Shown: piece by piece, positions 1 to 64,000 of the stretch | Layout: each line of letters begins with the position of its first letter | How positions within the stretch are numbered: position 1 is the stretch's first letter | DNA from: an uncultured Hymenobacter sp. | Lineage (GTDB): Bacteria > Bacteroidota > Bacteroidia > Cytophagales > Hymenobacteraceae | DNA length: 64,000 nucleotides | Direction of reading: 5' to 3' | NCBI GenBank assembly: GCA_913776615.1 | Contig: CAJYPK010000060.1 | Location: forward strand, 1-64,000 | Position numbers and translations under genes: made by a program | The notes under the pieces: model-generated | Seen by the model: only the letters and a program-made list of their open reading frames with translations | What the model was told of the DNA's origin: nothing | Databases searched by the model: none

Positions 1-117
1 CTCTTCAGCCGACTCAAACAATTTCGCCGCGTGGCCACCCGCTATGACAAGCTCGATGCGCATTTTTTAGCCTTTATCCAACTAGCCGCAACCGTCCTCT
101 GGTTGCGCGACTGTTAA
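1..117 (+). pseudogene. C-terminal end of an IS5-like transposase, cut by the window edge
   Basis: The first 38 codons are open in frame 1 and end in TAA at 115-117. They encode a tail containing FRRVATRYDKLDAHFLAF and then a Leu/Ala-rich helix ending in LWLRDC. This resembles the end of DDE transposases of the IS5 family (IS427/IS1031-like), where the segment follows the catalytic glutamate. The 5' part lies outside the window, so it cannot be said whether the element is intact. No terminal inverted repeat was recognised after the stop. It is reported as partial, not as proven broken. Confidence 0.7.
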
Positions 118-136
118 CACCTCCTAGTAGATCCTC

Positions 137-628
137 ATGGATTCTTCCTTTGTTATTCGCCCCATCGCGCCCGGCGACGCGTCGGCGCTGGCCTGCGTCA
201 TCCGCGATACGCTCACCGAGTTTGGCGCGGCCAAGCCGGGGACGGCCTACTACGATACCAGCACCGACCATCTTCCCGACCTCTTCGCTGCCACGCCACA
301 CAGCGCCTACTTTGTGGCCGAGCTGAACGGCGAAGTCCTGGGCGGCGGCGGCATCTTCCCCACCACCGGCCTGCCCGCCGATACGGTGGAGCTAGTGAAG
401 CTCTACCTCCTACCCGCCGCCCGGGGCCGAGGCGTGGGCAAGGCGCTGATTCAGCGCTGCCTCGACGCGGCCCGTGCGGCTGGCTACGCCCGCGTGTACC
501 TCGAAACTACGCGGGAACTGACACAGGCCATTCCGCTCTACGAAAAGCTTGGCTTCGGTTACCTCGACCACGCGCTGGGCGAGAGCGGCCACTTCGGTTG
601 CCAGCTGTGGATGATCCGGGCGGTTTGA
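137..628 (+). CDS. GNAT family N-acetyltransferase
   Basis: This 163-residue protein is a single GNAT domain, which transfers acetyl from acetyl-CoA to an amino group; the substrate is unknown. The core signature is the acetyl-CoA pyrophosphate loop near residues 95-102 (RGRGVGKALI, the Q/RxxGxG/A pattern), preceded by the beta-4 strand VELVKLYLLP. The C-terminal part contains YLETTRELTQAIPLYEKLGF, typical of motif B (alpha-4 and beta-6). Length is normal for a stand-alone GNAT enzyme. It starts at ATG 137, 19 bases after the transposase stop. It is followed by a palindromic repeat at 656-742, which probably acts as its 3' boundary. Confidence 0.9.
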   Translation: MDSSFVIRPIAPGDASALACVIRDTLTEFGAAKPGTAYYDTSTDHLPDLFAATPHSAYFVAELNGEVLGGGGIFPTTGLPADTVELVKLYLLPAARGRGVGKALIQRCLDAARAAGYARVYLETTRELTQAIPLYEKLGFGYLDHALGESGHFGCQLWMIRAV

Positions 629-655
629 TGCTTAAAGAAGCAATTTGGCGAAACC

Positions 656-742
656 TACCCGGCATGCTGAGCTTGCGAAGCACCTTATTCCGCTGAAACA
701 TTCCTACGTGACAAGATGCTTCGCAAGCTCAGCATGACAGGT
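656..742. repeat. Family A palindromic repeat, copy 1
   Basis: An inverted repeat has arms reading GCTGAGCTTGCGAAGCA and, on the far side, TGCTTCGCAAGCTCAGCATG. The same core recurs at 5636-5814, 10718-10816, 18601-18697 and 60770-60865. It sits between the acetyltransferase and the transporter gene. It can fold into a long hairpin in RNA or single-stranded DNA. One mismatch (CACC versus GATG side) lies near the loop. Confidence 0.85.
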
Positions 743-765
743 GAGTTTGCAAGGCCAATCGTTCG

Positions 766-1365
766 ATGCAGCCAATCGTTCCCATTTTATTCGCGGCCGT
801 GGTGGGCATGGGCCACGCCTTCGAGCCCGACCACCTGCTGGCCGTGAGCACGCTCGTCACGCGCCACGACCGGCTGGGGCCAGCCCTGCGCGACGGCCTG
901 TTTTGGGGGCTGGGGCACACTACCATGCTGGTGCTGTTCGGGTCGATTATCATTTTCAGCCGGGCCACCTGGCTGCACTCGGGCTATTTCGAAGCGGCGG
1001 TGGGCGTCATGCTCATCGGGCTGGGCATTAGCCGCTTGCTCGACAAGAATTCCTATCAATCCTTTCAAAAGCCGAAGCGGCAAGCGGGCTTTGCCTACAC
1101 CGTGGGGCTGGTGCACGGGCTGGCGGGCAGCGGGGCCTTGGTGCTGGCCGTGCTGGGGGCCATCCCGCAGCCGGCCTGGGCGGTGGCCTACATCCTGGTG
1201 TTCGGGCTGGGGTCGGTGCTGGGAATGCTAGCCGCCGTGGGGCTGATGCACCTACCCTTTACCCAGCGGATGCGGCTGGGCCGGCGGCTGCGGGCCAGTG
1301 CCGTGGTGCTGTCGTCGGCGCTGAGCGTGGGATACGGCGGGTGGCTGGTGTGGGCCAGCGTGTAG
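766..1365 (+). CDS. Nickel/cobalt transporter-like membrane protein (UreH/NiCoT type)
   Basis: This 199-residue integral membrane protein has about six hydrophobic segments. The first carries HAFEPDH (residues 17-23), which fits the HX4DH metal-binding signature of the NiCoT and UreH-like nickel/cobalt permeases. A second conserved stretch, VGLVHGLAGSGAL (about residues 113-125), contains the HG-GSG pattern also typical of the family. Its expected role is inner-membrane uptake of nickel, and it stands about 4.6 kb upstream of the urease genes on the same strand, which supports a nickel supply role. Start at ATG 766, just after repeat copy 1. Cobalt transport is the main alternative. Confidence 0.82.
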   Translation: MQPIVPILFAAVVGMGHAFEPDHLLAVSTLVTRHDRLGPALRDGLFWGLGHTTMLVLFGSIIIFSRATWLHSGYFEAAVGVMLIGLGISRLLDKNSYQSFQKPKRQAGFAYTVGLVHGLAGSGALVLAVLGAIPQPAWAVAYILVFGLGSVLGMLAAVGLMHLPFTQRMRLGRRLRASAVVLSSALSVGYGGWLVWASV

Positions 1366-1391
1366 CGTCCGGGTTTTCTACTTCGCCGAAA

Positions 1392-1724
1392 TCAACTGAA
1401 GAAGCGCTCGTTATGATGCCGCAAGTATTGCTGGGCGGGCTGGTCGGCCAGCAGCTTGGGCAGCACTTTCAAGGGTTGGCCGTCAAAGCGATAGTATTCC
1501 TTACCGTTCGAAAACTCCTCCTGGATGCGCGAGCTGATGAGAATAGTCTTGTCATCGGCGTCAATGGTGATGTAATGCTTGTCGAACAGCTTGTGCAAGT
1601 CGGAGCGGAGCAACAAGCCATTGCCCACCGAGTTGGGGCCCGCCTGGGCGAAGGGCTGAATGTGCGCCGCCTCAAGTACGGGCAGCGTTTTCTCACCCGA
1701 GATAGCGCAACGCTTTTTGTAACC
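1392..1724 (-). pseudogene. 5'-truncated HNH endonuclease remnant
   Basis: On the minus strand the frame open from 1724 down to 1392 encodes a C-terminal HNH nuclease domain. It contains YKKRCAISGE, then VLEAAHIQPF, then NGLLLRSDLHKLFD, followed by ISSRIQEEF and NGKEYYRFDG. This is the usual HNH order in McrA-like proteins with histidines for metal and catalysis. Upstream, an in-frame stop lies at 1725-1727 and no start codon precedes the HNH core except an internal GTG at 1628. The N-terminal half of a normal protein is therefore missing. Neighbouring DNA holds another gene fragment, so this is a decayed spot. Confidence 0.75.
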
Positions 1725-1846
1725 CTACTATTTACTATTCCAGCACAGCTTTGCGGCTTTCGGTCACTTCTGGCCGCCGGGTGGCCGTGCGCGTCATCAG
1801 CCAGTTTGGCGAGGAAAGCACGCGGGTCCAGGTGCTGGGCATTTAG
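1721..1846 (+). pseudogene. Unidentified C-terminal gene fragment
   Basis: On the plus strand an open frame abutting the HNH remnant reads TALRLSVTSGRRVAVRVIS and ends EESTRVQVLGI before TAG at 1844-1846. Its composition and alternating pattern look like the last strands of a real protein, not chance coding. A hairpin with a T-run follows at 1901-1932, as expected behind a plus-strand gene. The family was not recognised and no start is present. The call rests on coding-like texture only. Confidence 0.35.
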
Positions 1847-1900
1847 GGTCTGGCGCCCGAGTTATTCCGCTCTTTCGCTTTTTACAATCATAGTCCAGCA

Positions 1901-1932
1901 GCCCCCATCCAGCTTGGATGAGGGCTTTTTTA
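1901..1932 (+). terminator. Intrinsic terminator
   Basis: A hairpin (GCCCCCATCC, loop AGCTT, GGATGAGGGC) is followed by a run of six T. It lies behind the plus-strand fragment ending at 1846. From here to 2244 no gene is visible; the stretch 1975-2180 is strongly AT-rich and is the likely promoter region of the next gene. Confidence 0.6.
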
Positions 1933-2042
1933 TGGCCAACAGGCTGCGGCGGGCTTACTCGGCAAAATGAACTCGCCACCAAAAAACAAAAAAACCTCGT
2001 CTATAACACATAAAATTTTTATAAAAAAGATTTTTTAAGTGC

Positions 2043-2050
2043 TATTTTTG
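2043..2050 (+). promoter_or_regulatory. Candidate Bacteroidota -7 box
   Basis: TATTTTTG fits the TAnnTTTG -7 consensus of Bacteroidota sigma factor promoters and lies at the end of an AT-rich block about 195 bases before the gene at 2245. A clear TTG -33 box at the expected spacing is absent (only a T-run at 2016-2020), so this is weak. Confidence 0.3.
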
Positions 2051-2244
2051 GCCTGCGCACTCTAGCTTGCCGTCTGTCAGTCTTACCCCCTGCGCCGGTT
2101 TCCGCATCATTGTACGCCACGGATCATCTTTTTTATTTTTTACATAATTTATTAATAGTCAGCGATTAATTTTCTTTTTCAGCTTACCTGGTATCCACTC
2201 TCTTCACCCCGCTATATGACCCGTCACCTTACTCCATTTCCAAC

Positions 2245-5200
2245 ATGGAAAACTTCTTACTCCCTTCGGTCGGGACGCCGAAGGCATGGCTACTAGCCCT
2301 GTTCGCTGCGGCGGGCGCCGCCCCAGTCGGCGCGACGACGCCGGCCGGCTGGCACCGCCCCACGGCCGTAGCGCTGCTGGGCTTCGTTTTTGAAGACGTC
2401 AACTACGGCGGGGGGACCGGGCGGCCGCGCAGCACCACCGGCACCAGCAGCCGCCCCAACGCCACCGTGGAGCTGTACAGCGCCGCCGGGGCCCTGCTGC
2501 AAACCACCACTACCGATGCCTCCGGCCTCTACTCGTTTGCCGTGGAGGCCAGCACCACCTACCAGGTACGGGTGGTGAATAGCACCGTGACCAGTAGCCG
2601 CGCCGGCTACACGGCCACCCTGCTGCCCGTGCAAACCTATGCCGGCCGGGGCAGCGACCCCAACGCCGGCAACCGGGTGGGCGGTGCCAACCCGGCCAAA
2701 ACCGACGCCCCGGCCAACCCGGGCAACCAAACCCTGGCCGACCTGACGCCGGCCGGCGGCACGACCACCCCCGAGTCGGTGGTGAGCGTGACCACCGGCA
2801 CCGACGAAACGGTGGGCCCCAGCTTCGGCTACTGCTTCGACGTGGTAGTGAACACCAACGGCGCGGGGCAGGGCTCGCTGCGGCAGTTTGTGCTGAACGC
2901 CGGCGCGCTGGGCGGCGAGGGTAGCCTGGCGCAGAGCGGTAGCACGCGCAGCACCACCAGCAGCACCAGCACGGCGCTACCCGGCGGACGCGAAACCAGC
3001 ATTTTCATGATTCCCGACGGGCTCGGACACCCTGGACTGCTGGCGGCCAGCGCGGGCGGCCCGGCCTCGCAGCTCACGGCCCAAAACGGGCAGCAGGTGG
3101 CCGTCATCACCCTCACGGTGGCCGACGGGTCGCTGGGCATCACGGGCACCAATCCGACGCTGACTAGCCTCGACGGGGGCACCCAGACGGCCAACGTGGG
3201 TAACACCAACGCGGCGGTGCTGGGCACGGGCGGCGGCGTGGGCACCACGGCCAGCTTGTCGTACGGCAGCTTCAGCGGGCCCGAGGTGGAACTGCTGGGC
3301 GAGTACGCGGCTGGCAACGCGGCCGGCCAGCGCAAGCTGCGCAACGGCATCAACGTGCAGGCCGACGACTTCTGGCTGCGCAACGTAGCGATGCGCAACT
3401 TCGGCAACCCCGGCGGGCAGGGCGCGGTGGGCTTCAACAACGTACCGGGGCGCACGGGTACGCTGAATGGCTACACTGGTACCAACGGGACCACCACCGG
3501 GCCGCAGGGACCGGTGCGGGCCCTCCTCGAAAACAATGTATTGGGGTCCGACGCCGCCTCGTTTGCGGCTCCGAGCCCATTTGCCTCCAACGAGGGCGAC
3601 AACGGCCGCGACAACCAGCACTTGCAATACGACGTGAGCGGCACCAGCCCCGCGGTGAAAACGCTGACGGTACGCACCAACCTCATCGGGTTTTCGGAGC
3701 GACGGGCCCTGCACGTGCAAGGCAACTCGGCCATCACCTCGGGCTACAATATCAACCTGAGCGTTTACGACAACGTGTTTCAGGAGGCGGGCGTGAGCGG
3801 CAACCCGTTCAGCAACACCTCGCCCTACGCCGCCTCGGCGGCCGGCGCCATCGAGCTGATTCAGACGACCACGCCGTACGTGGAAATCTATAACAACCGC
3901 ATCGGCGGGCCGGGCACGGTGAGCAGCTACGGCGGCCTGGGCTCCGACGGCATCGAGCTGAACAACGCCCGGGTGAGCACCCCCAGCGGCGACCCGACGC
4001 AAACGGCCAACAACGAGCGCCGCGACGCGGGTGCGGCCCAGCCAGGCTCGCGCATCGAGCAGAACAGCGTCAGTAACCAGCGCCTGGCCGTGCTGTGCCA
4101 AAGCAACGTCGCCTTTGCCGCCTACGCCCTCGACAACCTACCGGTTACCGGCAACTCGTTTACGAATAACTACCTGGGCCTGTACAACCAGGGCGCCGGC
4201 CACACCTACCAGAACAACGTGGTGAGCGGCAGCGTGACGTCGGGCGTCATTACCATCGGACCCACTAACACTTTGACGGGCAACACGCTGAGCAGCAATG
4301 GAGCCAGCGGGCTGATCGTAGGCGACGCCTCGCAGAGTCCGGCCACGGCCACCAAGCCGGCCACCACGGGCGTCGTGGTGGGCCCCGGCAACACGGTAGC
4401 CAGCAACGGGGCCAGCGGCACGCTACTCACCAACGCCAGCACCCGCGCCACCGTCAGCCAAAACGCGCACTACGCCAACGGCGGGCTGGCCATCGACCTG
4501 AGTGCCAACGGTACCGGCGACGGCGTGACGCCCAACAACGGTACCCTTAACGAGAGCTTCCCCAACCGCGAGCTGGACTACCCCATCCTGACTAGCGCCC
4601 TCCTGACCGGCAACCAACTCTCGGTGAGCGGCTACGTGGGTTCGGCCGCCGGCCAGAGCACTTTCGCCACCGCCACCGTGGAACTGTTCCGGGCCGACAA
4701 CAGCCCGGCCAACCAGAACGGCCCGGTGGTGGCCGGCGACGGCCAGAGCGCACCCCACGGCGAAGGCCGCGCTTACCTGGGCACCCTCACCACCGATGCC
4801 AGCGGCAACTTCAGCGGCACGCTCACGGTAAGCGGTTTGGGCAGCGGTGACCAGGTAACGGCCACGGCCACCCTGGGCACGGCCGGCACGGCCACCGCCG
4901 CCACCTCCGAGTTTGGCAACAATGCCGCGGTGACCGCGCCGCTGCCAGTGCAACTGGTGGTCTTCACGGCCCGGGCCGGCACTGACCGCGATACCTACCT
5001 GAACTGGACGACGGCCTCGGAGCTGAACAGCGCTGCCTTCGTGGTGGAGCGCAGCCTCGACGGGGCAACTTTCGCCGAAATCGGGCAGCGCGCCGGGCAG
5101 GGCACCAAAATCGGCAGTACCACCTACGCCTACACCGACGCCGGCATCGGGCAGTGGGCGGCGGGTGCCGTGTACTACCGCCTGCGCCAGGTCGATATGG

Positions 5201-5508
5201 ATGGCCGCACCAGCTACTCGCCGGTGCGGACGGTGCGCTTCGGCGCGGCAGCCGGCTTCAGCCTGGCTCCTAACCCGGCCGGCCCCGCCACCACCCTCGA
5301 CCTGAGCGCCCTGCCCGCCAATGCCACCTACCAGCTGCTGCTGCTCGACGCCGTGGGCCGCCCCGTGCGCCGGCTGACCGCGCCCGGCGGCCAGGCCCTC
5401 CCCCTCGACCTGCACGAGCTGGCCAGCGGTACCTACCTGCTGGTGCTCACCGGCCCGCAGACCGACGGTACGCCCCTGCGCCAAGTGCTGCGGCTGACGC
5501 ACGAGTAG
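2245..5508 (+). CDS. Large secreted beta-helix protein with T9SS sorting domain
   Basis: The 1087-residue protein opens with a hydrophobic signal segment (about residues 10-30). An SdrD B-like/carboxypeptidase-regulatory module follows (about 45-120), with ATVELYSAAGALLQTTTTDA then GLYSFAV. The centre (about 195-800) is rich in short N/G/T-containing turns such as NNRIGGPG and LTGNTLSSNGASGL, as in right-handed parallel beta-helices. Near residue 925 comes an FN3-like module (LNWTTASELNSAAFVVERSL to YYRLRQVD). It ends with a type A T9SS sorting domain (FSLAPNPAGP to GTYLLVLTG). Expected destination is the cell surface or the medium; the ligand is unknown. The C-terminal modules closely resemble those of the proteins at 21738 and 23523. 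Confidence 0.85.
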   Translation: MENFLLPSVGTPKAWLLALFAAAGAAPVGATTPAGWHRPTAVALLGFVFEDVNYGGGTGRPRSTTGTSSRPNATVELYSAAGALLQTTTTDASGLYSFAVEASTTYQVRVVNSTVTSSRAGYTATLLPVQTYAGRGSDPNAGNRVGGANPAKTDAPANPGNQTLADLTPAGGTTTPESVVSVTTGTDETVGPSFGYCFDVVVNTNGAGQGSLRQFVLNAGALGGEGSLAQSGSTRSTTSSTSTALPGGRETSIFMIPDGLGHPGLLAASAGGPASQLTAQNGQQVAVITLTVADGSLGITGTNPTLTSLDGGTQTANVGNTNAAVLGTGGGVGTTASLSYGSFSGPEVELLGEYAAGNAAGQRKLRNGINVQADDFWLRNVAMRNFGNPGGQGAVGFNNVPGRTGTLNGYTGTNGTTTGPQGPVRALLENNVLGSDAASFAAPSPFASNEGDNGRDNQHLQYDVSGTSPAVKTLTVRTNLIGFSERRALHVQGNSAITSGYNINLSVYDNVFQEAGVSGNPFSNTSPYAASAAGAIELIQTTTPYVEIYNNRIGGPGTVSSYGGLGSDGIELNNARVSTPSGDPTQTANNERRDAGAAQPGSRIEQNSVSNQRLAVLCQSNVAFAAYALDNLPVTGNSFTNNYLGLYNQGAGHTYQNNVVSGSVTSGVITIGPTNTLTGNTLSSNGASGLIVGDASQSPATATKPATTGVVVGPGNTVASNGASGTLLTNASTRATVSQNAHYANGGLAIDLSANGTGDGVTPNNGTLNESFPNRELDYPILTSALLTGNQLSVSGYVGSAAGQSTFATATVELFRADNSPANQNGPVVAGDGQSAPHGEGRAYLGTLTTDASGNFSGTLTVSGLGSGDQVTATATLGTAGTATAATSEFGNNAAVTAPLPVQLVVFTARAGTDRDTYLNWTTASELNSAAFVVERSLDGATFAEIGQRAGQGTKIGSTTYAYTDAGIGQWAAGAVYYRLRQVDMDGRTSYSPVRTVRFGAAAGFSLAPNPAGPATTLDLSALPANATYQLLLLDAVGRPVRRLTAPGGQALPLDLHELASGTYLLVLTGPQTDGTPLRQVLRLTHE

Positions 5509-5537
5509 CCCTCTGCTACCAGCAGCCGTTCAACTAC

Positions 5538-5573
5538 AAAAAAGCCGCTACCTAGATGGGCAGCGGCTTTTTT
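5538..5573 (+). terminator. Intrinsic terminator
   Basis: AAAAAAGCCGCT, a short loop, then AGCGGCTTTTTT. It lies 30 bases after the T9SS gene stop. The A-run and T-run make it usable in both directions. Confidence 0.8.
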
Positions 5574-5635
5574 GCTGGTGGCGGCACGGGGCCGAAGGCC
5601 GGTAGGCAAGCGAGCGGCGAAGCGGACATGATGAC

Positions 5636-5814
5636 GCTGTTTAGGAAGTCATTCCTACTTGGTATGTCTGTCATGCTTATCTGGCGTCCGCTTACCGAAG
5701 CATCTTGGCTGGTTAGTTGAAGGGCTTGGCAACGAACCAGCCAAGATGCTTCGGCAAGCGGACGCCAGATAGGCATGACGAACGTCTTCGTTGACCTACT
5801 TCCTAAATAGCTTC
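5636..5814. repeat. Family A palindromic repeat, copy 2, with an outer layer
   Basis: A roughly 79-base arm at 5636-5714 pairs with 5735-5814. The inner part is family A (CGAAGCATCTTGGCTGGTT against AACCAGCCAAGATGCTTCG). This copy also has an extra block, ATCTGGCGTCCGCTT, present symmetrically in both arms. The outer ends, GCTGTTTAGGAAG and CTTCCTAAATAGC, match the outer layer of the nested repeat at 41585-41842. The gap between the T9SS gene and ureAB (5509-5945) otherwise holds only the terminator and an unremarkable leader. Confidence 0.85.
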
Positions 5815-5945
5815 GATAGTAAGCCATGGGCGGGCAGCTACCATGCGCTGGCTGCCAGTTACCGGCCACCTCGGCCGCTGCGCCGATAGTAGCATTTTCT
5901 ACCCCCACCGCCTACATTAGCGGCCCATACTCCCCAGGCCCCGCC

Positions 5946-6677
5946 ATGCACCTCGCCCCCAAAGACCTCGACAAACTCGTGCTGCACCAGGCTGGCGTAG
6001 TGGCGCAGAAGCGCTACGCCCGCGGCCTGCGCCTCAACTACCCCGAGGCCGCCGCCCTGCTGGCCACCCAACTGCTGGAGTTTATCCGCGACGGCGAGTC
6101 GGTAGCCACGCTCATGGACAAGGGCAAGCAATTGCTGGGCTTTGCCGACGTGCTCGACGGGGTGGCCGAGCTGCTGCACGAGGTGCAGGTAGAAGGTACT
6201 TTCCCCGACGGCACCAAGCTCGTAACCGTGCACCAACCCATCTGCCGCGAGCACGGCGAGCCCGGGCTGGCCCTCTACGGCAGCGGCCTCAGCCGTGCGG
6301 CCGCCGCGCCAGTCCCCGCCGCGCCCGCCGCCCCGGAACCCGGCGAGTACCTGCTGGCCGAAGGCGACCTCATTCTCAACGACAACCGCGAGGTTATCGA
6401 GCTGGAAGTCCTCAACCGGGGCGACCGACCGGTGCAGGTGGGCTCGCACTACCCCTTCTTCGAAACCAACCCCGGCCTGGACTTCGACCGGGCGGCGGCC
6501 TTCGGCTACCGGCTCAACATCCCGGCCGGCACGGCGGTGCGCTTCGAGCCGGGCGAGCGCAAGCGCGTGCAGCTAGTGGCGCTGGCCGGCGAGCGCCGCG
6601 TGTACGGCGGTAATGGCTGGACTAGTGGGCCGCTCGATGAGGCGGGGAAGCAACAGGCGCTGGGGAGGCTGGGGTAG
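5946..6677 (+). CDS. ureAB: Urease gamma and beta subunits fused (UreAB)
   Basis: The 243-residue protein joins two urease structural subunits. Residues 1-110 are the gamma subunit (UreA): it starts [17 protein letters not shown] and includes [11 protein letters not shown] and the C-terminal [12 protein letters not shown] Pro/Ala linker follows (about 117-133). Residues 134-243 are the beta subunit (UreB): [20 protein letters not shown], then [12 protein letters not shown] and [15 protein letters not shown]. Such gamma-beta fusions are known, for example in Helicobacter. ATG 5946 was chosen because the open frame further upstream (from 5826) encodes low-complexity sequence absent from UreA. 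With UreC it forms the (UreABC)3 core that hydrolyses urea to ammonia and carbamate. Confidence 0.95.
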
Positions 6678-6727
6678 CCGATGCCTTGAAGTATACCAAG
6701 CATAAACAGGCAGAGACTTCAATTACG

Positions 6728-7162
6728 ATGGATGAAGTTCGTAAGACTGTTGAAGAACTAGATAATCTCATTAGACAGCAATTGTGGTTTGATTTTCAAG
6801 TTTTTTCATACATAGGCAGTGATTTAATAATTAGTGGCAGTACTGATTTTGCATACTATCATCAACTAGAATTATGCTTTCATAATGTATTCTTTGCTTC
6901 AGCCTATTTTAGGAATTGGAGGTCTGATACCACAAAACCAGTTTTCGTCATTCCGGAACAACTTGAATCCTACCAATCGAATATTCAGCTTGAGATTGAG
7001 CAGGGATGTAGGCTCTTTCTTTTCAAGACAGAAGACTTTAAAAATGACGTAATCATAGCTGCAGAAAGCCTTTCGTATAATACTGATACAGTATTATACT
7101 ACTACAGAGAAGATTTACTCCCTGGCCAAAGGCTAGCTCCAGGTATAACTAAACCAGTTTAG
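6728..7162 (+). CDS. Hypothetical protein in AT-rich urease insert
   Basis: The protein of 144 residues (from ATG 6728; a TTG at 6686 would add 14) is not recognised. It is rich in aromatic and acidic residues (IRQQLWFDFQVFSYIG, HNVFFASAYFRNW) with a beta-rich look and no signal peptide or membrane segment. Its DNA is strikingly AT-rich compared with the urease genes on both sides, and its codon choice differs (AAT, ATT, TAT). It lies only 50 bases after ureAB and precedes a decayed copy of the ureC start, so it probably arrived as part of an insertion. No function is proposed. Confidence 0.55.
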   Translation: MDEVRKTVEELDNLIRQQLWFDFQVFSYIGSDLIISGSTDFAYYHQLELCFHNVFFASAYFRNWRSDTTKPVFVIPEQLESYQSNIQLEIEQGCRLFLFKTEDFKNDVIIAAESLSYNTDTVLYYYREDLLPGQRLAPGITKPV

Positions 7163-7184
7163 CCAGCTGAATAAAGTAAAAGAT

Positions 7185-7355
7185 ATGCCCCTTTCCCGCC
7201 AAGCCTATGCCGCCACATACGGACTCACTATCGGCGACCGGATACACCCAGGCGATATGGGGCTGCTTAATGTAGTTACCAAGCAGCAAACGCTAAGGAA
7301 GCTGAGGCAAATAATTTATAAGTACTATGAATTCTTATTTCATACTATGGCCTAA
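7185..7355 (+). pseudogene. Truncated, diverged copy of the ureC 5' end
   Basis: A 56-codon frame beginning ATG at 7185 encodes [19 protein letters not shown] and GDMGLL. This aligns with the true UreC N-terminus at 7896 ([25 protein letters not shown]). After about 31 codons the match breaks: the block that should contain the YGEEC segment is missing, and a faint KTLR-like similarity returns. The frame then runs into AT-rich sequence and ends at 7355, overlapping the next gene. The copy has many substitutions relative to the resident ureC, so it is not a fresh duplication. It cannot be functional urease. Confidence 0.8.
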
Positions 7356-7881
7356 CGACTGGTGCAAAAGCCTAGCCCAAGCAAACGATTACGGACCGTT
7401 ACAAGTGATTTATGGTGGCCCTCACGCCTCGGTGCCGTCCCTAGGTAGGATTAAAGTTGGGGACATTATATACCCCGTTTCTATCAAACATGATCAGCTA
7501 TTTATTCTTGGCAGGATACTGGTCGAACGAATCACCGAAGCCGAAGCCTACTTACAGGAGCAGAGTATTGCCAGAATTGGTAATTATTTATGGGATGAAT
7601 CAGCCCCGAAGCTCATGAAAGAACAGCCTGAGCTAGGACACAGGATTCCTAGAAACTGTGTCGATGCTGCGGCAACTGGTAGTGGCACCTGCTTCAAATT
7701 TGATTTTCAAGTACCCACAGCTATAGTTGACAGTTTTCTGTTCGGTCCGAAAGCAGGACAAGAAAAAGGGCTTTCTCGCGATAAGACGGGCAAGCTCTCG
7801 CACGTAGCCTTGCAAGGGCATTTCCGCAGATTGAGTACTGATTCTGCGGATCTCATTACCAATTTGATGCAACAATTTTAG
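7327..7881 (+). CDS. Hypothetical protein, possibly PUA/EVE-like fold
   Basis: This 184-residue soluble protein starts [13 protein letters not shown] central stretch, [20 protein letters not shown] then [10 protein letters not shown], resembles the beta-strands of PUA/EVE/ASCH-type domains, where a short helper protein binds modified nucleic acid bases. That resemblance is by eye only and is weak. Like its neighbour at 6728 it is AT-richer than the urease genes. It ends 14 bases before ureC, so the urease operon reads straight through it. It overlaps the end of the ureC remnant by 29 bases in another frame. Confidence 0.6.
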
Positions 7882-7895
7882 CTTTCAAACAAATC

Positions 7896-9617
7896 ATGTC
7901 CCTCCCCCTTTCCCGCCAAGCATACGCCGCCATGTACGGCCCGACCGTTGGCGACCGGGTGCGCCTGGGTGATACCGGGCTACTCATCGAAGTCGAGCGC
8001 GACTACGCCGTGTACGGCGAGGAGTGTAAGTTTGGCGGCGGCAAAACCCTGCGCGACGGCATGGGGCAGGCGGCCGGCATCGGGCCGGATGACGCGCTCG
8101 ACCTGCTGATTACCAACGCCCTGGTGCTCGACTACACGGGCATCTACAAGGCCGACGTGGGCATCAAGGGCGGGCGCATCGTGGGGCTGGGCAAGGCGGG
8201 CAACCCGCACATCATGCCGGGCGTGACGCCGGGGATGATAGTGGGCGTAACCACGGAGGTCGTGGCCGGCGAGGGGCACATCCTCACGGCGGGCGGCATC
8301 GACTGCCACATCCACTTCATTTGCCCCCAGCAGATTCATGAGGCGCTGGCCTCGGGCGTAACCACGATGGTGGGCGGCGGCACCGGGCCAGCGGCGGGCA
8401 CTACGGCCACTACCTGCACGCCGGGCGCGTTCTACATCGAGATGATGCTCAAGGCCACCGATGCCTTCCCGATGAACTTCGGCTTCTTGGGCAAGGGCAA
8501 CGCCTCGCGGCCCGAGGGGCTGGCCGAGCAGCTGGCGGCCGGGGCGCTGGGCTTCAAGCTGCACGAGGACTGGGGCACCACGCCAGCCGCCATCGACCAG
8601 TGCCTGGCCGTGGCCGAGCAGTACGACGTGCAGGTGTGCATCCACACCGACACGCTCAACGAGAGCGGCTTCGTCGAAAACTCGGTGGCCGCGTTCAAGG
8701 AGCGTACCATCCACTCGTACCACACCGAGGGCGCGGGCGGCGGCCACGCCCCCGATATCATCAAGATTTGCGGCGAGCCCAACGTCATTCCGTCGAGCAC
8801 CAACCCCACGCGGCCCTACACGGTGAACACCATCGACGAGCACCTCGACATGCTGCTCGTGTGCCACCACCTCGACAAAAATATCCCCGAGGACGTGGCC
8901 TTCGCCGAAAGCCGCATCCGCCCCGAAACCATCGCCGCCGAAGACATCCTGCAAGACATGGGCGCGCTGAGCATCATCAGCAGCGACTCGCAGGCCATGG
9001 GCCGGGTGGGCGAGGTCATCACCCGCACCTGGCAAACGGCCCACAAGATGCGCCAGCAGCGCGGCCCCCTGCCCGAAGATGCCGGCCGCCCCCGCCCCGC
9101 CGACAACTTCCGCGCCCGCCGCTACGTGGCCAAGTACACCATCAATCCCGCCCGCGCCCACGGCCTGGCCCACGAAATCGGCTCGGTCGAAGTCGGCAAG
9201 CTGGCCGATGTGGTGCTCTGGAAACCCGCCTTGTTCGGCTCGCGCCCCGAGATGATAATCAAGGGTGGCGTCATCGTGCAGGCCCAAATGGGCGACCCTA
9301 ACGCCTCCATTCCCACGCCGCAGCCTTCGTTTTCGCGGCCCATGTTCGGCGCCTATGGTAAGGCGATGGGACCGTGCTCGGTGGCCTTTGTGTCGGCCGC
9401 TTCGGTGGAAAAGGTGACGGGCGAATATGGCCTGAGCAAGCGGGTGCTGGCCGTGCAAGGCTGCCGCGCCGTGACGAAAAAGGACATGGCGCTGAACGAT
9501 TACTTGCCCAATATTTCGGTAGATCCGGAAACCTACCAGGTGATGGTAGACGGCGTGCACCTGACCTGCGAGCCGGCGCAGACGCTGCCGCTGGCGCAGC
9601 TGTATAATCTGTTTTAG
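7896..9617 (+). CDS. ureC: Urease alpha (catalytic) subunit UreC
   Basis: This 573-residue protein has full length for UreC (about 570). All active-site residues are visible. The Ni ligands are H138 and H140 ([10 protein letters not shown]), the carbamylated lysine K221 (GFKLHEDWG), H250 (CIHTDTLNE), H276 ([15 protein letters not shown]) and D364 ([10 protein letters not shown]). The mobile flap carries C323 and the catalytic H324 ([16 protein letters not shown]). Numbering runs four ahead of the Klebsiella enzyme throughout, a sign of an intact alignment. It lies in the order ureAB, two foreign genes, ureC, on the plus strand. It hydrolyses urea in the cytoplasm after nickel loading by UreDFG. 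Nothing suggests loss of activity. Confidence 0.98.
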
Positions 9618-9695
9618 GAAAGTGTTTGTGGAGAGCAGTGCGTGAGGATGAAACTTTTAATTATTTTTCGTGTAAATTTGCACTGTAAATAAATA

Positions 9696-9725
9696 AGGGC
9701 ACCGGCCTATCGGCCGATGCCCTTA
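9696..9725 (-). terminator. Hairpin with T-rich tail on the minus strand
   Basis: AAGGGCA and TGCCCTT enclose a second short stem (CGGCC/GGCCG). Read on the minus strand it is followed by ATTTATTTAC, whereas on the plus strand the following bases are GC-rich. It therefore looks like a terminator for a minus-strand transcript, and the small ORF at 9732-9851 ends just before it. Confidence 0.6.
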
Positions 9726-9731
9726 CCGCGA

Positions 9732-9851
9732 CTACTTAAGCAGATGAGAAAGTAACAACAGGCCTGCACCTTTTGCTATTCCTTTCAAAAGCTCCAGAAG
9801 AAGGGGCAAAACCCATTTCTTCAATAGTCTCTTCGCGCTGTCCTTTTGCAT
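9732..9851 (-). CDS. Putative 39-residue cationic, leucine-rich peptide
   Basis: A short minus-strand ORF lies in the ureC-ureF gap, ATG at 9851-9849, TAG at 9734-9732. It begins MQKDSAKRLLKKWVLP, continues with LLLELLKGIAKGAG and ends LLLLSHLLK. It has about eight Lys/Arg against two acidic residues and is amphipathic or membrane-seeking throughout. It has its own minus-strand terminator (9696-9725) and a perfect inverted repeat (9867-9882) just before the start. No convincing Shine-Dalgarno sequence is present, which is common in this phylum. Possible roles are a membrane-active small protein or a type I toxin-like peptide. Chance cannot be excluded for an ORF this short. Confidence 0.4.
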   Translation of the reverse strand: MQKDSAKRLLKKWVLPLLLELLKGIAKGAGLLLLSHLLK

Positions 9852-9866
9852 CGTGTCAGAAGTAAA

Positions 9867-9882
9867 GGGTTGCACTCAACCC
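9867..9882. promoter_or_regulatory. Perfect inverted repeat before the small ORF
   Basis: GGGTTGCACTCAACCC has 6-base half-sites and a 4-base spacer. It lies 15 bases upstream of the minus-strand start at 9851. It may be an operator or a 5'-UTR hairpin. No regulator family is identified. Confidence 0.35.
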
Positions 9883-9893
9883 CCACACTTCTC

Positions 9894-9933
9894 GAAGCCC
9901 GGCCTGTGTCCAGCAGCGCCGGGCTTCTCTTTT
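9894..9933 (+). terminator. Intrinsic terminator for the ureC transcript
   Basis: GAAGCCCGGC, a 14-base loop, then GCCGGGCTTC followed by TCTTTT on the plus strand. If this is where ureC transcription ends, the ureC 3' UTR runs about 300 bases and lies fully antisense to the small ORF at 9732-9851. Confidence 0.75.
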
Positions 9934-10043
9934 AACAGAGTAGCCGCTTGGCTGGGGGACATACCTAACGCGAGTGCGGCAAATATAAGGCATTGTGTGA
10001 AGGCTCGCAGTACGTTGTAGCTTCCCGCTCCAACTGCTCACCC

Positions 10044-10712
10044 ATGCCCCACCTCGCCCGCCTGCTGCACCTCGCCGACTCGGCCCTGCCCACCGGCTCC
10101 TTTGCTTACTCCTACGGGCTGGAAAGTAGCCTCACCTTCGGCCTGCTTCGTTCTGAAAGTGAATTTCGCGCCTACCTCTATTCCTTTTTGCAGCAAGCAG
10201 TAGGGTTTGAGCTACCGTTTATCACCTCCGCCGCGCAGGCCACGGACGCCGAGCTAGTGCCGCTGCTAGCGGAATACGACGCCCAATTACTCACGCCGGC
10301 CCTGCACCGCGCCAGCCTCACGCAGGGCAAGAGCTGGCTCAAGCTGCTGGCTACCTTCTACCCCGAGGCGGGGCTGACAGAACTAGTTGCTGAACTGGCA
10401 TCAGATAAAGTGCCGCCGCATTTCGTACCCTTGTTCGGGCTGAGCCTGGGCCGCGTTGGCTTTGCGCTGGCTGACATTCAGCTTACTTATCTGCACCTGG
10501 CCCTGCGCGACCAGCTCAGCGCGGCCATCCGGCTGGGCTTGTTGGGACCGATGGCCGGGCACCGGCTGCAACACGATTTTTACGGCGTGTTTGAGAATTT
10601 GCTGAGCGCCGCCGATATTCGGCCCTACACCGAGGCCACGCGCTGCACCGTGCTGCTCGACGTGGCCCAAATACTGCACGACGATATTTATTCGCGGCTG
10701 TTTCAGAATTAA
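10044..10712 (+). CDS. ureF: Urease accessory protein UreF
   Basis: The 222-residue protein is the urease accessory factor that couples UreD to UreG and gates GTP-dependent nickel insertion. The N-terminus HLADSALPTGSFAYSYGLE is the UreF hallmark. The rest is all-helical, ending IRPYTEATRCTVLLDVAQI and HDDIYSRLF, where the conserved C-terminal tail that binds UreD is expected. ATG 10044 was chosen because the upstream 17 codons (from 9993) do not resemble UreF. It is separated from ureC by a 426-base gap with a terminator, so it probably has its own promoter. Confidence 0.93.
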   Translation: MPHLARLLHLADSALPTGSFAYSYGLESSLTFGLLRSESEFRAYLYSFLQQAVGFELPFITSAAQATDAELVPLLAEYDAQLLTPALHRASLTQGKSWLKLLATFYPEAGLTELVAELASDKVPPHFVPLFGLSLGRVGFALADIQLTYLHLALRDQLSAAIRLGLLGPMAGHRLQHDFYGVFENLLSAADIRPYTEATRCTVLLDVAQILHDDIYSRLFQN

Positions 10713-10717
10713 ATTAC

Positions 10718-10816
10718 GTCTGTCATGCAGAGTGCAGCGAAGCATCTGGCGTAGCGCAGTAATCAACGCTTACAGACGCCAGCACGCGAGATGCTTCGCA
10801 AGCGCAGCATGACAGC
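10718..10816. repeat. Family A palindromic repeat, copy 3
   Basis: The arms start GTCTGTCATGC and end GCATGACAGC. Inside are GCGAAGCATCTGGCG and CGAGATGCTTCGC. This is the most diverged copy, with an altered middle. It fills almost the whole ureF-ureG gap. Confidence 0.75.
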
Positions 10817-10839
10817 CGTTATCATATAAGCACTACTCT

Positions 10840-11592
10840 ATGGCTTTCGTCGATAAGCTTGCCCTCCTCCTCCACGGCCACAGCCACGAGGTACTCGACT
10901 CGCCCGGCGACTTTGCCCAGCGCGAAACGCGCCGGCTGCCGCCCCACCGCAATTTTCGCAAGCGCGCCTTTACGGTGGGCATCGGCGGGCCGGTGGGCAC
11001 CGGCAAAACGGCCTTGCTCAAGGCTTTGTGCGAAAATCTGCGCGCCGACTATCGGCTAGGGGTTGTCACCAACGACATCTTCACCCGCGAGGACGCCGAG
11101 TTTCTCATCCGCGAAAGTGCCCTCGCCGCCGACCGCATCGTGGGCGTCGAAACCGGCGGCTGCCCCCACGCCGCCATCCGCGAAGACATTTCGCTGAACA
11201 TGGACGCGCTCGAAGGCCTAATGCAGAAATTCGACAATCAACTCGACTACCTTTTTGTGGAAAGCGGCGGCGATAATTTGGCCGCGCACTTCAGCCGCGA
11301 GCTGGTCGATTACTCGATTTACGTCATCGACGTCTCGGGCGGCGATAAAATTCCGCGCAAGGGAGGCCCGGGCATTACCCAGGCTGATTTACTTGTTATC
11401 AATAAGATAGACCTCGCCCCACTGGTCAAGGCCGACCTTGGCGTGATGGAGCGCGACTCAAAAAGAATGCGCGGCGACGGTCCTTTTGTTTTTGCAAAAG
11501 CCACGGAAGGCTTTAACTTGGGCACCATTATCGGTCATCTGCACCAAGCCAAGGCGCTAGCCTACGCCGCCGTACGCGACGACCGACGATAA
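10840..11592 (+). CDS. ureG: Urease accessory GTPase UreG
   Basis: The 250-residue SIMIBI-class GTPase delivers nickel to apo-urease. It shows a P-loop at residues 49-57 (GGPVGTGKT), [14 protein letters not shown] (78-91), the nickel-binding CPH motif (108-110, in [18 protein letters not shown]), [13 protein letters not shown], and the guanine-specificity motif NKID. The N-terminal extension (1-40) contains HGHSHE, a small histidine cluster that may bind nickel and partly stand in for the missing UreE; that is inference. Length exceeds the usual 200-210 residues because of this extension. It stands 23 bases after repeat copy 3. Confidence 0.96.
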
Positions 11593-11607
11593 TCATCGCT
11601 GCATTAA

Positions 11608-11637
11608 TTGAACTTCAGCGCCGTATCTTACCTTTCG
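11608..11637 (+). promoter_or_regulatory. Candidate promoter for gltB
   Basis: TTG at 11608-11610, an 18-base spacer and TACCTTTC at 11629-11636 approach the Bacteroidota TTG-N19-TAnnTTTG pattern with one mismatch. It lies about 260 bases before gltB. The remaining ureG-gltB gap (11593-11899) contains a C-rich stretch and the palindrome at 11814-11883, with no gene visible. Confidence 0.3.
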
Positions 11638-11813
11638 GATTGCGCACCCACTGCGTAATTCTGCCCTGGCAACAGCTGACTCTGTCGGCCCGCGCCTCTG
11701 CCCTCTCCCCCCCCTCCCCCACCCATCACGGATGCCGGTTTTCGGCACTAGCCTCGTTGTTTTTTCGAAAGCAGCTTGGGGCCAGCGCCGCGTAGCCGTG
11801 TCCAGCCCAGCCG

Positions 11814-11883
11814 TTGCGCGGACTTTGTAGTCCACGGGCGGTCGGGTGCCCACTATCGCCCGCGGATTACAAAGTCCGCGCAA
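11814..11883. repeat. Family G palindrome upstream of gltB
   Basis: The arms TTGCGCGGACTTTGTAGTCC and, on the far side, GGATTACAAAGTCCGCGCAA flank a loop containing CGGGCGG and CGCCCG. The second arm ends 16 bases before the gltB start codon, so the structure would form in the gltB leader and could influence its translation. Confidence 0.75.
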
Positions 11884-11899
11884 CATTTCATCGCCCCCC

Positions 11900-14800
11900 A
11901 TGACTACGCCCACCCTTTACCGGCCCGAGTTTGAGCACGATGCGTGCGGCACGGGCTTCATTACCTACATCGATGGGCGCAAGAGCCACCAGATTGTGGC
12001 CGATGCCCTCACCATGCTCGCCAACATGGAGCACCGCGGCGCCTGCGGCTGCGATTCCGACTCGGGCGACGGGGCGGGCGTGCTGCTTCAGCTCCCGCAC
12101 TGGTTTCTACTGGAAGAAGGTGTAAAGCATGGCATTAGACTCCCCGAGCCGGGCCAGTACGGCGTGGGCATGGTCTTTTTTCCGAAGAAAGAAAAGCTGC
12201 GCGAAGGCACCCGCGCCATCATTGCCGAGGCGGCGCAGCGGCTGGGCATCCCGGTGCTGGGCTACCGCCCGGTACCGGTGCGGACGGAGGGCATCGGCAT
12301 CACGGCCTTGTCGGCCGAACCCGCCATCGAGCAGCTGTTTCTGGGCCGGCCGGTGGGGCTGGCCACGGAGGCTGATTTTGACCGCAAGCTTTTCGTATTG
12401 CGGCGGCTCATCATCAAGAATTTGAAAGAGCAATTGCCGGCTGCGATGGAGGCGTTTTACTTCGCCTCGCTCTCGTGCCGCACTATTATATACAAGGGGC
12501 AGCTGACCACCTTCCAGGTCGGCATGTACTACCCCGACCTGAGCGACGAGCGCGTGACCTCGGCCTTCGGGCTGGTGCACTCGCGCTTTTCGACCAACAC
12601 CATGCCCTCGTGGCGGCTGGCCCAGCCTTTCCGCTACCTGGCTCACAATGGGGAGATTAACACCCTGCGCGGCAACCTCAACTGGTTCTACGCCGGCCTG
12701 CCCACCTACACCTCGCCTTATTTCTCGGCCGAGGAAATGGAAATCCTACTGCCCGTCATCGACCCGGGCCAGTCGGATTCGGCCTGCCTCGACAATATTG
12801 TGGAGCTGCTCACGCACTGCGGCCGCTCGCTGCCCCACGTGCTCATGATGCTGGTGCCCGAAGCCTGGGACGGCAACGAGCAGATGGACCCGCTCAAGAA
12901 GGCGTTCTACGAGTTCCACGCCACCTTCATGTCGCCCTGGGACGGCCCGGCGGCGCTCAACTTTACCGATGGTAACCTCGTGGGGGCCATGCTCGACCGC
13001 AACGGTCTGCGCCCGCTGCGCTACGCCATCACCAACGACGGCCGCGTGCTCGTGGCCTCCGAGGCCGGCACGCTGCCGCTGGCTCCCGAGAGCATTATCA
13101 AGAAGGGTCGCTTGCAGCCGGGCAAGATGTTCGTGGTGGACATGGCCGCCGGCCGCATCCTTACCGACCGCGAGATTAAGGCGCAAGCCGCTAGCCATCA
13201 GCCCTATGGGCAGTGGCTCGACAACTACCAGATCCGCCTCGAAGACCTGCCCGAGCCGCGCCTCACCTTCACCGACCTCGGCGCGGAGGCCGTGCTCAAG
13301 TACCAGCAGGCTTTCGGCTACACCCGCGAAGACCTCGAAACCATCATCGCCCCGATGGCGCTGGAGGGCAAGGAGCCCATCGGCTCGATGGGCGTGGACG
13401 TGCCGCTGGCTGTGCTCTCCGACCAACCCCAGCACCTGAGCAGCTACTTCAAGCAGTTTTTCGCGCAGGTGACCAACCCGCCCATCGACCCCATCCGCGA
13501 GCGGTTGGTGATGAGCCTGGCGACCTTCATCGGCAACAACGGTAACATCCTCGACGAAGACCCCAAGCACTGCCACTGCGTAGCCGCCCGGCAACCCATC
13601 CTCAGCAACCGCGAGCTGGAAAAGCTGCGCAGCATCGATACGGGCTCGTTCCAAGCCAAGACCTTGCAGACTTACTTCAAGGCCGACGGCAAGCCCGGGG
13701 CCTTGCAGCGCGGGCTGGAGCGGCTGTGCCGGTACGCGCAAGACGCGGTAGATGATGGCTTTGAAGTGCTGATTCTGTCGGACCGGGCAATGGACTCGGA
13801 GCACGCGCCCATTCCCTCGCTGCTGGCGGTGTCGGCGGTGCATCACCACCTCATCAAGCGCGGGATGCGCGGCTCGGTGGGCCTGGTGGTCGAGGCCGGC
13901 GACGTGTGGGAAGTACACCATTTTGCCTGCCTGCTGTCGTTTGGGGCCACGGCCATCAACCCCTACCTGGCGCTGGCCACCATCCAGACGCGTCACGCGG
14001 CGGGGCTGCTGGGTACGACGCTACCTGCCGAAAAGCTGGCGTACAACTACATCAAGGCGGTGTGCGACGGGCTGCTCAAGATTTTCTCGAAGATGGGAAT
14101 CTCGACCCTGCAATCGTACCACGGCGCGCAGGTATTCGAGATTCTGGGTTTGAGCCAAAGCTTGGTAGATCAGTATTTTACCGGGGCTGTCACGCGCATC
14201 GAGGGGCTGGGGCTGGATGAGCTGGCCACCGAAACGCTGCACAAGCACTTCCAGGGCTTCCGGCCGACTACCACCATCGGTCCCGAGCTGCTGGCCCCGG
14301 GCGGCGTGTACCAGTGGCGGCGCCAGGGCGAGGCCCACATGTTCGACCCCGAGAGCGTGCATTTGCTGCAGCACGCTACCCGCACCAGTAACTACCAGAC
14401 CTACAAGAAGTACGCGCAGCTACTCAACGAGCACCCCAACCAGCTGTTCACCATCCGGGGGCTGCTGGGCTTTGCCAAGCACCGCCCCAGCATCGCGCTG
14501 GAAGAAGTGGAGCCAGCCGAAAACATCATGAAGCGCTTCGCCACCGGCGCGATGTCGTTCGGCTCCATTTCGCACGAGGCGCACAGCACGCTGGCCATCG
14601 CCATGAACCGCATCGGCGGCAAGAGCAATACCGGCGAGGGTGGCGAAGACCCGCTGCGCTACGAGGTAATGGAAAACGGCGACTCCATGCGCTCGGCCAT
14701 CAAGCAGATTGCCTCGGCCCGCTTCGGCGTCACGGCGCACTACCTGACCAACGCCGACGAGCTGCAAATCAAGATGGCCCAGGGTGCCAAGCCCGGCGAG

Positions 14801-16405
14801 GGCGGCCAACTTCCTGGCCACAAAGTCGATGAGTGGATTGCCAAGGTGCGTCACGCCACGCCCGGCGTGGGTCTCATTTCGCCGCCGCCGCACCACGACA
14901 TCTACTCCATCGAAGATTTGGCGCAGCTGATTTTCGACCTTAAGAATGCCAACCGCGCCGCCCGCATCAACGTGAAGCTGGTGAGCAAGGCGGGCGTGGG
15001 CACCATCGCGGCGGGCGTGGCCAAGGCCCACGCCGACGTGATTCTCATCTCGGGCTACGACGGCGGCACGGGCGCGTCGCCGCTCAGCAGCATCCGCCAC
15101 GCCGGCCTGCCTTGGGAACTGGGCCTGGCCGAAGCGCACCAAACGCTGCTGCGCAGCCAGCTCCGCAGCCGCGTGGTGCTGCAAGCCGACGGCCAGCTCA
15201 AAACCGGCCGCGATCTGGCCATCGCCGCCCTGCTGGGGGCCGAAGAGTTTGGCGTAGCCACGGCGGCGCTTATCGCCGGCGGCTGCATTATGATGCGCAA
15301 GTGCCACCTCAACACCTGCCCGGTGGGCGTGGCCACCCAGGATCCCGAGCTGCGTAAGCTATTCAGCGGCAAGCCCGAGCATATTGTCAACCTCTTCCGC
15401 TTCCTGGCCGAAGAGCTGCGCGAAATCATGGCCGAGCTGGGCTTCCGCACCCTCAACGACATGGTGGGCCGCAGCGAATTTTTGAAGGTCAACCCCGAGG
15501 CGGGCCACTGGAAAGCCAAGCTGCTCAACCTCGACGGCGTGCTCTCGCCCGCCCCCAACCTGTCGGGCGGCACGCTTTACAAGAGCGAGGAGCAGGACCA
15601 CGGCATCGACGAAGTACTCGACTGGCAGTTGTTCGAAAAAGCCGCCCCGGCCCTGGAGCGGCAGGAAGTGGTGGAAGCCGAATTCGCGGTGCGCAACACC
15701 GACCGCACCATCGGCACGCTGCTCTCCAACGAGGTCACCAAGCGTTACCACGCCGCTGGCCTGCCCGCCGATACGCTGCGCTACAAGTTTACCGGCTCGG
15801 CCGGCCAGAGCTTCGGCGCTTTCTCGACCAAGGGCCTCACCTTCAAGCTCGAAGGCGAAGCCAACGACTACGTGGGCAAGGGCTTGAGCGGGGCGCGGCT
15901 GGCCATTTTCCCGCCCGCCAGCAGCACTTTCGTGCCGGAGAACAACATCCTCATCGGCAACGTGGCGCTCTACGGCGCGACCTCGGGCGAGCTCTACGTA
16001 CGCGGCAAGGCGGGCGAGCGCTTCGCGGTGCGCAACTCGGGCGCCACGGCGGTAGTCGAAGGCGTGGGCGACCACGGCTGCGAGTACATGACCGGTGGCC
16101 GGGTGCTGGTACTGGGCCGCACGGGCCGCAACTTCGCCGCCGGCATGAGCGGCGGCCTGGCCTGGATTTACGACCCCCAGGGCCAGTTCCCCATCAACTG
16201 CAACCCCGACATGGTTTCGCTCGAAGGCCTCACCGCCGAGGACGAAGCCGAGATTCTGGCCCTGCTCAAGCAGCACTACGAGCTGACGGGCAGCCACCTG
16301 GCCAACTTCCTGCTGGGCAGCTGGGAGGAAGAAGCCGGACGCTTCGTGAAGGTGTTCCCGCTGGAGTACAAGCGGGTGCTGGTGGGGCGGAAGATGAAGG
16401 CGTAG
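11900..16405 (+). CDS. gltB: Glutamate synthase large subunit GltB
   Basis: The 1501-residue protein converts 2-oxoglutarate and glutamine to two glutamates. The class II glutamine amidotransferase nucleophile is Cys16 (EHDACGTGFI), exposed after removal of a 15-residue propeptide. The central and FMN-binding synthase domains follow, with GGKSNTGEGGED and GYDGGTGASPL. The 3Fe-4S cluster motif is CIMMRKCHLNTCPVGVATQ. The C-terminal GXGXG beta-helix domain contains GATSGELYVRG and GGLAWIYD. ATG 11900 was chosen because it places the Cys correctly; the frame is open 18 codons further upstream, inside the palindrome. Its partner gltD is downstream but separated by a DUF559 gene and repeats. Confidence 0.97.
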   Translation: MTTPTLYRPEFEHDACGTGFITYIDGRKSHQIVADALTMLANMEHRGACGCDSDSGDGAGVLLQLPHWFLLEEGVKHGIRLPEPGQYGVGMVFFPKKEKLREGTRAIIAEAAQRLGIPVLGYRPVPVRTEGIGITALSAEPAIEQLFLGRPVGLATEADFDRKLFVLRRLIIKNLKEQLPAAMEAFYFASLSCRTIIYKGQLTTFQVGMYYPDLSDERVTSAFGLVHSRFSTNTMPSWRLAQPFRYLAHNGEINTLRGNLNWFYAGLPTYTSPYFSAEEMEILLPVIDPGQSDSACLDNIVELLTHCGRSLPHVLMMLVPEAWDGNEQMDPLKKAFYEFHATFMSPWDGPAALNFTDGNLVGAMLDRNGLRPLRYAITNDGRVLVASEAGTLPLAPESIIKKGRLQPGKMFVVDMAAGRILTDREIKAQAASHQPYGQWLDNYQIRLEDLPEPRLTFTDLGAEAVLKYQQAFGYTREDLETIIAPMALEGKEPIGSMGVDVPLAVLSDQPQHLSSYFKQFFAQVTNPPIDPIRERLVMSLATFIGNNGNILDEDPKHCHCVAARQPILSNRELEKLRSIDTGSFQAKTLQTYFKADGKPGALQRGLERLCRYAQDAVDDGFEVLILSDRAMDSEHAPIPSLLAVSAVHHHLIKRGMRGSVGLVVEAGDVWEVHHFACLLSFGATAINPYLALATIQTRHAAGLLGTTLPAEKLAYNYIKAVCDGLLKIFSKMGISTLQSYHGAQVFEILGLSQSLVDQYFTGAVTRIEGLGLDELATETLHKHFQGFRPTTTIGPELLAPGGVYQWRRQGEAHMFDPESVHLLQHATRTSNYQTYKKYAQLLNEHPNQLFTIRGLLGFAKHRPSIALEEVEPAENIMKRFATGAMSFGSISHEAHSTLAIAMNRIGGKSNTGEGGEDPLRYEVMENGDSMRSAIKQIASARFGVTAHYLTNADELQIKMAQGAKPGEGGQLPGHKVDEWIAKVRHATPGVGLISPPPHHDIYSIEDLAQLIFDLKNANRAARINVKLVSKAGVGTIAAGVAKAHADVILISGYDGGTGASPLSSIRHAGLPWELGLAEAHQTLLRSQLRSRVVLQADGQLKTGRDLAIAALLGAEEFGVATAALIAGGCIMMRKCHLNTCPVGVATQDPELRKLFSGKPEHIVNLFRFLAEELREIMAELGFRTLNDMVGRSEFLKVNPEAGHWKAKLLNLDGVLSPAPNLSGGTLYKSEEQDHGIDEVLDWQLFEKAAPALERQEVVEAEFAVRNTDRTIGTLLSNEVTKRYHAAGLPADTLRYKFTGSAGQSFGAFSTKGLTFKLEGEANDYVGKGLSGARLAIFPPASSTFVPENNILIGNVALYGATSGELYVRGKAGERFAVRNSGATAVVEGVGDHGCEYMTGGRVLVLGRTGRNFAAGMSGGLAWIYDPQGQFPINCNPDMVSLEGLTAEDEAEILALLKQHYELTGSHLANFLLGSWEEEAGRFVKVFPLEYKRVLVGRKMKA

Positions 16406-16420
16406 TCTGTTACGGTTTCC

Positions 16421-16568
16421 CTGACGCGGTCGCCTCACCCCCCGGCCCCCTCTCCGAAAAGGAGAGGGGGAGCCGACCGCTTGCTCACGTAAGGCAACCG
16501 TTAGGTAGTCGTCAGGCTCCCCCTCTCCTTTTCGGAGAGGGGGCCGGGGGGTGAGGCGACCGCGTCAG
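16421..16568. repeat. Family B palindrome with 54-base perfect arms
   Basis: Arm 16421-16474 is an exact reverse complement of 16515-16568, with a 40-base spacer. Each arm itself holds the smaller palindrome CCCCCTCTCC-GAAAA-GGAGAGGGGG. It begins 15 bases after the gltB stop. Its right arm recurs in the same orientation at 17014-17063, on the other side of the DUF559 gene. Confidence 0.95.
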
Positions 16569-16591
16569 AGCAGCCTATAATTATCAGCCAC

Positions 16592-16990
16592 ATGAATCCC
16601 GTTGATGCATACCTGCCCCAAGAGAAGATTTTCACTGCCGATAAAAAACAGTACAGCAAACTCAATCTAAAGGAGCGGGCCAGAAATATGCGCCACGAGC
16701 CTACCCCCGCTGAAGCCAAGCTGTGGGAGTACTTACGAGGCAATCAACTAGGAGTAAAATTTCGCCGCCGGCACAGCATCGACCGCTACATCGCCGATTT
16801 CATCTGCCTCTCGCACAAACTCATTGTAGAACTAGATGGAGCCGGCCACTTAGAACCTAGCCAAGCCGATTACGACCGCGGGCGCTCAGCCCTGCTAATC
16901 GAGCTAGGTTACCGAGTGCTTCGCTTTTCTAACGCACAAGCACTCAATCAGACTGAAGAAGTACTCAACACTATCAAAGCCAGCATATAA
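16592..16990 (+). CDS. DUF559 family endonuclease-like protein
   Basis: The 132-residue protein belongs to the DUF559 (Vsr-like, PD-(D/E)XK fold) group. The N-terminal helix region includes RNMRHEPTPAEAKLWEYLR, followed by FRRRHSIDRYIADFICLSHK and IVELDGAGH. D69, E80 and H86 sit where metal ligands of the fold are expected; the tail YRVLRFSNAQAL is also characteristic. It starts at ATG 16592, 24 bases after the palindrome at 16421-16568, and is followed 24 bases later by another copy of the same repeat. It thus interrupts the gltB-gltD pair. No transposase or methylase is adjacent. Activity on DNA is inferred from the fold only. Confidence 0.85.
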   Translation: MNPVDAYLPQEKIFTADKKQYSKLNLKERARNMRHEPTPAEAKLWEYLRGNQLGVKFRRRHSIDRYIADFICLSHKLIVELDGAGHLEPSQADYDRGRSALLIELGYRVLRFSNAQALNQTEEVLNTIKASI

Positions 16991-17013
16991 AGTACGCAAC
17001 GCCCAGCTTCCCA

Positions 17014-17063
17014 AGTCGTCAGGCTCCCCCTCTCCTTTTCGGAGAGGGGGCCGGGGGTGAGGC
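17014..17063. repeat. Family B repeat, single arm copy
   Basis: This copy matches the right arm of the upstream palindrome in direct orientation, starting AGTCGTCAGGCTCC (16507 and 17014) and ending GTGAGGCG. One G is missing from the G-run. Together they place the DUF559 gene between direct repeats about 507 bases apart. It ends 22 bases before gltD. Confidence 0.9.
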
Positions 17064-17084
17064 GCTTACGCCAGCAAGGAAATC

Positions 17085-18554
17085 ATGGGCAACATCACCG
17101 GCTTCAAAGAATACGCACGCACCGCGCCGCCCAAAGCGGCTCCTACTGAGCGTGTGGCTCACTATCAAGAATTTATCGGCCTGTACCCGCAGGGCGAGCT
17201 GCACCAGCAGGCGGCGCGCTGCATGAACTGCGGCATTCCGTTTTGTCACTCGGGCTGCCCGCTGGGCAACATCATTCCCGAGTTCAACGAGGCGGTGTAC
17301 CAGCAGGATTGGCGGGCGGCCTACGATATTCTCTCGGCCACCAACAACTTTCCCGAGTTTACGGGCCGCATCTGCCCTGCGCCCTGCGAGTCGGCTTGCG
17401 TGCTGAGCATCCACAGCGCGCCGGTGGCCATTGAGGAAATTGAGAAGCACATTATCGAAATCGCCTTTGAGAAGGGCTTCGTGCAGCCCACCGCACCGGT
17501 GCTCAAAACCGGCAAGCAGGTGGCCGTGGTGGGCAGCGGGCCAGCCGGGCTGGCGGTAGCGGCGCAGCTTACCGAAGCCGGGCATACCGTGACGGTTTTC
17601 GAGCGCGACCCGCACCCGGGCGGGCTGCTGCGCTACGGCGTACCCGATTTCAAGCTGGAAAAATGGGTGATTGAGCGCCGCATCAAGCTGCTCGAAGACG
17701 CGGGCGTAACCTTCCGCTGCAACGTGGAAATCGGCCGCGACCTCTCGGCCGACGAGCTGCGGCAGGCCTTCGACGCGGTAATGCTGGCGGGCGGGGCCTC
17801 GGCCCCGCGCCCGCTCGACCTGCCCGGCCGCGACCTGGCGGGCATTCACTACGCGATGGAGTACCTCACCCAGCAAAACCGCCGCGTGAGCGACACGCCC
17901 ATCGACAGTGAGCACATCCTGGCCGATGGCCTCGACGTGGTCGTAATCGGCAGCGGCGATACGGGCTCCGACTGCGTGGGCACGGCCAACCGCCAGCAGG
18001 CCAAGTCAGTAGCGCAGTTTGCCATGATGCACCAGCCCGGCGAGGAGCGCCCCGCCTACACCCCCTGGCCGCTGTATCCCAACGTCTTCCGCACCAGCAG
18101 CTCGCACGAGGAAGGCTGCCAGCGCTACTGGGGCGTGAACACCAAGGCTTACCTCGGCGACGAGCACGGCCACGTGCGCGCTCTGCTAGTGAGCGACATC
18201 ACCTGGGAAACCGACGAAATGGGCCGCCGCGTCCGCTTCGAGGAAATCGCCGGCTCGGACCGGGAGATTCCCTGCCAACTAGTGCTGCTAGCCCTGGGCT
18301 TCACCGGCCCGGCCAACCCCAGCCTGCTCAGCCAGTTGGGCGTGAGCCTCGACGCTCGCGGCAACGTGCAGGCTCCCGAAACCACCTATCACACCAGCGT
18401 ACCCGGCGTATTCGTGGCCGGCGACATGCGCCGCGGACAGTCGCTCATCGTATGGGCCATCTCGGAAGGCCGCGAGGCCGCCCGGCAGATCGATCTGTAC
18501 CTGATGGGCAAAACGAGTTTGCCGAGCAAGAATGGGCCGGGGGCGCGGGATTAG
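17085..18554 (+). CDS. gltD: Glutamate synthase small subunit GltD
   Basis: The 489-residue flavoprotein supplies electrons from NADPH to GltB. The N-terminal Fe-S domain has the cysteine motifs CMNCGIPFCHSGCPLGN and ICPAPCESACVL. The FAD-binding Rossmann motif is VAVVGSGPAGLAVAAQL (about residues 146-162), followed by GGLLRYGVPDFKLEK. A second nucleotide-binding motif is VVVIGSGDTGSDCVG, and GVFVAGDMRRGQSL ends the FAD domain. Length is normal. It lies downstream of gltB on the same strand, split from it by about 680 bases of repeat and DUF559 gene. The palindrome at 18601-18697 with a T-run follows. Confidence 0.97.
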   Translation: MGNITGFKEYARTAPPKAAPTERVAHYQEFIGLYPQGELHQQAARCMNCGIPFCHSGCPLGNIIPEFNEAVYQQDWRAAYDILSATNNFPEFTGRICPAPCESACVLSIHSAPVAIEEIEKHIIEIAFEKGFVQPTAPVLKTGKQVAVVGSGPAGLAVAAQLTEAGHTVTVFERDPHPGGLLRYGVPDFKLEKWVIERRIKLLEDAGVTFRCNVEIGRDLSADELRQAFDAVMLAGGASAPRPLDLPGRDLAGIHYAMEYLTQQNRRVSDTPIDSEHILADGLDVVVIGSGDTGSDCVGTANRQQAKSVAQFAMMHQPGEERPAYTPWPLYPNVFRTSSSHEEGCQRYWGVNTKAYLGDEHGHVRALLVSDITWETDEMGRRVRFEEIAGSDREIPCQLVLLALGFTGPANPSLLSQLGVSLDARGNVQAPETTYHTSVPGVFVAGDMRRGQSLIVWAISEGREAARQIDLYLMGKTSLPSKNGPGARD

Positions 18555-18600
18555 TACCAGTGTTATTCCATAATTGCCGCCTTCCTTAATGCCACTTTTA

Positions 18601-18697
18601 AACCGGTTGTCATGCTGAGCCTGCCGAAGCATCTTGGCTGGACGCATCCGAACGAAACCAGCCAAGATGCTTCGGCAAGCTCAGCATGACAACCGGT
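18601..18697 (+). repeat. Family A palindromic repeat, copy 4, ending in a T-run
   Basis: AACCGGTTGTCATGC opens and GCATGACAACCGGTT closes a near-perfect palindrome (one C/T difference, allowed as a G-U pair). It is followed by TTTTTT, so this copy would act as an intrinsic terminator for gltD. The loop-proximal bases TTGGCTGG and CCAGCCAA pair in this copy, whereas copy 5 has TTGGCAGG and CCTGCCAA. Confidence 0.9.
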
Positions 18698-18767
18698 TTT
18701 TTGATTTCTGAGCTTAATGACCTTGTTAATCAACGGTCATTCCAGTAGTGATTCTCAAAACTAAAAT

Positions 18768-18814
18768 CACTTAAAAAGCCCCGAAAGCCGTTGCTTTCGG
18801 GGCTTTTTAAGTGG
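18768..18814. terminator. Bidirectional intrinsic terminator
   Basis: CACTTAAAAAGCCCCGAAAG pairs with CTTTCGGGGCTTTTTAAGTG around a short loop. It serves the convergent genes gltD and the LprI-like gene. Confidence 0.85.
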
Positions 18815-18824
18815 CATGGCAATG

Positions 18825-19232
18825 CTATCTCCTACCCGCCACCTTCACCGAGCCATTGCACATGTCGCCTTCCGGGATGCCGGTGAGCCACAGCCGGAGT
18901 TGCTTAGTGCGCGCTTTGGTGAGCTCTTCCATCCCATTGGAATAGCACACGGGGAAGAAGCTGCCGTACTCGACCAACGAATTGGTAGCGGGGAAACGGG
19001 CTTTCATCTCGGCGTCGCGAAACTGGACCCAGCGCTGCTGGGCGGCTTTCAGGCTTTGCAGAAAGACTGGTTGGGTGCGGTATTCTTTGAAAATCTGCTG
19101 GTAAACGCGGTTCAGCTCCTGGTCGGCCTTGCGGTAGGCGGCATCGGCTTCCTGGTTGAGCTGGCCCTGCGACTGGCCGAAGCTGGCAAAACTTACGAGA
19201 CTACCGGCCAGCAGTAGAAGAAAGGGCTTCAT
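18825..19232 (-). CDS. Secreted LprI-like (DUF1311) protein
   Basis: The 135-residue protein has a signal peptide (MKPFLLLLAGSLVSFASFGQ) and a DUF1311/lysozyme-inhibitor LprI-like domain. The domain shows LNQEADAAYRKADQELNRVY, then SLKAAQQRWVQFRDAEMKA, a pattern of two helices with conserved W-x-x-F/Y-R-D, and a late GS-F-PVC segment. Members act in the periplasm and some inhibit lysozyme; that role here is only a possibility. ATG 19232 was selected because it gives a proper signal peptide; an upstream in-frame ATG exists at 19289. It is convergent with gltD and 89 bases downstream of the PAP2 gene. Confidence 0.75.
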   Translation of the reverse strand: MKPFLLLLAGSLVSFASFGQSQGQLNQEADAAYRKADQELNRVYQQIFKEYRTQPVFLQSLKAAQQRWVQFRDAEMKARFPATNSLVEYGSFFPVCYSNGMEELTKARTKQLRLWLTGIPEGDMCNGSVKVAGRR

Positions 19233-19321
19233 AGTTTGCAAAAGAGCATTGGGAGGGTTGATACCCGCGGGCATACGGTAGCCGGGCACCTTTTGCTACC
19301 CGCCCCGCCCATTGGCGGGCC

Positions 19322-20149
19322 TTACAGCTGCTTGCTCAGTAGCAGCCCGCTGTACGAATACCCGTTCACGTTGACGCCTTGCAGCGGTGCCAAGGAAATA
19401 CCCCGGCGAGCGGCCACCTTGTGCAGCTGCGGCACTACAATGCCCGCCGTAGCCCCCACGGCGTAGCCCACGATATTGTCGGACAGAAAATGCTTACCCG
19501 CCTGAATGCGGAAGTAGGCCACGGCGGCGGGCACCGCCGCCGCCGCGCCCCACACGTAGGGCTGGGCCGGCGAGTCGGGGTTGTAATCGTGAAAAACCTT
19601 GGCAGCGAAAAAGGTAGCGGCCGCCGTGTGCGCCGTATGACCCGCAAAAAACGAGTTAGTTTGGATGCGGCTCGTGCGCAAATCGGCTCCCTCGGGACCG
19701 TAGAGGAAGGGCCGGTAGCGCGGAATGTTGCCGATGGAAGTAGTGAACAGCGCGTCGGCCGCCAGCACGGTTTGGACGTAGAGCGCCAGCGTTTGCCCGT
19801 AGTGGCTGCGGACGGCCGGGCTCAGGGCCAGCAGGCCGGGGGCCACGACCAGCGAGGGATAGCAGAGCAGATCGCTGGCCGTTTGGGCGCTTTCGCTGTA
19901 GTAGCCGGCCGAGAAGCGGTCGAATTTCGGTACGTCTTCCTTACGCAGCGCGGCCAGTTCGGCGGCATTCAGCCCGCTACGCTGCATCGAGCGGTAGAGG
20001 CCAAAGCCACTGACGACCAGCTCCCCGGCAACGATGGAACCATCGACGGCGAAGCGCGTGCGGTAGGGCGACGGGGCCTTTTGGGCAGTGGCGGGTGGGC
20101 CAGCCAGGGCGAGTGAGCCGGCAATAAACAGCGCGGAGAGTTGCTTCAT
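19322..20149 (-). CDS. Secreted PAP2 superfamily phosphatase
   Basis: The 275-residue protein has a signal peptide (MKQLSALFIAGSLALAG) and a vanadium-haloperoxidase-like PAP2 domain. The motifs are GNIPRYRPF (phosphatase motif 1, shortened), SFFAGHTAHTAA (motif 2, with the catalytic His) and RIQAGKHFLSDNIVGYAVG (motif 3). Likely function is periplasmic dephosphorylation of a lipid or other phosphate ester. A further in-frame start at 20176 would add nine residues before the signal peptide. It is followed on the minus strand by the LprI-like gene and preceded by ureD, but nothing links their functions. Confidence 0.85.
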   Translation of the reverse strand: MKQLSALFIAGSLALAGPPATAQKAPSPYRTRFAVDGSIVAGELVVSGFGLYRSMQRSGLNAAELAALRKEDVPKFDRFSAGYYSESAQTASDLLCYPSLVVAPGLLALSPAVRSHYGQTLALYVQTVLAADALFTTSIGNIPRYRPFLYGPEGADLRTSRIQTNSFFAGHTAHTAAATFFAAKVFHDYNPDSPAQPYVWGAAAAVPAAVAYFRIQAGKHFLSDNIVGYAVGATAGIVVPQLHKVAARRGISLAPLQGVNVNGYSYSGLLLSKQL

Positions 20150-20234
20150 ATGCAGTAAAAATGAAGCTAAACGCAACGCTAACGACCAGGGTTATTCGAT
20201 TAGTGGACCCGTAACGGGCCGGTTGTGGCTGACG

Positions 20235-21104
20235 CTAATACTTACGCCGTAAGACATTGAATCCTAATAATTCTTCTTCCGCCAGCGCCGAGGCTACCGC
20301 TTGGTATACGGGCTCTAGGTCGAGCCGTGAGAGGCCTAAGGCACGCACCAGCAGCACATTGTCGCGCGCCGGCGTTACGGCCACCACGCAGGGCCGGCCA
20401 GCCAGGCTGGCGTGCAGGTCCGTCTGGCCGGGCGGCGGCAACTGGCGTAGCACGGCCGCCAGCCGTTGAAACTGCGCCCCGACGGGCGGCCCCACCAGAT
20501 AAAGCGACAGGGCCGAATTGTACGGTCCGAACGTAGCCTGCGAGGCTGGCAGATGCTCAGCGGGCCGCAGGGCGAAGCGGTCGAGCAACGCGAGCCGACC
20601 CGCCACGCTCACCCGCAGCTCGGTGCTGAACGTCGAGAAGGCGAATTTCTCGCCCAGGTCGGTACGGCCGGCGTGGGTCCAATCGGCCAGCAGCAGGGTG
20701 GCATTTTCGGCCAGGTGCCAGTGCTGGGCCTGGTGGTAGCGGCTATCGGCCTGGGGCACCAGGGGGTCGGGCAGCACTACGGCCAGGGCGTCGTCGGCGA
20801 GGTAACCCTCGGTGAGTTGCTCGGCGCGGCGGCCGTCTATCGACTTGTAAATGCGCGTATTGGCCTGGGTACTGAGCAACAGGCGGCTCCCGGCCTCGCA
20901 GCGCACGCGCAGCCGGATGCTATCGCCAGCCAGCAGGCCACCACCGTAGCTGGCCAGTACGACGTGGCAAGCGGGGCCGGCCGGCGCGGCGGGGTTGATA
21001 ATCTTGAGGGGCTGGAGACTACGGCTGGCCACCAAGCGCGCCTGGCCGCGCACCTGGGCCACGGTGAGCGCGCTCCACGGGCGCGCGGCATCGACATCGT
21101 ACAT
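20235..21104 (-). CDS. ureD: Urease accessory protein UreD
   Basis: The 289-residue protein is UreD (also called UreH), the scaffold that binds apo-urease and the UreFG complex and channels nickel. Recognisable segments are SLQPLKIINPAAP, HVVLASYGGGLLAGDSIRL, SRLLLSTQANTRIYKS and GEKFAFSTFSTELRV. It is encoded on the opposite strand about 8.6 kb from ureG, so the accessory set is split. It lies 49 bases downstream of a small gene of unknown function at 21154-21567 and may be co-transcribed with it. The TQANTRIYKS stretch corresponds to the conserved T-Q-(A/G)-x-T-K/R-x-Y pattern. Confidence 0.9.
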   Translation of the reverse strand: MYDVDAARPWSALTVAQVRGQARLVASRSLQPLKIINPAAPAGPACHVVLASYGGGLLAGDSIRLRVRCEAGSRLLLSTQANTRIYKSIDGRRAEQLTEGYLADDALAVVLPDPLVPQADSRYHQAQHWHLAENATLLLADWTHAGRTDLGEKFAFSTFSTELRVSVAGRLALLDRFALRPAEHLPASQATFGPYNSALSLYLVGPPVGAQFQRLAAVLRQLPPPGQTDLHASLAGRPCVVAVTPARDNVLLVRALGLSRLDLEPVYQAVASALAEEELLGFNVLRRKY

Positions 21105-21153
21105 GGGGCAAAGTAACGCCCGGCGCAGGGTGCGCCCCGCGGCCAGCCGCCGT

Positions 21154-21567
21154 TTATTCGACCCGGCGCAGCTGCTCGGGCTCGAACCGCTGGGGTAGCT
21201 TGCGTTTGCGCTCCACGAGCTGATAGGTGGCGCGGTCCTGGCTTTCGCTCCAAAAAATATCGGACACCAGGCCCCGGTGGGCGGGCTTGCCGGGCGCGGG
21301 GCGCACTTCCTCCACGAGGTCGCCGAAGCCGAAGGCGGGTTTGTTGTACAGCTCTTTAAAAAGCTCGCCGCGCACCAGAAACTGCTGCTCGTCGTAACGC
21401 AGGGTGATCCAGTCGCTATCGTCGTCGAGGTCGCTTAGCTTTTCAAATACTTTACCCACAGGCTCTAGCAGTTCGAAGGAGCGGCGGTTGGCGGGGTGCA
21501 GGTAGCGGTAGCCATACTCGGGCGACCAGGCATACAAACCAAAAATAACGGGGCGCGGACGGGCCAT
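21154..21567 (-). CDS. Conserved hypothetical protein
   Basis: The 137-residue soluble protein begins MARPRPVIFGLYAWSPEYGY. It contains DLDDDSDWITLRYDEQQFLV and SDIFWSESQDRATYQLVERK. No signal peptide, membrane segment or catalytic motif is apparent; a small beta-rich domain is likely. It is close upstream of ureD on the same strand (49 bases), which may mean shared transcription, but it is not a known urease factor. The function is unknown. Confidence 0.7.
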   Translation of the reverse strand: MARPRPVIFGLYAWSPEYGYRYLHPANRRSFELLEPVGKVFEKLSDLDDDSDWITLRYDEQQFLVRGELFKELYNKPAFGFGDLVEEVRPAPGKPAHRGLVSDIFWSESQDRATYQLVERKRKLPQRFEPEQLRRVE

Positions 21568-21703
21568 AAGGACACAAAGCTAGCGGGACTCTCCGGTTAA
21601 CAGTGGCTGGGCGGCACTAGTTGCCACCTGGCGTAGCGCGGCTGATAATCCTCAGCGAGACAATTTTAAAAATATAAATTTCTATTCTAACCACACTACC
21701 TTT

Positions 21704-21711
21704 TAGATTTG
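21704..21711 (+). promoter_or_regulatory. Candidate Bacteroidota -7 box
   Basis: TAGATTTG matches TAnnTTTG exactly and lies 27 bases before the start at 21738, inside an AT-rich stretch. The -33 side has only TTT near 21679, so the assignment is moderate. Confidence 0.4.
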
Positions 21712-21737
21712 TAAATTATTAATTACTTTCTTGCTTG

Positions 21738-23330
21738 ATGACAGACGTATACCATCCCTCGCGGGTTATCGCTTTACGCAAAATGCTATTGTTCGCGGGA
21801 CTGGGCTACCCCTTGGCCGGGCTGGCCCAGTACACACCCGGCAACTTGGTGGTGGTGCAGGTAGGTGACGGCAGCCCCTTTACTACGACCACCGTCGTGA
21901 CGAGATTGGTAGAATATTCGCCCGCCGGCGTGGTACAGCATACGTTACCCCTGAACGCCAGCGGCTCCGATAACAAGCTGACCAACACCGATAACAGCCC
22001 ATCGGAAGGCATGCTCACGCTCTCGGCCGACGGGCGCTACCTGCTCACGACGGGCTACAACGCCCCGGTGGGCACCGCGGCGGCCTCGGCCACTGCGGCT
22101 ACGGTAGGCCGCACGGTGGCCCGCATCAGCGGCAGCCGGAGCGTGGATATTTCGACGGTGCTGCCCGATGCTTTTAGTGGCAACAGCATTCGGAGCGCGG
22201 CCAGCCTGGATGGCAGCGCGTACTGGGTAGCGGGCGTGGGAGCCAGCACCGGCCTGCGCTACGCGGCAGCGGGCGCGGGCACTTCCACTGGCTTAAGCAC
22301 TACGGTGAATAATACCCGGGTAGTACGAATTGTGCGCAACAACGTGTACTTCTCGACCGGGGCGGGCACGCCGGGCATCTACCTGCTGGGGCCAGCCAGC
22401 AACACGGGCGCGGGCCAGGCGGCAACCTTATTGATTGGCACGGGCGCGGGCTCCAGTCCCTACGGCTTCGTACTACTCGACCGCAATCCCGCCATTGCCG
22501 GCCCCGACGCCGCCTACATCGCCGATGAAAACACCGGCATCAATAAGTGGGCATTCGATGGCAGTACCTGGGCCAGAGTGGGTGCGCTGGCTACCAACGT
22601 GCGCGGCCTCACCGGCACGCTCAACCCCGACGGCAGCGTGGTACTGTACGCCACCACGCGCAGCAGCGCGGGCAGCAACGAGTTGGTCACGGCTACCGAT
22701 ACCAATCCCGCTAACGCACCCATCAGCAGCCCAACTACCACGTCTTTGTTTAAAGCCCCGACCAACGTGGCCCTGCGGGGCGTGGAGTTTGCCCCCGGAA
22801 CGGCCGTGGTACTACCGGTGGCGCTCAGCAGTGTAGAGGCCCGCCGCACGGCGAGCGGTGTACAACTGCGCTGGACGACGGCCTCGGAGCAGCACAGCGC
22901 CCACTTTGAAGTGCAGCGCAGTCTCGATGGACGTACGTTTACGACGGTGGCCAGCGCGCTCGCGGCCGGCGCGTCGCAGCTACCCCGCGCCTACGCCGCC
23001 CTGGATGCTACCGCGCCAACGGCGGCGCTCTACTATCGCTTGCGGCAGGTCGATCGGGATGGCAGCGCTCGCTATTCGGCAGTAATGCCGTTGGCGGCGC
23101 GGGCCGAACTGCGGGCTGGTGCTTACCCCAACCCGACCCGCGACCTAGTGACCGTATTGGATGGCTCGGTGGCCGGGCAGCTAGCCGAGGTGCGCGACCT
23201 GCACGGCCGTGCGGTACGCTCCACCCCGCTGGCCGCCGATGGCCGCCTAAGCCTGGCGGGCCTACCGGCAGGCACTTACGCACTTCTACTAAATGGGCGC
23301 TTTCATCAGCTGATCAGCAAAATAGAGTAA
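21738..23330 (+). CDS. Secreted protein with T9SS sorting domain
   Basis: The 530-residue protein has a signal peptide (about residues 10-33, ending GLAQ). The body (35-360) looks like a beta-propeller or similar, with repeated segments such as GNLVVVQVGDG, LSADGRYLLTTGYN and AAYIADENTGINKWAFDG. An FN3-like module follows (LRWTTASEQHSAHFEVQRSL to YYRLRQVDRDG). A type A sorting domain ends it (AYPNPTRDLVTVLDGS to LPAGTYALLLNG). The protein is expected at the cell surface or outside. ATG 21738 is one codon after a TTG. It lies upstream of another T9SS protein at 23523, with a 192-base gap. Confidence 0.85.
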   Translation: MTDVYHPSRVIALRKMLLFAGLGYPLAGLAQYTPGNLVVVQVGDGSPFTTTTVVTRLVEYSPAGVVQHTLPLNASGSDNKLTNTDNSPSEGMLTLSADGRYLLTTGYNAPVGTAAASATAATVGRTVARISGSRSVDISTVLPDAFSGNSIRSAASLDGSAYWVAGVGASTGLRYAAAGAGTSTGLSTTVNNTRVVRIVRNNVYFSTGAGTPGIYLLGPASNTGAGQAATLLIGTGAGSSPYGFVLLDRNPAIAGPDAAYIADENTGINKWAFDGSTWARVGALATNVRGLTGTLNPDGSVVLYATTRSSAGSNELVTATDTNPANAPISSPTTTSLFKAPTNVALRGVEFAPGTAVVLPVALSSVEARRTASGVQLRWTTASEQHSAHFEVQRSLDGRTFTTVASALAAGASQLPRAYAALDATAPTAALYYRLRQVDRDGSARYSAVMPLAARAELRAGAYPNPTRDLVTVLDGSVAGQLAEVRDLHGRAVRSTPLAADGRLSLAGLPAGTYALLLNGRFHQLISKIE

Positions 23331-23522
23331 CAATCGCGTAGCACTTCCCCCTCAAAAGCTACCTCCGCAACGAAAGCGGGCCTGCTTATCGGGTGGGGTG
23401 TGAGCGCATTGTTACTATTCCTTTACTAATCAGGCTTATCCTTGGAAACAGGCGACGGGCACGGTATTTTTCGACGGCATTAACTCTCACATTGCCAGTC
23501 ATTAATACCTTTTCCGACGCTT

Positions 23523-26500
23523 ATGAATAATCCTTTATTCATCAAACCAACACCTGTTATCCAGCCGGTGCGGCGGCTCTTGGGGGCCCTGGGCCTACTG
23601 CTGCTACCACTGCTGGGCTGGGGGCAAAGCACTACCATTGTTATCAGCCAGCTCTACGGTGGCGGTGGCAACAGCGGGGCCACCTACAAAAATGACTTTG
23701 TGGAGCTGCATAACGTTAGCGCCAGCTCGGTGACGATAACGGGCTACGCGCTCCAGTACGCCTCGGCAACCGGGACTTTTACGTCCGCCAACTCCGTCGC
23801 GCTGAGCGGCACCATCCCGGCCGGGGGCTACTACCTGGTGGGGCTGGCGGGTGGCGCTACGGGCGCGGCGCTGCCCACCCCCGATCTGTCAACTACTACC
23901 ATCAACCTGAGCGCCACGGCGGGCAAAATAGCACTGGTCAACAACGGCTTTACGGCCAACATCACCCCTACCTCGGCCAATACGGTTGACTACGTAGGCT
24001 ACGGCAGCACGGCCAGCAACTACGAAGGCTCAGCGGCGGCCCCTTCCAGCACCGGCAATACCTTCTCAATAGTGCGGGGCGCTAGCGGGTGCGCGGACAC
24101 CAACCAAAATGGCAACGACTTCTCGGTAGCCACTACGTTTACGCCCCGCAATTCCAGCTCGCCGGCCAACACCTGCTCGACTACTGCCCCGACCATCAGC
24201 GTTACGCCGACGGCGGCCTTTACGGCATTCAACACGCCGGTGGGCACCCCTTCGGCGGCCCAAACCTACGCCTTATCGGGTAGCAACCTGACGACCGACG
24301 TGACCGTGACGGCCCCCAGCGGCTACGAGGTAGCCCAAAGCGCCGCCTCGAGCACCACTACTCCCGGTGCTTACGCCACTACCCAAACGGTAACGGTAAG
24401 CAGCGGCGGTGCCTCGGCAACCATCTACGTGCGTCTCACCGGGGCCACGGCGGGCACCTACGCCGGCAGCGTAACCAACGTGAGCACCACGGCTTCGGCC
24501 AGCGTAGCCGTTACCGGCAACACCACGGGCCTAACGGTGAACCCCACCAGCCTCAGCGGCTTCAGCACCACGCAAGGGACGGCCTCGACGCCCGCCCAGA
24601 GCTATACCCTGATCGGGGCCGGCCTCACCAGTTCCGTTATCGTGACGCCCCCGGCGGGCTACCAGGTATCGCAAACGAGCGCTACCACGGGCTTTGCCGC
24701 CGATGGCACGGCCGTTACCGTCACGCAGGCCAACGCTACGGCGGGCCGTACTATTTACGTGCGCCTGTCGGCCGCCGCAACGGCGGGCGCCATTACCGGC
24801 GACATTACGAATGCCACCGCCGGGGGGGCCACCCAGCGCGTGGCCGTTACCGGCACGGTAGCCGCACCGGCCCCCACGCTCACGGTCAGCCGGACGACCC
24901 TCACGGCCTTCAACGCGCCGGCCGGTACGCCCTCGGCCAGCCAGAGCTACGTTCTGACCGGGGCCAACCTGACCAGCGACATTACGGTAACTGCCCCCAC
25001 CGGCTACGAAGTATCGCTGACCGGGACTGCCGGCACCTACGCTACCAGCGTAACGGCGGCGGCATCCAGCGTACAAGCCACCAGCGGCCAACCCATCTAC
25101 GTGCGCCTTAACAGCACCACCGCAGGTACCCCCGGCGGCAACGTCACCAACGCGGGCAACGGCGCAACCACCCAAAACGTGGCCGTGACCGGCACCGTAG
25201 TAGCCGACCCCGATGCCAGTCCCGTGCCGACCGTGGCGGCGGGCACCCCCACTACCTCCTCGGTAGTGCTGACGCTGGGGGCCGGCGCGGGTACTAACCT
25301 GCTCGTCGTAGTGCGCCCCAGCACGACTACCGCCACGGCCCCGGCCGATGGCACCACCTACGCGGGCGCAACGGCCTACGGCGCGGGCGCGGCCCTGGGC
25401 AACGGCTTCGTGGTATTTGCCGCCGCCAACGCGACCAGCGTAACCGTCACCGGCCTGGCTTCCACCAGCAGCTACGTGGCCGACGTGTACACGTACAACG
25501 TGGGTACGGCCAGCGGTGGCGAAAACTACGGCCCGGCCAGCGGCACCAGCGCCGTCTTCACCACCGCTACCCCACCGCCCTCGGCCCCCGGCCTGCTACT
25601 GCTCGAAGAAGATTTTGACTACCCCAGCGGCACGGCTCTGGTGGCCCAGACGGCCAGCACTGGCTGGCAGCGCATTGCGAGCAACGGCTCTAGCTTTCCG
25701 GTGACGACGGCCAGCGATAACCTAACGCGCTTCACGTACCCGCAGGGAGCCAATTTTGCCACCATGAAGCCCGCTGGCTTTACCGCCTCCTCGCAGGCTA
25801 GCCTGGCGGGCGGCAGCAGCGCCGAAGATATTTACAAGACTTTCAGCTCGTCCCAGCCCAGCGGCAACACTACGCTCTACGGGGCGGCGCTGATCAACTT
25901 ATCGTCGATGACGGGCAGCGCGGCCGAGTATTTCTTGTCGTTCAGCAACATCACGAGCAGCAGCACCATTTCTATCGGCCGGGTATTCGCGCAGGCCGCC
26001 ACCAGCGGCAGCGTGAGCGGCTACCGGCTAGGTATCACGGGCAACAACGGCACGGCTGTTTCGGGCAATTTTGCCAGCACTATCCTCAGTTTCAACACTA
26101 CTTATGTAGTGGTGGTAAAAGTAGACAACTCGTCGGGCACCGATCAGGCCAGCCTGTACATCTTCGACAACTCCACGACCACGGCCCTGCCCTTGGCGGA
26201 ACCCGCTACGCCCAGCGCTGGCCCAGTGAGCTCGGGCAGCGCTACTTCGCAGTTAGCTGGCATTACCTCGTTTCAGCTGCGCCAGGCCAACGGGAGCTTT
26301 CCCAACCTTACCCTCGACAACCTGCGCGTGGCTACCGGCTGGGGCGCCGTTATCGGCCAGCCGGTGCTCGCCGCCGGCTCGACTACGCTGGCCGCGGGCA
26401 ATTACTATGGCGTGCGCGTATCGGGCACTTCGACCCGGGTAACGACCACCGGCCCGGTATCGATTGAGAAAACGCTGGACCTCGACGGTGGCGTACTCGT

Positions 26501-27581
26501 TACCTCCGCGGCCAACCCGGTGGTGCTGCGCTACCGCGCCCCCGCCACCCCACCCGACGATTTCCAGATCCTGATCGCCGCCGGTGGGACGAGCTACGTC
26601 GATGGCCCGGTAAGCCGCGAGGTAGCGGCCGGGGCTGGCCCCTCGCAGCTCTTCCCCATCGGCCGCAACGGTAATTACCGCCCGCTCACGCTCAACATCG
26701 ACATCGCCCCCAACACGGCGACGCTCTACACCGCCTCGCAAACCGAAGGCACGCCCGCCGACCAGACGCTCAACTCGCCGCTGGCGCGCATCTCGCGGGT
26801 ACGCTACTACACCCTCACTCCCAGCCCAGTACCTACGGCCGGCACGTTTGCGGGCAGCGTGGAGCTGAGCTTTGGCAATGATGACGGCGTAACCGATCCC
26901 AGCTCGGCCGACTTGGTAGTGGCCAAGAACAGCAACGACGGCACCCACTGGACCAACATCAGCCGCCAGTCGAACACGGGCACTACTCTTAAATCGGGCA
27001 GCTTCCAAAGCTTCTCCGACTTCATTCTGGCCAATACCGACCCCACCATTGCCGCCAATCCGCTGCCGGTGCAGCTCACCAGCTTCACGGCGGCCCGGGC
27101 GGCCGGCGGTGTGCAGCTGGCCTGGGCCACGGCCAGCGAGCGCAACAGTGCGCAGTTTATCATTGAGCGCTCGCTCGATGGCCAGACTTACGTTGCCGTG
27201 GCCAGCGTAGCCGCCCAGGGCTCGACCCAGCAGGCGCACCGCTACGCCAGCCTCGACCGCACGGCCCCGGCGGGCCGGCTCTACTACCGGCTGCGCCAGG
27301 TAGATGCCGATGGTACGGCGCGCTACTCACCGGCCGTTACCGTGGCGGGCCCGGCCGCCGAGTTTACCCTTGCCCCCAACCCCGCCCGCGAAAGCCTGCA
27401 CCTGCTCACCGAGCAGCCCACCTCCTACCTCATTCGCACGGCCCTGGGGCAGGTAGCCCTGCAGGGCACTACGGCTGCGGGCACATGCACCGTGCCCGTG
27501 GGGCACTTGGCTCCCGGTGTTTATTTCTTCGAGCTGCACGCGGGCACTGGCCGCGTAGTACGGCGCTTCGTGAAGGAATAA
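23523..27581 (+). CDS. Large T9SS protein with lamin-tail domain and tandem repeats
   Basis: The 1352-residue protein has a signal peptide (ends about residue 36), then a lamin-tail domain (IVISQLYGGGGNSGATYKND, FVELHNVS). Three tandem modules of about 100-110 residues follow between 24190 and 25200, each starting with a pattern like TAFNTPVGTPSAAQTYALSG and containing DVTVTAPSGYEV and IYVRL. Further regions are an FN3-like domain, a jelly-roll-like region (about 690-950), an FN3-like module (LAWATASERNSAQFIIERSL) and a sorting domain (FTLAPNPARESLHLL). Lamin-tail domains occur in secreted nucleases and adhesins; no nuclease motif is seen here, so an adhesin or matrix role is more likely. Confidence 0.85.
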   Translation: MNNPLFIKPTPVIQPVRRLLGALGLLLLPLLGWGQSTTIVISQLYGGGGNSGATYKNDFVELHNVSASSVTITGYALQYASATGTFTSANSVALSGTIPAGGYYLVGLAGGATGAALPTPDLSTTTINLSATAGKIALVNNGFTANITPTSANTVDYVGYGSTASNYEGSAAAPSSTGNTFSIVRGASGCADTNQNGNDFSVATTFTPRNSSSPANTCSTTAPTISVTPTAAFTAFNTPVGTPSAAQTYALSGSNLTTDVTVTAPSGYEVAQSAASSTTTPGAYATTQTVTVSSGGASATIYVRLTGATAGTYAGSVTNVSTTASASVAVTGNTTGLTVNPTSLSGFSTTQGTASTPAQSYTLIGAGLTSSVIVTPPAGYQVSQTSATTGFAADGTAVTVTQANATAGRTIYVRLSAAATAGAITGDITNATAGGATQRVAVTGTVAAPAPTLTVSRTTLTAFNAPAGTPSASQSYVLTGANLTSDITVTAPTGYEVSLTGTAGTYATSVTAAASSVQATSGQPIYVRLNSTTAGTPGGNVTNAGNGATTQNVAVTGTVVADPDASPVPTVAAGTPTTSSVVLTLGAGAGTNLLVVVRPSTTTATAPADGTTYAGATAYGAGAALGNGFVVFAAANATSVTVTGLASTSSYVADVYTYNVGTASGGENYGPASGTSAVFTTATPPPSAPGLLLLEEDFDYPSGTALVAQTASTGWQRIASNGSSFPVTTASDNLTRFTYPQGANFATMKPAGFTASSQASLAGGSSAEDIYKTFSSSQPSGNTTLYGAALINLSSMTGSAAEYFLSFSNITSSSTISIGRVFAQAATSGSVSGYRLGITGNNGTAVSGNFASTILSFNTTYVVVVKVDNSSGTDQASLYIFDNSTTTALPLAEPATPSAGPVSSGSATSQLAGITSFQLRQANGSFPNLTLDNLRVATGWGAVIGQPVLAAGSTTLAAGNYYGVRVSGTSTRVTTTGPVSIEKTLDLDGGVLVTSAANPVVLRYRAPATPPDDFQILIAAGGTSYVDGPVSREVAAGAGPSQLFPIGRNGNYRPLTLNIDIAPNTATLYTASQTEGTPADQTLNSPLARISRVRYYTLTPSPVPTAGTFAGSVELSFGNDDGVTDPSSADLVVAKNSNDGTHWTNISRQSNTGTTLKSGSFQSFSDFILANTDPTIAANPLPVQLTSFTAARAAGGVQLAWATASERNSAQFIIERSLDGQTYVAVASVAAQGSTQQAHRYASLDRTAPAGRLYYRLRQVDADGTARYSPAVTVAGPAAEFTLAPNPARESLHLLTEQPTSYLIRTALGQVALQGTTAAGTCTVPVGHLAPGVYFFELHAGTGRVVRRFVKE

Positions 27582-27591
27582 GTGCTTTAGC

Positions 27592-27640
27592 CTACGCGCA
27601 AAAAGCCCCTGGGTGCGTTACCCGGGGGCTTTTTGCGTAG
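27592..27640. terminator. Bidirectional intrinsic terminator
   Basis: CTACGCGCAAAAAGCCCCTG and its complement GGGGGCTTTTTGCGTAG flank a short loop. It sits between the convergent T9SS gene and the gene at 27653-28129. Confidence 0.85.
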
Positions 27641-27652
27641 CTACTCTTCGTG

Positions 27653-28129
27653 CTAATGTGACGCTGCCGTAGCTACCGGCCGCCGGGGCTGCACCTCGGC
27701 CACGCGCTGGTCGTGCAGCCAGGCCCGGGCGGGCTGCTCCTCGGTAAAATAGAAGGGAAATACGTTGTAGTCCGTAATCTGGCGCAGCAGCTGCTCGGTG
27801 CACTGGCCCTCCACCTGCGGGCGCCAGGTTGGCACGACCAGGCAGGCCAGAAACAGCGGCTGGCCCACCGCCCGACTGGCCTGCGGCACGAAAGCCTGGC
27901 TAAACCACTGGGCAAAAGCCGCATCGTGCCAGTTGCGCCGCCGGATGTCGAGCAGCCAGAACCGACACCCGTGTACCTGGGCCGTGGCCAGCAGGTGGTC
28001 GTAGCAGGCAGGCAGCGCGCTCAGCGGCAGCGGCCCGCTCCATTCTCCGCGCAAAAACCCGGTATGCGGTTCGTAGGTGCAGCTAAAAACATCGGCGGGG
28101 GTAGGGGCAGGCGCAACGGGCATAAGCAA
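27653..28129 (-). CDS. Hypothetical protein, possibly STAS/SpoIIAA-like fold
   Basis: The 158-residue protein has no signal or membrane segment. The pattern strand (GFLRGEWSGPL), helix (ACYDHLLATAQ), strand (CRFWLLDIRRR) and later strand (LFLACLVVP) resembles SpoIIAA-like or STAS-like proteins that are common in Hymenobacter-type genomes, but no phosphoserine motif is clear. The resemblance is structural guesswork. ATG 28129 has a close alternative at 28123. It diverges from the branching enzyme gene across a 219-base gap. Confidence 0.6.
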   Translation of the reverse strand: MLMPVAPAPTPADVFSCTYEPHTGFLRGEWSGPLPLSALPACYDHLLATAQVHGCRFWLLDIRRRNWHDAAFAQWFSQAFVPQASRAVGQPLFLACLVVPTWRPQVEGQCTEQLLRQITDYNVFPFYFTEEQPARAWLHDQRVAEVQPRRPVATAASH

Positions 28130-28288
28130 GCAAGGACGGCGGCGAGGCTGAAAAGTAAGCTGGACCGGGAGTCAGGCCCAACGCGCAGGATGGGCCGATG
28201 GTTGCGCCCGCCCTCGTTTTTGCTAGCCGGCTTAGCGGGCCAGCAGTCGAGTATATCCTAATCGGGTTAGCCCCGTAGAAGGATTCCT

Positions 28289-28324
28289 ATGCCGCTTGCC
28301 GCGCCAGTGAGGCTCAACTACTGA
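28289..28324 (+). CDS. Possible 11-residue leader peptide
   Basis: A short ORF, MPLAAPVRLNY then TGA, is preceded by AAGGA six bases before the ATG, an unusually good Shine-Dalgarno site for this phylum. It overlaps the 5' arm of the hairpin at 28292-28347. The composition is not obviously enriched in one amino acid, so classical amino-acid attenuation is not supported. It could be chance. Confidence 0.3.
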   Translation: MPLAAPVRLNY

Positions 28325-28347
28325 GAGCCCGCGCGGCGGCTTTTTTT
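28292..28347 (+). promoter_or_regulatory. Terminator-like hairpin directly before the branching enzyme start
   Basis: GCCGC-TTGC-CGCGC pairs with GCGCGGCGGC (4-base bulge) and is followed by eight T, which end one base before ATG 28349. Any transcript of the branching enzyme gene must pass this structure, as in an attenuator. Alternatively the true promoter lies within or after it and the gene uses a later start. Confidence 0.5.
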
Positions 28348-28348
28348 T

Positions 28349-30262
28349 ATGCCTACCGATATTCTAACTCCGCCCAAATCGAAGCCGGCCCAGCCTGCCG
28401 CTTCGGCCGCTATTACGAAAACCGCATCTGCCGTTTCTGCTAATACCGCTACTACCACCGCTGTTTCGCCCGCCGCCACTGCCCCCGTACGGGAGGGTTT
28501 CGGGGCCCTGCCCCACGCCGAGGGCACTACCTTCCGGGTGTGGGCCCCGGCCGCCAGCGCCGTGTCGGTTATCGGCACGTTCAACAACTGGGACAAAACC
28601 GCTCACCCCCTGCAAGCCGAAGGCGATGGCAACTGGGCCGCCGACCTGCCCGGCGTGCAAGTCGGCGCGGGCTACAAGTACGTGCTGACTACGCCCGCCG
28701 GCGAGCTTACCCGCAACGACCCCTACGCCCGCGCCATGACCAACTCGGCGGGCCACTCGCTGGTGTTCGACCCGCTGAACTTCGACTGGGAAGGCGATAA
28801 TTTCCAGATGCCGGCCTGGAACGACCTCATCATCTATGAGCTGCACATCGGCACGTTCAACGTGAAGGAAAAAGGGCACCCCGGCACTTTCCGCGATGCC
28901 ATCGAGCGCCTCGATTACCTGCAAAGCCTGGGGGTAAACTGCATCGAGATTATGCCGGCCACCGAGTTTCCGGGGGCTTATTCGTGGGGCTATAACCCTT
29001 CCAATCCCTTCGCGCTGGAAAGCGACTACGGCGGGGCCGAGGCATTCCGCGAGCTCGTGAAGGCCGCCCACCAGCACGGCATTGCCGTGATTCTGGACGT
29101 GGTGTACAACCACTTCGGCCCCGGCGACCTCGACCTGTGGCAGTTCGACGGCTGGCAGGAAAACGACAACGGCGGCATCTACTTCTACAACGACTGGCGG
29201 GCCGAAACCCCCTGGGGCCACAACCGCCCCGACTACGGCCGCCCCGAAGTGCGCCGCTACATCCGCGACAACGCCCTGATGTGGCTCGAAGACTACCACT
29301 GCGACGGCCTGCGCATGGATGCTATTGCCTTCATCCGCAACGTGCACGGCGAGGAAGACCCCGGTGCCGACCTGCCCGATGGCTGGAGCCTCATGCGCTG
29401 GGTCAACGAAGAGATCCGGGCCCGCCAGCCCTGGAAAATCACCATCGCCGAAGACCTACGCGGCAACCCCGCCATTACGGCCCCGACCGAAGGCGGCGGC
29501 GAGGGCTTCTCGGCGCAGTGGTCGTCGTCGTTTATCTACCCCATGCACCAGGCGCTCACGACCTTCGCCGACGCCGACCGCGACATGCACGCCGTGGGCC
29601 ACGCCATCTGCTCGGCGTATAATGGCGATGCTTTCCAGCGCGTTATCTACACCGAAAGCCACGACGAGGTAGCCAACGGCAAGAGCCGCCTGCCCGAGGA
29701 AATCGCGCCCGGCAACGTTGAAAACTACTTCGCCAAGAAGCGCATGGTGCTCGGCGCGGCCATTACGCTCACCTCGCCCGGCATTCCGATGCTGTTCCAG
29801 GGCCAGGAGTTTCTGGCCCCCGGCTCGTTCAACGACACCGAGCCGCTGGAGTGGGACTGGGCCGCCGCCCACGCCGGCCTCACCCAGCTCTACCGCGATC
29901 TCATCGCGCTGCGCCGCGATTTGCGCGGCGTTACGCCGGGACTGCGCGGCCAGGGCTGCCGCGTCTTCCACCTCAACAACAACGATAAGGTAATCGCTTT
30001 CGCCCGCTGGGACGCCAACCCCGAGGAAGCCACCGTTGTAATCGCCAACTTTGCCAACCAGGCCCACGAGAACTACACCATTGGCCTGCCCGCTGGCGGC
30101 GAATGGACGGTACGCTTCAACTCGGACTGGACGGGCTACGATGCCGACTTCCAGAACTTCCCGTGCTTCGGCGCGCATGCCGAAGGCGGCGACTACGATG
30201 GCTACCCCCAACACGGCAGCTTCGCCCTCGGTCCTTACGCTGTGGTAGTGCTCTCCCGATAG
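28349..30262 (+). CDS. GH13 alpha-glucan branching enzyme-like protein
   Basis: The 637-residue protein is a GH13 alpha-amylase-family enzyme with an N-terminal CBM48 (about residues 50-135, FRVWAPAASAVSVIGTFNNW). The TIM-barrel follows with GYNPSNPFALESDYGG, VVYNHFGPG and DGLRMDAIAF (catalytic nucleophile Asp). TIAEDLRGN carries the acid/base Glu and TESHDEVANG the transition-state Asp. The C-terminus is a small beta domain. The likely reaction is forming alpha-1,6 branches in glycogen, although a glycosyl hydrolase or transferase of related GH13 subfamily is possible. The first 45 residues are an Ala/Thr/Pro-rich linker of unclear use. Glycogen synthase lies 950 bases downstream. Confidence 0.85.
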   Translation: MPTDILTPPKSKPAQPAASAAITKTASAVSANTATTTAVSPAATAPVREGFGALPHAEGTTFRVWAPAASAVSVIGTFNNWDKTAHPLQAEGDGNWAADLPGVQVGAGYKYVLTTPAGELTRNDPYARAMTNSAGHSLVFDPLNFDWEGDNFQMPAWNDLIIYELHIGTFNVKEKGHPGTFRDAIERLDYLQSLGVNCIEIMPATEFPGAYSWGYNPSNPFALESDYGGAEAFRELVKAAHQHGIAVILDVVYNHFGPGDLDLWQFDGWQENDNGGIYFYNDWRAETPWGHNRPDYGRPEVRRYIRDNALMWLEDYHCDGLRMDAIAFIRNVHGEEDPGADLPDGWSLMRWVNEEIRARQPWKITIAEDLRGNPAITAPTEGGGEGFSAQWSSSFIYPMHQALTTFADADRDMHAVGHAICSAYNGDAFQRVIYTESHDEVANGKSRLPEEIAPGNVENYFAKKRMVLGAAITLTSPGIPMLFQGQEFLAPGSFNDTEPLEWDWAAAHAGLTQLYRDLIALRRDLRGVTPGLRGQGCRVFHLNNNDKVIAFARWDANPEEATVVIANFANQAHENYTIGLPAGGEWTVRFNSDWTGYDADFQNFPCFGAHAEGGDYDGYPQHGSFALGPYAVVVLSR

Positions 30263-30265
30263 GCC

Positions 30266-30430
30266 TTTAATGAGTGAATGAGTGAGGGGTGACTGAGTGA
30301 ATGGCTAGTGGCTATTCACTCAGTCACCCCTCACTCATGTACACTGAACAACTGCTGATACAGTGAGAGATAAATGAGCTAAATACCAACGGCATTCACT
30401 CCTTCACCCCTCACTCCTTCACTCATTAAA
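30266..30430. repeat. Family D repeat, three-arm copy
   Basis: Arm one (30266-30302, TGAGTGAATGAGTGAGGGG) can pair with either of two complementary arms, at 30313-30339 and 30392-30430. It lies between the convergent branching enzyme and nitroreductase genes. Related arms occur at 50782-50877 and 53386-53464, with AATGGTGAG-type variants. Confidence 0.75.
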
Positions 30431-30432
30431 CC

Positions 30433-31062
30433 CTACACCGGAGCCTGGTCGTAGCGCTCGCCGGCCACGGTGGGCCAGCCGCCCTCGAACATGATTTCGC
30501 CCAGCGGCTTACGGGCGCGGGGCGCGGTTTCGCGCTCTTTCAGCGGGTCGGGCAGGGTGTCGGGGCTACCAGGGTAGCCGATGGTGAACACCGACACCAG
30601 CTCGTAGTCGGCCGGAATTTGGAAGGCCGTGCGGGCGGCCTCCTGCGAGAAGCCGGCCATTTGGTGGATTTGCACGCCCAGCTCTACGCCCTGAACGGCG
30701 AGGGTAGCCACGGCCTGCCCCACGTCGTGCTTGGCCCAGGCGTTGGGATTACCATCGTGCGAAAAAGTAGTTTTAGCCACGGCCAGGGCCAGCGCCGACG
30801 CGTTTTTGGCCCACGCCTGGTTGAACTCTGCCAGCGTGCCCAGAATTTTCTGGAAGGTCTCGGGGCTGCTGGCTTTGCTGCCCACGATAAAGCGCCAGGG
30901 CTGCTCGCCGAAGCACGAGGCCGCCGAGCCAGCGGCCGTAAAGAGCTGTTGCAGTACCTCGGTAGATACTACCTGGTCGGCGTAGGCGCGGGGGCTGCGG
31001 CGTTGCGTCAGCTGGGGCAGAATGGGGTGCTCGGTCGCGAGCACGTTGGTGAGGTCGGCCAT
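30433..31062 (-). CDS. Nitroreductase family protein
   Basis: The 209-residue protein is a nitroreductase-fold FMN enzyme. The N-terminal QRRSPRAYADQVVSTE is the family's R-R-S-x-R FMN-phosphate-binding stretch. SCFGEQPWRFIVG corresponds to the N-x-Q-P-W-x-(F/Y) segment, and VFTIGYPG is a late conserved strand. Such enzymes reduce nitro groups, quinones or other electron acceptors with NAD(P)H; the substrate is unknown. It sits between the two glycogen genes on the opposite strand, with no obvious link to them. Confidence 0.88.
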   Translation of the reverse strand: MADLTNVLATEHPILPQLTQRRSPRAYADQVVSTEVLQQLFTAAGSAASCFGEQPWRFIVGSKASSPETFQKILGTLAEFNQAWAKNASALALAVAKTTFSHDGNPNAWAKHDVGQAVATLAVQGVELGVQIHQMAGFSQEAARTAFQIPADYELVSVFTIGYPGSPDTLPDPLKERETAPRARKPLGEIMFEGGWPTVAGERYDQAPV

Positions 31063-31212
31063 GAGAAAAAAGGGTTTTGCCGGCTTCTAAGCCGTTGGCG
31101 GGGCATTATGTTTTGGCAGCGGCATCGCTATTCAGTTTTTTTTAGCGTAGGAAGTACGAAGCGGCCCGGTTTACTTTGCCTGGGCTATCCTCTGCCCGTT
31201 TTTCTTTTGCCT

Positions 31213-33051
31213 ATGCAGCCCCAGCCCCACGCGCCCGAAGCCCTTTTTCCCGACTCGTTGTTAATAGAAGTAGCCTGGGAAGTGTGCAACCAGGTGGGCG
31301 GCATCTACACCGTTATTCGCTCCAAGGTGCCCGCTACCATGCCGGCCTGGGGCGGGCGCTACTGCCTGCTGGGGCCTTACTTTCCGCAGCAGGCCCAGGG
31401 CGAGTTTGAGGCCTACGACGACCACCAGCTCGCCGGCATGAACGACCCCTACGCCACGGCCGTGCGCACGCTGCGCGCCCAGGGCATGGACATCTGCCTG
31501 GGGGTGTGGCTCGTAACGGGGCGCCCCCGCGTGGTACTCATCAATCCCTTCCAGGTATACGACCGGCTGGGCTCGCTCAAGACCGATCTCTGGCGCGACC
31601 ACCAGCTGCCCGCGCCCGACAACGACGACCTGCTGCACCAGGTTATCGCCTTCGGTCACCTGGCTACCCAATTTGTGGAAACCGTAGCCCGCCAGACGGT
31701 GAATCAGTGGAAGGTAGTGGCCCATTTTCACGAGTGGATGACGGGCGTGGCCATTCCCGAGCTGCGCCGCCGCCAGGTGCCCGCGCACCTCGTGTTTACT
31801 ACGCACGCCACGCTGCTGGGCCGCTACCTGGCCATGAATGACCCCAATTTTTACGACCATTTGATGATGGTCGACTGGCGCAGTCAGGCGCGGCACTTCA
31901 ACATCGAGCCCGCCGTGAGCATGGAGCGCGCCGCCGCCCACGGCAGCCACGTGTTTACCACGGTAAGCGAGCTTACGGTGCGCGAGTGCATCTACTTGCT
32001 GGATAGAATTCCCGACGCGGTGCTGCCCAACGGCCTCAACATCGAGCGCTTCGTGGCCCTGCACGAGTTTCAAAATCTGCACAAGCTCTACAAGGATAAA
32101 ATCCACGAGTTTGTAATGGCGCACTTCTTCCAGTCGTACTCCTTCGACCTCGACCAGACGCTCTACCTCTTTACTTCGGGCCGCTACGAGTACCATAATA
32201 AGGGTTTCGACCTCACGCTGGAGGCGCTGGCCCGCCTCAACCACCGCCTGCAAGCCAGCGGCTTGGAAGGTCAGGTCGTAATGTTCTTCATCACCAAGCG
32301 CCCCTACACCAGCATCAACCCGCTCGTGCTGCAAAGCCGCGCCCAGCTCGAAGAAGTACGTCAGACCTGCCGCGCCATTGAGGAGCAGGTAGGCGAGCGC
32401 CTGTTCTACGCCGCCGCCGCCAGCCAGGACCACCGCCTGCCCGACCTCGACAGCATGGTCGATGACTACTGGAAGCTGCGCTACCGCCGCGGCTTGCAAA
32501 GCTGGAAAACTACCCAGCTGCCCTCCGTCATCACGCACAACCTCGTCAACGACCAGGACGACGACATCCTGAATTTCGTGCGCCGGGCCAACCTCATCAA
32601 TCACCGCCACGACCGGGTTAAAATCGTGTACCACCCCGATTTTGTGAGCACCACCTCGCCCCTCTTCGGCATGGACTACGGGCAGTTTGTGCGCGGCTGC
32701 CACCTGGGCGTATTCCCGAGCTATTACGAGCCCTGGGGCTATACGCCGCTCGAATGCGTGGCCCGCGGCGTACCGGCCGTCACCAGCGACCTCTCGGGCT
32801 TCGGCGACTACGTGCAGAAAAACGTACCCGACCACGAAGACAAGGGTATTTTCGTGGTGCGCCGCCAGGAGCGCTCCTTCGACCAGGCCGCCGAGGAGCT
32901 CACCGATATGCTCTGGAATTTCGTGCTGCTCAATCGCCGCGAGCGCATTACCCAGCGCAACCGCGTCGAAAGCTCGGCCGATATTTTCGACTGGAAAAAC
33001 CTGCGCGTGTATTATGACCGGGCCTACGCGCTGGCCCTGGAGCGGCACTAG
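31213..33051 (+). CDS. Glycogen synthase, GT3 (eukaryote-like) type
   Basis: The 612-residue protein belongs to glycosyltransferase family 3, the glycogen synthase type shared by eukaryotes and many Bacteroidota. It starts with IEVAWEVCNQVGGIYTVIRS (UDP-glucose loop) and has VAHFHEWMTG, TTHATLLGRYLA and SRYEYHNKGFD-like segments. The C-terminal FPSYYEPWGYTPLECVARG (E-x7-E motif) and VPAVTSDLSGFGDYV close the active site. UDP-glucose is the expected donor. ATG 31213 is chosen; the frame is open much further upstream, but that part overlaps the antisense nitroreductase gene and is not GT3-like. Confidence 0.93.
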   Translation: MQPQPHAPEALFPDSLLIEVAWEVCNQVGGIYTVIRSKVPATMPAWGGRYCLLGPYFPQQAQGEFEAYDDHQLAGMNDPYATAVRTLRAQGMDICLGVWLVTGRPRVVLINPFQVYDRLGSLKTDLWRDHQLPAPDNDDLLHQVIAFGHLATQFVETVARQTVNQWKVVAHFHEWMTGVAIPELRRRQVPAHLVFTTHATLLGRYLAMNDPNFYDHLMMVDWRSQARHFNIEPAVSMERAAAHGSHVFTTVSELTVRECIYLLDRIPDAVLPNGLNIERFVALHEFQNLHKLYKDKIHEFVMAHFFQSYSFDLDQTLYLFTSGRYEYHNKGFDLTLEALARLNHRLQASGLEGQVVMFFITKRPYTSINPLVLQSRAQLEEVRQTCRAIEEQVGERLFYAAAASQDHRLPDLDSMVDDYWKLRYRRGLQSWKTTQLPSVITHNLVNDQDDDILNFVRRANLINHRHDRVKIVYHPDFVSTTSPLFGMDYGQFVRGCHLGVFPSYYEPWGYTPLECVARGVPAVTSDLSGFGDYVQKNVPDHEDKGIFVVRRQERSFDQAAEELTDMLWNFVLLNRRERITQRNRVESSADIFDWKNLRVYYDRAYALALERH

Positions 33052-33062
33052 TGACTGAATGG

Positions 33063-33092
33063 GAGCCTACCACCGCGCGCGGCGGTAGGCTT
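33063..33092 (+). terminator. Hairpin after glycogen synthase
   Basis: GAGCCTACC and GGTAGGCTTC enclose a GC-rich loop. No long T-run follows, so termination would be partial and read-through into the gene at 33104 is possible. Confidence 0.45.
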
Positions 33093-33103
33093 CTGCATAA
33101 CCC

Positions 33104-33988
33104 GTGCGCAAGCTCCTGCCCTTCTTCTTAATTGCCCCGGTTGCCCTGGCCCAGCAATTCTGGCTGCAACCGACTGGCTTTCGGGTGGCCGCGGGGGCGG
33201 CCGTACCAGTGCAGTTACTAGTGGGTGATAATTTCACCGGCCATGCCTGGCCCCGGCCCACGCGCCGGGTGCGGCGCTTCGTGCGCTATGGCCCGGCCGG
33301 TTCGGCCGATTCTACCGATCTGCGCCCCGCCCTGCTCACCGATTCGCTGGCCCCTACCCTGCGTTGTGCCGCCCCCGGCACCCACCTGCTGGCCCTCACC
33401 AGCCAGCTGGCCTACCTCGAACTACCAGCCGCCGAGTTTACTGCTTACCTGCGCGCCGAGGGCCTGGGCTATGCCCTGCGCCAGCGCGATGAAGCCGGCG
33501 AAGCAGCTACTAAGCCCGGCCGCGAGGCGTACCAGCGCTCCGCCAAAGCGCTGGTGCTCGCCACGAGCGGCCCGCACCTGCCCAGCGCCGGGGCCGACAC
33601 CGCCTTCCGCCGCGTGCTGGGCCTACCGCTGGAATTGGTACCCGAGCAGAATCCGTATCGTCTGCGGCCCGGCGCCGCCCTGACCGTACGCGTGCTGCGT
33701 TACGGGCAGCCAGTGCCCGGCGCGCAGGTACAGGTGTGGCAGCTAGCGCCGCCCGCCGCCAAACAAACTACTACGCCTTCGGTTGTTCATTTCGCGACCC
33801 TTAGCAATGCGCAAGGCCGCGTGCTGCTGCGCCTGGTCGGGGCCGGTCCTTACTTGCTGGCTGCCGTCCGCATGGAGAATGCTCCTCCGGCGCTGACCCT
33901 TGCGGGCGCTCCTATCCGGCCCGACTGGCTCAGTACCTGGGCGTCGCTCACCTTTGGTGGCCCCGCCGGTAATAGCGCAGGTCGCTAG
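33104..33988 (+). CDS. Secreted DUF4198-like protein
   Basis: The 294-residue protein has a signal peptide (MRKLLPFFLIAPVALAQ). QFWLQPTGFRVAAGAAVPVQ, then VGDNFTG, matches the N-terminus of DUF4198 proteins, often found with TonB-linked or nickel/cobalt uptake systems. The C-terminal half is an Ig-like domain (NPYRLRPGAALTVRVL, YGQPVPGAQVQVWQL). Transport of nickel is a known association of the family, but no transporter is adjacent here, so the role is open. The start is GTG 33104. It is 52 bases after the glycogen synthase stop. Confidence 0.7.
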   Translation: MRKLLPFFLIAPVALAQQFWLQPTGFRVAAGAAVPVQLLVGDNFTGHAWPRPTRRVRRFVRYGPAGSADSTDLRPALLTDSLAPTLRCAAPGTHLLALTSQLAYLELPAAEFTAYLRAEGLGYALRQRDEAGEAATKPGREAYQRSAKALVLATSGPHLPSAGADTAFRRVLGLPLELVPEQNPYRLRPGAALTVRVLRYGQPVPGAQVQVWQLAPPAAKQTTTPSVVHFATLSNAQGRVLLRLVGAGPYLLAAVRMENAPPALTLAGAPIRPDWLSTWASLTFGGPAGNSAGR

Positions 33989-34104
33989 CTACACCTTGCC
34001 AGCTAGTTATCACCTGGCCTTCCGCCCAGCTTAATTTCGCGTTTTCCTTTTTATTCCTACCTTCGCCACTCAGCACCAATTTCTCATCCTCCCGCCGCGG
34101 TTTT

Positions 34105-34479
34105 ATGAAGTACTCCATCGATAAAAAAGAGAGCTACACTGTCATCACCATCGATGAAAAAAAGCTCGACACCACCGTTGCGCCAGACCTGAAATCGGAG
34201 TTCGTTAAACTCAACGCTGAAGGCAGTAACAACCTGATCCTCGACCTGCAAAACGTAAAATATACCGATTCGTCGGGCCTCAGCTCCATCCTCATTGCCA
34301 ACCGCCTCTGCAACTCTACGGGCGGCCTGCTGGTGCTCACCGGCCTGCAAGACCACGTGCTGAAGCTCATCACCATCAGCAAGCTCGAATCGGTACTGCA
34401 CATTCTGCCCACGGTGGAAGAAGGCATCGACCGCATCTTTTTGCACACCATCGAGCGCGACCTGACGGATAAAGAGTAG
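34105..34479 (+). CDS. STAS-domain protein (anti-sigma factor antagonist-like)
   Basis: The 124-residue protein is a single STAS domain. The conserved phosphorylatable loop is TDSSGLSS (residues 54-61) after NNLILDLQNVKYTD. In SpoIIAA-type proteins the equivalent serine is phosphorylated by an anti-sigma kinase to switch partner binding. No kinase or sigma factor gene is adjacent, so its partner is unknown. ATG 34105. A family C repeat follows. Confidence 0.88.
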   Translation: MKYSIDKKESYTVITIDEKKLDTTVAPDLKSEFVKLNAEGSNNLILDLQNVKYTDSSGLSSILIANRLCNSTGGLLVLTGLQDHVLKLITISKLESVLHILPTVEEGIDRIFLHTIERDLTDKE

Positions 34480-34486
34480 TTTTTTT

Positions 34487-34628
34487 AGCTGTGAGCCGTT
34501 AGCTGCTAGCCGTTAGCTTTTTGTCTTCGTTACAAGAGCCAACGCTTAGCGGCTAGCGGTTATGCTTTTTCCGGCGCTTTGCATTTGCCGAGCCCGGGAT
34601 CAGCCCGCAGCTAGCCGCCAACGGCTAA
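34487..34628. repeat. Family C repeat, imperfect copy
   Basis: Arms reading AGCTGTGAGCCGTTAGCTGC and CTAGCCGTTAGC face AACGCTTAGCGGCTAGCGG and CAGCTAGCCGCCAACGGC. It is less symmetrical than copies at 41686-41766 and 51364-51469. It fills the gap between the STAS gene and RNase Z. Confidence 0.65.
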
Positions 34629-34641
34629 TCGCGCAACGCCA

Positions 34642-35559
34642 GTGAACTTCGAGCTTCAAATTTTGGGCAGCGGCTCGGCCACCCCCATGGTGGGCCGCCA
34701 CCCCACGGCCCAGCTCCTGGCCGTGGGCGAGGGCCGCTACCTCATCGACTGCGGCGAGGGCACCCAATTGCGCCTGCTGGAGCACCGTCGCCGCCTGAGC
34801 TCCATTCGGGTTATTTTTATCTCCCACCTGCACGGCGACCATTATTTCGGGCTTTTCGGCTTGCTCAGCACTCTGCACCTGCAAGGCCGCCAAGAGCCGC
34901 TGACCGTAGTGGGCCCGCCCGGCCTGGAGCTGATACTCACCACCCAGGCCCTGCACTCGCAGATGCAGCCGGGCTACAACATCACCTTCGTCCCCGTCGA
35001 TACCGAGGCCCACGCCGTGGTGTACGAAGACGCCATAGTGCGGGTGTGGTCGCTGCCCATGCGCCACCGCATTCCGTGCGCCGGCTACCTCTTCGAGGAG
35101 CAGCCCCGCCGCGATAAGCTGGTGAAGGAACGCCTGCCGGCCGGCCTCACCCCAACCGAGCTAGGCCTGCTGGCCAGCGGCCAAGATTTGCCGGCTGACG
35201 AGACTACCGGTCGCCCGGCCCTGGCTCACGCCGACGTGTCGGTGCCCGCGGCCCCGCCCCGTCGCTACGCCTTCTGCTCCGATACCCGCTACCAGCCCGA
35301 GCTGGCCGAATTAGTGCAGGGCGTGGACTTACTCTACCACGAGGCTACTTTTCTCGACGACTTGCGCGAGCGGGCCGCCACTACCTACCACAGCACCGCC
35401 CGGCAGGCGGCCAGCATTGCCCGCGCCGCCGATGCGCACCGGCTGCTCATCGGCCATTTTTCCTCGCGTTACAAAGAGCTGGCCTGGCATCTCAAAGAAG
35501 CCCAGGCCGTTTTCGCTTGGACGGAGCTCGCCACCGAAGGCCTGGTAATCAGCGTGTAG
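34642..35559 (+). CDS. rnz: Ribonuclease Z
   Basis: The 305-residue protein is a metallo-beta-lactamase-fold tRNA 3' endonuclease. The zinc motif is SHLHGDHYFGLFGLL (HxHxDH). LGSGSATPMVGRHPTAQLL is the N-terminal RNase Z signature. The central flexible arm region and LPMRHRIPCAGYLFEE follow; YCSDT-like FCSDTRYQPEL and HEATF precede the last His, HLLIGHFSSRY. Length is close to the short bacterial form. The start is GTG 34642. The TAG stop at 35557-35559 lies inside the first arm of a family E repeat. Confidence 0.94.
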   Translation: MNFELQILGSGSATPMVGRHPTAQLLAVGEGRYLIDCGEGTQLRLLEHRRRLSSIRVIFISHLHGDHYFGLFGLLSTLHLQGRQEPLTVVGPPGLELILTTQALHSQMQPGYNITFVPVDTEAHAVVYEDAIVRVWSLPMRHRIPCAGYLFEEQPRRDKLVKERLPAGLTPTELGLLASGQDLPADETTGRPALAHADVSVPAAPPRRYAFCSDTRYQPELAELVQGVDLLYHEATFLDDLRERAATTYHSTARQAASIARAADAHRLLIGHFSSRYKELAWHLKEAQAVFAWTELATEGLVISV

Positions 35560-35627
35560 GACAAGCTTTAGCTTGCCCCTATCCTGCGTTACCCTCCCGT
35601 ACATTGGCAAGCTAAAGCTTACCCTAC
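35555..35627. repeat. Family E palindrome, copy 1
   Basis: AAGCTTTAGCTTGCC (35563-35577) faces GGCAAGCTAAAGCTTACCCT (35606-35625). The left arm carries the rnz stop codon, and the right arm ends exactly before the ATG of the next gene. The same unit is at 57850-57923. Confidence 0.88.
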
Positions 35628-36374
35628 ATGGCTACTTACGCCCACAAAAAACAGCAGCTATATCTGGTACTCAGCGGTATTTTTCTGGTAAATGCCTTGC
35701 TAGCCGAGATTATTGGCGTTAAAATATTTTCGGTTGAAAAGACCTTTGGCTTGAGCGGTAACCTTACGGCAGGGGTACTGGTGTGGCCGGTGGTTTTTAT
35801 TTCTACCGACGTTATCAATGAGTATTTCGGGCGTAAGGGGGTATTGCGCATCACCTTCCTCACGGTAGGGCTGATTTTATACGCCTTCCTCGTTATTCTG
35901 GGCACTACGCGGCTAGTACCGGCCGATTTTTGGCTCGACCTCAATAAAACCGATGCCCTGGGCCGGCCCTTCGATATTGAGTTTGCCTACCAGAGTATTT
36001 TTCGGCAGGGGCTAGGCATTATCGTGGGCTCACTCACGGCTTTTGTAATTGGGCAGGTGCTCGATGCCAGCGTGTTTCAATTGTTTCGGCGCGTCACGGG
36101 CAGCCGCTACATCTGGCTGCGGGCCACGGGCTCTACGCTCGTATCGCAGCTCGTTGATAGCTTCGTCGTGCTTTACGTGGCCTTTTACTTATTTGGCAAC
36201 TGGTCGATGACGCAGGTGCTCGAAGTAGCCCGCTTCAACTACTGGTATAAATTTGCAGCCGCCATTGTGCTTACGCCCGTGCTTTACCTGGCCCATTACG
36301 CCATCGACCGCTATCTAGGGCCAGCCGAAACGATCGAGCTGCAAGCGGAGGCCCTAACCGACCGAAGCGTATAA
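35628..36374 (+). CDS. Queuosine precursor transporter-like membrane protein
   Basis: The 248-residue protein has about six transmembrane segments and belongs to the YhhQ/QPTR (VUT_1) family, which imports preQ0/preQ1. Typical stretches are YLVLSGIFLVNALLAEIIGV, VVFISTDVINEYFGR (conserved T-D-x-x-x-E) and STLVSQLVDSFVV. Length is normal. It abuts a repeat arm, so no preQ1 riboswitch fits in the leader. It is followed by a small secreted protein and trpS. Confidence 0.88.
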   Translation: MATYAHKKQQLYLVLSGIFLVNALLAEIIGVKIFSVEKTFGLSGNLTAGVLVWPVVFISTDVINEYFGRKGVLRITFLTVGLILYAFLVILGTTRLVPADFWLDLNKTDALGRPFDIEFAYQSIFRQGLGIIVGSLTAFVIGQVLDASVFQLFRRVTGSRYIWLRATGSTLVSQLVDSFVVLYVAFYLFGNWSMTQVLEVARFNYWYKFAAAIVLTPVLYLAHYAIDRYLGPAETIELQAEALTDRSV

Positions 36375-36398
36375 CTACTTGTTAATCACTATGTACCT

Positions 36399-37025
36399 AT
36401 GCGCTTTGCCATTATATTTTCCAGTGCGCTAACCCTGTCGCAGCTAGCTCATGCGCAGCTAATCAAAAAAGTAGAAGTTGGCAGCTACGTGCTCAATGCT
36501 ACGCCGCAGCTGCGGCAAGCGGCAGGGCTGTTTTTGCGCAACAGCGAGCAATTGGTCGCGCGCGACCTAGCCGGTAAAAGTATAACGCTTTCCCCCCAGC
36601 AGGTACGCTCCTTTAAAATCGGGGAGCGGCAATTTGTTTCCACCGGGGGCTTCATCTTAACTAACAAATACAGTGACCGCTACGTGGCCAAAGCCTTTGC
36701 GGAACAGCTGGATAGCGGTCAGGTAGTATTATTTCGCTACCGACTATTATCCGACAATCCAACTGATCGCAGCTACATCGTCTACGGTAGCGAAGACGAG
36801 AAGAGCATCTACTTACTACAGTCGGCAACTTCGCCCACAGTAACGCCCATGCAAGTGAGATGGACCAAAAAAGACGCTGACTTTCAGACCGCGCTGCGTC
36901 CCTATCTGGCTTCCCGGCCCGATTTATTGAAATTGCTAGCTGCCAATGCACTATCGCCGAAGCAGCTTCCCCTTATCGTCCACGCGCTCAACCGCAGCTT
37001 GCCCTACGAAGCAGGGTCGAAATAG
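36399..37025 (+). CDS. Hypothetical secreted protein
   Basis: The 208-residue protein begins with a signal peptide (MRFAIIFSSALTLSQLAHAQ). The rest is soluble, with VARDLAGKSITLSPQQVRSF and QVVLFRYRLLSDNPT then SYIVYGSEDEKSIYLLQ. No known domain is recognised. It lies 24 bases after the queuosine transporter gene and 35 before trpS, in one direction, so these may be co-transcribed. The function is unknown. Confidence 0.7.
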   Translation: MRFAIIFSSALTLSQLAHAQLIKKVEVGSYVLNATPQLRQAAGLFLRNSEQLVARDLAGKSITLSPQQVRSFKIGERQFVSTGGFILTNKYSDRYVAKAFAEQLDSGQVVLFRYRLLSDNPTDRSYIVYGSEDEKSIYLLQSATSPTVTPMQVRWTKKDADFQTALRPYLASRPDLLKLLAANALSPKQLPLIVHALNRSLPYEAGSK

Positions 37026-37060
37026 CCCGCAGCCAATCTAGTATTTCCGATTTTTTATCT

Positions 37061-38107
37061 ATGTCCCGCATTCTCACCGGCATCCAGAGTACCGGCCGCC
37101 CGCACCTGGGCAACCTGCTCGGGGCCATCCTGCCCGCCATCGAGCTGTCGAAAAACCCAGCCAACGAATCGCTGTATTTCATTGCCGACCTGCACTCGCT
37201 CACTACCGTGCGCGATGCCAGCCTACTGCGCGCCAACACCTACGCCGTGGCCGCCGCGTGGCTGGCCTGCGGCTTCGACACCGAGAAGAACCTGTTTTAC
37301 CGGCAGTCCGACGTGCCGCAAGTGGCCGAGCTAACCTGGTACCTGTCGTGCTTCACGCCCTACCCGATGCTGGCCAACGCGCACAGCTTCAAGGATAAGA
37401 GCGACCGGCTATCGGATGTCAACGCTGGGCTCTTTACTTATCCCGTGCTGATGGCGGCTGATATTCTGCTTTACGACGCCGAGGTGGTGCCGGTGGGCAA
37501 GGACCAAGTGCAGCACCTGGAAATCACCCGCGACATTGCCAGCGCCTTCAACAGCCGCTACGGCGATACGCTGGTGCTGCCCCAGGCCCGGGTCGACGAG
37601 CAGGTGATGATTATCCCGGGCACCGACGGGCAGAAGATGAGCAAGAGCTACGGCAACATCATCGATGTATTCGCACCCGAGAAGGAGTTGCTGAAGGCCA
37701 TCAAAGGCATTATCTCGGATAGCACGCCCCTGGAAGCGCCCAAAAATCCGGCCACCGACGTTACGTTCAAGCTGTACGCGCTGCTGGCAAGCCCCGCCGA
37801 AACGGCCGAAATGCGCCAGCGCTACGAGGCCGGCGGCTACGGCTACGGCCACGCCAAACAGGCGCTCTACGAATTGATTTTGCGCCGCTTCGCCGCCGAG
37901 CGCGAGCGTTTTAATTTCTACATGAGCAACCTGCCCGAACTCGATGCCGCGCTGGCCATCGGCGCCCGCCGCGCCCAGGAATATGGCGCGGGCGTACTGG
38001 CCAAAGTGCGTCAGAAAGTCGGCTACGGACCGCAGAAGACCGCAGATTTAACGGATTCAACGGATTGCGCCGATACGCCCGCCAGCCTGCGGCGGCGGGC
38101 TGACTAA
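37061..38107 (+). CDS. trpS: Tryptophanyl-tRNA synthetase
   Basis: The 348-residue class I aminoacyl-tRNA synthetase charges tRNA-Trp. The HIGH-like motif is GRPHLGNLLGA (residues 9-19) and the KMSKS motif is GTDGQKMSKSYGN. Also visible are DLHSLTT and AADILLYDAEVVPVGKDQVQ. Core sequence ends near VRQKVGYG. From about residue 324 the last 25 residues (TADLTDSTDCADTPASLRRR and neighbours) come from one arm of the family F palindrome, so the C-terminus is probably extended by repeat DNA and is not a domain. Activity is likely unaffected, since the C-terminal tail is not catalytic. Confidence 0.96.
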   Translation: MSRILTGIQSTGRPHLGNLLGAILPAIELSKNPANESLYFIADLHSLTTVRDASLLRANTYAVAAAWLACGFDTEKNLFYRQSDVPQVAELTWYLSCFTPYPMLANAHSFKDKSDRLSDVNAGLFTYPVLMAADILLYDAEVVPVGKDQVQHLEITRDIASAFNSRYGDTLVLPQARVDEQVMIIPGTDGQKMSKSYGNIIDVFAPEKELLKAIKGIISDSTPLEAPKNPATDVTFKLYALLASPAETAEMRQRYEAGGYGYGHAKQALYELILRRFAAERERFNFYMSNLPELDAALAIGARRAQEYGAGVLAKVRQKVGYGPQKTADLTDSTDCADTPASLRRRAD

Positions 38108-38259
38108 GGGGTGAATGCTGCAAAGAAAAAGGCTACCTAATAGGTAGCCTTTTTCTTTGCAAGACAAATCGACATCGAGCTAGTCAGCCCGCCGCCGCAG
38201 GCTGGCGGGCGTATCGGCGCAATCCGTTGAATCCGTTAAATCTGCGGTCTTCTGCGGTC
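38028..38259. repeat. Family F palindrome with 79-base perfect arms
   Basis: Arm 38028-38106 is an exact reverse complement of 38181-38259. The arms contain GACCGCAGAAGACCGCAG, TTAACGGATTCAACGG and GCCTGCGGCGGCGGGC. The left arm encodes the last residues and stop of trpS; the right arm touches the stop of the convergent gene. A terminator lies in the spacer at 38119-38159. Confidence 0.95.
38119..38159. terminator. Bidirectional terminator inside the family F palindrome
   Basis: GCAAAGAAAAAGGCTACC and GGTAGCCTTTTTCTTTGC flank TAATA. It serves both convergent genes (trpS and 38258-39064). Confidence 0.85.
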
Positions 38260-39064
38260 AGCGCTGTTTGTTAGTGAAGTTGAAGCCTACTTTGCTGCCG
38301 CGGCTCACCTGCTGGTTTTCCAGTTTTTGCTTGACCGATATTTTCTGAATTTCGGGCAGCGGCGGGGCGATGAGGTCATTGTTGACGGCCGCAATCATGG
38401 CGCTTTCGACAAACAGGCGCAACGACTCGGCCGTGACAGTGCTGCGGCTCATGTCGGGGTCGGGTAGCTCAAGCTGCTTCACGCCTTCCAGGAAGTAATG
38501 GCTGTCGATGTTGATGAGCAGGCGGCCGAGCAGGTAGCCGGGGTCGTTCATGCGCTGGTAGCGAATGCTGTCGGCCATGAAGTTATAGGCCATAATGTGG
38601 CCGAAAAAGCGCCGCCGGAAATCGGCCTCCACGTAGGGCGTATTGAGCGGGCCGAAGTCGTCGGGGAATGTGACGATGTTGGAGTGCATCACGAACACCA
38701 GCAAATCACCCGAGAAGCGGATGTGAAATTCCATCTCGTTGACGGGCAGGCACTCGATCTTGACACTGGCGTCGGCATCAGTGGTAACCTTCTGGGTTAG
38801 CTCCAAACACAGTTGCTGCGAGGTTTGGCGCAGCAGCGTAAAGGCAGCCTGAGTGGCCCGGAAAATCGCCTGCTTAGCGCTCGACTTCTCGCGCAGGCCC
38901 TGGGCAATGAGGTCGAGGCGGTCGGGCGGCAGCGCCTCCGTCACCTCGGTGGGTTCGACGAGCGGAGCGGCGGGTATTTTTTTGGGGCGCACCGTTTTTT
39001 TGCGCGGGGCCGGCTGGGCCGCCGAAGAATCGGCCGAGGAGGCCGAGGTCACAGTTTTAGCCAT
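38258..39064 (-). CDS. Conserved Bacteroidota hypothetical protein
   Basis: The 268-residue soluble protein has a low-complexity basic N-terminus (residues 1-35, APRKKTVRPKKIPAAP). A folded region follows: LPPDRLDLIAQGLREKSS, FRATQAAFTLLRQTSQQL, VNEMEFHIRFSGDLLVFVMH and IVTFPDDFGPLNTPYVEAD. The wording matches a protein commonly seen in Hymenobacter-like genomes, but I cannot name its function. The stop TGA at 38260-38258 overlaps the edge of the palindrome at 38028-38259. Confidence 0.75.
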   Translation of the reverse strand: MAKTVTSASSADSSAAQPAPRKKTVRPKKIPAAPLVEPTEVTEALPPDRLDLIAQGLREKSSAKQAIFRATQAAFTLLRQTSQQLCLELTQKVTTDADASVKIECLPVNEMEFHIRFSGDLLVFVMHSNIVTFPDDFGPLNTPYVEADFRRRFFGHIMAYNFMADSIRYQRMNDPGYLLGRLLINIDSHYFLEGVKQLELPDPDMSRSTVTAESLRLFVESAMIAAVNNDLIAPPLPEIQKISVKQKLENQQVSRGSKVGFNFTNKQR

Positions 39065-39322
39065 AGAAAAAGCGGAATGGAGAGTAGCGCAGCCGTCGGC
39101 GACGGACGGCTCTACCGGCCAGGTACGTAGCGGGGCCAGCCCTGAGTTTCCGAAAATGAACTTAAAAAGCGCCTGATCTTTTGCGCTAATTAAGCTGGGC
39201 AGAAGCCACCCGGCGACAACATTGCGCGTCTCTGACGCAGCGCTCCCCAGTGGCGGCGTATGGCAATAACCTACACTGTGGCGTAATTTCAGCCCCTCAA
39301 CCCTTACTTTTTTTTAAAAGAA

Positions 39323-41494
39323 ATGATACAGCACACAGTCCGCCAGGCGGGCGTGGTGATGGCGCTGCTGCTGGCTGGCACTACTGCCACCTGGGCGCAG
39401 TTTGGCCCCGGCACGCAGTGGACCAAAGACGGCTACGGCTACCTCAAAGCGGATAAGGATGCCATTGTGCAGCTCGACGCCCGTAAGCCCGGCCAGTCCA
39501 CTACCATCCTGAGCGCGCAGCAGCTCACGCCCCAGGGTGCGACGGCCCCGCTACGCGTGCGCCGCTTTGCCCTTTCCGAAGATGGCAAGCAGGTGCTGAT
39601 CAATACCAACACCAAAAAAGTATGGCGCTACGACACCCGCGGCGACTACTGGGTGTATGACCTAACCACCAAGCAACTGACTCAGCTCGGCAAGGGCCGC
39701 CCCGAGTCGTCGCTGATGTTTGCCAAGTTTTCGCCCGACGGCAAGAAGGTAGCCTACGTGAGCGAGCACAACCTCTTCGTGGAAAACCTGGCCGACCACA
39801 GCATCACGCAGCTGACGCAGGATGGTACCGACCGCCTCATCAACGGCACCTTCGACTGGGTGTACGAGGAAGAGCTCGACTGCCGCGATGGCTTCCGCTG
39901 GGCCCCCGACGGCCAGAGCCTCGCCTACTGGCAGCTCGACGCCACCAAGACGCGCAACTACCTGATGCTGAATACTACGGATGCGCTCTACCCCTATACC
40001 ATTCCGGTGGAATACCCGGTGGTGGGCCAGGATCCCAGCCGCGCCCGCATCGGCGTGGTACCGGTAGCCGGCGGGGCCACCAAGTGGATGGACATTCCCG
40101 GCGACGCCGTGCAGCACTACCTGCCGCGCATGGAGTGGGCCGGCCCCGGTCAGCTCATCGTGCAGCAGCTCAACCGCCGCCAGAACGAAAGCAACATCAT
40201 CTTGGTAAACGCGGCCAGCGGGGCTGCTAAGCCTATTTTCAGCGAAACCGATAAGGCGTGGATCGACGCCAAGGATGGGGCTGTGGGCTGGAACTGGATT
40301 GAGGGCGGCAAGCGCTTCGTGTGGGCCAGCGAGAAGGATGGCTGGCGCCACCTCTACGCCATCGACCGCACCGGCAAAGAGCAGCTGCTGACGCCCGGCA
40401 ACTACGACGTTATTAGCCTCGAAACTATCAGCGAGCCCACGGGCACCATTTACTTCACGGCCTCGCCTGCCAATGCTACCCAGACCTACCTCTACAAGGT
40501 GGCGCTGAAGGGCGGCAAGGCTGAGCGCGTAACGCCCGCCGCACTCACCGGCTCGAACGGCTACGACATCTCACCCAACGGTAAAATCGCGCTGCACACC
40601 TTCTCCAACACCGCCACCTACCCGGTGGCCGACGTGGTGAGCCTGCCCGCCCACCAGCGTCTGAGCGGCGGCGACGTACCTGAGCAAGCCAAGGCGCTCA
40701 AGATGCCGAAGACCGAGTTTTTCCAGGTCAAAACGGTTGATGGCGTCACGCTCGACGGCTGGATGGTGAAGCCGACCAACTTCGACCCCAGCAAGAAATA
40801 CCCCATCGTGTTCATGGTGTACGGCGAGCCGGCCAGCCAGACGGTGGTTGACCGCTTCGGTACGGGCGTCAACCGTCTCTACCAAGGCAGCATGGCCGAT
40901 GACGGCTACATCTACGCCTCGCTCGAAAACCGGGGTGCCCCCGCCCCGCGCGGCCGGGAGTTCCGCAAAGCCATTTACCACAACATCGGGTCGTTGAACA
41001 TCCGCGACCAGGCGATGGGGGCCAGCGAGGTGCTCAAGAACAAGTGGGTCGACACCAGCCGCGTGGCCGTCTGGGGCTGGAGCGGCGGCGGCTCCTCCAC
41101 TCTGAACCTGCTCATGCAGTACCCCCAGATTTACAAGACGGGCATCAGCATCGCGGCGGTGGATAACCAACTCAACTACGACAACATCTACCAGGAGCGC
41201 TACATGGGCCTGCTGCCCGAAGACCGCCACTATTTCGTCGACAACTCGCCCCTCTCCCACGCCAAGAACCTGCGCGGCAACCTGCTGCTCATCCACGGCA
41301 CCGGCGACGACAACGTGCACTACAACAATGCCGAGCAGATGATCAACGAGCTGGTCAAGTACAACAAGCCCTTCCAGCTCATGAGCTACCCCAACCGCTC
41401 GCACAGTATCAGCGAGGGCGAGGGCACCAGCCGCCACCTGGCCACCACCTTCACTAAGTATTTGAAGGAAAATTGCCCCCCGGGCGCCCGCTAG
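39323..41494 (+). CDS. Dipeptidyl peptidase IV-like secreted peptidase (S9B)
   Basis: The 723-residue protein has a signal peptide (residues 1-31, ending ATWAQ) and the DPP-IV arrangement. An N-terminal beta-propeller (DPPIV_N; GTFDWVYEEELDCRDGF with the Glu pair that binds the peptide N-terminus) is followed by the alpha/beta hydrolase domain. Ser lies in VWGWSGGGSSTL, where the usual motif is GWSYGG. Asp is in HGTGDDNVHY and His in YPNRSHSISEG, so the triad is complete. It cleaves Xaa-Pro dipeptides in the periplasm or outside. A 3' fragment of a similar gene lies at 48018-48120. Confidence 0.93.
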   Translation: MIQHTVRQAGVVMALLLAGTTATWAQFGPGTQWTKDGYGYLKADKDAIVQLDARKPGQSTTILSAQQLTPQGATAPLRVRRFALSEDGKQVLINTNTKKVWRYDTRGDYWVYDLTTKQLTQLGKGRPESSLMFAKFSPDGKKVAYVSEHNLFVENLADHSITQLTQDGTDRLINGTFDWVYEEELDCRDGFRWAPDGQSLAYWQLDATKTRNYLMLNTTDALYPYTIPVEYPVVGQDPSRARIGVVPVAGGATKWMDIPGDAVQHYLPRMEWAGPGQLIVQQLNRRQNESNIILVNAASGAAKPIFSETDKAWIDAKDGAVGWNWIEGGKRFVWASEKDGWRHLYAIDRTGKEQLLTPGNYDVISLETISEPTGTIYFTASPANATQTYLYKVALKGGKAERVTPAALTGSNGYDISPNGKIALHTFSNTATYPVADVVSLPAHQRLSGGDVPEQAKALKMPKTEFFQVKTVDGVTLDGWMVKPTNFDPSKKYPIVFMVYGEPASQTVVDRFGTGVNRLYQGSMADDGYIYASLENRGAPAPRGREFRKAIYHNIGSLNIRDQAMGASEVLKNKWVDTSRVAVWGWSGGGSSTLNLLMQYPQIYKTGISIAAVDNQLNYDNIYQERYMGLLPEDRHYFVDNSPLSHAKNLRGNLLLIHGTGDDNVHYNNAEQMINELVKYNKPFQLMSYPNRSHSISEGEGTSRHLATTFTKYLKENCPPGAR

Positions 41495-41517
41495 CCTGCT
41501 GATTGGGAACCTTTATA

Positions 41518-41552
41518 AACCGCCTCAAGCATTCGCCTGGGGCGGTTTTTTT
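41518..41552 (+). terminator. Intrinsic terminator after the peptidase gene
   Basis: AACCGCCTCAAGC, loop, GCCTGGGGCGGTT plus a run of seven T. Confidence 0.85.
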
Positions 41553-41627
41553 ATGTACCGTTTTGCCCAATGGTACGCTGATACTGAAGCTGTTTAGGAA
41601 ATCCTTTTCAAGCGCCTGGGCGGACGC

Positions 41628-41824
41628 TGCCCTGCCGGTGGACCCCACCCCCGGCCCCTCCCCTTCGGGAGAGGGGAGCCTTTCGCGAGCTGTTAGCCTT
41701 TAGCTGTTAGCTGCTAGCTTTTCTAAACAGCGAGCTAACAGCTAATAGCTAGCAGCTAACAGCCTACGGTCGGCTCCCCTCTCCCAAAGGGGAGGGGCCG
41801 GGGGTGGGGTCCACCGGCAGGGCA
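41628..41824. repeat. Family B palindrome, middle layer
   Basis: Arms of 53 bases at 41628-41680 and 41772-41824 match with one mismatch, near the small loop. They contain the CCTCCCC and GGGAGAGGGGAG cores and GGTGGACCCCACCCCC. The bases beyond the core differ from the gltB-gltD copy. Confidence 0.9.
41686..41766. repeat. Family C palindrome, inner layer
   Basis: AGCTGTTAGCTGCTAGC and GCTAGCAGCTAACAGC pair across a short loop of TTTTCTAAACAGCG. Related copies are at 34487-34628 and 51364-51469. Confidence 0.88.
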
Positions 41825-41955
41825 ACTTCCTAAACGGCTTCACTAGCTGTACGGGTAACCATCAAAATCGAGGTTTCGTCCTTCGAGGTCCTCCGATAAA
41901 CAGCCCCGGCAGGACCAGAAAGCCACTTGTACCAGTGACGGCAAGATTACCCTAT

Positions 41956-41982
41956 AAAAAAGCCCACACGGGGCGGGCTTTT
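41956..41982 (-). terminator. Terminator for the propeller gene
   Basis: AAGCCC and GGGCTT form the stem; on the minus strand a run of six T follows. It lies 24 bases beyond the minus-strand stop at 42006. Confidence 0.7.
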
Positions 41983-42005
41983 CCAGGTGGGAGCAGGTCG
42001 GCAGG

Positions 42006-43826
42006 CTATTGCACAACCGTGATATTGTAGGTCGTGGAACCTACCGTGATGGCCGCGCCCGTGCTATTATAGAACTTGGCGATTACCTGCCCGGTAGTAG
42101 TGCGGGCATAGCTGATGCTGATGCCGTTGGGCAGGTCGGCAGCGGGGCTGACGGCGGCCGTGCCTCCAGTGGTGACGTTACTCACGGTGAAAGTCACCGT
42201 CGCGGCGCTATTGGCTGAAATGCTGCCTACCGTCTGCGTGACGGCGGCCCGGATGACGGCGGCAAAGGCCGTGCCGTTGGTACCCAGCTTACTGGTGCCC
42301 ACCACGTCGAGGGCGGCGGCCGGCGCGGTAGTGCCAATGCCCACGCGGGGCAGGCCGTTGTTGGCTTCCAGCGTCAGCACCTGCGTGTTGCCGGTGCCGC
42401 CGATGGTACTGCCAGCCGCCGTGGTCGCACTGTTGACGAAAAAGTCGATATCGTTGCCAGTGCCCGTCACCGTGGCGTTGTGGCGGGTGCGGATGAAGTG
42501 GCGGTAGCCGCCGCCGCGGTAGGCCAGGGCCAGCCCACCGGGGTCGTTGCCGCCGTCGTTGTCGGCTCCGCCCTGCACCTCCAGCTGGCCCAGGGGCGTG
42601 AGGGAGTTGATGCCCACCACGCCGGTTGGGCTGACGAAGATGCCCTTGGTGCCGGGGGTGCCGAGCGAGCCGCCCACCAGCAGGCTGCCGTTGAGGTTGA
42701 GGTTGGTGGTGGCCGTGTGGTTGCCCAGGTTATCGCCCAGGGTGGTACTCGGCAGGCTGGTGAGCGCGCCGTTGCTGTCGAAGCCCAGGGCGTTGGAAAC
42801 CGTGAGTTGGCGCACCTCCACCGTGTTGGATGTGGTGTTGGAAATGTAGGCGTAGTTGCCCTTCACGGCAAAGCCGTAGGGCCGCCCACCCGTGGGGATG
42901 GTGCCCTGGCTAGCTGGCACGGCCGGGTTGGCCAGGCTGAAGGTTTGTAGGGTGTTGTTGCCCGAGTTGGTGAGGTAGAGCAGCCCGTTGGCGGTGGCCA
43001 CGGAGTTGGGCTGGCTGCCAACGGCTTGCACGTTCACGCTGGTGATGGCTCCGGTGCTTAAGTCAATCGAGAAGGTTTGCAGCGTGTTGTTCCCGTAGTT
43101 GGCGGCGTAGAGGTAGCCGTTGAGGGCTGCCAGGCCGGCCACGCCGACGCCGGCCGTCGTAGTACCCTGGCTCACGGGCGCGGCGGGGTTGGCCAGGCTG
43201 AAGCGCTCGATGTTGCTGGCGCTGTAGCTGGCGACGTAGAGGTAGCTGCCCACCACGGCCACGCCGTTGGGCTGGCCGCCCGCCGTGCTCACCGCCGTCA
43301 CGAAGCTGGGGGTAGCGGGCGTGCCGGGGCTGGCCGTCGTATACACCCGCAGCGTATTGGCTGAGATGTCGCAGACGTAGAGGTAGTTGCCGGCCACCGT
43401 CAGCAGGTCGAGGCCGGTGCCGCCCGTCACGGGCGTGCCCACGGCCGTCAGGGTAGTGGGCACCGTGATGTCGTAGGCCCGAATTTGGTTGGTGGAAGTT
43501 TGCTGCGACACGTAGAGGTAGTTGCCCGCCACGGCCACGCCCTGCACATTGGTCACCGGGGCCGAGCCCAGGTTGGGCGGCGTGGCCAGCACTGTCACGG
43601 CCGGCAATGGGTTCGATACGCCTACCGTGCCATCGGCGCCGGTGTTGAGCAAGCGCACGCCCGAGCCATTAAGGCCCCGGATGCGCAGGCTACCGTTCAC
43701 GTCTAAGGTCTGCGTGGGAGTAGTGGTGCCGATGCCCACGTTCTGGGCCTGCACGCTAGTTAGCCCGGCCAGGGTAAGCAGTAGGCTGGCCGCTAGCTGG
43801 GTCAGGCATAAGTAAGTTTTCTTCAT
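42006..43826 (-). CDS. Secreted beta-propeller protein with VGIGTT-type segments
   Basis: The 606-residue protein has a signal peptide (ends SVQAQ, residue 28). NVGIGTTTPTQTLDVNGSLR follows, a motif common at the start of phage-tail-like and surface proteins of Bacteroidota. Residues about 75-350 hold six blade-like repeats of the type GVAVAGNYLYVSQ, VAVVGSYLYVASYSASNIER and GYLYAANYGNNTLQTFS, as in LVIVD/YVTN propellers. The C-terminal part has GINSLTPLGQLEVQG and VGIGTTAPAAALDVVG, again tail-fibre style. There is no T9SS sorting domain. The role is probably structural or adhesive at the surface; the ligand is unknown. Confidence 0.8.
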   Translation of the reverse strand: MKKTYLCLTQLAASLLLTLAGLTSVQAQNVGIGTTTPTQTLDVNGSLRIRGLNGSGVRLLNTGADGTVGVSNPLPAVTVLATPPNLGSAPVTNVQGVAVAGNYLYVSQQTSTNQIRAYDITVPTTLTAVGTPVTGGTGLDLLTVAGNYLYVCDISANTLRVYTTASPGTPATPSFVTAVSTAGGQPNGVAVVGSYLYVASYSASNIERFSLANPAAPVSQGTTTAGVGVAGLAALNGYLYAANYGNNTLQTFSIDLSTGAITSVNVQAVGSQPNSVATANGLLYLTNSGNNTLQTFSLANPAVPASQGTIPTGGRPYGFAVKGNYAYISNTTSNTVEVRQLTVSNALGFDSNGALTSLPSTTLGDNLGNHTATTNLNLNGSLLVGGSLGTPGTKGIFVSPTGVVGINSLTPLGQLEVQGGADNDGGNDPGGLALAYRGGGYRHFIRTRHNATVTGTGNDIDFFVNSATTAAGSTIGGTGNTQVLTLEANNGLPRVGIGTTAPAAALDVVGTSKLGTNGTAFAAVIRAAVTQTVGSISANSAATVTFTVSNVTTGGTAAVSPAADLPNGISISYARTTTGQVIAKFYNSTGAAITVGSTTYNITVVQ

Positions 43827-43947
43827 GCTGCTGAGGGATAGGAAATTAAAAACCCATCAAAGGTAGAAGATAGCAGCAAAAAAGCTAAGTTGTGTGACTA
43901 CCTAACACATCCAGCGGCCAGCTACCGCTAGTCAATGAAAGCTAAAC

Positions 43948-44143
43948 CTTCGGGATAACTACTTCTTTATCGACCAGCCGCCGGGAGGCTATTTACGGGC
44001 AGCGTCACTTTCGACCCCACCCCTACTTCCCTATTTACGTGCAGGCGTGGGGCACGCAGTACCGCTTCCAGGTCGTCAGCCCCGACACCGTCCGCAACAA
44101 CAGCGGCATGGGTATGACGGGCACTTATGCCAGTCTGAAGTAA
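43948..44143 (+). pseudogene. Frameshifted C-terminal gene remnant
   Basis: The gap 43827-44224 has no intact gene, but coding-like pieces in three different frames follow one another: DNYFFIDQPPG, then FTGSVTFDPTPTSLF, then YVQAWGTQYRFQVVSPDTV and GMTGTYASLK before TAA at 44141-44143. The order fits one protein broken by two frameshifts. A plus-strand terminator (44171-44200) still follows. The family is not recognised. Confidence 0.4.
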
Positions 44144-44170
44144 TCTATCCCACTAGCATTATCCTTCCGC

Positions 44171-44200
44171 AAGGGGCCAGCGGTTAGGCTGGCCCTTTTT
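44171..44200 (+). terminator. Intrinsic terminator behind the remnant
   Basis: AAGGGGCCAGC, loop GGTTAG, GCTGGCCC plus TTTTT on the plus strand. The T-run fits the plus-strand remnant, not the minus-strand gene. Confidence 0.7.
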
Positions 44201-44224
44201 GATTATTTCAGCTTGCAGACGCTT

Positions 44225-45313
44225 TCAGGGGGTTTTCACCAGGGTAAAGCGTACGGACTGCTCCCCTAGTTGACCCGTAGCCAGTAGGTTTCCCGACGTG
44301 GAAGGCGTCAGCGTCGCCGTGAGCGTGTCGGGTCGTGGCGTCGGGCGACGCCAGACTACGCGCAGTTGCCGACTACCAGCCGCGTACGTGTAATTGCCGT
44401 AGAGGCGGCGCTTGGTGTCGTTAAATTCAAACACGCAGTCGTGGTCAATGTCCAGGTACACCGTCGTCAGCACGCTGTCCTGGCACGAGCGAGCTGTTAG
44501 CGATTGCCCGTTGAACTGCACATTGCGCACGGCATATTTGCCGGTAAGTTGCGGGTAGGTATCCGGAAACTCATGCACGCTCAACAGGAGCAGCGGCACG
44601 TACACCACCGAGTAGCGCACGAGCAGGCGGACCCAAGGCCGGCGGAGGACAAGCCGGGGCAGTTGGGAGGGTGGGCGCAGCACTAGTGGTATTAACCGCT
44701 CAGCATCCAGCCCCAGCAGATACAGCAAGGCCGTCAGGTGAATCAGGGCTTGCCAAAGCACCCCTACGGGCATTTGGTAGAAATAATCGACGAGCACGAT
44801 GTTGACCAGCACCGGTAGCAGGGTCAGCACACCCAGCAGCCGCGTACGATGGCAGAGCAGCAGTAATCCGCCCCCGATTTGCAGCGCCCCGATGAGGCAT
44901 CGATACGGATAAGAGTGACCGAAATACGCCCACGTTAGGTCTTCGCCGGAAAAGCTGCTAAAGGGCAAGTCCAGCATTCCCAGCGGTACAAAGAACTGAA
45001 GCTTGAAGACTTTTTGCCACCCAATCAAGGATAGGTCGAAAGCCACGGCATAGCGCAATAGTCCCTGCCAAAAGACCAGCACCGCCGCATCGGCTGGCCG
45101 GCCAGCCAGTTGCCGCTGCCAGTACACACCGTAGCTGATGGCCGCCACCAGCACGAAGACAGCCCCGGCAAGCAGACCGGCATAGGGGGCCCAGGGGCCT
45201 ATCACCCACCGGCCAACGCGCAGCAGCACGGCCCCGGCTACCAGACCGGTTAGGGAACAGAGGAAGAGCTTAGCACCCCTGCCGGGGTAAGGCGTGACGG
45301 TCGATGGGGCCAT
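44225..45313 (-). CDS. DoxX-like integral membrane protein with C-terminal soluble domain
   Basis: The 362-residue protein (ATG 45313; the open frame continues 33 codons upstream but adds no membrane segment) has about seven transmembrane helices, including LLAGAVFVLVAAISYGVYW and a GWQKVFKLQFFVPLGMLDLP segment like DoxX/VKOR-type membrane proteins. The C-terminal 110 residues are soluble with a beta-rich pattern (KYAVRNVQFNGQSLTARSCQ, YLDIDHDCVFEFNDTKRRLYG). Function is unknown. It lies 64 bases downstream of the AraC-type regulator on the same strand, so the pair may form one unit. Confidence 0.7.
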   Translation of the reverse strand: MAPSTVTPYPGRGAKLFLCSLTGLVAGAVLLRVGRWVIGPWAPYAGLLAGAVFVLVAAISYGVYWQRQLAGRPADAAVLVFWQGLLRYAVAFDLSLIGWQKVFKLQFFVPLGMLDLPFSSFSGEDLTWAYFGHSYPYRCLIGALQIGGGLLLLCHRTRLLGVLTLLPVLVNIVLVDYFYQMPVGVLWQALIHLTALLYLLGLDAERLIPLVLRPPSQLPRLVLRRPWVRLLVRYSVVYVPLLLLSVHEFPDTYPQLTGKYAVRNVQFNGQSLTARSCQDSVLTTVYLDIDHDCVFEFNDTKRRLYGNYTYAAGSRQLRVVWRRPTPRPDTLTATLTPSTSGNLLATGQLGEQSVRFTLVKTP

Positions 45314-45377
45314 GAGCAGTGGGAAAGGGTAGCGAAAGCCCAAACCTCCCCTTGCCCTGCCAGCGCCGCGTTCGGCA

Positions 45378-46580
45378 TTATCCAACCGCACCCATTGGGG
45401 GGAGCTGGGCACTGCCGGGTGGCTCGGGCTGCGGGGCGCTACCAGCCCGCACCTCTTGCAGAAATTGACTGGGTGTCAGCCCCGTTACCTTCTTGAAGGT
45501 CGTATTAAACGTCGTTTTGGAATTGAATCCCGCCTCGAAGGCAATACCGACCATACTCAGGTGCCGGTGCTGGGCCGAGGCTAATAGTCGTTGCGCCTCC
45601 GCTACCCGGTAGGCGTTGATGAACTGAAAGAAATTGACCCCGAATCCTTCGTTGAGCACGTAGGAAAGCTCGTGGGTGGAAAGGCCCGCCCGCTGCGCCA
45701 GGGTGGGCAGGCTAAGGTCCGCTTCTAAGTACACTTTTTCCGTTTCGAGCAGCTGGCTTAGCTGCTGCTGCCAGTACGCCACCTGGCTTGGCGACAGGCG
45801 CGCCTGCTTGGCAACATCGGGAACCGGGTCGGGCAGTTCGGGTGATTCTTGTTGCCACAGTTCCTGAATTTCGGCCCGCACCGGGGCCGGGAAGGCAAAT
45901 ACTTCGGGCTGACGCAAGGCATAGTAGGCCAGGTAAAATACCGCGCCGAAGTAACCGACCGGGGTAAGGGCAAGCACCCAACTTAGGTGAAAAAACAGCT
46001 CGTTCAGCCACAGTCCCACCAGTAACGCCAGCCCCCACAGCACCCGCTTGAGCCATTGCAAGTCAATGGGCTCCGGCTGCGCCGTAAGCTGTAGCAGGTG
46101 CCGCTGATGCCGCCGCAGGGCCACGTAAGCGGCCAGCCAGTAGCAGATGGCCTGCACCTTGGGCGTCGCAAACACCACGATGCGCCCTACGACGGCGACC
46201 CCGCCCGGCAGAAGCGCGACGCCCAGCGGCCGCCACCCAAGCAGCATGGGTAGCATTGCTAGCAAGAACAGCAGCCAGGGCAGGAAGTGCAGCCCGTCGC
46301 GCCACTGCCACGAGCGGTTAGGCGCGGTGAATTGCACGACGCTCAAGTAAAAGGCCGGGGCCATTGCCAGGCGCGTCAGTTCCAACCAGCCGGGCAGATT
46401 AGGGTAGTGTGCGGCCACTGGGGTACCCGGTAGTATGCGGCCTAGCAACACGCACCCCACGCACGCCAGGAAGACGCCTAGCCACCGATTGGCTAGCCGG
46501 TTCACGCGAAGCGCGTTTGTGCTCAGCAGAAAGGCAAGCAACAGCAGCCCACCGCAGGCCAGGGAGTAGAGTAGCGACAT
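45378..46580 (-). CDS. AraC-type regulator with membrane domain
   Basis: The 400-residue protein has about seven N-terminal transmembrane helices (MSLLYSLACGGLLLLAFLLS and following), then a cytoplasmic AraC/XylS HTH domain. The DNA-binding part contains DLSLPTLAQRAGLSTHELSY and SMVGIAFEAGFNSKTTFNT then FKKVTGLTPSQFLQ, the typical second helix-turn-helix with its F-N-x-K-x-x-F-N-x-x-F-K signature. Such membrane-embedded AraC regulators are common in Bacteroidota and respond to unknown signals. The gene at 44225-45313 downstream may be a target or partner. Confidence 0.88.
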   Translation of the reverse strand: MSLLYSLACGGLLLLAFLLSTNALRVNRLANRWLGVFLACVGCVLLGRILPGTPVAAHYPNLPGWLELTRLAMAPAFYLSVVQFTAPNRSWQWRDGLHFLPWLLFLLAMLPMLLGWRPLGVALLPGGVAVVGRIVVFATPKVQAICYWLAAYVALRRHQRHLLQLTAQPEPIDLQWLKRVLWGLALLVGLWLNELFFHLSWVLALTPVGYFGAVFYLAYYALRQPEVFAFPAPVRAEIQELWQQESPELPDPVPDVAKQARLSPSQVAYWQQQLSQLLETEKVYLEADLSLPTLAQRAGLSTHELSYVLNEGFGVNFFQFINAYRVAEAQRLLASAQHRHLSMVGIAFEAGFNSKTTFNTTFKKVTGLTPSQFLQEVRAGSAPQPEPPGSAQLPPMGAVG

Positions 46581-46854
46581 GGAAGCCGGCAGCTAGTGAG
46601 GGAAAGCCCTAGCCAGCGAAGATAAAAGGCCATGTCTTTGCGCTGCTAGCCGGCCGGTGCTGTCAGTCCAGCACAAAATAAACTCTCACCCACTACCTGT
46701 ATTTTATTGTTAATAATCAATACCTTACTTATCATCCGCATGCCCGACTGAAGGCGTTCGCTTGGATAAAATGGAACACCCTGGCATGGGTTGGCAGGGT
46801 GCTTTGCACCGGCTGGCAGGCTTCTTTGCCTGACGCCGCTCCTCTCTTCCTTTT

Positions 46855-48000
46855 ATGACATATGCCATGCCCCGGATTTTACGCTTCGCATTATTCGCGG
46901 GGCTGCTGGTAGCGGCTCCCGGTTGGCTGGCTGCGCAACCCGCAGCGGGCGCCCCGGCAGGCGATGGCTTGCTGGGCTCGTATTACCAAGGACGCAATTT
47001 TGAACAGTTCCGACTTCGTCAAGTCGATGCCACTATCGACTTTCACCGCCGCCACCAGCCCCCGGCGACCGGGGTACCGGCCGAGGACTTTTCGGCCCGC
47101 TGGACAGGCTGGCTGTGCGTGCCGACGAGTGGGCATTACGTGCTGCACCTCGACGTGGACGACGGGGCTAGGCTCTGGCTCGACGGCCGGCTCCTGCTCG
47201 ATGAATGGCGCGGCCAAGCTATCAGTTCCTATTCCCTGGACCTCGACCTGCAAGCGGGCCGGGCCTATGCGCTGCGCCTGGATTATTGCCAGTACGGGGC
47301 CGACTCGTATGCGCAACTTGCCTGGGTGCGGCCCGAACAGTTAGCGCAGTTTCAGCGGGTAGCCTCCTGGCGTACGCTGTGGGGGGCGTTTGCCGACCGG
47401 CCTTTGCAGACGGTCATTCCCACCCGTTACCTTTTTAGCTATAACCCCACTCGGCCCCCCGCGCCTGCCCCGACTGCCCCACTAGGGCAGCGCCCGCAGT
47501 CACCCGCGCCTCGCGTAGTGCATCATCGCTTACTACCCCACCGGTCACCGCCCATAGCGCAACGCCCAAAGGCTACACCGCCTCGGCCAGCCTTCGCCGT
47601 TACCACCCCCAAACTAGTAAAACCGGCTGATACCCGACTGGCCAAACAGCTAGAAAAGGGGCAGGCCTTAGTCTGGCCCAGCCTGTATTTCGCGCAGGGC
47701 CGGGCCGACCTGCTGCCTGCCGTGCAGGCTAGCCTGGATACGCTGGCGACCATCTTACGTCAGCAGCCCGGACTGCGCCTGCAAGTGCAAGGGCATACGG
47801 ACAACCAAGGCGATTCAACCCTGAATCGTCAGCTATCGCAACGGCGCGCTGAAGCTGTCTGTTGCTACCTCGTAGCCAGCGGTGTGGCCGAAGCCCGCTT
47901 GCAGGCCAAGGGCTACGGGGGCTCCCAGCCCGTTGCCGACAATCGGATGCCTACCCTTCGGCCCCGCAATCGACGAGTAGTCTTACAACCGCTGCCCTAA
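46855..48000 (+). CDS. PA14 and OmpA-like domain protein
   Basis: The 381-residue protein has a signal peptide (ends about residue 28). A PA14 domain follows (about 35-165; GLLGSYYQGRNFEQFRLRQV, FSARWTGWLCVPTSGHY and DDGARLWLDGRLLLDEW), a carbohydrate-binding fold. A Pro-rich linker (about 195-260) leads to an OmpA C-terminal domain (YFAQGRADLLPA, LQVQGHTDNQGDSTLNRQLS), which binds peptidoglycan. The protein could bridge the cell wall to a glycan. It begins MTYAMPRILRFALFAG; the second Met (residue 5) is an alternative start. Confidence 0.85.
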   Translation: MTYAMPRILRFALFAGLLVAAPGWLAAQPAAGAPAGDGLLGSYYQGRNFEQFRLRQVDATIDFHRRHQPPATGVPAEDFSARWTGWLCVPTSGHYVLHLDVDDGARLWLDGRLLLDEWRGQAISSYSLDLDLQAGRAYALRLDYCQYGADSYAQLAWVRPEQLAQFQRVASWRTLWGAFADRPLQTVIPTRYLFSYNPTRPPAPAPTAPLGQRPQSPAPRVVHHRLLPHRSPPIAQRPKATPPRPAFAVTTPKLVKPADTRLAKQLEKGQALVWPSLYFAQGRADLLPAVQASLDTLATILRQQPGLRLQVQGHTDNQGDSTLNRQLSQRRAEAVCCYLVASGVAEARLQAKGYGGSQPVADNRMPTLRPRNRRVVLQPLP

Positions 48001-48017
48001 GTTCCATCGGCGGGCTA

Positions 48018-48120
48018 GCCTACCCCAACCGCTCGCACAGCATCAGCGAGGGCACCAGCCGCTACCTGGCTACCACCTTCACTACATATTTGAAGGAAAA
48101 TTGCCCCCCCCGGCGCCCGC
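48018..48120 (+). pseudogene. Fragment of a DPP-IV-like gene 3' end
   Basis: The segment encodes YPNRSHSISEGTSRYLATTF then LKENCPP. It aligns with the last 30 residues of the peptidase at 39323-41494 (YPNRSHSISEGEGTSRHLATT), with a two-residue deletion and some substitutions. At nucleotide level they are near-identical. It sits just after the PA14-OmpA gene and has no upstream partner here, so it is a leftover of duplication or recombination. Confidence 0.85.
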
Positions 48121-48121
48121 C

Positions 48122-48194
48122 AGGAGTAATTCCCGCCGCAAAAAGCCCCCTCTTCTAGCCGAAGAAGGGGCTTTTTGCGGCGGGAATTACTCCT
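48122..48194. terminator. Long near-perfect palindrome, bidirectional terminator
   Basis: AGGAGTAATTCCCGCCGC and its complement GCGGCGGGAATTACTCCT enclose AAAAAGCCCC/GGGGCTTTTT and a five-base loop. One mismatch is present. It serves the convergent PA14-OmpA and lepB genes; the outer part of the arms exceeds what termination needs. The lepB stop codon lies at its edge. Confidence 0.85.
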
Positions 48195-49341
48195 AGCTAA
48201 CGGGCCGAAACAACCGGCTCCAACGCACCTTGTGCAGCCAGTCGGCGTGGGGGTCGAGCGAAAGCCATACGAATACCGCCTTACCCACCACGTGGTCTTC
48301 GGGCACGAAGCCCCAGAAGCGCGAGTCTTCCGAATTGTGGCGATTATCGCCCATCATGAAATAGTAATTTTGCTTGATGGTGTAACTGGTCAGCGGCCGG
48401 CCGTTTTGCTGAATCATGCCGTCCTGCCAGGTGATACCGGCGTTGTGCTCGTACTGGCTCACGATTTTGTAGTAAATCGCGGCGTTAGCAGGCGTGAGGG
48501 TGATGGTTTGCCCTTTTTTAGGCACTGGGAGCGGACCGTAATCATCGAGCTGCCACCGGCGCGGTACCGCACTCGCGGCGGCCGACACATTGAAATCGGC
48601 CACGTCGGGAAAGAGCTCGGCGGGCGGTACCACGACGGTGAGCGCCTTCACGTAGGGCTGCTTGCGGAAGTACTCCGCCACGCTGGCCGGGCAGCTGATG
48701 ACGTAACCGGTTTTACCAGTTTCGGCATTGGTGCCAGCCACCGGCAGGCCGTCGGGCTGGGTGTAGTCGGCCACGCCTTGCTCGTGCAACGCCTGCCGCA
48801 CCTCGTCGTTGGGAGCCGGCACTTCCATGAAATAGGTAGTTTGGGGCTGGCCAGCCACGGGAGCAGGCTGGCCGTTCAGGAACACTTGGCCGTGCCGAAT
48901 GGCCAGCGTATCGCCCGCCACGGCAATGCACCGCTTGATGAGGAAGGTGCGCAAATCAGCCGGGCGCTGCTGCTCGTGCGGCACGTGAAACACCACCACG
49001 TCATTGCGCTGCACCGAGCTAAAGCCGGGAAAGCGGTAGGTTGGCAGCTGAATAAGGTCGGAATAGCTTTTGATGCCCAGCACCGGCAAGGTTTGGTGCG
49101 TGAGCGGCACTTGCAGGGGCGTCTGCGGCGTCATCGGCCCGTAGTGCAGCTTGCTCACGAACAGGTAGTCGCCCACCAGCAACGAGTGCTCCATGCTCTC
49201 CGATGGGATAACGTAGGCCTCTACGGCCGACCAGCGCAGCAGCGAAGCCGCCACGATGGCAAACAGCAATGAGTCGAGCCACTGGCGGGAGTTGCTCTTG
49301 GGGGGGCGCGGCGGGGCCGGGCGGCGGGCAAAAAGCGTCAT
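48193..49341 (-). CDS. lepB: Signal peptidase I
   Basis: The 382-residue protein removes signal peptides. A membrane helix (LDSLLFAIVAASLLRWSAVE) precedes the catalytic serine in VIPSESMEHSLLVGDYLFVSK. The catalytic lysine lies in FLIKRCIAVAGDTLAI, and GDNRHNSEDSRFWGFVPEDH is the last conserved box. A large insertion separates the Lys and GDNR boxes, giving a long protein as is typical for Bacteroidota. ATG 49341 was chosen, just before MTLFARRPAPP; the upstream 32 codons do not resemble the family. Confidence 0.95.
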   Translation of the reverse strand: MTLFARRPAPPRPPKSNSRQWLDSLLFAIVAASLLRWSAVEAYVIPSESMEHSLLVGDYLFVSKLHYGPMTPQTPLQVPLTHQTLPVLGIKSYSDLIQLPTYRFPGFSSVQRNDVVVFHVPHEQQRPADLRTFLIKRCIAVAGDTLAIRHGQVFLNGQPAPVAGQPQTTYFMEVPAPNDEVRQALHEQGVADYTQPDGLPVAGTNAETGKTGYVISCPASVAEYFRKQPYVKALTVVVPPAELFPDVADFNVSAAASAVPRRWQLDDYGPLPVPKKGQTITLTPANAAIYYKIVSQYEHNAGITWQDGMIQQNGRPLTSYTIKQNYYFMMGDNRHNSEDSRFWGFVPEDHVVGKAVFVWLSLDPHADWLHKVRWSRLFRPVS

Positions 49342-49405
49342 AAGTGCGTGAGTAGAAAGGTGTATCCTGCTAACGCACGTTCTGTCTTTTTCGATATTTC
49401 GGCCA

Positions 49406-49435
49406 CAAAAAAGCCCGCTGGGAGTACCAGCGGGC
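49406..49435 (-). terminator. Terminator behind the tRNA-Ser genes
   Basis: GCCCGCTGG, loop, CCAGCGGGC, then TTTTTT on the minus strand. It lies 19 bases after the tRNA-Ser(UGA) 3' end. Confidence 0.8.
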
Positions 49436-49453
49436 AATTGCCGAAAAGGCCTG

Positions 49454-49538
49454 CAGAGGAGGAGGGATTCGAACCCCCGGAGGTTTAACCCTCAACGGTT
49501 TTCAAGACCGCCGCAATCGACCACTCTGCCACTCCTCT
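49454..49538 (-). tRNA. tRNA-Ser (anticodon UGA)
   Basis: The minus-strand 85-base gene starts AGAGGAGTGGCAGAGTGG and ends with the T-loop GGTTCGAATCC and acceptor CTCCTCT plus G. The anticodon loop is CTTGAAA (UGA). A long variable arm (GAGGGTTAAACCTC) marks class II serine tRNA. CCA is not encoded. Confidence 0.97.
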
Positions 49539-49612
49539 AAAAATAAAATGGTAAAATGGCACTTTAGCAAAGCGTGGAAGCCACTTTACTAAACTACTAT
49601 CTCACCATTTCG

Positions 49613-49699
49613 CAGAGAGGGGGGGATTCGAACCCCCGATACCGTTGCCGGTATAACGGATTTCGAATCCGTCGCATTCGACCACTCTGCCACCTCTCT
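49613..49699 (-). tRNA. tRNA-Ser (anticodon CGA)
   Basis: The minus-strand 87-base gene starts AGAGAGGTGGCAGAGTGG; the anticodon loop is TTCGAAA (CGA). The variable arm is TACCGGCAACGGTA. The T-loop GGTTCGAATCC is identical to that of the neighbour, 74 bases downstream. CCA is not encoded. Confidence 0.97.
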
Positions 49700-49811
49700 A
49701 GGGTCCCAAACGAGTGGTTGGGGTTGCAAAAGTAGGAATGAATCGGAGATTTGAAAATGTGGGGCGAGAAAATTTTTCAAGTTTTCTGCTAGTAGCCTCA
49801 CTATCAATTCC

Positions 49812-50780
49812 TCATTTTTTATCCATTTCCTTCGGCAGCAATTCCAGCCGGCCTGTTACGGCGTCGATGCTCACGTTGACCTCGAAGCCGATGATGAGCG
49901 TCATGCACACAAACTCCAGCCACACCATGAAGCCCACCAGCGCCCCGATGGAGCCGTAGAAATGGTTATACGAGTTGAAGATGCGCACGTAGAGCGTGAA
50001 CAAAAACGACACTAGGAAGATGAGTAGCGTGGCCACCAGCGCCCCGGTCGAGATGAAGGGCCACTTGTCGTGCACCGGCGGCACGAAGTAGAAGATCACG
50101 CAGGTGGTCGTCAGAAACAGGCCGATGAGCGAGCCGTAGCGCAGGGCCAGAATCATGAACTCGGTCGAGCTTTCGGGCACGATTTCGTAGAAAACCAGCG
50201 CGTCGATAATGAAGGTACCGAAGAAGATACCCGCGATGGCCACCACCAGAATGAGGGCCAGCACGAAGGTGAGGCCGGTGGCTATCACGCGCTTGTGCAA
50301 GTAGCCGCGATGCTTGAACCACGGGTATTTCTTTTCGAAGGCGTCGAGCAGGGCCATGATGCCGTTGCTGGACAGCACCAGTGCCGACACAAACCCGAAC
50401 GAAAGCAGCCCGCCGTGCGGAATCCGCACGATGTCTTCGATGGTGCCCGCCGTGGCCGCGTACAGCTCGTGGGGCATGATATCGGCCAGGAATTGCAGAA
50501 TGTCCACGTCCAAGTTGGGCACCGGGATGTACGGGATGAGCGTGAACAGGAAGATGATGGTCGGAAACAGGGCCAGCGTGAGGTTGAAGGCCATGTAGGC
50601 GGCGCGCTTTTCGAGCGAGTCGAGCCGCAGCTCGTGCAGCACGCGCTCCCCCACCTCGTACACCGAGATGCGGCCGCCGCGCATCCGCTGGCGCTTGCCC
50701 CACGCCATGAGCGTGCGGTAAGCGCGGTGGCGGCGCACATCGGGCAGGGCAGCGCGGCGGCGGGCGGGGGGAGCGTGCAT
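49812..50780 (-). CDS. YihY/BrkB-family membrane protein
   Basis: The 322-residue integral membrane protein has six transmembrane helices and the YihY/virulence-factor BrkB pattern: LRLDSLEKRAAYMAFNLTLA, LFPTIIFLFTLIPYIPV, GLLSFGFVSALVLSSNGIMA, then YGSIGALVGFMVWLEFVC and ILIGFEVN-like FEVNVSIDAV. The family was once annotated as RNase BN and is of uncertain function. A later Met at residue 25 (MAWGKRQRM) could be the start, since the first 24 residues are basic and poorly conserved-looking. Confidence 0.88.
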   Translation of the reverse strand: MHAPPARRRAALPDVRRHRAYRTLMAWGKRQRMRGGRISVYEVGERVLHELRLDSLEKRAAYMAFNLTLALFPTIIFLFTLIPYIPVPNLDVDILQFLADIMPHELYAATAGTIEDIVRIPHGGLLSFGFVSALVLSSNGIMALLDAFEKKYPWFKHRGYLHKRVIATGLTFVLALILVVAIAGIFFGTFIIDALVFYEIVPESSTEFMILALRYGSLIGLFLTTTCVIFYFVPPVHDKWPFISTGALVATLLIFLVSFLFTLYVRIFNSYNHFYGSIGALVGFMVWLEFVCMTLIIGFEVNVSIDAVTGRLELLPKEMDKK

Positions 50781-50781
50781 A

Positions 50782-50877
50782 GGTGAGTAGTGAGTTGGTG
50801 AATTGGTGAGTAAGTGCCTGGCGAAAGCAGCAGAGCCTTACCAGGCACTCACTAGCTCACCATTTCACTACTCACTA
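50782..50877. repeat. Family D repeat, copy 2
   Basis: The arms GGTGAGTAGTGAGTTGGTG and CACCATTTCACTACTCACT lie on either side of a GTGCCTGG/CCAGGCAC stem. It lies between the YihY gene and the thioesterase; the last bases of the right arm give the thioesterase stop codon TAG (50877-50875). Confidence 0.8.
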
Positions 50878-51363
50878 TTTCCCGAAGGCCGCCGGGGCGG
50901 GGGCATCGCCGGGGGTGGCGCGGCCGGGGCCCAGGGGCAGGTCGGCTTCGCCTTCTGAAAAATAGGGCGCCAGCTTCTGACGTACGCCGTCGGGGATGGG
51001 CACCGGGCGGCCGGTGGCGGTGCTCACGAAAACCATCAGGGTGTAGCCTTCGGTGAGCAGCTCGCCGGCCTCGTTGCGAATTTCGTACTCGAATTTCACC
51101 CGCGAGCCTTCGGCTAACTCGCGCAGCATGACGCGGATAGTGAGCAGGTCGTCGTAGCGGGCGGGGCGGCGGAAGCGGGTATGCAGCTCCCCCACCGGCA
51201 TGCCCACGCCCTGCGCTTCAAGGTCTTTGTAACGAATGCCCAGCTCCCGAAACGACTCGGTACGGGCTACCTCGAAGTACGCCGCGTAATTACCGTGATA
51301 GACGTAGCCCATCTGGTCGGTCTCGGCGTAGCGCACGCGGATTTGAATGTCGGCTTGATACAT
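50875..51363 (-). CDS. Acyl-CoA thioesterase, 4HBT/hotdog fold
   Basis: The 162-residue protein is a hotdog-fold thioesterase of the YbgC/FadM group. VRYAETDQMGYVYHGNYAAYFEVAR holds the active-site Asp (AETDQMG, where the family has Y-x-D-T-D-x-x-G). VGELHTRFRRPARYDDLLTI follows, and EYEIRNEAGELLTEGYTLMV is a conserved strand pair. The C-terminal 30 residues (Gly/Ala/Pro-rich) are probably disordered; the very end and stop lie in the family D repeat. A family C repeat separates it from mltG on the same strand. Confidence 0.9.
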   Translation of the reverse strand: MYQADIQIRVRYAETDQMGYVYHGNYAAYFEVARTESFRELGIRYKDLEAQGVGMPVGELHTRFRRPARYDDLLTIRVMLRELAEGSRVKFEYEIRNEAGELLTEGYTLMVFVSTATGRPVPIPDGVRQKLAPYFSEGEADLPLGPGRATPGDAPAPAAFGK

Positions 51364-51469
51364 TTTTAAGCTGTTAGCTATCAGCGGCTAGCTGTTAGCT
51401 TTTCTAAATAACACCACTACTTACAGCCAAAAAGCTAACAGCTAGCCGCTGATAGCTAACAGCTTAAAA
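51364..51469. repeat. Family C palindrome with 40-base perfect arms
   Basis: Arm 51364-51403 is exactly complementary to 51430-51469, with TTAAGCTGTTAGCTATCAGC and GGCTAGCTGTTAGC inside. The left arm begins one base after the thioesterase start codon (51363-51361) on the minus strand, so the structure sits in its leader. Confidence 0.93.
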
Positions 51470-51473
51470 AAAG

Positions 51474-52562
51474 CTACCGAATACCCGCCCGCGTGAGGGC
51501 CGCCTGGTAGCGATGGGCATTGACGAGGTGCTGCTGCTCGGTGGCGGCAAAGGCGTGGTAGCCGCTGAAGTCGTCTTTGGCGCAGAAGTAGAGATAGTCG
51601 TTTTGCTCGGGGTACAGCACGGCGTTGATGCTGGCGATGCTGGGCAAATCGATCGGGCCGGGCGGCAGGCCGGCGTACTTATACGTGTTGTAGGGCGAGT
51701 CTTTTTGCAGATGCACGTTGAGCACACGCTTGATGCCGAAGTCGCCGTTGGCGTACACCACGGTGGGGTCGGCTTGCAGCTTCATGCCGCGCTTGAGGCG
51801 GTTGAGGTACACCCCGGCGATGCGGGGGCGCTCGTCGGCGTGCTGCTGCTGTTCGGCCTCCACGATGCTGGCCAGGGTGCTCACCTGCACGCGGGTGAGG
51901 CCCAGCTTCTGACGGGCCTCATCGCGGGCGGGCGTCCAGAACTTCTCGTACTCCGTTTTCATGCGCTGCATGAGGTTTTGGGCCGAGGTGTTCCAGTACA
52001 GCTCGTAGGTGTTGGGAATGAACATCGAAAGCACCGTGGTGGTGTCGAAACCCAGGCTCTTGGTGTAGCTGGGGCTGCTGAGCAGCGAGTCGATTTGGCG
52101 GGGCTTGGCGTCGATTTGCTTGCTGAGCTTGGTGGCAAGCTCGCGGCGCAGGCGCACGTTGGTAAAGGTGAGCTTGAGCGGCGTCTGGCGGCCCGATTTC
52201 AGCAAATTGATGACCTGGCGGTTGGTCATGCCAGTTTTGAGCTCGTAGCGGCCGGGCTTCACGGCGCCGGGCTTATTGTAGCCCATGAGCTTGCCCACGA
52301 AGTGCAGCGACAGCCGGTCGATGATGGCACCAGTGTTCTCAGTGGCCACCAAGGCTTTCTGCCAGTCGTCGCCCTTGTGAATGTACACAAAGGTTGGTAA
52401 GTCCTTGGTATCGACGTTGGTGGTATAGAAAATCTGGAAGAAGTAGTACGAGAAGCACACCAGCATAAGGCCCAGAATCACGCTTACGGTGGCGAAGCGA
52501 TTGCGGCGCTTGATGGAATCGGCCCGGTACTCGACAGCGGACTTTTTGACAGGTTCAGACAT
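51474..52562 (-). CDS. mltG: Endolytic murein transglycosylase MltG
   Basis: The 362-residue protein cuts nascent glycan strands and so sets peptidoglycan chain length. A single N-terminal membrane helix (FATVSVILGLMLVCFSYYFF) precedes the YceG-like domain. The catalytic Glu lies in LASIVEAEQQQHADERPRIA, followed by VYLNRLKRGMKLQADPTVVYA and the terminal YAGLPPGPIDLPSIASINAV (G-L-P-P-x-P-I-x-x-P). ATG 52562 (MSEPVKKSAVEY) is chosen; the upstream 33 codons overlap the region before the Sua5-family gene. Confidence 0.95.
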   Translation of the reverse strand: MSEPVKKSAVEYRADSIKRRNRFATVSVILGLMLVCFSYYFFQIFYTTNVDTKDLPTFVYIHKGDDWQKALVATENTGAIIDRLSLHFVGKLMGYNKPGAVKPGRYELKTGMTNRQVINLLKSGRQTPLKLTFTNVRLRRELATKLSKQIDAKPRQIDSLLSSPSYTKSLGFDTTTVLSMFIPNTYELYWNTSAQNLMQRMKTEYEKFWTPARDEARQKLGLTRVQVSTLASIVEAEQQQHADERPRIAGVYLNRLKRGMKLQADPTVVYANGDFGIKRVLNVHLQKDSPYNTYKYAGLPPGPIDLPSIASINAVLYPEQNDYLYFCAKDDFSGYHAFAATEQQHLVNAHRYQAALTRAGIR

Positions 52563-52751
52563 GGAGCGGGGAAGTTGAGCTTCAAAATTAACGCTGCCCC
52601 GCCCTACGAATGCCGTGAACCTAAACAACTGGCGGCGCTTTTGCTTATAAGCGCCAGCCAACCGCCCAAAACCCCGCGCCGTAGTAACTTTCGCGCCAAT
52701 TACGGGCTATTTCGCTGGCTCACCTGTTTCATTATCTCTCTTTTCTGCCCT

Positions 52752-53384
52752 ATGGCCGCTACCCTGCTTCGCATCCATCCCGATAATCCGCCGCAAAGCC
52801 GCATCCTGCAAGTAGTTGAGGTGCTACGCAAGGGGGGGCTTATTATTTACCCCACCGATACGGTGTACGGCATTGGCTGCGACATCAACAATGCGAAGGC
52901 CGTTGAGAAGCTTTGCCGCATCAAGGGCCTGAAGCCCGAGAAAGCCAACCTGAGCTTTATCTGCCACGATTTGTCGCACATCAGCGACTACGCGCACGGC
53001 ATCACCACGCCGGTTTTCAAGGTTATCAAGAAGGCCCTGCCCGGCCCGTTCACGTTCATCTTCGAGGCCAGCCCCAATGCCCCGCGCTACGGCGGCGTGA
53101 AGCGCAGCACGGTGGGCATCCGGGTGCCCGACAACCAGATCGTGCGCCAGATTGTGAAAGAATTTGGCACGCCCATCGTGAGCACCTCGGTCCGCGAGAG
53201 CGAGGAGCAGCTCGAAGAGTACGTCACCGACCCCGACCTGATTTTTGAAAAATATCGCTCGCTCGTCGACCTCGTTATCGACGGCGGCTTCGGCGGCAAC
53301 GAGCCCAGCACCATCGTCGACTGCACCAACGACGACTTCGAGCTGGTCCGCCAAGGCCTGGGCGATATCGAGCAGTTTCTTTAA
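52752..53384 (+). CDS. Sua5/YciO/YrdC-family threonylcarbamoyl-AMP synthase-like protein
   Basis: The 210-residue protein has the YrdC/Sua5 fold. Seen are GGLIIYPTDTVYGIGCDI, ANLSFICHDLSHISDY, KALPGPFTFIFEAS (P-G-P-x-T motif) and GVKRSTVGIRVPDN. The length equals the YciO or single-domain form, which makes threonylcarbamoyl-AMP for the tRNA t6A modification. YciO-like proteins have less clear function, and this one (TVYGIGCDINN) resembles YciO somewhat. ATG 52752. The downstream repeat begins two bases after the stop. Confidence 0.88.
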   Translation: MAATLLRIHPDNPPQSRILQVVEVLRKGGLIIYPTDTVYGIGCDINNAKAVEKLCRIKGLKPEKANLSFICHDLSHISDYAHGITTPVFKVIKKALPGPFTFIFEASPNAPRYGGVKRSTVGIRVPDNQIVRQIVKEFGTPIVSTSVRESEEQLEEYVTDPDLIFEKYRSLVDLVIDGGFGGNEPSTIVDCTNDDFELVRQGLGDIEQFL

Positions 53385-53385
53385 T

Positions 53386-53464
53386 CGGTGAAATAGTGAG
53401 GTGGTGAAATGGTGAGTTTTCTTATTGTAGAAACTCACCATTTCACCACCTCACTATTTCACCG
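53386..53464. repeat. Family D repeat, copy 3
   Basis: CGGTGAAATAGTGAGGTGG and CCACCTCACTATTTCACCG form near-perfect arms around a short loop with TATTGTAG. The stop TGA of the minus-strand acyltransferase (53461-53459) lies in the right arm. Confidence 0.88.
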
Positions 53465-54373
53465 CTCCCGCTTATGCTTCCAGCGGCGGTGCGTCCAGAG
53501 GTACTGCTCGGGCGTGGCCCGGATGTCGGCCTCCAGCAGCCGGATAAAGGCCTCAGTGGCCGGGTAGCGCTGGGCCTCGCTGGGTGCTTGAGCGCCGGCC
53601 GCTACGGCCCGGCCGTCGGGGAGCTCGGTGAATTTCACTTCGTAATAACCGCGTCGTACGCGCCGGATGCCCACGTAGAGCACGGCGCAGTCGAGCTGCT
53701 GGGCCAGCCGGTCGGCGCTGGTGTAAAAGCCAGCATCCTGGTGCAAGAAATCGGTCCAGTACGGGCGGTCGTCGGGGCCGGCGGCCTGGTCGGTGAGCAG
53801 GCTCAGGGTGCGGCCCTCGCCCCGGTGCTGCACGAGGTAGCGCAGGGTGGCCAGCATGGGCACCGCGTCGGCCCCGAGCCGGGTGCGCAGCCGGCGCATG
53901 AAGTACTCGAAAAACTTATTGGTAAGCGGCTTATACACGCCCGCCGCCCGGCCCGGAAATTCCAGGGCCGCGCCCGAGAGTATCCACTCCCAGTTGCCCC
54001 GGTGCGAGCCCAGCGAGAGCACCAGCCGGTTTTCGGCGAAGTGCCGGGTCATCAATTCCGGATTGACGAAGCGCAGACGGCGGCGCAGCTCAGCGGGCGA
54101 GATGGCGGCCAGTTTTAGAATTTCGACCACCACCTGCGCGAAGTGCCAGTAAAACCGGTGCCCGATGCGCTCGACTTCGGCCGCGCTTTTGTCGGGAAAC
54201 GAGTTACGGAGATTTTCAAGCACTACGCGCCAGCGGTAGCGCACCACGTAGCGCAGCAGCAGGTAAATAATGCCCGCCAGCCCGTGCAGCACCGCCAGCG
54301 GCAGGTGCGCCAGGGCCAGCAGGGGCCAGGTAAGCGGGCGATAGTACCACGGCGCAGCCGGGCGGGCGCTCAT
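53459..54373 (-). CDS. LpxL-like lysophospholipid/lipid A acyltransferase
   Basis: The 304-residue protein has an N-terminal membrane segment (LLALAHLPLAVLHGLAGIIY) and the HtrB/LpxL pattern. LENLRNSFPDKSAAEVERI is the N-terminal signature. The catalytic HX4E is SLGSHRGNWEW, and GVYKPLTNKFFEYFMRRLR plus LTDQAAGPDD are further conserved stretches. It transfers a secondary acyl chain to lipid A or a related lipid at the inner membrane. Its start (54373) overlaps the stop of the gene upstream by four bases (ATGA), so the two are translated together. Confidence 0.9.
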   Translation of the reverse strand: MSARPAAPWYYRPLTWPLLALAHLPLAVLHGLAGIIYLLLRYVVRYRWRVVLENLRNSFPDKSAAEVERIGHRFYWHFAQVVVEILKLAAISPAELRRRLRFVNPELMTRHFAENRLVLSLGSHRGNWEWILSGAALEFPGRAAGVYKPLTNKFFEYFMRRLRTRLGADAVPMLATLRYLVQHRGEGRTLSLLTDQAAGPDDRPYWTDFLHQDAGFYTSADRLAQQLDCAVLYVGIRRVRRGYYEVKFTELPDGRAVAAGAQAPSEAQRYPATEAFIRLLEADIRATPEQYLWTHRRWKHKRER

Positions 54374-55245
54374 CGGGGCACGGCGGCCCCGGCGGGGGCG
54401 TACTCGGTGAGGCTGCGCTGTCCGCGCTGGCTTTGGGTAGCCAAGACTTTCTTAGTACCCGCGTCCCGGGCTTCGATGGTGAGTTTGAAGGGGCCGGTCG
54501 GGATGGGGCCGAGTGGCAGTTGGCCCACCACGGCCGTGGGCCGCCCGCCCTGCGTGGTTACGAGCGGCGCGTCGGCATCGGCGGCGGTGCCATCTTCGGC
54601 TTCCAGATGGTAGTGCAGGGTGATTTTCCGGCCGGCGGGCAGAGCGTTCAATTCGGTGTAGAAAAATATGTTGTCGGCGCCCCGGCCGTAGTAGCCGCCG
54701 GCCGCCCGCGTGAGCAGGTAGCCGCCCCGGTTGAAGGCACTTTCCCCGCTGGCCTTGGCGGCGGGCTTCGCCAAGAAAACGAGGTCGCTGAACGCGGGCG
54801 CGGTGGGCGCGGCAATTACCAGCGGCTGCTCCACGGTGGTTTCGCCGTTGGCGCTTTTATACTGGTCGCGGATACGGCCGCGTAGCGTGTAGGTACCGTC
54901 GGGCACGGTCACGCGCTTCAAAAAACTCAGCGGGTTTTTGATGGCCACGGTAGTGTCGCTGAGCACGGGCGGCTTGAGCGTCACGGTTTCGTGCCAGGCC
55001 GGGGTGCCGTCGGCTTTCAGGATGTCTAAATCGACCACCGCCGACGACTGGAACGACTTGGGCGCCCGCTGCCGGTAAGTGAGCGGCTGGGTGGGCACCG
55101 TCACGGAAATTTCCACTTCGCCGCCCTTCTGCACCTGGTCGAGGTTGCGGAACTTGGCTACTTGCAAAATAAGCTGGGGCGGGCCGGCTTGGGCACTGAA
55201 AGTGGCCGCTACGGCCAGCAGGGCAGACAAAGAGAAGACGCGCAT
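54370..55245 (-). CDS. Hypothetical secreted protein upstream of the acyltransferase
   Basis: The 291-residue protein has a signal peptide (MRVFSLSALLAVAATFSAQA). The rest is beta-rich: LILQVAKFRNLDQVQKGGEV, VTVPDGTYTLRGRIRDQYKS and KITLHYHLEAEDG. No known domain was recognised. It overlaps the acyltransferase gene by four bases, which suggests a functional pair, perhaps in envelope lipid or surface assembly. ATG 55245 is chosen; the upstream 29 codons are not signal-like. Confidence 0.75.
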   Translation of the reverse strand: MRVFSLSALLAVAATFSAQAGPPQLILQVAKFRNLDQVQKGGEVEISVTVPTQPLTYRQRAPKSFQSSAVVDLDILKADGTPAWHETVTLKPPVLSDTTVAIKNPLSFLKRVTVPDGTYTLRGRIRDQYKSANGETTVEQPLVIAAPTAPAFSDLVFLAKPAAKASGESAFNRGGYLLTRAAGGYYGRGADNIFFYTELNALPAGRKITLHYHLEAEDGTAADADAPLVTTQGGRPTAVVGQLPLGPIPTGPFKLTIEARDAGTKKVLATQSQRGQRSLTEYAPAGAAVPR

Positions 55246-55394
55246 AAGGGCAAAAATACGGAGTACGGAAAGTACGTAATACAGACGGGCCAGGGCCATT
55301 ACCGTGCCGGATGGCTGCATGCACCAACACACTTATTATTCCTATTATTAATTTCTACTACATTTATCAGCACACAATCTAATACGTCCTTTTT

Positions 55395-56651
55395 ATGAAT
55401 AAAGGGTTTCTTTCCCGACTGAGTTGCTGCCTAGCTGTATTCATACTATTACTGGCAGCCTGCTCAAGGTTGAACCTTCCTGAGCCGCAGGCACCTAATG
55501 CTACACCGCCAGCCGCGCAGATTATGGCTGCTCGCAACTGGTTTACACAAATTGTGCCCGCAACAGCCAAACCGGTTGTTCTCAATTGGGTTAACGCTCA
55601 TTTACTTGATGGATGGCTGCTTGTGCCGCTGGCCGATACCATCAGTCCATTTACGGCTGAGCATAAGCACGCTTATCGCTATCTAGTTGCTAAAAGCGCT
55701 ATGAAAGCTGACTTTACAGGTCGTCTTGTAGAGGTTATATTGGATGGTAAAGCTCCTACTACCGCCAGCGTCGAGCAAGCCATTGCAACGGCAACCAGCC
55801 AGTTGCTAGTGGCACCCCGGACCCCAGTACCATTGCCCAATATTACCGGACTACTGCTTTTCTATTCGCCTGCGTATCGCTATGAAAACGGTTTTGTTTA
55901 CAGCTAAGGCCAACCGTTAGCCGAACGTGTTCGCTTTCTGCGCTCCTCGCAAACTACTCCGACAACGACGCATCCAAAAGAAGGTACAACTTTGCAGGAA
56001 TCAATTGATAATCCAGGTACTGCGGACTGCGTTATGGAATTGCGGTGTGGCTACGTCAATGGTGATTTATCTAATTGCATCTACATTGAACATTGCTATG
56101 ACTCTCCTGGTGGTGGTAGTGGTGGTGGCGATGGAGGATGGGGCGGCGGTGGCAGTGGTGGCAACGTTGATGACACGCCTGAATTACAGCAGTTTGAACA
56201 GAATTACAAAGCTCAAATGTCGCAGGCAGAATTAGCTATTTATAATAGCATGACTAGGGTACAGCAGATATCTTATTTACTCAATGCTCAAAGAGCAGTC
56301 AATATAGCTGAAGCGCGTTACCCCACTTCACTACATAATGGAAACGGTGATGCTTTTAGGCATGCCTTTTTTAGTGAATTGAATGCCGCAACCCTTGGTG
56401 TTGCATTAGCAAAGCAGTTAGGTGATGCACACGAGCAACAATCTAGTAGCGCCCTGGAAACTCAGATGGATTTATTCAACAATGAACAAGGTCGCCAGGT
56501 AAGTTTCGATTTACCAGGAGCAAGCTATTGTAGATTTATTAACATCCGGAAGGCTACGTATTATTGTCAACGGCACTCTAGTCCCTTCTTACTAAACATA
56601 ATTCATTACTTCAATGACTACGCAAGGCAGAGCTTACAGTATATTAGGTAG
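55395..56651 (+). pseudogene. DUF6973 lipoprotein gene with in-frame stop
   Basis: Two open stretches, 55395-55907 and from about 55908 to 56651, are in the same reading frame and are separated only by one TAA at 55905-55907. The first part is a lipoprotein (MNKGFLSRLSCCLAVF, then LLLAACSRLN) with an N-terminal domain ending YSPAYRYENGFVYS. The second starts GQPLAERVRFL right after the stop, passes a Gly-rich linker, and ends with a DUF6973-like domain (GNGDAFRHAFFSELNAATLG, LGDAHEQ and MDLFNNEQGR). The domain occurs in Bacteroidota toxin-like proteins. Read as one, the gene would make 418 residues. A sequencing error is the main alternative to a real nonsense mutation. Confidence 0.7.
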
Positions 56652-57114
56652 TTTCGTATTAGCAGCATTAGGAGCTTGCACTACTCAAGTAAGAAGCTAC
56701 TCTCCTGATTACCTACTCCCCAAAGGTTGGGCGGACAGCCTAAGAAATACTTCGAAAGTAGGGCTTTCAACGGCCAATTTTTGCACTGGCTTTCAAAAAG
56801 AATGGGATTCTATCTTAGTTGTAAAACCTTATACGAGGCCAAGTATTATACAGTCACTCCGGATAGAAAACTATTCCGCAATAGAGTCTGTCGTGAAAGT
56901 GCAAAGCATTAGCGATGGTACTTGTACGTTACTTTTTGTAAAAGGCAGCCGCTATGTTGGCCACAGTTTATTCCCAAGAACTCTTGATTTATCAACTATT
57001 GGCAAAAGCAACCCTACACAGCTAGTTTGGATTACTGCCAGAGATTGCGGGAAGATCTTTATAAAGAAAGATAGTCTTGATCCTAAAAGGAACATATTGG
57101 CTTATACTTTATAA
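56614..57114 (+). CDS. Small lipoprotein overlapping the DUF6973 gene
   Basis: The 166-residue protein has a signal peptide and a lipobox-like end (FVLAALGACTTQ). The body contains KVGLSTANFCTGFQKEWDSI and LVWITARDCGKIFIKKDSL. The family is not recognised. It overlaps the preceding frame by 38 bases, and the DNA is AT-rich like that gene. Its place right after a toxin-like domain would suit an immunity lipoprotein, but this is inference only. A terminator follows at 57176-57208. Confidence 0.6.
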   Translation: MTTQGRAYSILGSFVLAALGACTTQVRSYSPDYLLPKGWADSLRNTSKVGLSTANFCTGFQKEWDSILVVKPYTRPSIIQSLRIENYSAIESVVKVQSISDGTCTLLFVKGSRYVGHSLFPRTLDLSTIGKSNPTQLVWITARDCGKIFIKKDSLDPKRNILAYTL

Positions 57115-57175
57115 GCTTATTGGGCCTCACACAACGAGTAAACCAAAGTCCCATGCGGAGGAAGTGGCTCTGATC

Positions 57176-57208
57176 AAAAAAGGCGCGGATACTTACCGCG
57201 CCTTTTTC
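57176..57208 (+). terminator. Intrinsic terminator
   Basis: AAAAAAGGCGCGG, loop ATACTTA, CCGCGCCTTTTT. It separates the AT-rich islet from the WbqC gene; the WbqC start at 57218 is only 10 bases further. Confidence 0.85.
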
Positions 57209-57217
57209 TTTGCGGCC

Positions 57218-57853
57218 ATGTCCGTTGTTTTGTCCGAGCTGCATTACCTGCCCTCGATTCCCTTTTTTCAGCAACTCCTTTCGGCCGAGCAGCTGCTGCT
57301 CGACGCCCACGAGCACTACCACAAGCAGACCTACCGCAACCGCGCGCTCATCCTCACGGCGCAGGGGCCGCAGCCGCTCACGGTACCGGTGGTGGACGGT
57401 GCCCGCTCCGAAAAAATCCGCACCAGCGAGATTGAAATCGACTACCGCCAGAACTGGATGCATCGTCATTTTCGCACCCTGCAAACGGCCTACGGGGCCT
57501 CGCCTTATTTCGGCTACTACGCCGATTATTTGCAGGATATTTATGCGCAAAAACCGGCGCGTCTCTGGGACTTGAACTTAGCCTTTTTAACGCTGTTATT
57601 TCGTTGCCTGCGCTGGCCGCTGCCCGTAGCATTTACCACCGAATACGTGGCCCCGACCGCCGCGCTGCCCCCTACCCTGCTCGACCGGCGCGACTTCTTG
57701 ACACCCAAAACCCTGGTAGCCGCACCCAAACCTGACAGTCCGTCGCAACGAAGCTACCCGCAGGTGTTTGGTCCCGCATTTGTACCGGGCTTGAGCGTAT
57801 TGGATTTGCTGTTTATGCAAGGGCCAGCGGCCGGGCAGTTTTTGGTTTTGTAG
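57218..57853 (+). CDS. WbqC family protein
   Basis: The 211-residue protein belongs to the WbqC-like family, found in some O-antigen or capsule clusters with uncertain function. Characteristic are HYLPSIPFFQQLLSAEQLLL, HEHYHKQTYRNRALILTAQG, NWMHRHFRTLQTAYGASPYF and YAQKPARLWDLNLAFLT. ATG 57218 was selected; the open frame upstream passes through a terminator hairpin. The TAG stop at 57851-57853 is part of the family E repeat. No other polysaccharide gene is adjacent. Confidence 0.88.
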   Translation: MSVVLSELHYLPSIPFFQQLLSAEQLLLDAHEHYHKQTYRNRALILTAQGPQPLTVPVVDGARSEKIRTSEIEIDYRQNWMHRHFRTLQTAYGASPYFGYYADYLQDIYAQKPARLWDLNLAFLTLLFRCLRWPLPVAFTTEYVAPTAALPPTLLDRRDFLTPKTLVAAPKPDSPSQRSYPQVFGPAFVPGLSVLDLLFMQGPAAGQFLVL

Positions 57854-57923
57854 GGTAAGCTTTAGCTTGCCCAGCGTGAGGTTGGTTTCGCCCGACCGCC
57901 GGGCAAGCTAAAGCTTACCCTAC
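57850..57923. repeat. Family E palindrome, copy 2
   Basis: GTAGGGTAAGCTTTAGCTTG and CAAGCTAAAGCTTACCCTAC form perfect arms. The first arm provides the WbqC stop codon. Confidence 0.93.
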
Positions 57924-58055
57924 ATTTTGGCGAACCTTCGCTCACAGGCGCTTGTTTTTCTCATAATCCGCTTTACTTTACGTATTGGTGTAGCGCAACT
58001 ATTCGGGCCGTTTTCGGTACAGCTACTATCTGCGTCTTATTTCTATCTTGCTTGC

Positions 58056-60686
58056 ATGGAAGCTAAATTTTCAAACCGCGTCAAGGAGGTTATTTCCTTG
58101 AGCCGGGAGGAGGCCATCCGGCTCGGCCACGATTATATCGGCACCGAGCACCTGCTGCTGGGCATGATTCGCGAGGGCGAAGGCACGGCCCTGGGCCTGC
58201 TCAAAAAGCTGGGGGTGGCCACCGACGAGCTGAAGTTTGCTCTGGAGCAAGCCACGCGCAACACGGCCTCCTCGCAGGGCACCAGCATTACCGGCTCGAT
58301 TCCGCTCACCAAGCAGACCGAGAAGGTACTTAAAATCACCTACCTCGAAGCCAAGATTTTCAAGTCGGAAATCATCGGCACCGAGCACCTGCTCCTCTCG
58401 ATTCTCCGCGACGAGGACAACATTTCTTCTCAAATTCTTTCCAAATTCAACGTGAACTACGAAACCGTGCGCGACTCGCTCGACTACCACGGCGCCGCTC
58501 CGAATTCGACTGGCCCCAAGGCCGCCGGCCCGGAGGCTGACGACGATGACGACCGCCTCTTTGGCCAGGGCCAGGGCGGTGCCGGCCGCGGCCAACAAGG
58601 TGGCCAGGGTGGTGCCGCTGGCACCCGCAAGGCCGGTGAAAAATCGCGCACCCCGGTGCTCGACAATTTCGGCCGCGACCTGACCAAGCTGGCGGAAGAA
58701 GACAAGCTCGACCCCATCGTGGGCCGCGAAAAAGAAATTGAGCGCGTGGCCCAGGTACTGAGCCGCCGCAAAAAGAATAACCCGATTCTGATCGGTGAGC
58801 CGGGCGTTGGTAAAACGGCTATCGCCGAGGGCTTGGCCCTGCGCATCATTCAGAAGAAAGTAAGCCGCGTGCTGTTCAACAAGCGCGTGGTAACCCTCGA
58901 CCTCGCGTCGCTGGTGGCTGGCACCAAATACCGGGGCCAGTTTGAGGAGCGCATGAAGGCCGTAATGAACGAGCTGGAAAAGTCGCCCGACGTAATTCTG
59001 TTCATCGACGAGCTGCACACGATTGTGGGTGCCGGCGGAGCCTCGGGCTCGCTGGATGCCAGCAACATGTTCAAGCCGGCCTTGGCCCGGGGTGAGATTC
59101 AGTGCATCGGCGCTACCACGCTCGACGAGTACCGCCAGTACATCGAGAAGGACGGCGCGCTGGCTCGTCGCTTCCAAATGGTGATGGTAGACCCTACCAC
59201 TCCCGAGGAAACGATTGAGATTCTGCACAACATCAAAGACAAATACCAGGACCACCACCACGTGGTGTACACTGACAAGGCCATTGAGCAGTGCGTGAAG
59301 CTGAGCGACCGCTACATGAGCGACCGCTTCCTGCCGGACAAAGCCATCGACATCCTCGACGAGGCCGGGGCTCGCGTGCACATCAATAATATTGTCGTGC
59401 CGGAGGACATCCTCAAGCTTGAGGAGCAGATTGAGCAAATCAAGGTTGAGAAAAACCGCGTAGTAAAATCACAGCGCTACGAGGAAGCCGCCAAGCTTCG
59501 CGACACCGAGAAGAAACTGCTCGAACAGCTCGACACCGCCAAGAAAAACTGGGAGGACGAGACTAAGAAGAAGCGTTACACGGTGAAAGAAGAAAACGTG
59601 GCCGAGGTAATCGCCATGATGACTGGCATCCCCGTGAACCGCGTAGCCCAGAACGAAGGCGAGAAATTGCTGAAGATGGGCGAAGAGCTGAAGGGCAAGG
59701 TAATCGGCCAGGATAAGGCCATTGCCCAGCTCGTGAAAGCTATCCAGCGCACCCGCGTGGGCTTGAAAGATCCGAAGAAGCCGATTGGCTCGTTCGTGTT
59801 CCTCGGCCCGACGGGTGTGGGTAAGACGGAGCTGGCGAAGGTGCTGGCTACCTACCTCTTCGACAAGGAAGACGCGCTGGTGCGCGTGGATATGTCGGAG
59901 TACATGGAGAAATTCAGCGTATCGCGCCTGGTGGGCGCGCCTCCCGGTTACGTGGGTTACGAAGAAGGCGGTCAGCTGACGGAGAAAATCCGCCGCAAGC
60001 CATACTCGGTTATCCTGCTCGACGAGATTGAGAAGGCGCACCCGGATGTGTATAACCTGCTGCTGCAAGTGCTGGACGACGGTATTCTGACCGACGGCCT
60101 GGGCCGCAAGGTGGACTTCCGCAACACCATCATCATCATGACCTCGAACATCGGGGCGCGTGACCTGGCAGACTTTGGTGCGGGCATCGGCTTCGGCACC
60201 AAGGCCCGGCAGGAGAACATGGACGAGATTACGAAGGGCACCATCACCAACGCCCTGCGCAAAACCTTCTCGCCCGAGTTCCTCAACCGCTTGGACGACG
60301 TGATTGTCTTCAACTCGCTGGAGAAGAAAGACATTCACAAAATCATCGACATCAGCCTCAGCAAGCTGCTCAACCGCGTACTCACGCTGGGCTACAAGGT
60401 GGAGCTGACCGAAAAAGCCAAGGACTTCGTGGCTGACAAAGGCTACGACCCCAAATACGGTGCTCGTCCGCTCAACCGGGCCATCCAGAAGTACATCGAA
60501 GACCCGATTGCTGAGGAAATCCTGAAAGCGCAGCTGCTGCACGGCGACATCATCACGGCCGACCACGAGGACGGCAAAGATGAGCTGACGTTCAGCATCG
60601 CCAAGAGCGACGAGGCGCCCAACCTGGCCAGCGACGAGCGGCCCGCCGAGAAGCCTTCGGAGCCCGAGGCTGGCGAGTCTAAATAG
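58056..60686 (+). CDS. clpC: ATP-dependent Clp protease ATPase ClpC
   Basis: The 876-residue HSP100 unfoldase delivers substrates to ClpP. It has two N-terminal Clp repeats ([35 protein letters not shown]), a Gly/Gln-rich linker ([17 protein letters not shown]), AAA1 with Walker [11 protein letters not shown] and Walker [11 protein letters not shown], a UVR-like coiled middle ([20 protein letters not shown]), AAA2 with Walker [13 protein letters not shown] and [13 protein letters not shown], and a D2-small domain. Start at ATG 58056 ([12 protein letters not shown]), since the frame upstream is not ClpC-like. A strong terminator follows at 60709-60741. Confidence 0.97.
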
Positions 60687-60708
60687 CGTAAAGCTGAGTA
60701 AGTAAGAA

Positions 60709-60741
60709 GGCCGGTCCCGCGATGCGGGGCCGGCCTTTTTT
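60709..60741 (+). terminator. Intrinsic terminator of clpC
   Basis: GGCCGGTCCCGC, loop GAT, GCGGGGCCGGCC, then TTTTTT. Confidence 0.9.
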
Positions 60742-60769
60742 GCTTTAAGTTGTAAACCCTTTTTTTCAC

Positions 60770-60865
60770 CACGCCCGTCATGCTGAGCTTGCCGAAGCAT
60801 CTTGGCAGGACAGCGTCTGAACGGACCTGCCAAGATGCTTCGGCAAGCTCAGCATGACGGGTGTG
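60770..60865. repeat. Family A palindromic repeat, copy 5
   Basis: Arms 60770-60809 and 60826-60865 match over 40 bases with one mismatch and a 16-base loop. They contain ATGCTGAGCTTGCCGAAGC and GCATCTTGGCAGG. From here to the gene at 61067 no feature is seen, except that 60910-60965 is AT-rich and may contain a promoter. Confidence 0.93.
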
Positions 60866-61066
60866 ATGGATTCGGTGAGGGGGAGAATTTACAGCCAGTT
60901 TTGCTATGCAGACTATGATGTTTTTTATAAAAAAATATATTAATTAATAATTTTATTTAAAATTGCTTGTTATCACTCCATTCTACAGGTAAGCTGGCTT
61001 CAGCTAAAGCTCATCAGTAGCCGCTTGCTTTGGCGGGCAGCTAAAACATAATTCGGCTGTTGAGAG

Positions 61067-61447
61067 ATGTCGTATCGCGTAATAACGGCAGCCCTGGTAG
61101 CGGCCGTACTAGCCCTACATCCAGTTGTTTATCTGCATTATCACTGGCCCACGATACTGGCTTTTATACCTATTCATTATGGCCCTAGCGGCCCAAACCG
61201 CTTCGTAGACCGCCAGGTATTGTGGAGCGTCGCCTGGTTTCCCACTGTAGTCTACTTACTCTTTACCTTTTTTCCCCAAGTGCGGGAAGGCGAAAGCTTA
61301 TTCTGGAGTAGCCCGCGACAACGGCAAGCGCGGCTTCTGGCGGTGGCGATAACGGCGATGGGTGCCCTACCGTTTATGTGGAATAACGAACTAAGTAGCC
61401 GGGCCGCGCTGGGCCCGGCTACCCCGCCAGTAGCTCCGGGCCGCTAG
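61067..61447 (+). CDS. Small membrane protein, DUF1648-like
   Basis: The 126-residue protein has three hydrophobic segments and the DUF1648 signature FIPIHYGPSGPNRFVDRQ (P-x-H-x-G-x-x-G-x-P-x-x-x), found in small membrane proteins including some SdpI-like and regulatory ones. The C-terminal tail (GPATPPVAPGR) is short and disordered. The convergent barrel gene overlaps its last four bases. Function is unknown. Confidence 0.75.
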   Translation: MSYRVITAALVAAVLALHPVVYLHYHWPTILAFIPIHYGPSGPNRFVDRQVLWSVAWFPTVVYLLFTFFPQVREGESLFWSSPRQRQARLLAVAITAMGALPFMWNNELSSRAALGPATPPVAPGR

Positions 61448-63957
61448 CCGCCCTGCTTGCTACCACCACCCTTGGTATCGTCGTTTTGAATGGCCTTGCG
61501 CTGCTTAGTCTGGCCAGCCTGGCCGAAGCGGTAGCTGAAATTGAAGCGGAAGCCGCGCTGGTAGGCCCGGTACTCGCTCTGCTCGGTGAAGAGCGCCGTG
61601 TTGACCGTATTGCGGTAGGGCCAGTAGGCGTTGAAGGGGCTGGCGAAGTTGAGCGTGAGATCGGCCTTGCCCTTGAGCAGCGTTTTTTTCACGCCCATCT
61701 GGTAGTAAAGGTTGGCAGAGCCCGAGCCCTGGATGTCGGGAGAGCGAGTATTGGCAAACAGGAAGCCCTGCACGGTGAAGCCCTTTTCCAGCTTGTACGA
61801 GGAGTTGACGTTGATACCCGCCGTGAAGCCGCGGCGCTGCACACCCAGCGCCGGCGAGTTGCGCACGATGTACTGCACATCGGGGCCAGCGCTGAGGTCC
61901 CACTTGGGCGTGGGCTTGGCCGAGAGGTACACGTTGAACTGATAGAACGTATTGGCCGCCACGTTGGCGAAGGTCTGGGCCGATACGCTGGCATCGGGCG
62001 TCACGCTGGCGGGCAGCGGCACGGGCGGGGCAGGGTTGGTAGTGAGGTAGCGCACCTGCTCGATGGCGTTACCGGTGTGGCGCACCGAAAGCGCGGCGTT
62101 GAGCGTGGTGGTTTTGAGCGTCGTGCTGTAAGCCAGCTCGTAGGAGTCGGTCAGCTCGGGATTGAGGACGGGATTGCCAAAGTTGATGTTTTTGGCATCG
62201 GAACGGTCCACGAAGGGGTTGAGGTAGTCGATAAATGGCCGCGTAATGCGCCGGCTGTAGGCAAAGCGGAGGCTGGTTGCGTCGCTAAAGGCGTAGCGAG
62301 CGCTGCCGTTGGGCAGCAGCGAGAGGTAGCTAGGCAGGTCGAGCGCCGCGTTGCCAGCCCCGAAGCGGGCGGTGATAGCCGTGCGTTCCAACCGGCTACC
62401 CAGGCTAACGCTCAGCTTTTTATTCGCGCTGAAGGAATACGTGGCGTAGGCGGACTGCACGTTTTGGGCGTAGTTGAAATCGGTCCCCCGGCCGGGCAGC
62501 GTCACGAATTCCGGCGATTGGGCCGGCGTGAGGCCATCGACGGTAGCCTCGGAGCCGGTGCGGCGGAAAATGGCTTTCAGGCCCATTTCCAGCGTGCGGC
62601 TATCGCCGAAAGGCTGGGTGAAGTCGGTTTGGAACGTGACTTCGTGGCCGGGCGTGCGGCCCCGGCTGCGCTCACGGTAGCTGGCCTGGCTGGTTTCCAG
62701 GATCGAAGTCGAATTACTGTACTGATCGAAGTCGTAGCCGAAGGTCCCGTTGTTGAGCGAGTACTGCCCCAGCACGCTCCACTCCTTGCGGGCGGTGGTG
62801 AAGGTGCGGGTGTAGGTGCCGGTGGTTTCGACGTTGAGCCCGCTGAAAATACTTTTGGTATCGCGGGCGAAAATCTGGTTGTTAGCCGGGTTGAAATTAG
62901 TGTAGCGATTGAGCAGGGCCTGGGTCGAATTACCCCCGTAGCCGTTGATCGAACTGGCCAGCGAAATGCTGTGGTGCTCGGCAGGATCGTAGTCGAGGCC
63001 CACGGTGCCGTAGTACCAGCCGCCGCGGTTGCGGTTGTCGGAGCTTTGGCGCAGCGTATCGGGCACGGCGTTGGCGAAGCCGATGCGCTCGCGGCTCGAC
63101 GACCCGGGGTTGTACCACGCCCCGGCGCTGGCCGAGGAAGTAAAGCCCACCTTGCCCTTCTTAAAGTTCAGGGCCGAGTTAAAGTTGGAATTCCGGTTGC
63201 CGGTGCTAGCCCCGATGCGGCCGTTCAGGCCCTGATCGACACCTTTCTTGAGCACAATGTTGATGATACCCGCCGTGCCTTCCCCATCGTACTTGGCCGA
63301 GGGCGTAGTGATCACTTCCACGCTCTTAATCTGCTCAGCCGGAATACTTTTGAGTGCTTCGGCCAAGTTGCGGGCCAGCGTGGGCGAGGGCTTGTTATTG
63401 ACCAAGACCTTGAAATTGCCCGAGCCACGCATTTTCACGTTGCCGTCGCCATCTACGGCCAGCAGCGGGGCTTTGCGTAGCACGTCCTGGGCCGTGCCGC
63501 CGGCGTTGCTCACATCTTGCTCGGCGTTGTACACGAGGCGATCGGGCTTCACCTCCACCACCGGCTTAGTACCGATAACGACAGCCTCGCCCAGCGCCTG
63601 GGCCGCCGTGGGCAGCAGGAAACTCCCCACCGCCGTGGCCCCGGTGCCCACCGTTACGGAGCGGGTGCGGGTGCCGTAGCCCACGTAGCTGGCCCGCAGC
63701 CGGAAGGTGCCCGCGGCGAGCTTGGTCATGGAGAAATGGCCCTGGTCGTCGGCGGCCACGCCCGTGATGGGCTTGTCACCGGTGGCGGGCAGCAGCACTA
63801 CCGTGGCGTAGGCTACCGGCTGGCGGCCCAGCGAGTCGAGCACCGTACCCGTAAGCGAGCCGGTAGCGGCGGGAGCCGAGGGAGGGGCCGGAGTTTGGGC
63901 CGCTGCCAGGCGAGCGAGCAGCAGGCAACACAGCAGCCAGAGCGTACTGTTTTTCAT
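61444..63957 (-). CDS. Outer-membrane beta-barrel (OMP_b-brl_3) TonB-dependent-like protein
   Basis: The 837-residue protein has a signal peptide (LWLLCCLLLARLAAAQ), a carboxypeptidase-regulatory-like domain (GTVLDSLGRQPVAYATVVLL; GVAADDQGHFSMTKLAAGTF), a plug domain (LDVLRK-like AQDVLRKAPLLAVDGDGNVK; NFKVLVNNKPSPTLARNLAE; SVEVITTPSAKYDGEGTAGI) and a large C-terminal barrel of the OMP_b-brl_3 type. These resemble TonB-dependent receptors but often lack a clear TonB box; none was found. The substrate is not known. The promoter is at or beyond the window end. Confidence 0.88.
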   Translation of the reverse strand: MKNSTLWLLCCLLLARLAAAQTPAPPSAPAATGSLTGTVLDSLGRQPVAYATVVLLPATGDKPITGVAADDQGHFSMTKLAAGTFRLRASYVGYGTRTRSVTVGTGATAVGSFLLPTAAQALGEAVVIGTKPVVEVKPDRLVYNAEQDVSNAGGTAQDVLRKAPLLAVDGDGNVKMRGSGNFKVLVNNKPSPTLARNLAEALKSIPAEQIKSVEVITTPSAKYDGEGTAGIINIVLKKGVDQGLNGRIGASTGNRNSNFNSALNFKKGKVGFTSSASAGAWYNPGSSSRERIGFANAVPDTLRQSSDNRNRGGWYYGTVGLDYDPAEHHSISLASSINGYGGNSTQALLNRYTNFNPANNQIFARDTKSIFSGLNVETTGTYTRTFTTARKEWSVLGQYSLNNGTFGYDFDQYSNSTSILETSQASYRERSRGRTPGHEVTFQTDFTQPFGDSRTLEMGLKAIFRRTGSEATVDGLTPAQSPEFVTLPGRGTDFNYAQNVQSAYATYSFSANKKLSVSLGSRLERTAITARFGAGNAALDLPSYLSLLPNGSARYAFSDATSLRFAYSRRITRPFIDYLNPFVDRSDAKNINFGNPVLNPELTDSYELAYSTTLKTTTLNAALSVRHTGNAIEQVRYLTTNPAPPVPLPASVTPDASVSAQTFANVAANTFYQFNVYLSAKPTPKWDLSAGPDVQYIVRNSPALGVQRRGFTAGINVNSSYKLEKGFTVQGFLFANTRSPDIQGSGSANLYYQMGVKKTLLKGKADLTLNFASPFNAYWPYRNTVNTALFTEQSEYRAYQRGFRFNFSYRFGQAGQTKQRKAIQNDDTKGGGSKQGG

Positions 63958-64000
63958 AGATGTATGGGAGGAGGTGGTAGAGGTTGCGGCCCTAGTGATG

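Follow-up and report, generated by a model that had tools for sequence, protein, structure and literature searches.

What does a small nuclease gene do between long palindromes, at a place where it parts gltB from gltD? We address this question for one locus in the window, by which we mean the whole 64,000-nucleotide stretch of the genome of an uncultured Hymenobacter (G000) that was analysed, and for related genes in its family, in its phylum and in distant bacteria. The gene belongs to DUF559, a family that is common but has no settled function; a link between this family and a class of repeats would give both of them a testable function.

The DUF559 unit between gltB and gltD

The unit is flanked from outside by gltB (11846-16405) and gltD (17085-18554), both on the plus strand and both named from a reading of their translations. 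It begins with a palindrome of 148 bp, whose left arm (16421-16474) and right arm (16515-16568) match perfectly over 54 nt, or over 61 nt at 95% when extended, on the two sides of a 40-nt spacer (16475-16514). The DUF559 (PF04480) gene (16592-16990, plus strand) encodes 132 amino acids and starts 24 nt past the palindrome. At 24 nt past its end follows a third repeat (17014-17062), of which 44 nt (17014-17057) are identical to the right arm (16507-16550), in direct orientation relative to that arm. A first-pass annotation had described this layout, including the 24-base gaps and the separation of gltB from gltD, and the coordinates bear it out. No transposase ORF was seen in the unit in the ORF list.

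Each palindrome arm is itself a hairpin, so that the palindrome amounts to two hairpin repeats in inverted orientation, a doublet similar to a REPIN. The left arm comprises the outer arm, the tag and the hairpin of repeat 1. The hairpin (16446-16470) has a stem of 10 bp and the 5-nt loop GAAAA, while the tag CCTCACCCCCC together with a 2-nt second loop (16433-16445) mirrors the C/T arm and is a putative third strand of a triplex. The corresponding hairpin and tag of repeat 2 are found at 16519-16543 and 16546-16556 (GGGGGGTGAGG), and those of repeat 3 at 17026-17050 and 17053-17062. In general form, the arm hairpin reads CCCCCTCTCC-loop-GGAGAGGGGG. The repeat core occurs three times in the window against an expectation of 0.00, and the single-stranded fold of 16414-16575 has a z-score of -17.6 relative to 200 shuffles. 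A gene-less doublet at 41628-41824 had been taken for a further copy of the same palindrome core. This proved incorrect: the doublet is of a related type, CCCCTCCCC..GGGAGAGGGG, with one stem mismatch, and a scan for perfect stems gave no hairpin there. A doublet of this other type adjoins the second full DUF559 gene of the genome (L002, C28:17782-18102). At C1:135556, the third DUF559 match is a broken fragment, and no such hairpin accompanies it.

The window protein matches Pfam family PF04480 with an E-value of 1.9e-33 and 115 bits (gathering score 20.6), and, below the cut-off, REase_MTES_1575. The residues R34, E41, D69, E80, D82 and H86 are among those invariant in an alignment of 35 sequences. 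A predicted model (mean pLDDT of 79, with the first 21 residues poor) is closest in fold to 3hrl (Z 15.1), followed by I-Bth0305I (3r3p, 11.5), Vsr (1cw0, 9.7) and TnsA (7.2). The entry 3hrl is the Neisseria endonuclease-like protein NGO0050, which is itself a DUF559 protein and the sole phmmer match among solved structures. According to the model, the window protein is predicted to share the Vsr / EDxHD nuclease fold, the fold of Vsr and I-Bth0305I. Unlike these two enzymes, it is a stand-alone small domain encoded between repeats, and the unit has neither an intron nor a cytosine methylase gene. Judged by its sequence, the window gene is under purifying selection, with a dN/dS of 0.10 relative to its counterpart in G183 at a dS near saturation; the copy between gltB and gltD in G192 carries an in-frame stop. 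A search with PADLOC for a defence gene gave a weak match only (DpdF, E 0.0037).

Hairpin repeats beside DUF559 genes in other bacteria

The first-pass annotation proposed that DUF559 genes should be enriched beside this repeat in related genomes, and mentioned similar neighbourhoods elsewhere. Within the family we compared 92 loci, namely the three of the window's genome, 29 of the 30 best-scoring ones (one per genome) and 60 chosen from the matches listed (40 from genera g2-g6 and 20 from g1), with L029 excluded for its position at a contig end. An exact inverted pair of at least 12 nt, with one member on each side of the gene and no more than 300 bp away, is present at 83 of the 92 genes, compared to 2/91 and 3/92 for windows shifted by 750 bp. 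One hairpin stands on each side of the gene at 54/92 loci.

A second set consisted of 80 named loci, the best 80 of 565 matches listed when ranked by likeness to an Azospirillum protein, one of which (L275) has no flank. Their titles include Azospirillum, Xanthomonas, Sphingomonas, Nitrospira, Chloroflexota, Desulfobacterales, Candidatus Binatia, Candidatus Bipolaricaulota, Gastranaerophilales and Clostridia. A hairpin that runs from a C/T 5' arm to a G/A 3' arm lies near 63 of the 79 genes (1/76 and 2/74 in shifted windows) and on both sides of 32 (shifted, 0 and 0), and a hairpin of the opposite polarity near none of the 79. Outside the family but within the window's phylum, such hairpins accompany 23/29 DUF559 genes (shifted, 4/29 and 5/26), a count in which the match positions of three loci at contig ends (L159, L162, L175) were wrong in the scan; in the family, 12/91 and 4/92 shifted windows hold one. 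Loci without a repeat amount to 9/92 in the family (no pair) and 16/79 among the named loci (no hairpin). The work based on proteins omitted four named loci whose match contains a stop (L215, L216, L253, L256) and five phylum loci without a tblastn match. Both the enrichment and such neighbourhoods in other genomes thus stood up. A chance origin of the pairing was rejected on the zero expectation for the core and on the shifted-window controls in the family and the named loci.

The Y1_Tnp loci of the family provide a comparison. None of 30 has a hairpin of this kind, and 16 of the 30 have exact inverted pairs of other sequence, indicating that the method detects RAYT-like units and separates them from DUF559 units. 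Ten DUF559 loci of a plasmid collection, out of 38 matches, have the hairpin in 6/10 cases (shifted, 1/10 and 2/10). On a Sinorhizobium plasmid (L142), the pair ATCTCCCCC..GGGGGAGAT is seen to the right of the DUF559 match; we take it to resemble the rhizobial RIME repeats.

In each repeat, a short loop joins a C/T arm to a G/A arm, after which comes a GGGGTGAGG-like tag that mirrors the G/A arm and, folded back, could serve as third strand in an intrastrand triplex. The tag (CCTCACCCC and variants) stands beside the stem and is a mirror of the C/T arm in which A may also stand opposite T. As the tag mirrors a hairpin arm, the unit could form an intrastrand triplex, and the mirror rule is the one that the third strand has to obey in an intrastrand triplex of the purine motif. 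In the family the best own tag of a locus scores 0.99 (77/82 at 0.9 or above), compared to 0.81 for tags of loci with another arm and at most 0.72 for shuffled flanks, and the named loci give 0.90 (38/53 at 0.9 or above), 0.80 and 0.74, respectively; the own-tag score takes the best unit per locus and so favours own over other tags, and the shuffled control is equally free. The tag motif is absent in 37/163 family hairpins and in 57/117 named ones. In the family it mostly points outwards from the gene (102 outer vs. 22 inner), and in the named loci L208-L287 mostly inwards, towards the gene (49 inner vs. 10 outer). The motif GT[AG]G lies no more than 8 nt from the stem in 14/163 hairpins of the family and in 2/117 of the named loci, at shuffled rates of 0.04 and 0.04.

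An alignment of 18 complete doublets of the window's genome, with spacers of 47-108 nt, shows that, up to about 40 nt from the hairpin, outer arms agree better when they belong to the same copy than when they belong to different ones (0.79 vs. 0.47 at 15-20 nt, and 0.57 vs. 0.35 at 30-35 nt). It looks as if the two arms of a copy had been homogenised with each other. A search against Rfam gave no match at the gathering score, and the 12 matches below it were 11 miRNAs and one IRES. We disfavour a reading of the hairpins as terminators, since tags, mirror rule, type specificity and dispersal exceed what a terminator would have.

Repeats of comparable layout are known from E. coli MG1655 as TM_ECO or PIT intrastrand-triplex repeats, described by Holder et al. 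in 2015 (PMC4666352). Their pattern, CCCTCNCCC-N3-6-GGGNGAGGG-N3-GGGNGAGGG, shares with the DUF559 repeats the succession of C-rich arm, loop, G-rich arm, short loop and second G-rich arm, as well as the intergenic location, the occasional inverted pairs and the unstable sites. Holder et al. reported triplex formation in solution for E. coli oligonucleotides, tied the repeats to local genome instability, never found activities of genetic mobility around them, and left open the origin of triplex-forming G/C-rich repeats, which are common between genes (PMC4666352). In their description the repeats have no partner gene, unlike the repeats here, which are linked to DUF559.

With at most two substitutions, and loops of 3-8 and 2-4 allowed, the TM_ECO pattern is found within 350 bp of DUF559 at 49/73 named loci (1/70 and 2/72 in shifted windows) and at 9/91 family loci (3/92 and 1/91). 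The window's own repeats are at least four substitutions away from the pattern and keep the mirror rule; we widen the class to such variants, in which the rule is kept and the exact TM_ECO pattern is not. In MG1655, copy 9 of the published Table 1 (1,351,205-1,351,239) has the exact pattern and lies 167 bp from ycjD (1,351,407-1,351,760), which is annotated as DUF559. Four E. coli strains have the pattern on one side only of the DUF559 gene, and an inverted pair lies 3' of the gene in strain KE47 (L147) and 3' of ycjD in HYM1 (L373). The 860-bp ycjD region is covered to at least 80% in 3362 of 5426 E. coli genomes. Three strains without ycjD have no pattern repeat; as a TetR regulator and efflux genes follow fabI in them, they do not represent a simple empty site. 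With ycjD and 23 published repeat copies, the question reaches E. coli K-12, and the link to DUF559 provides a possible cause of the instability reported near triplex repeats.

Dispersed copies and the history of repeats, genes and sites

The window's genome holds 115 exact repeat cores, many of them in pairs about 70-130 bp apart, and none of the reversed control pattern. Among the named loci, 50 of the 80 were taken into a count of dispersal, and 36 of these 50 genomes have at least 10 pattern matches, compared to 1/50 for the reversed pattern (2902 vs. 73 matches in total). A DUF559 match is present in 176/200 family genomes and in 109/198 phylum genomes. At least three repeat copies occur in 40/84 phylum genomes with a strong DUF559 match, in 3/25 with a weak one (E > 1e-10) and in 12/89 with none (Fisher p of 1e-6 for strong vs. 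none); the counts here and in the genus used one pattern and miss other repeat types. In the genus, where genomes with a weak match only were counted as having none, the number of repeats follows the number of DUF559 genes (Spearman 0.51, n=116), with a median of 31.5 repeats in genomes with DUF559 and 9.5 in those without. Repeats are commoner where DUF559 is present, but repeat-rich genomes without a DUF559 match exist (G138 with 89 repeats, G156 with 87 and G112 with 53), and G184 has 100 repeats and a weak match only.

Repeats and proteins share a history. When nine repeat types, assigned by our own rules, are placed on the protein tree, they require 13 changes, compared to 48-58 in 300 shuffles (n=83). 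Similarity between repeats correlates with similarity between proteins (Mantel 0.55, null maximum 0.14, n=86). Where a paralogue was sampled (33 loci), the repeat is in 30 cases closer to the one beside the most similar protein of another genome than to those of its own genome. The type with an AAAAACA loop occurs in 30/120 family genomes, all 30 of genus g3, and DUF559 genes bracketed by this type were observed in that genus. Because repeat and gene are linked, this joint history could reflect co-inheritance and not recognition.

Has the DUF559 gene always been where it is? The junctions between gltB and gltD were compared in the most similar 30 of 76 strong gltD matches, including the window. 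Three of them hold DUF559 with repeats (the window, G192 and G183, the last with its left repeat degraded), three repeats alone (G059, G185 and G092) and four repeats around other small ORFs of 113-161 amino acids (G090, G050, G021 and G173), while five are empty (36-44 bp) and 15 have other sequence. The gene is thus present in some of these junctions and absent in others, and the comparison of occupied and empty junctions proposed in the first-pass annotation tells against a conserved or vertically kept order. The other ORFs between repeat arms (L183, L185, L187, L190) are other cargo or remnants, and none has a Pfam match up to an E-value of 0.1. At a second site (C1:112181), the window's genome has a doublet and its anchors are 230 bp apart, compared to a 56-bp stretch in G050; G192, G138, G184 and G059 have other inserts there. 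No target-site duplication or exact boundary was recognised in occupied and empty sites at the two places.

Palindromes of the TAGCTGCTAGC and CATCCCTAGG types were seen at the second site (L350 and L351, in G184 and G138) and between gltB and gltD (L182/L184), so that these junctions appear to host several foldback families. On a plasmid of Sphingomonas parapaucimobilis (L145, 1165-1575), a DUF559 gene with an inverted pair separates sufB from sufC, a second case of a DUF559 gene within a conserved gene pair.

A conserved ancestral order of gltB, DUF559 and gltD, accompanied by incidental hairpins similar to terminators, is hardly credible. The gene does occupy the same place in G000, G192 and G183. 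On the other hand, relatives have empty junctions, junctions with repeats only and junctions with other ORFs, and the shifted-window controls argue against incidental hairpins. Moreover, the dS of DUF559 exceeds that of its neighbours, at 0.49 vs. 0.25 for gltB and 0.29 for gltD between G000 and G192, and at 1.67 vs. 0.46 and 0.46 between G000 and G183. A conserved vertical order is therefore not supported by the junctions, which vary among relatives; an older DUF559 gene at this site may have been lost repeatedly.

Proposed role of the nuclease and alternative explanations

The recurring pairing suggests that DUF559 is the missing partner enzyme of widespread bacterial repeats. We think it fairly probable that DUF559 proteins are the cognate nucleases of a widespread class of hairpin repeats, in a parallel to RAYT/REP that does without a transposase. 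Two inverted repeats form a REPIN-like doublet, of which many genomes contain tens to hundreds of dispersed copies that carry no gene, and one copy of a repeat type brackets or adjoins a DUF559 gene. When a repeat strand is exposed at a replication fork or as a cruciform, the nuclease might recognise the hairpin or triplex of its own type and nick or cut beside it. The folded strand would then be repaired or copied, which could duplicate the repeat, homogenise its two arms and move or delete it, and the gene would in this way sustain a repeat population without a transposase. If so, REP-like repeat populations need not depend on a transposase. The first-pass annotation had likewise proposed a small mobile unit with the logic of RAYT/REP. 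Flanking inverted repeats, dispersed doublets and the tracking of repeat types agree with this proposal, whereas recognition, cutting and spreading of the repeats by the nuclease are parts that we infer, and no movement of the unit was observed.

The comparison with RAYT/REP rests on features described in PMC2817692, PMC3733652 and PMC8049555. As in a REPtron (a RAYT with its REPs or REPINs), a small gene is bracketed by inverted hairpin repeats, at 83/92 family loci and in the window; gene-less inverted doublets are numerous, types of enzyme and repeat covary, and repeats are commoner in genomes that hold the gene. Unlike in a REPtron, the enzyme is predicted to be a Vsr-type nuclease where a RAYT is an HUH/Y1 transposase, the tag resembles CCTCACCC and not GTAG, and the arms are of pyrimidines and purines and follow the mirror (triplex) rule. 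As it has neither the defining transposase nor a GTAG tag, the DUF559 unit appears to work like RAYT/REP without being a member of it. Searches of the open-access literature gave no report that links DUF559 with repeats; by title and start of abstract, none of the open-access papers naming DUF559 is about repeats, and no open-access paper has both Vsr and "repetitive extragenic palindromic".

Could the gene instead exploit the repeats? The main rival explanation is homing-like: the nuclease cuts a gene-less doublet, gene conversion moves the gene or other cargo into it, and the repeats spread by other means. Leaving aside 3hrl, a DUF559 protein, the solved structure that matches best is that of the homing endonuclease I-Bth0305I, the gene often stands between single repeats (54/92 family loci), other ORFs are found between the same repeats at gltB-gltD, and one genome (G188) has two DUF559 matches of equal score, possibly copies. 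We nevertheless regard homing as unlikely, since paralogues within a genome differ (best similarity of 0.36-0.80 among sampled loci), so that the gene does not seem to multiply, and since the abundance of gene-less doublets would be left unexplained. It is rather improbable, too, that DUF559 is a passenger, i.e. a frequent cargo of doublets that capture genes and are spread by an unlinked enzyme or by replication. This would account for the other ORFs between repeats in 4/30 gltB-gltD junctions and for repeat-rich genomes without a DUF559 match (12/89 in the phylum), but not for the association at most sampled DUF559 loci of distant groups, the lack of these hairpins at Y1_Tnp genes (0/30), or a DUF559 tree that is followed by repeat type.

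Very improbable, in our judgement, is a housekeeping role, in which DUF559, as a repair nuclease of the host, would clear away T:G mismatches or obstacles formed by hairpins or triplexes, and the repeats nearby would serve as its control elements. Such a role would fit the predicted Vsr-like fold and the instability around the repeats reported by Holder et al. (PMC4666352). It would also fit work on the Caulobacter DUF559 protein VsrA, which is proposed to be a mismatch-repair nuclease and is required for the DNA-damage response upon loss of the methylase ScmA (PMC12907096). However, housekeeping predicts neither one repeat type per protein type nor inverted flanking copies, nor the patchy presence of the gene in 176/200 family and 109/198 phylum genomes.

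The reading of DUF559 as a cognate nuclease can be extended to a pan-bacterial mobile repeat system without a transposase, which we put forward tentatively. A single-domain Vsr-type nuclease would recognise and cut a triplex-forming hairpin, and replication or repair by the host would copy it, spread it and homogenise it; DUF559 would partner the TM/PIT repeats, with E. coli included through ycjD, GIY-YIG nucleases would partner the CGTC REPs, and "nuclease plus hairpin" would be a general arrangement. CGTC-tagged REPs, like the DUF559 repeats, are tagged palindromic inverted doublets without a known enzyme, reported without a dedicated transposase, and unlike them have a different tag and stem (PMC3733652). 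A GIY-YIG nuclease is a possible partner enzyme of this superfamily.

A CGTCAT/TGTCAT tag running from outside in was seen on both sides of 13/30 GIY-YIG loci of the family (L308-L337), compared to 1/30 and 1/29 in shifted windows, and at 0/91 DUF559 and 0/30 Y1_Tnp loci. On at least one side, 25/30 GIY-YIG loci have the tag, but so do 11/30 and 8/29 shifted windows. Exact inverted pairs flank 17/30 of these loci (shifted, 1/30 and 2/29), and a small GIY-YIG nuclease gene is also present at a gltB-gltD junction (L206).
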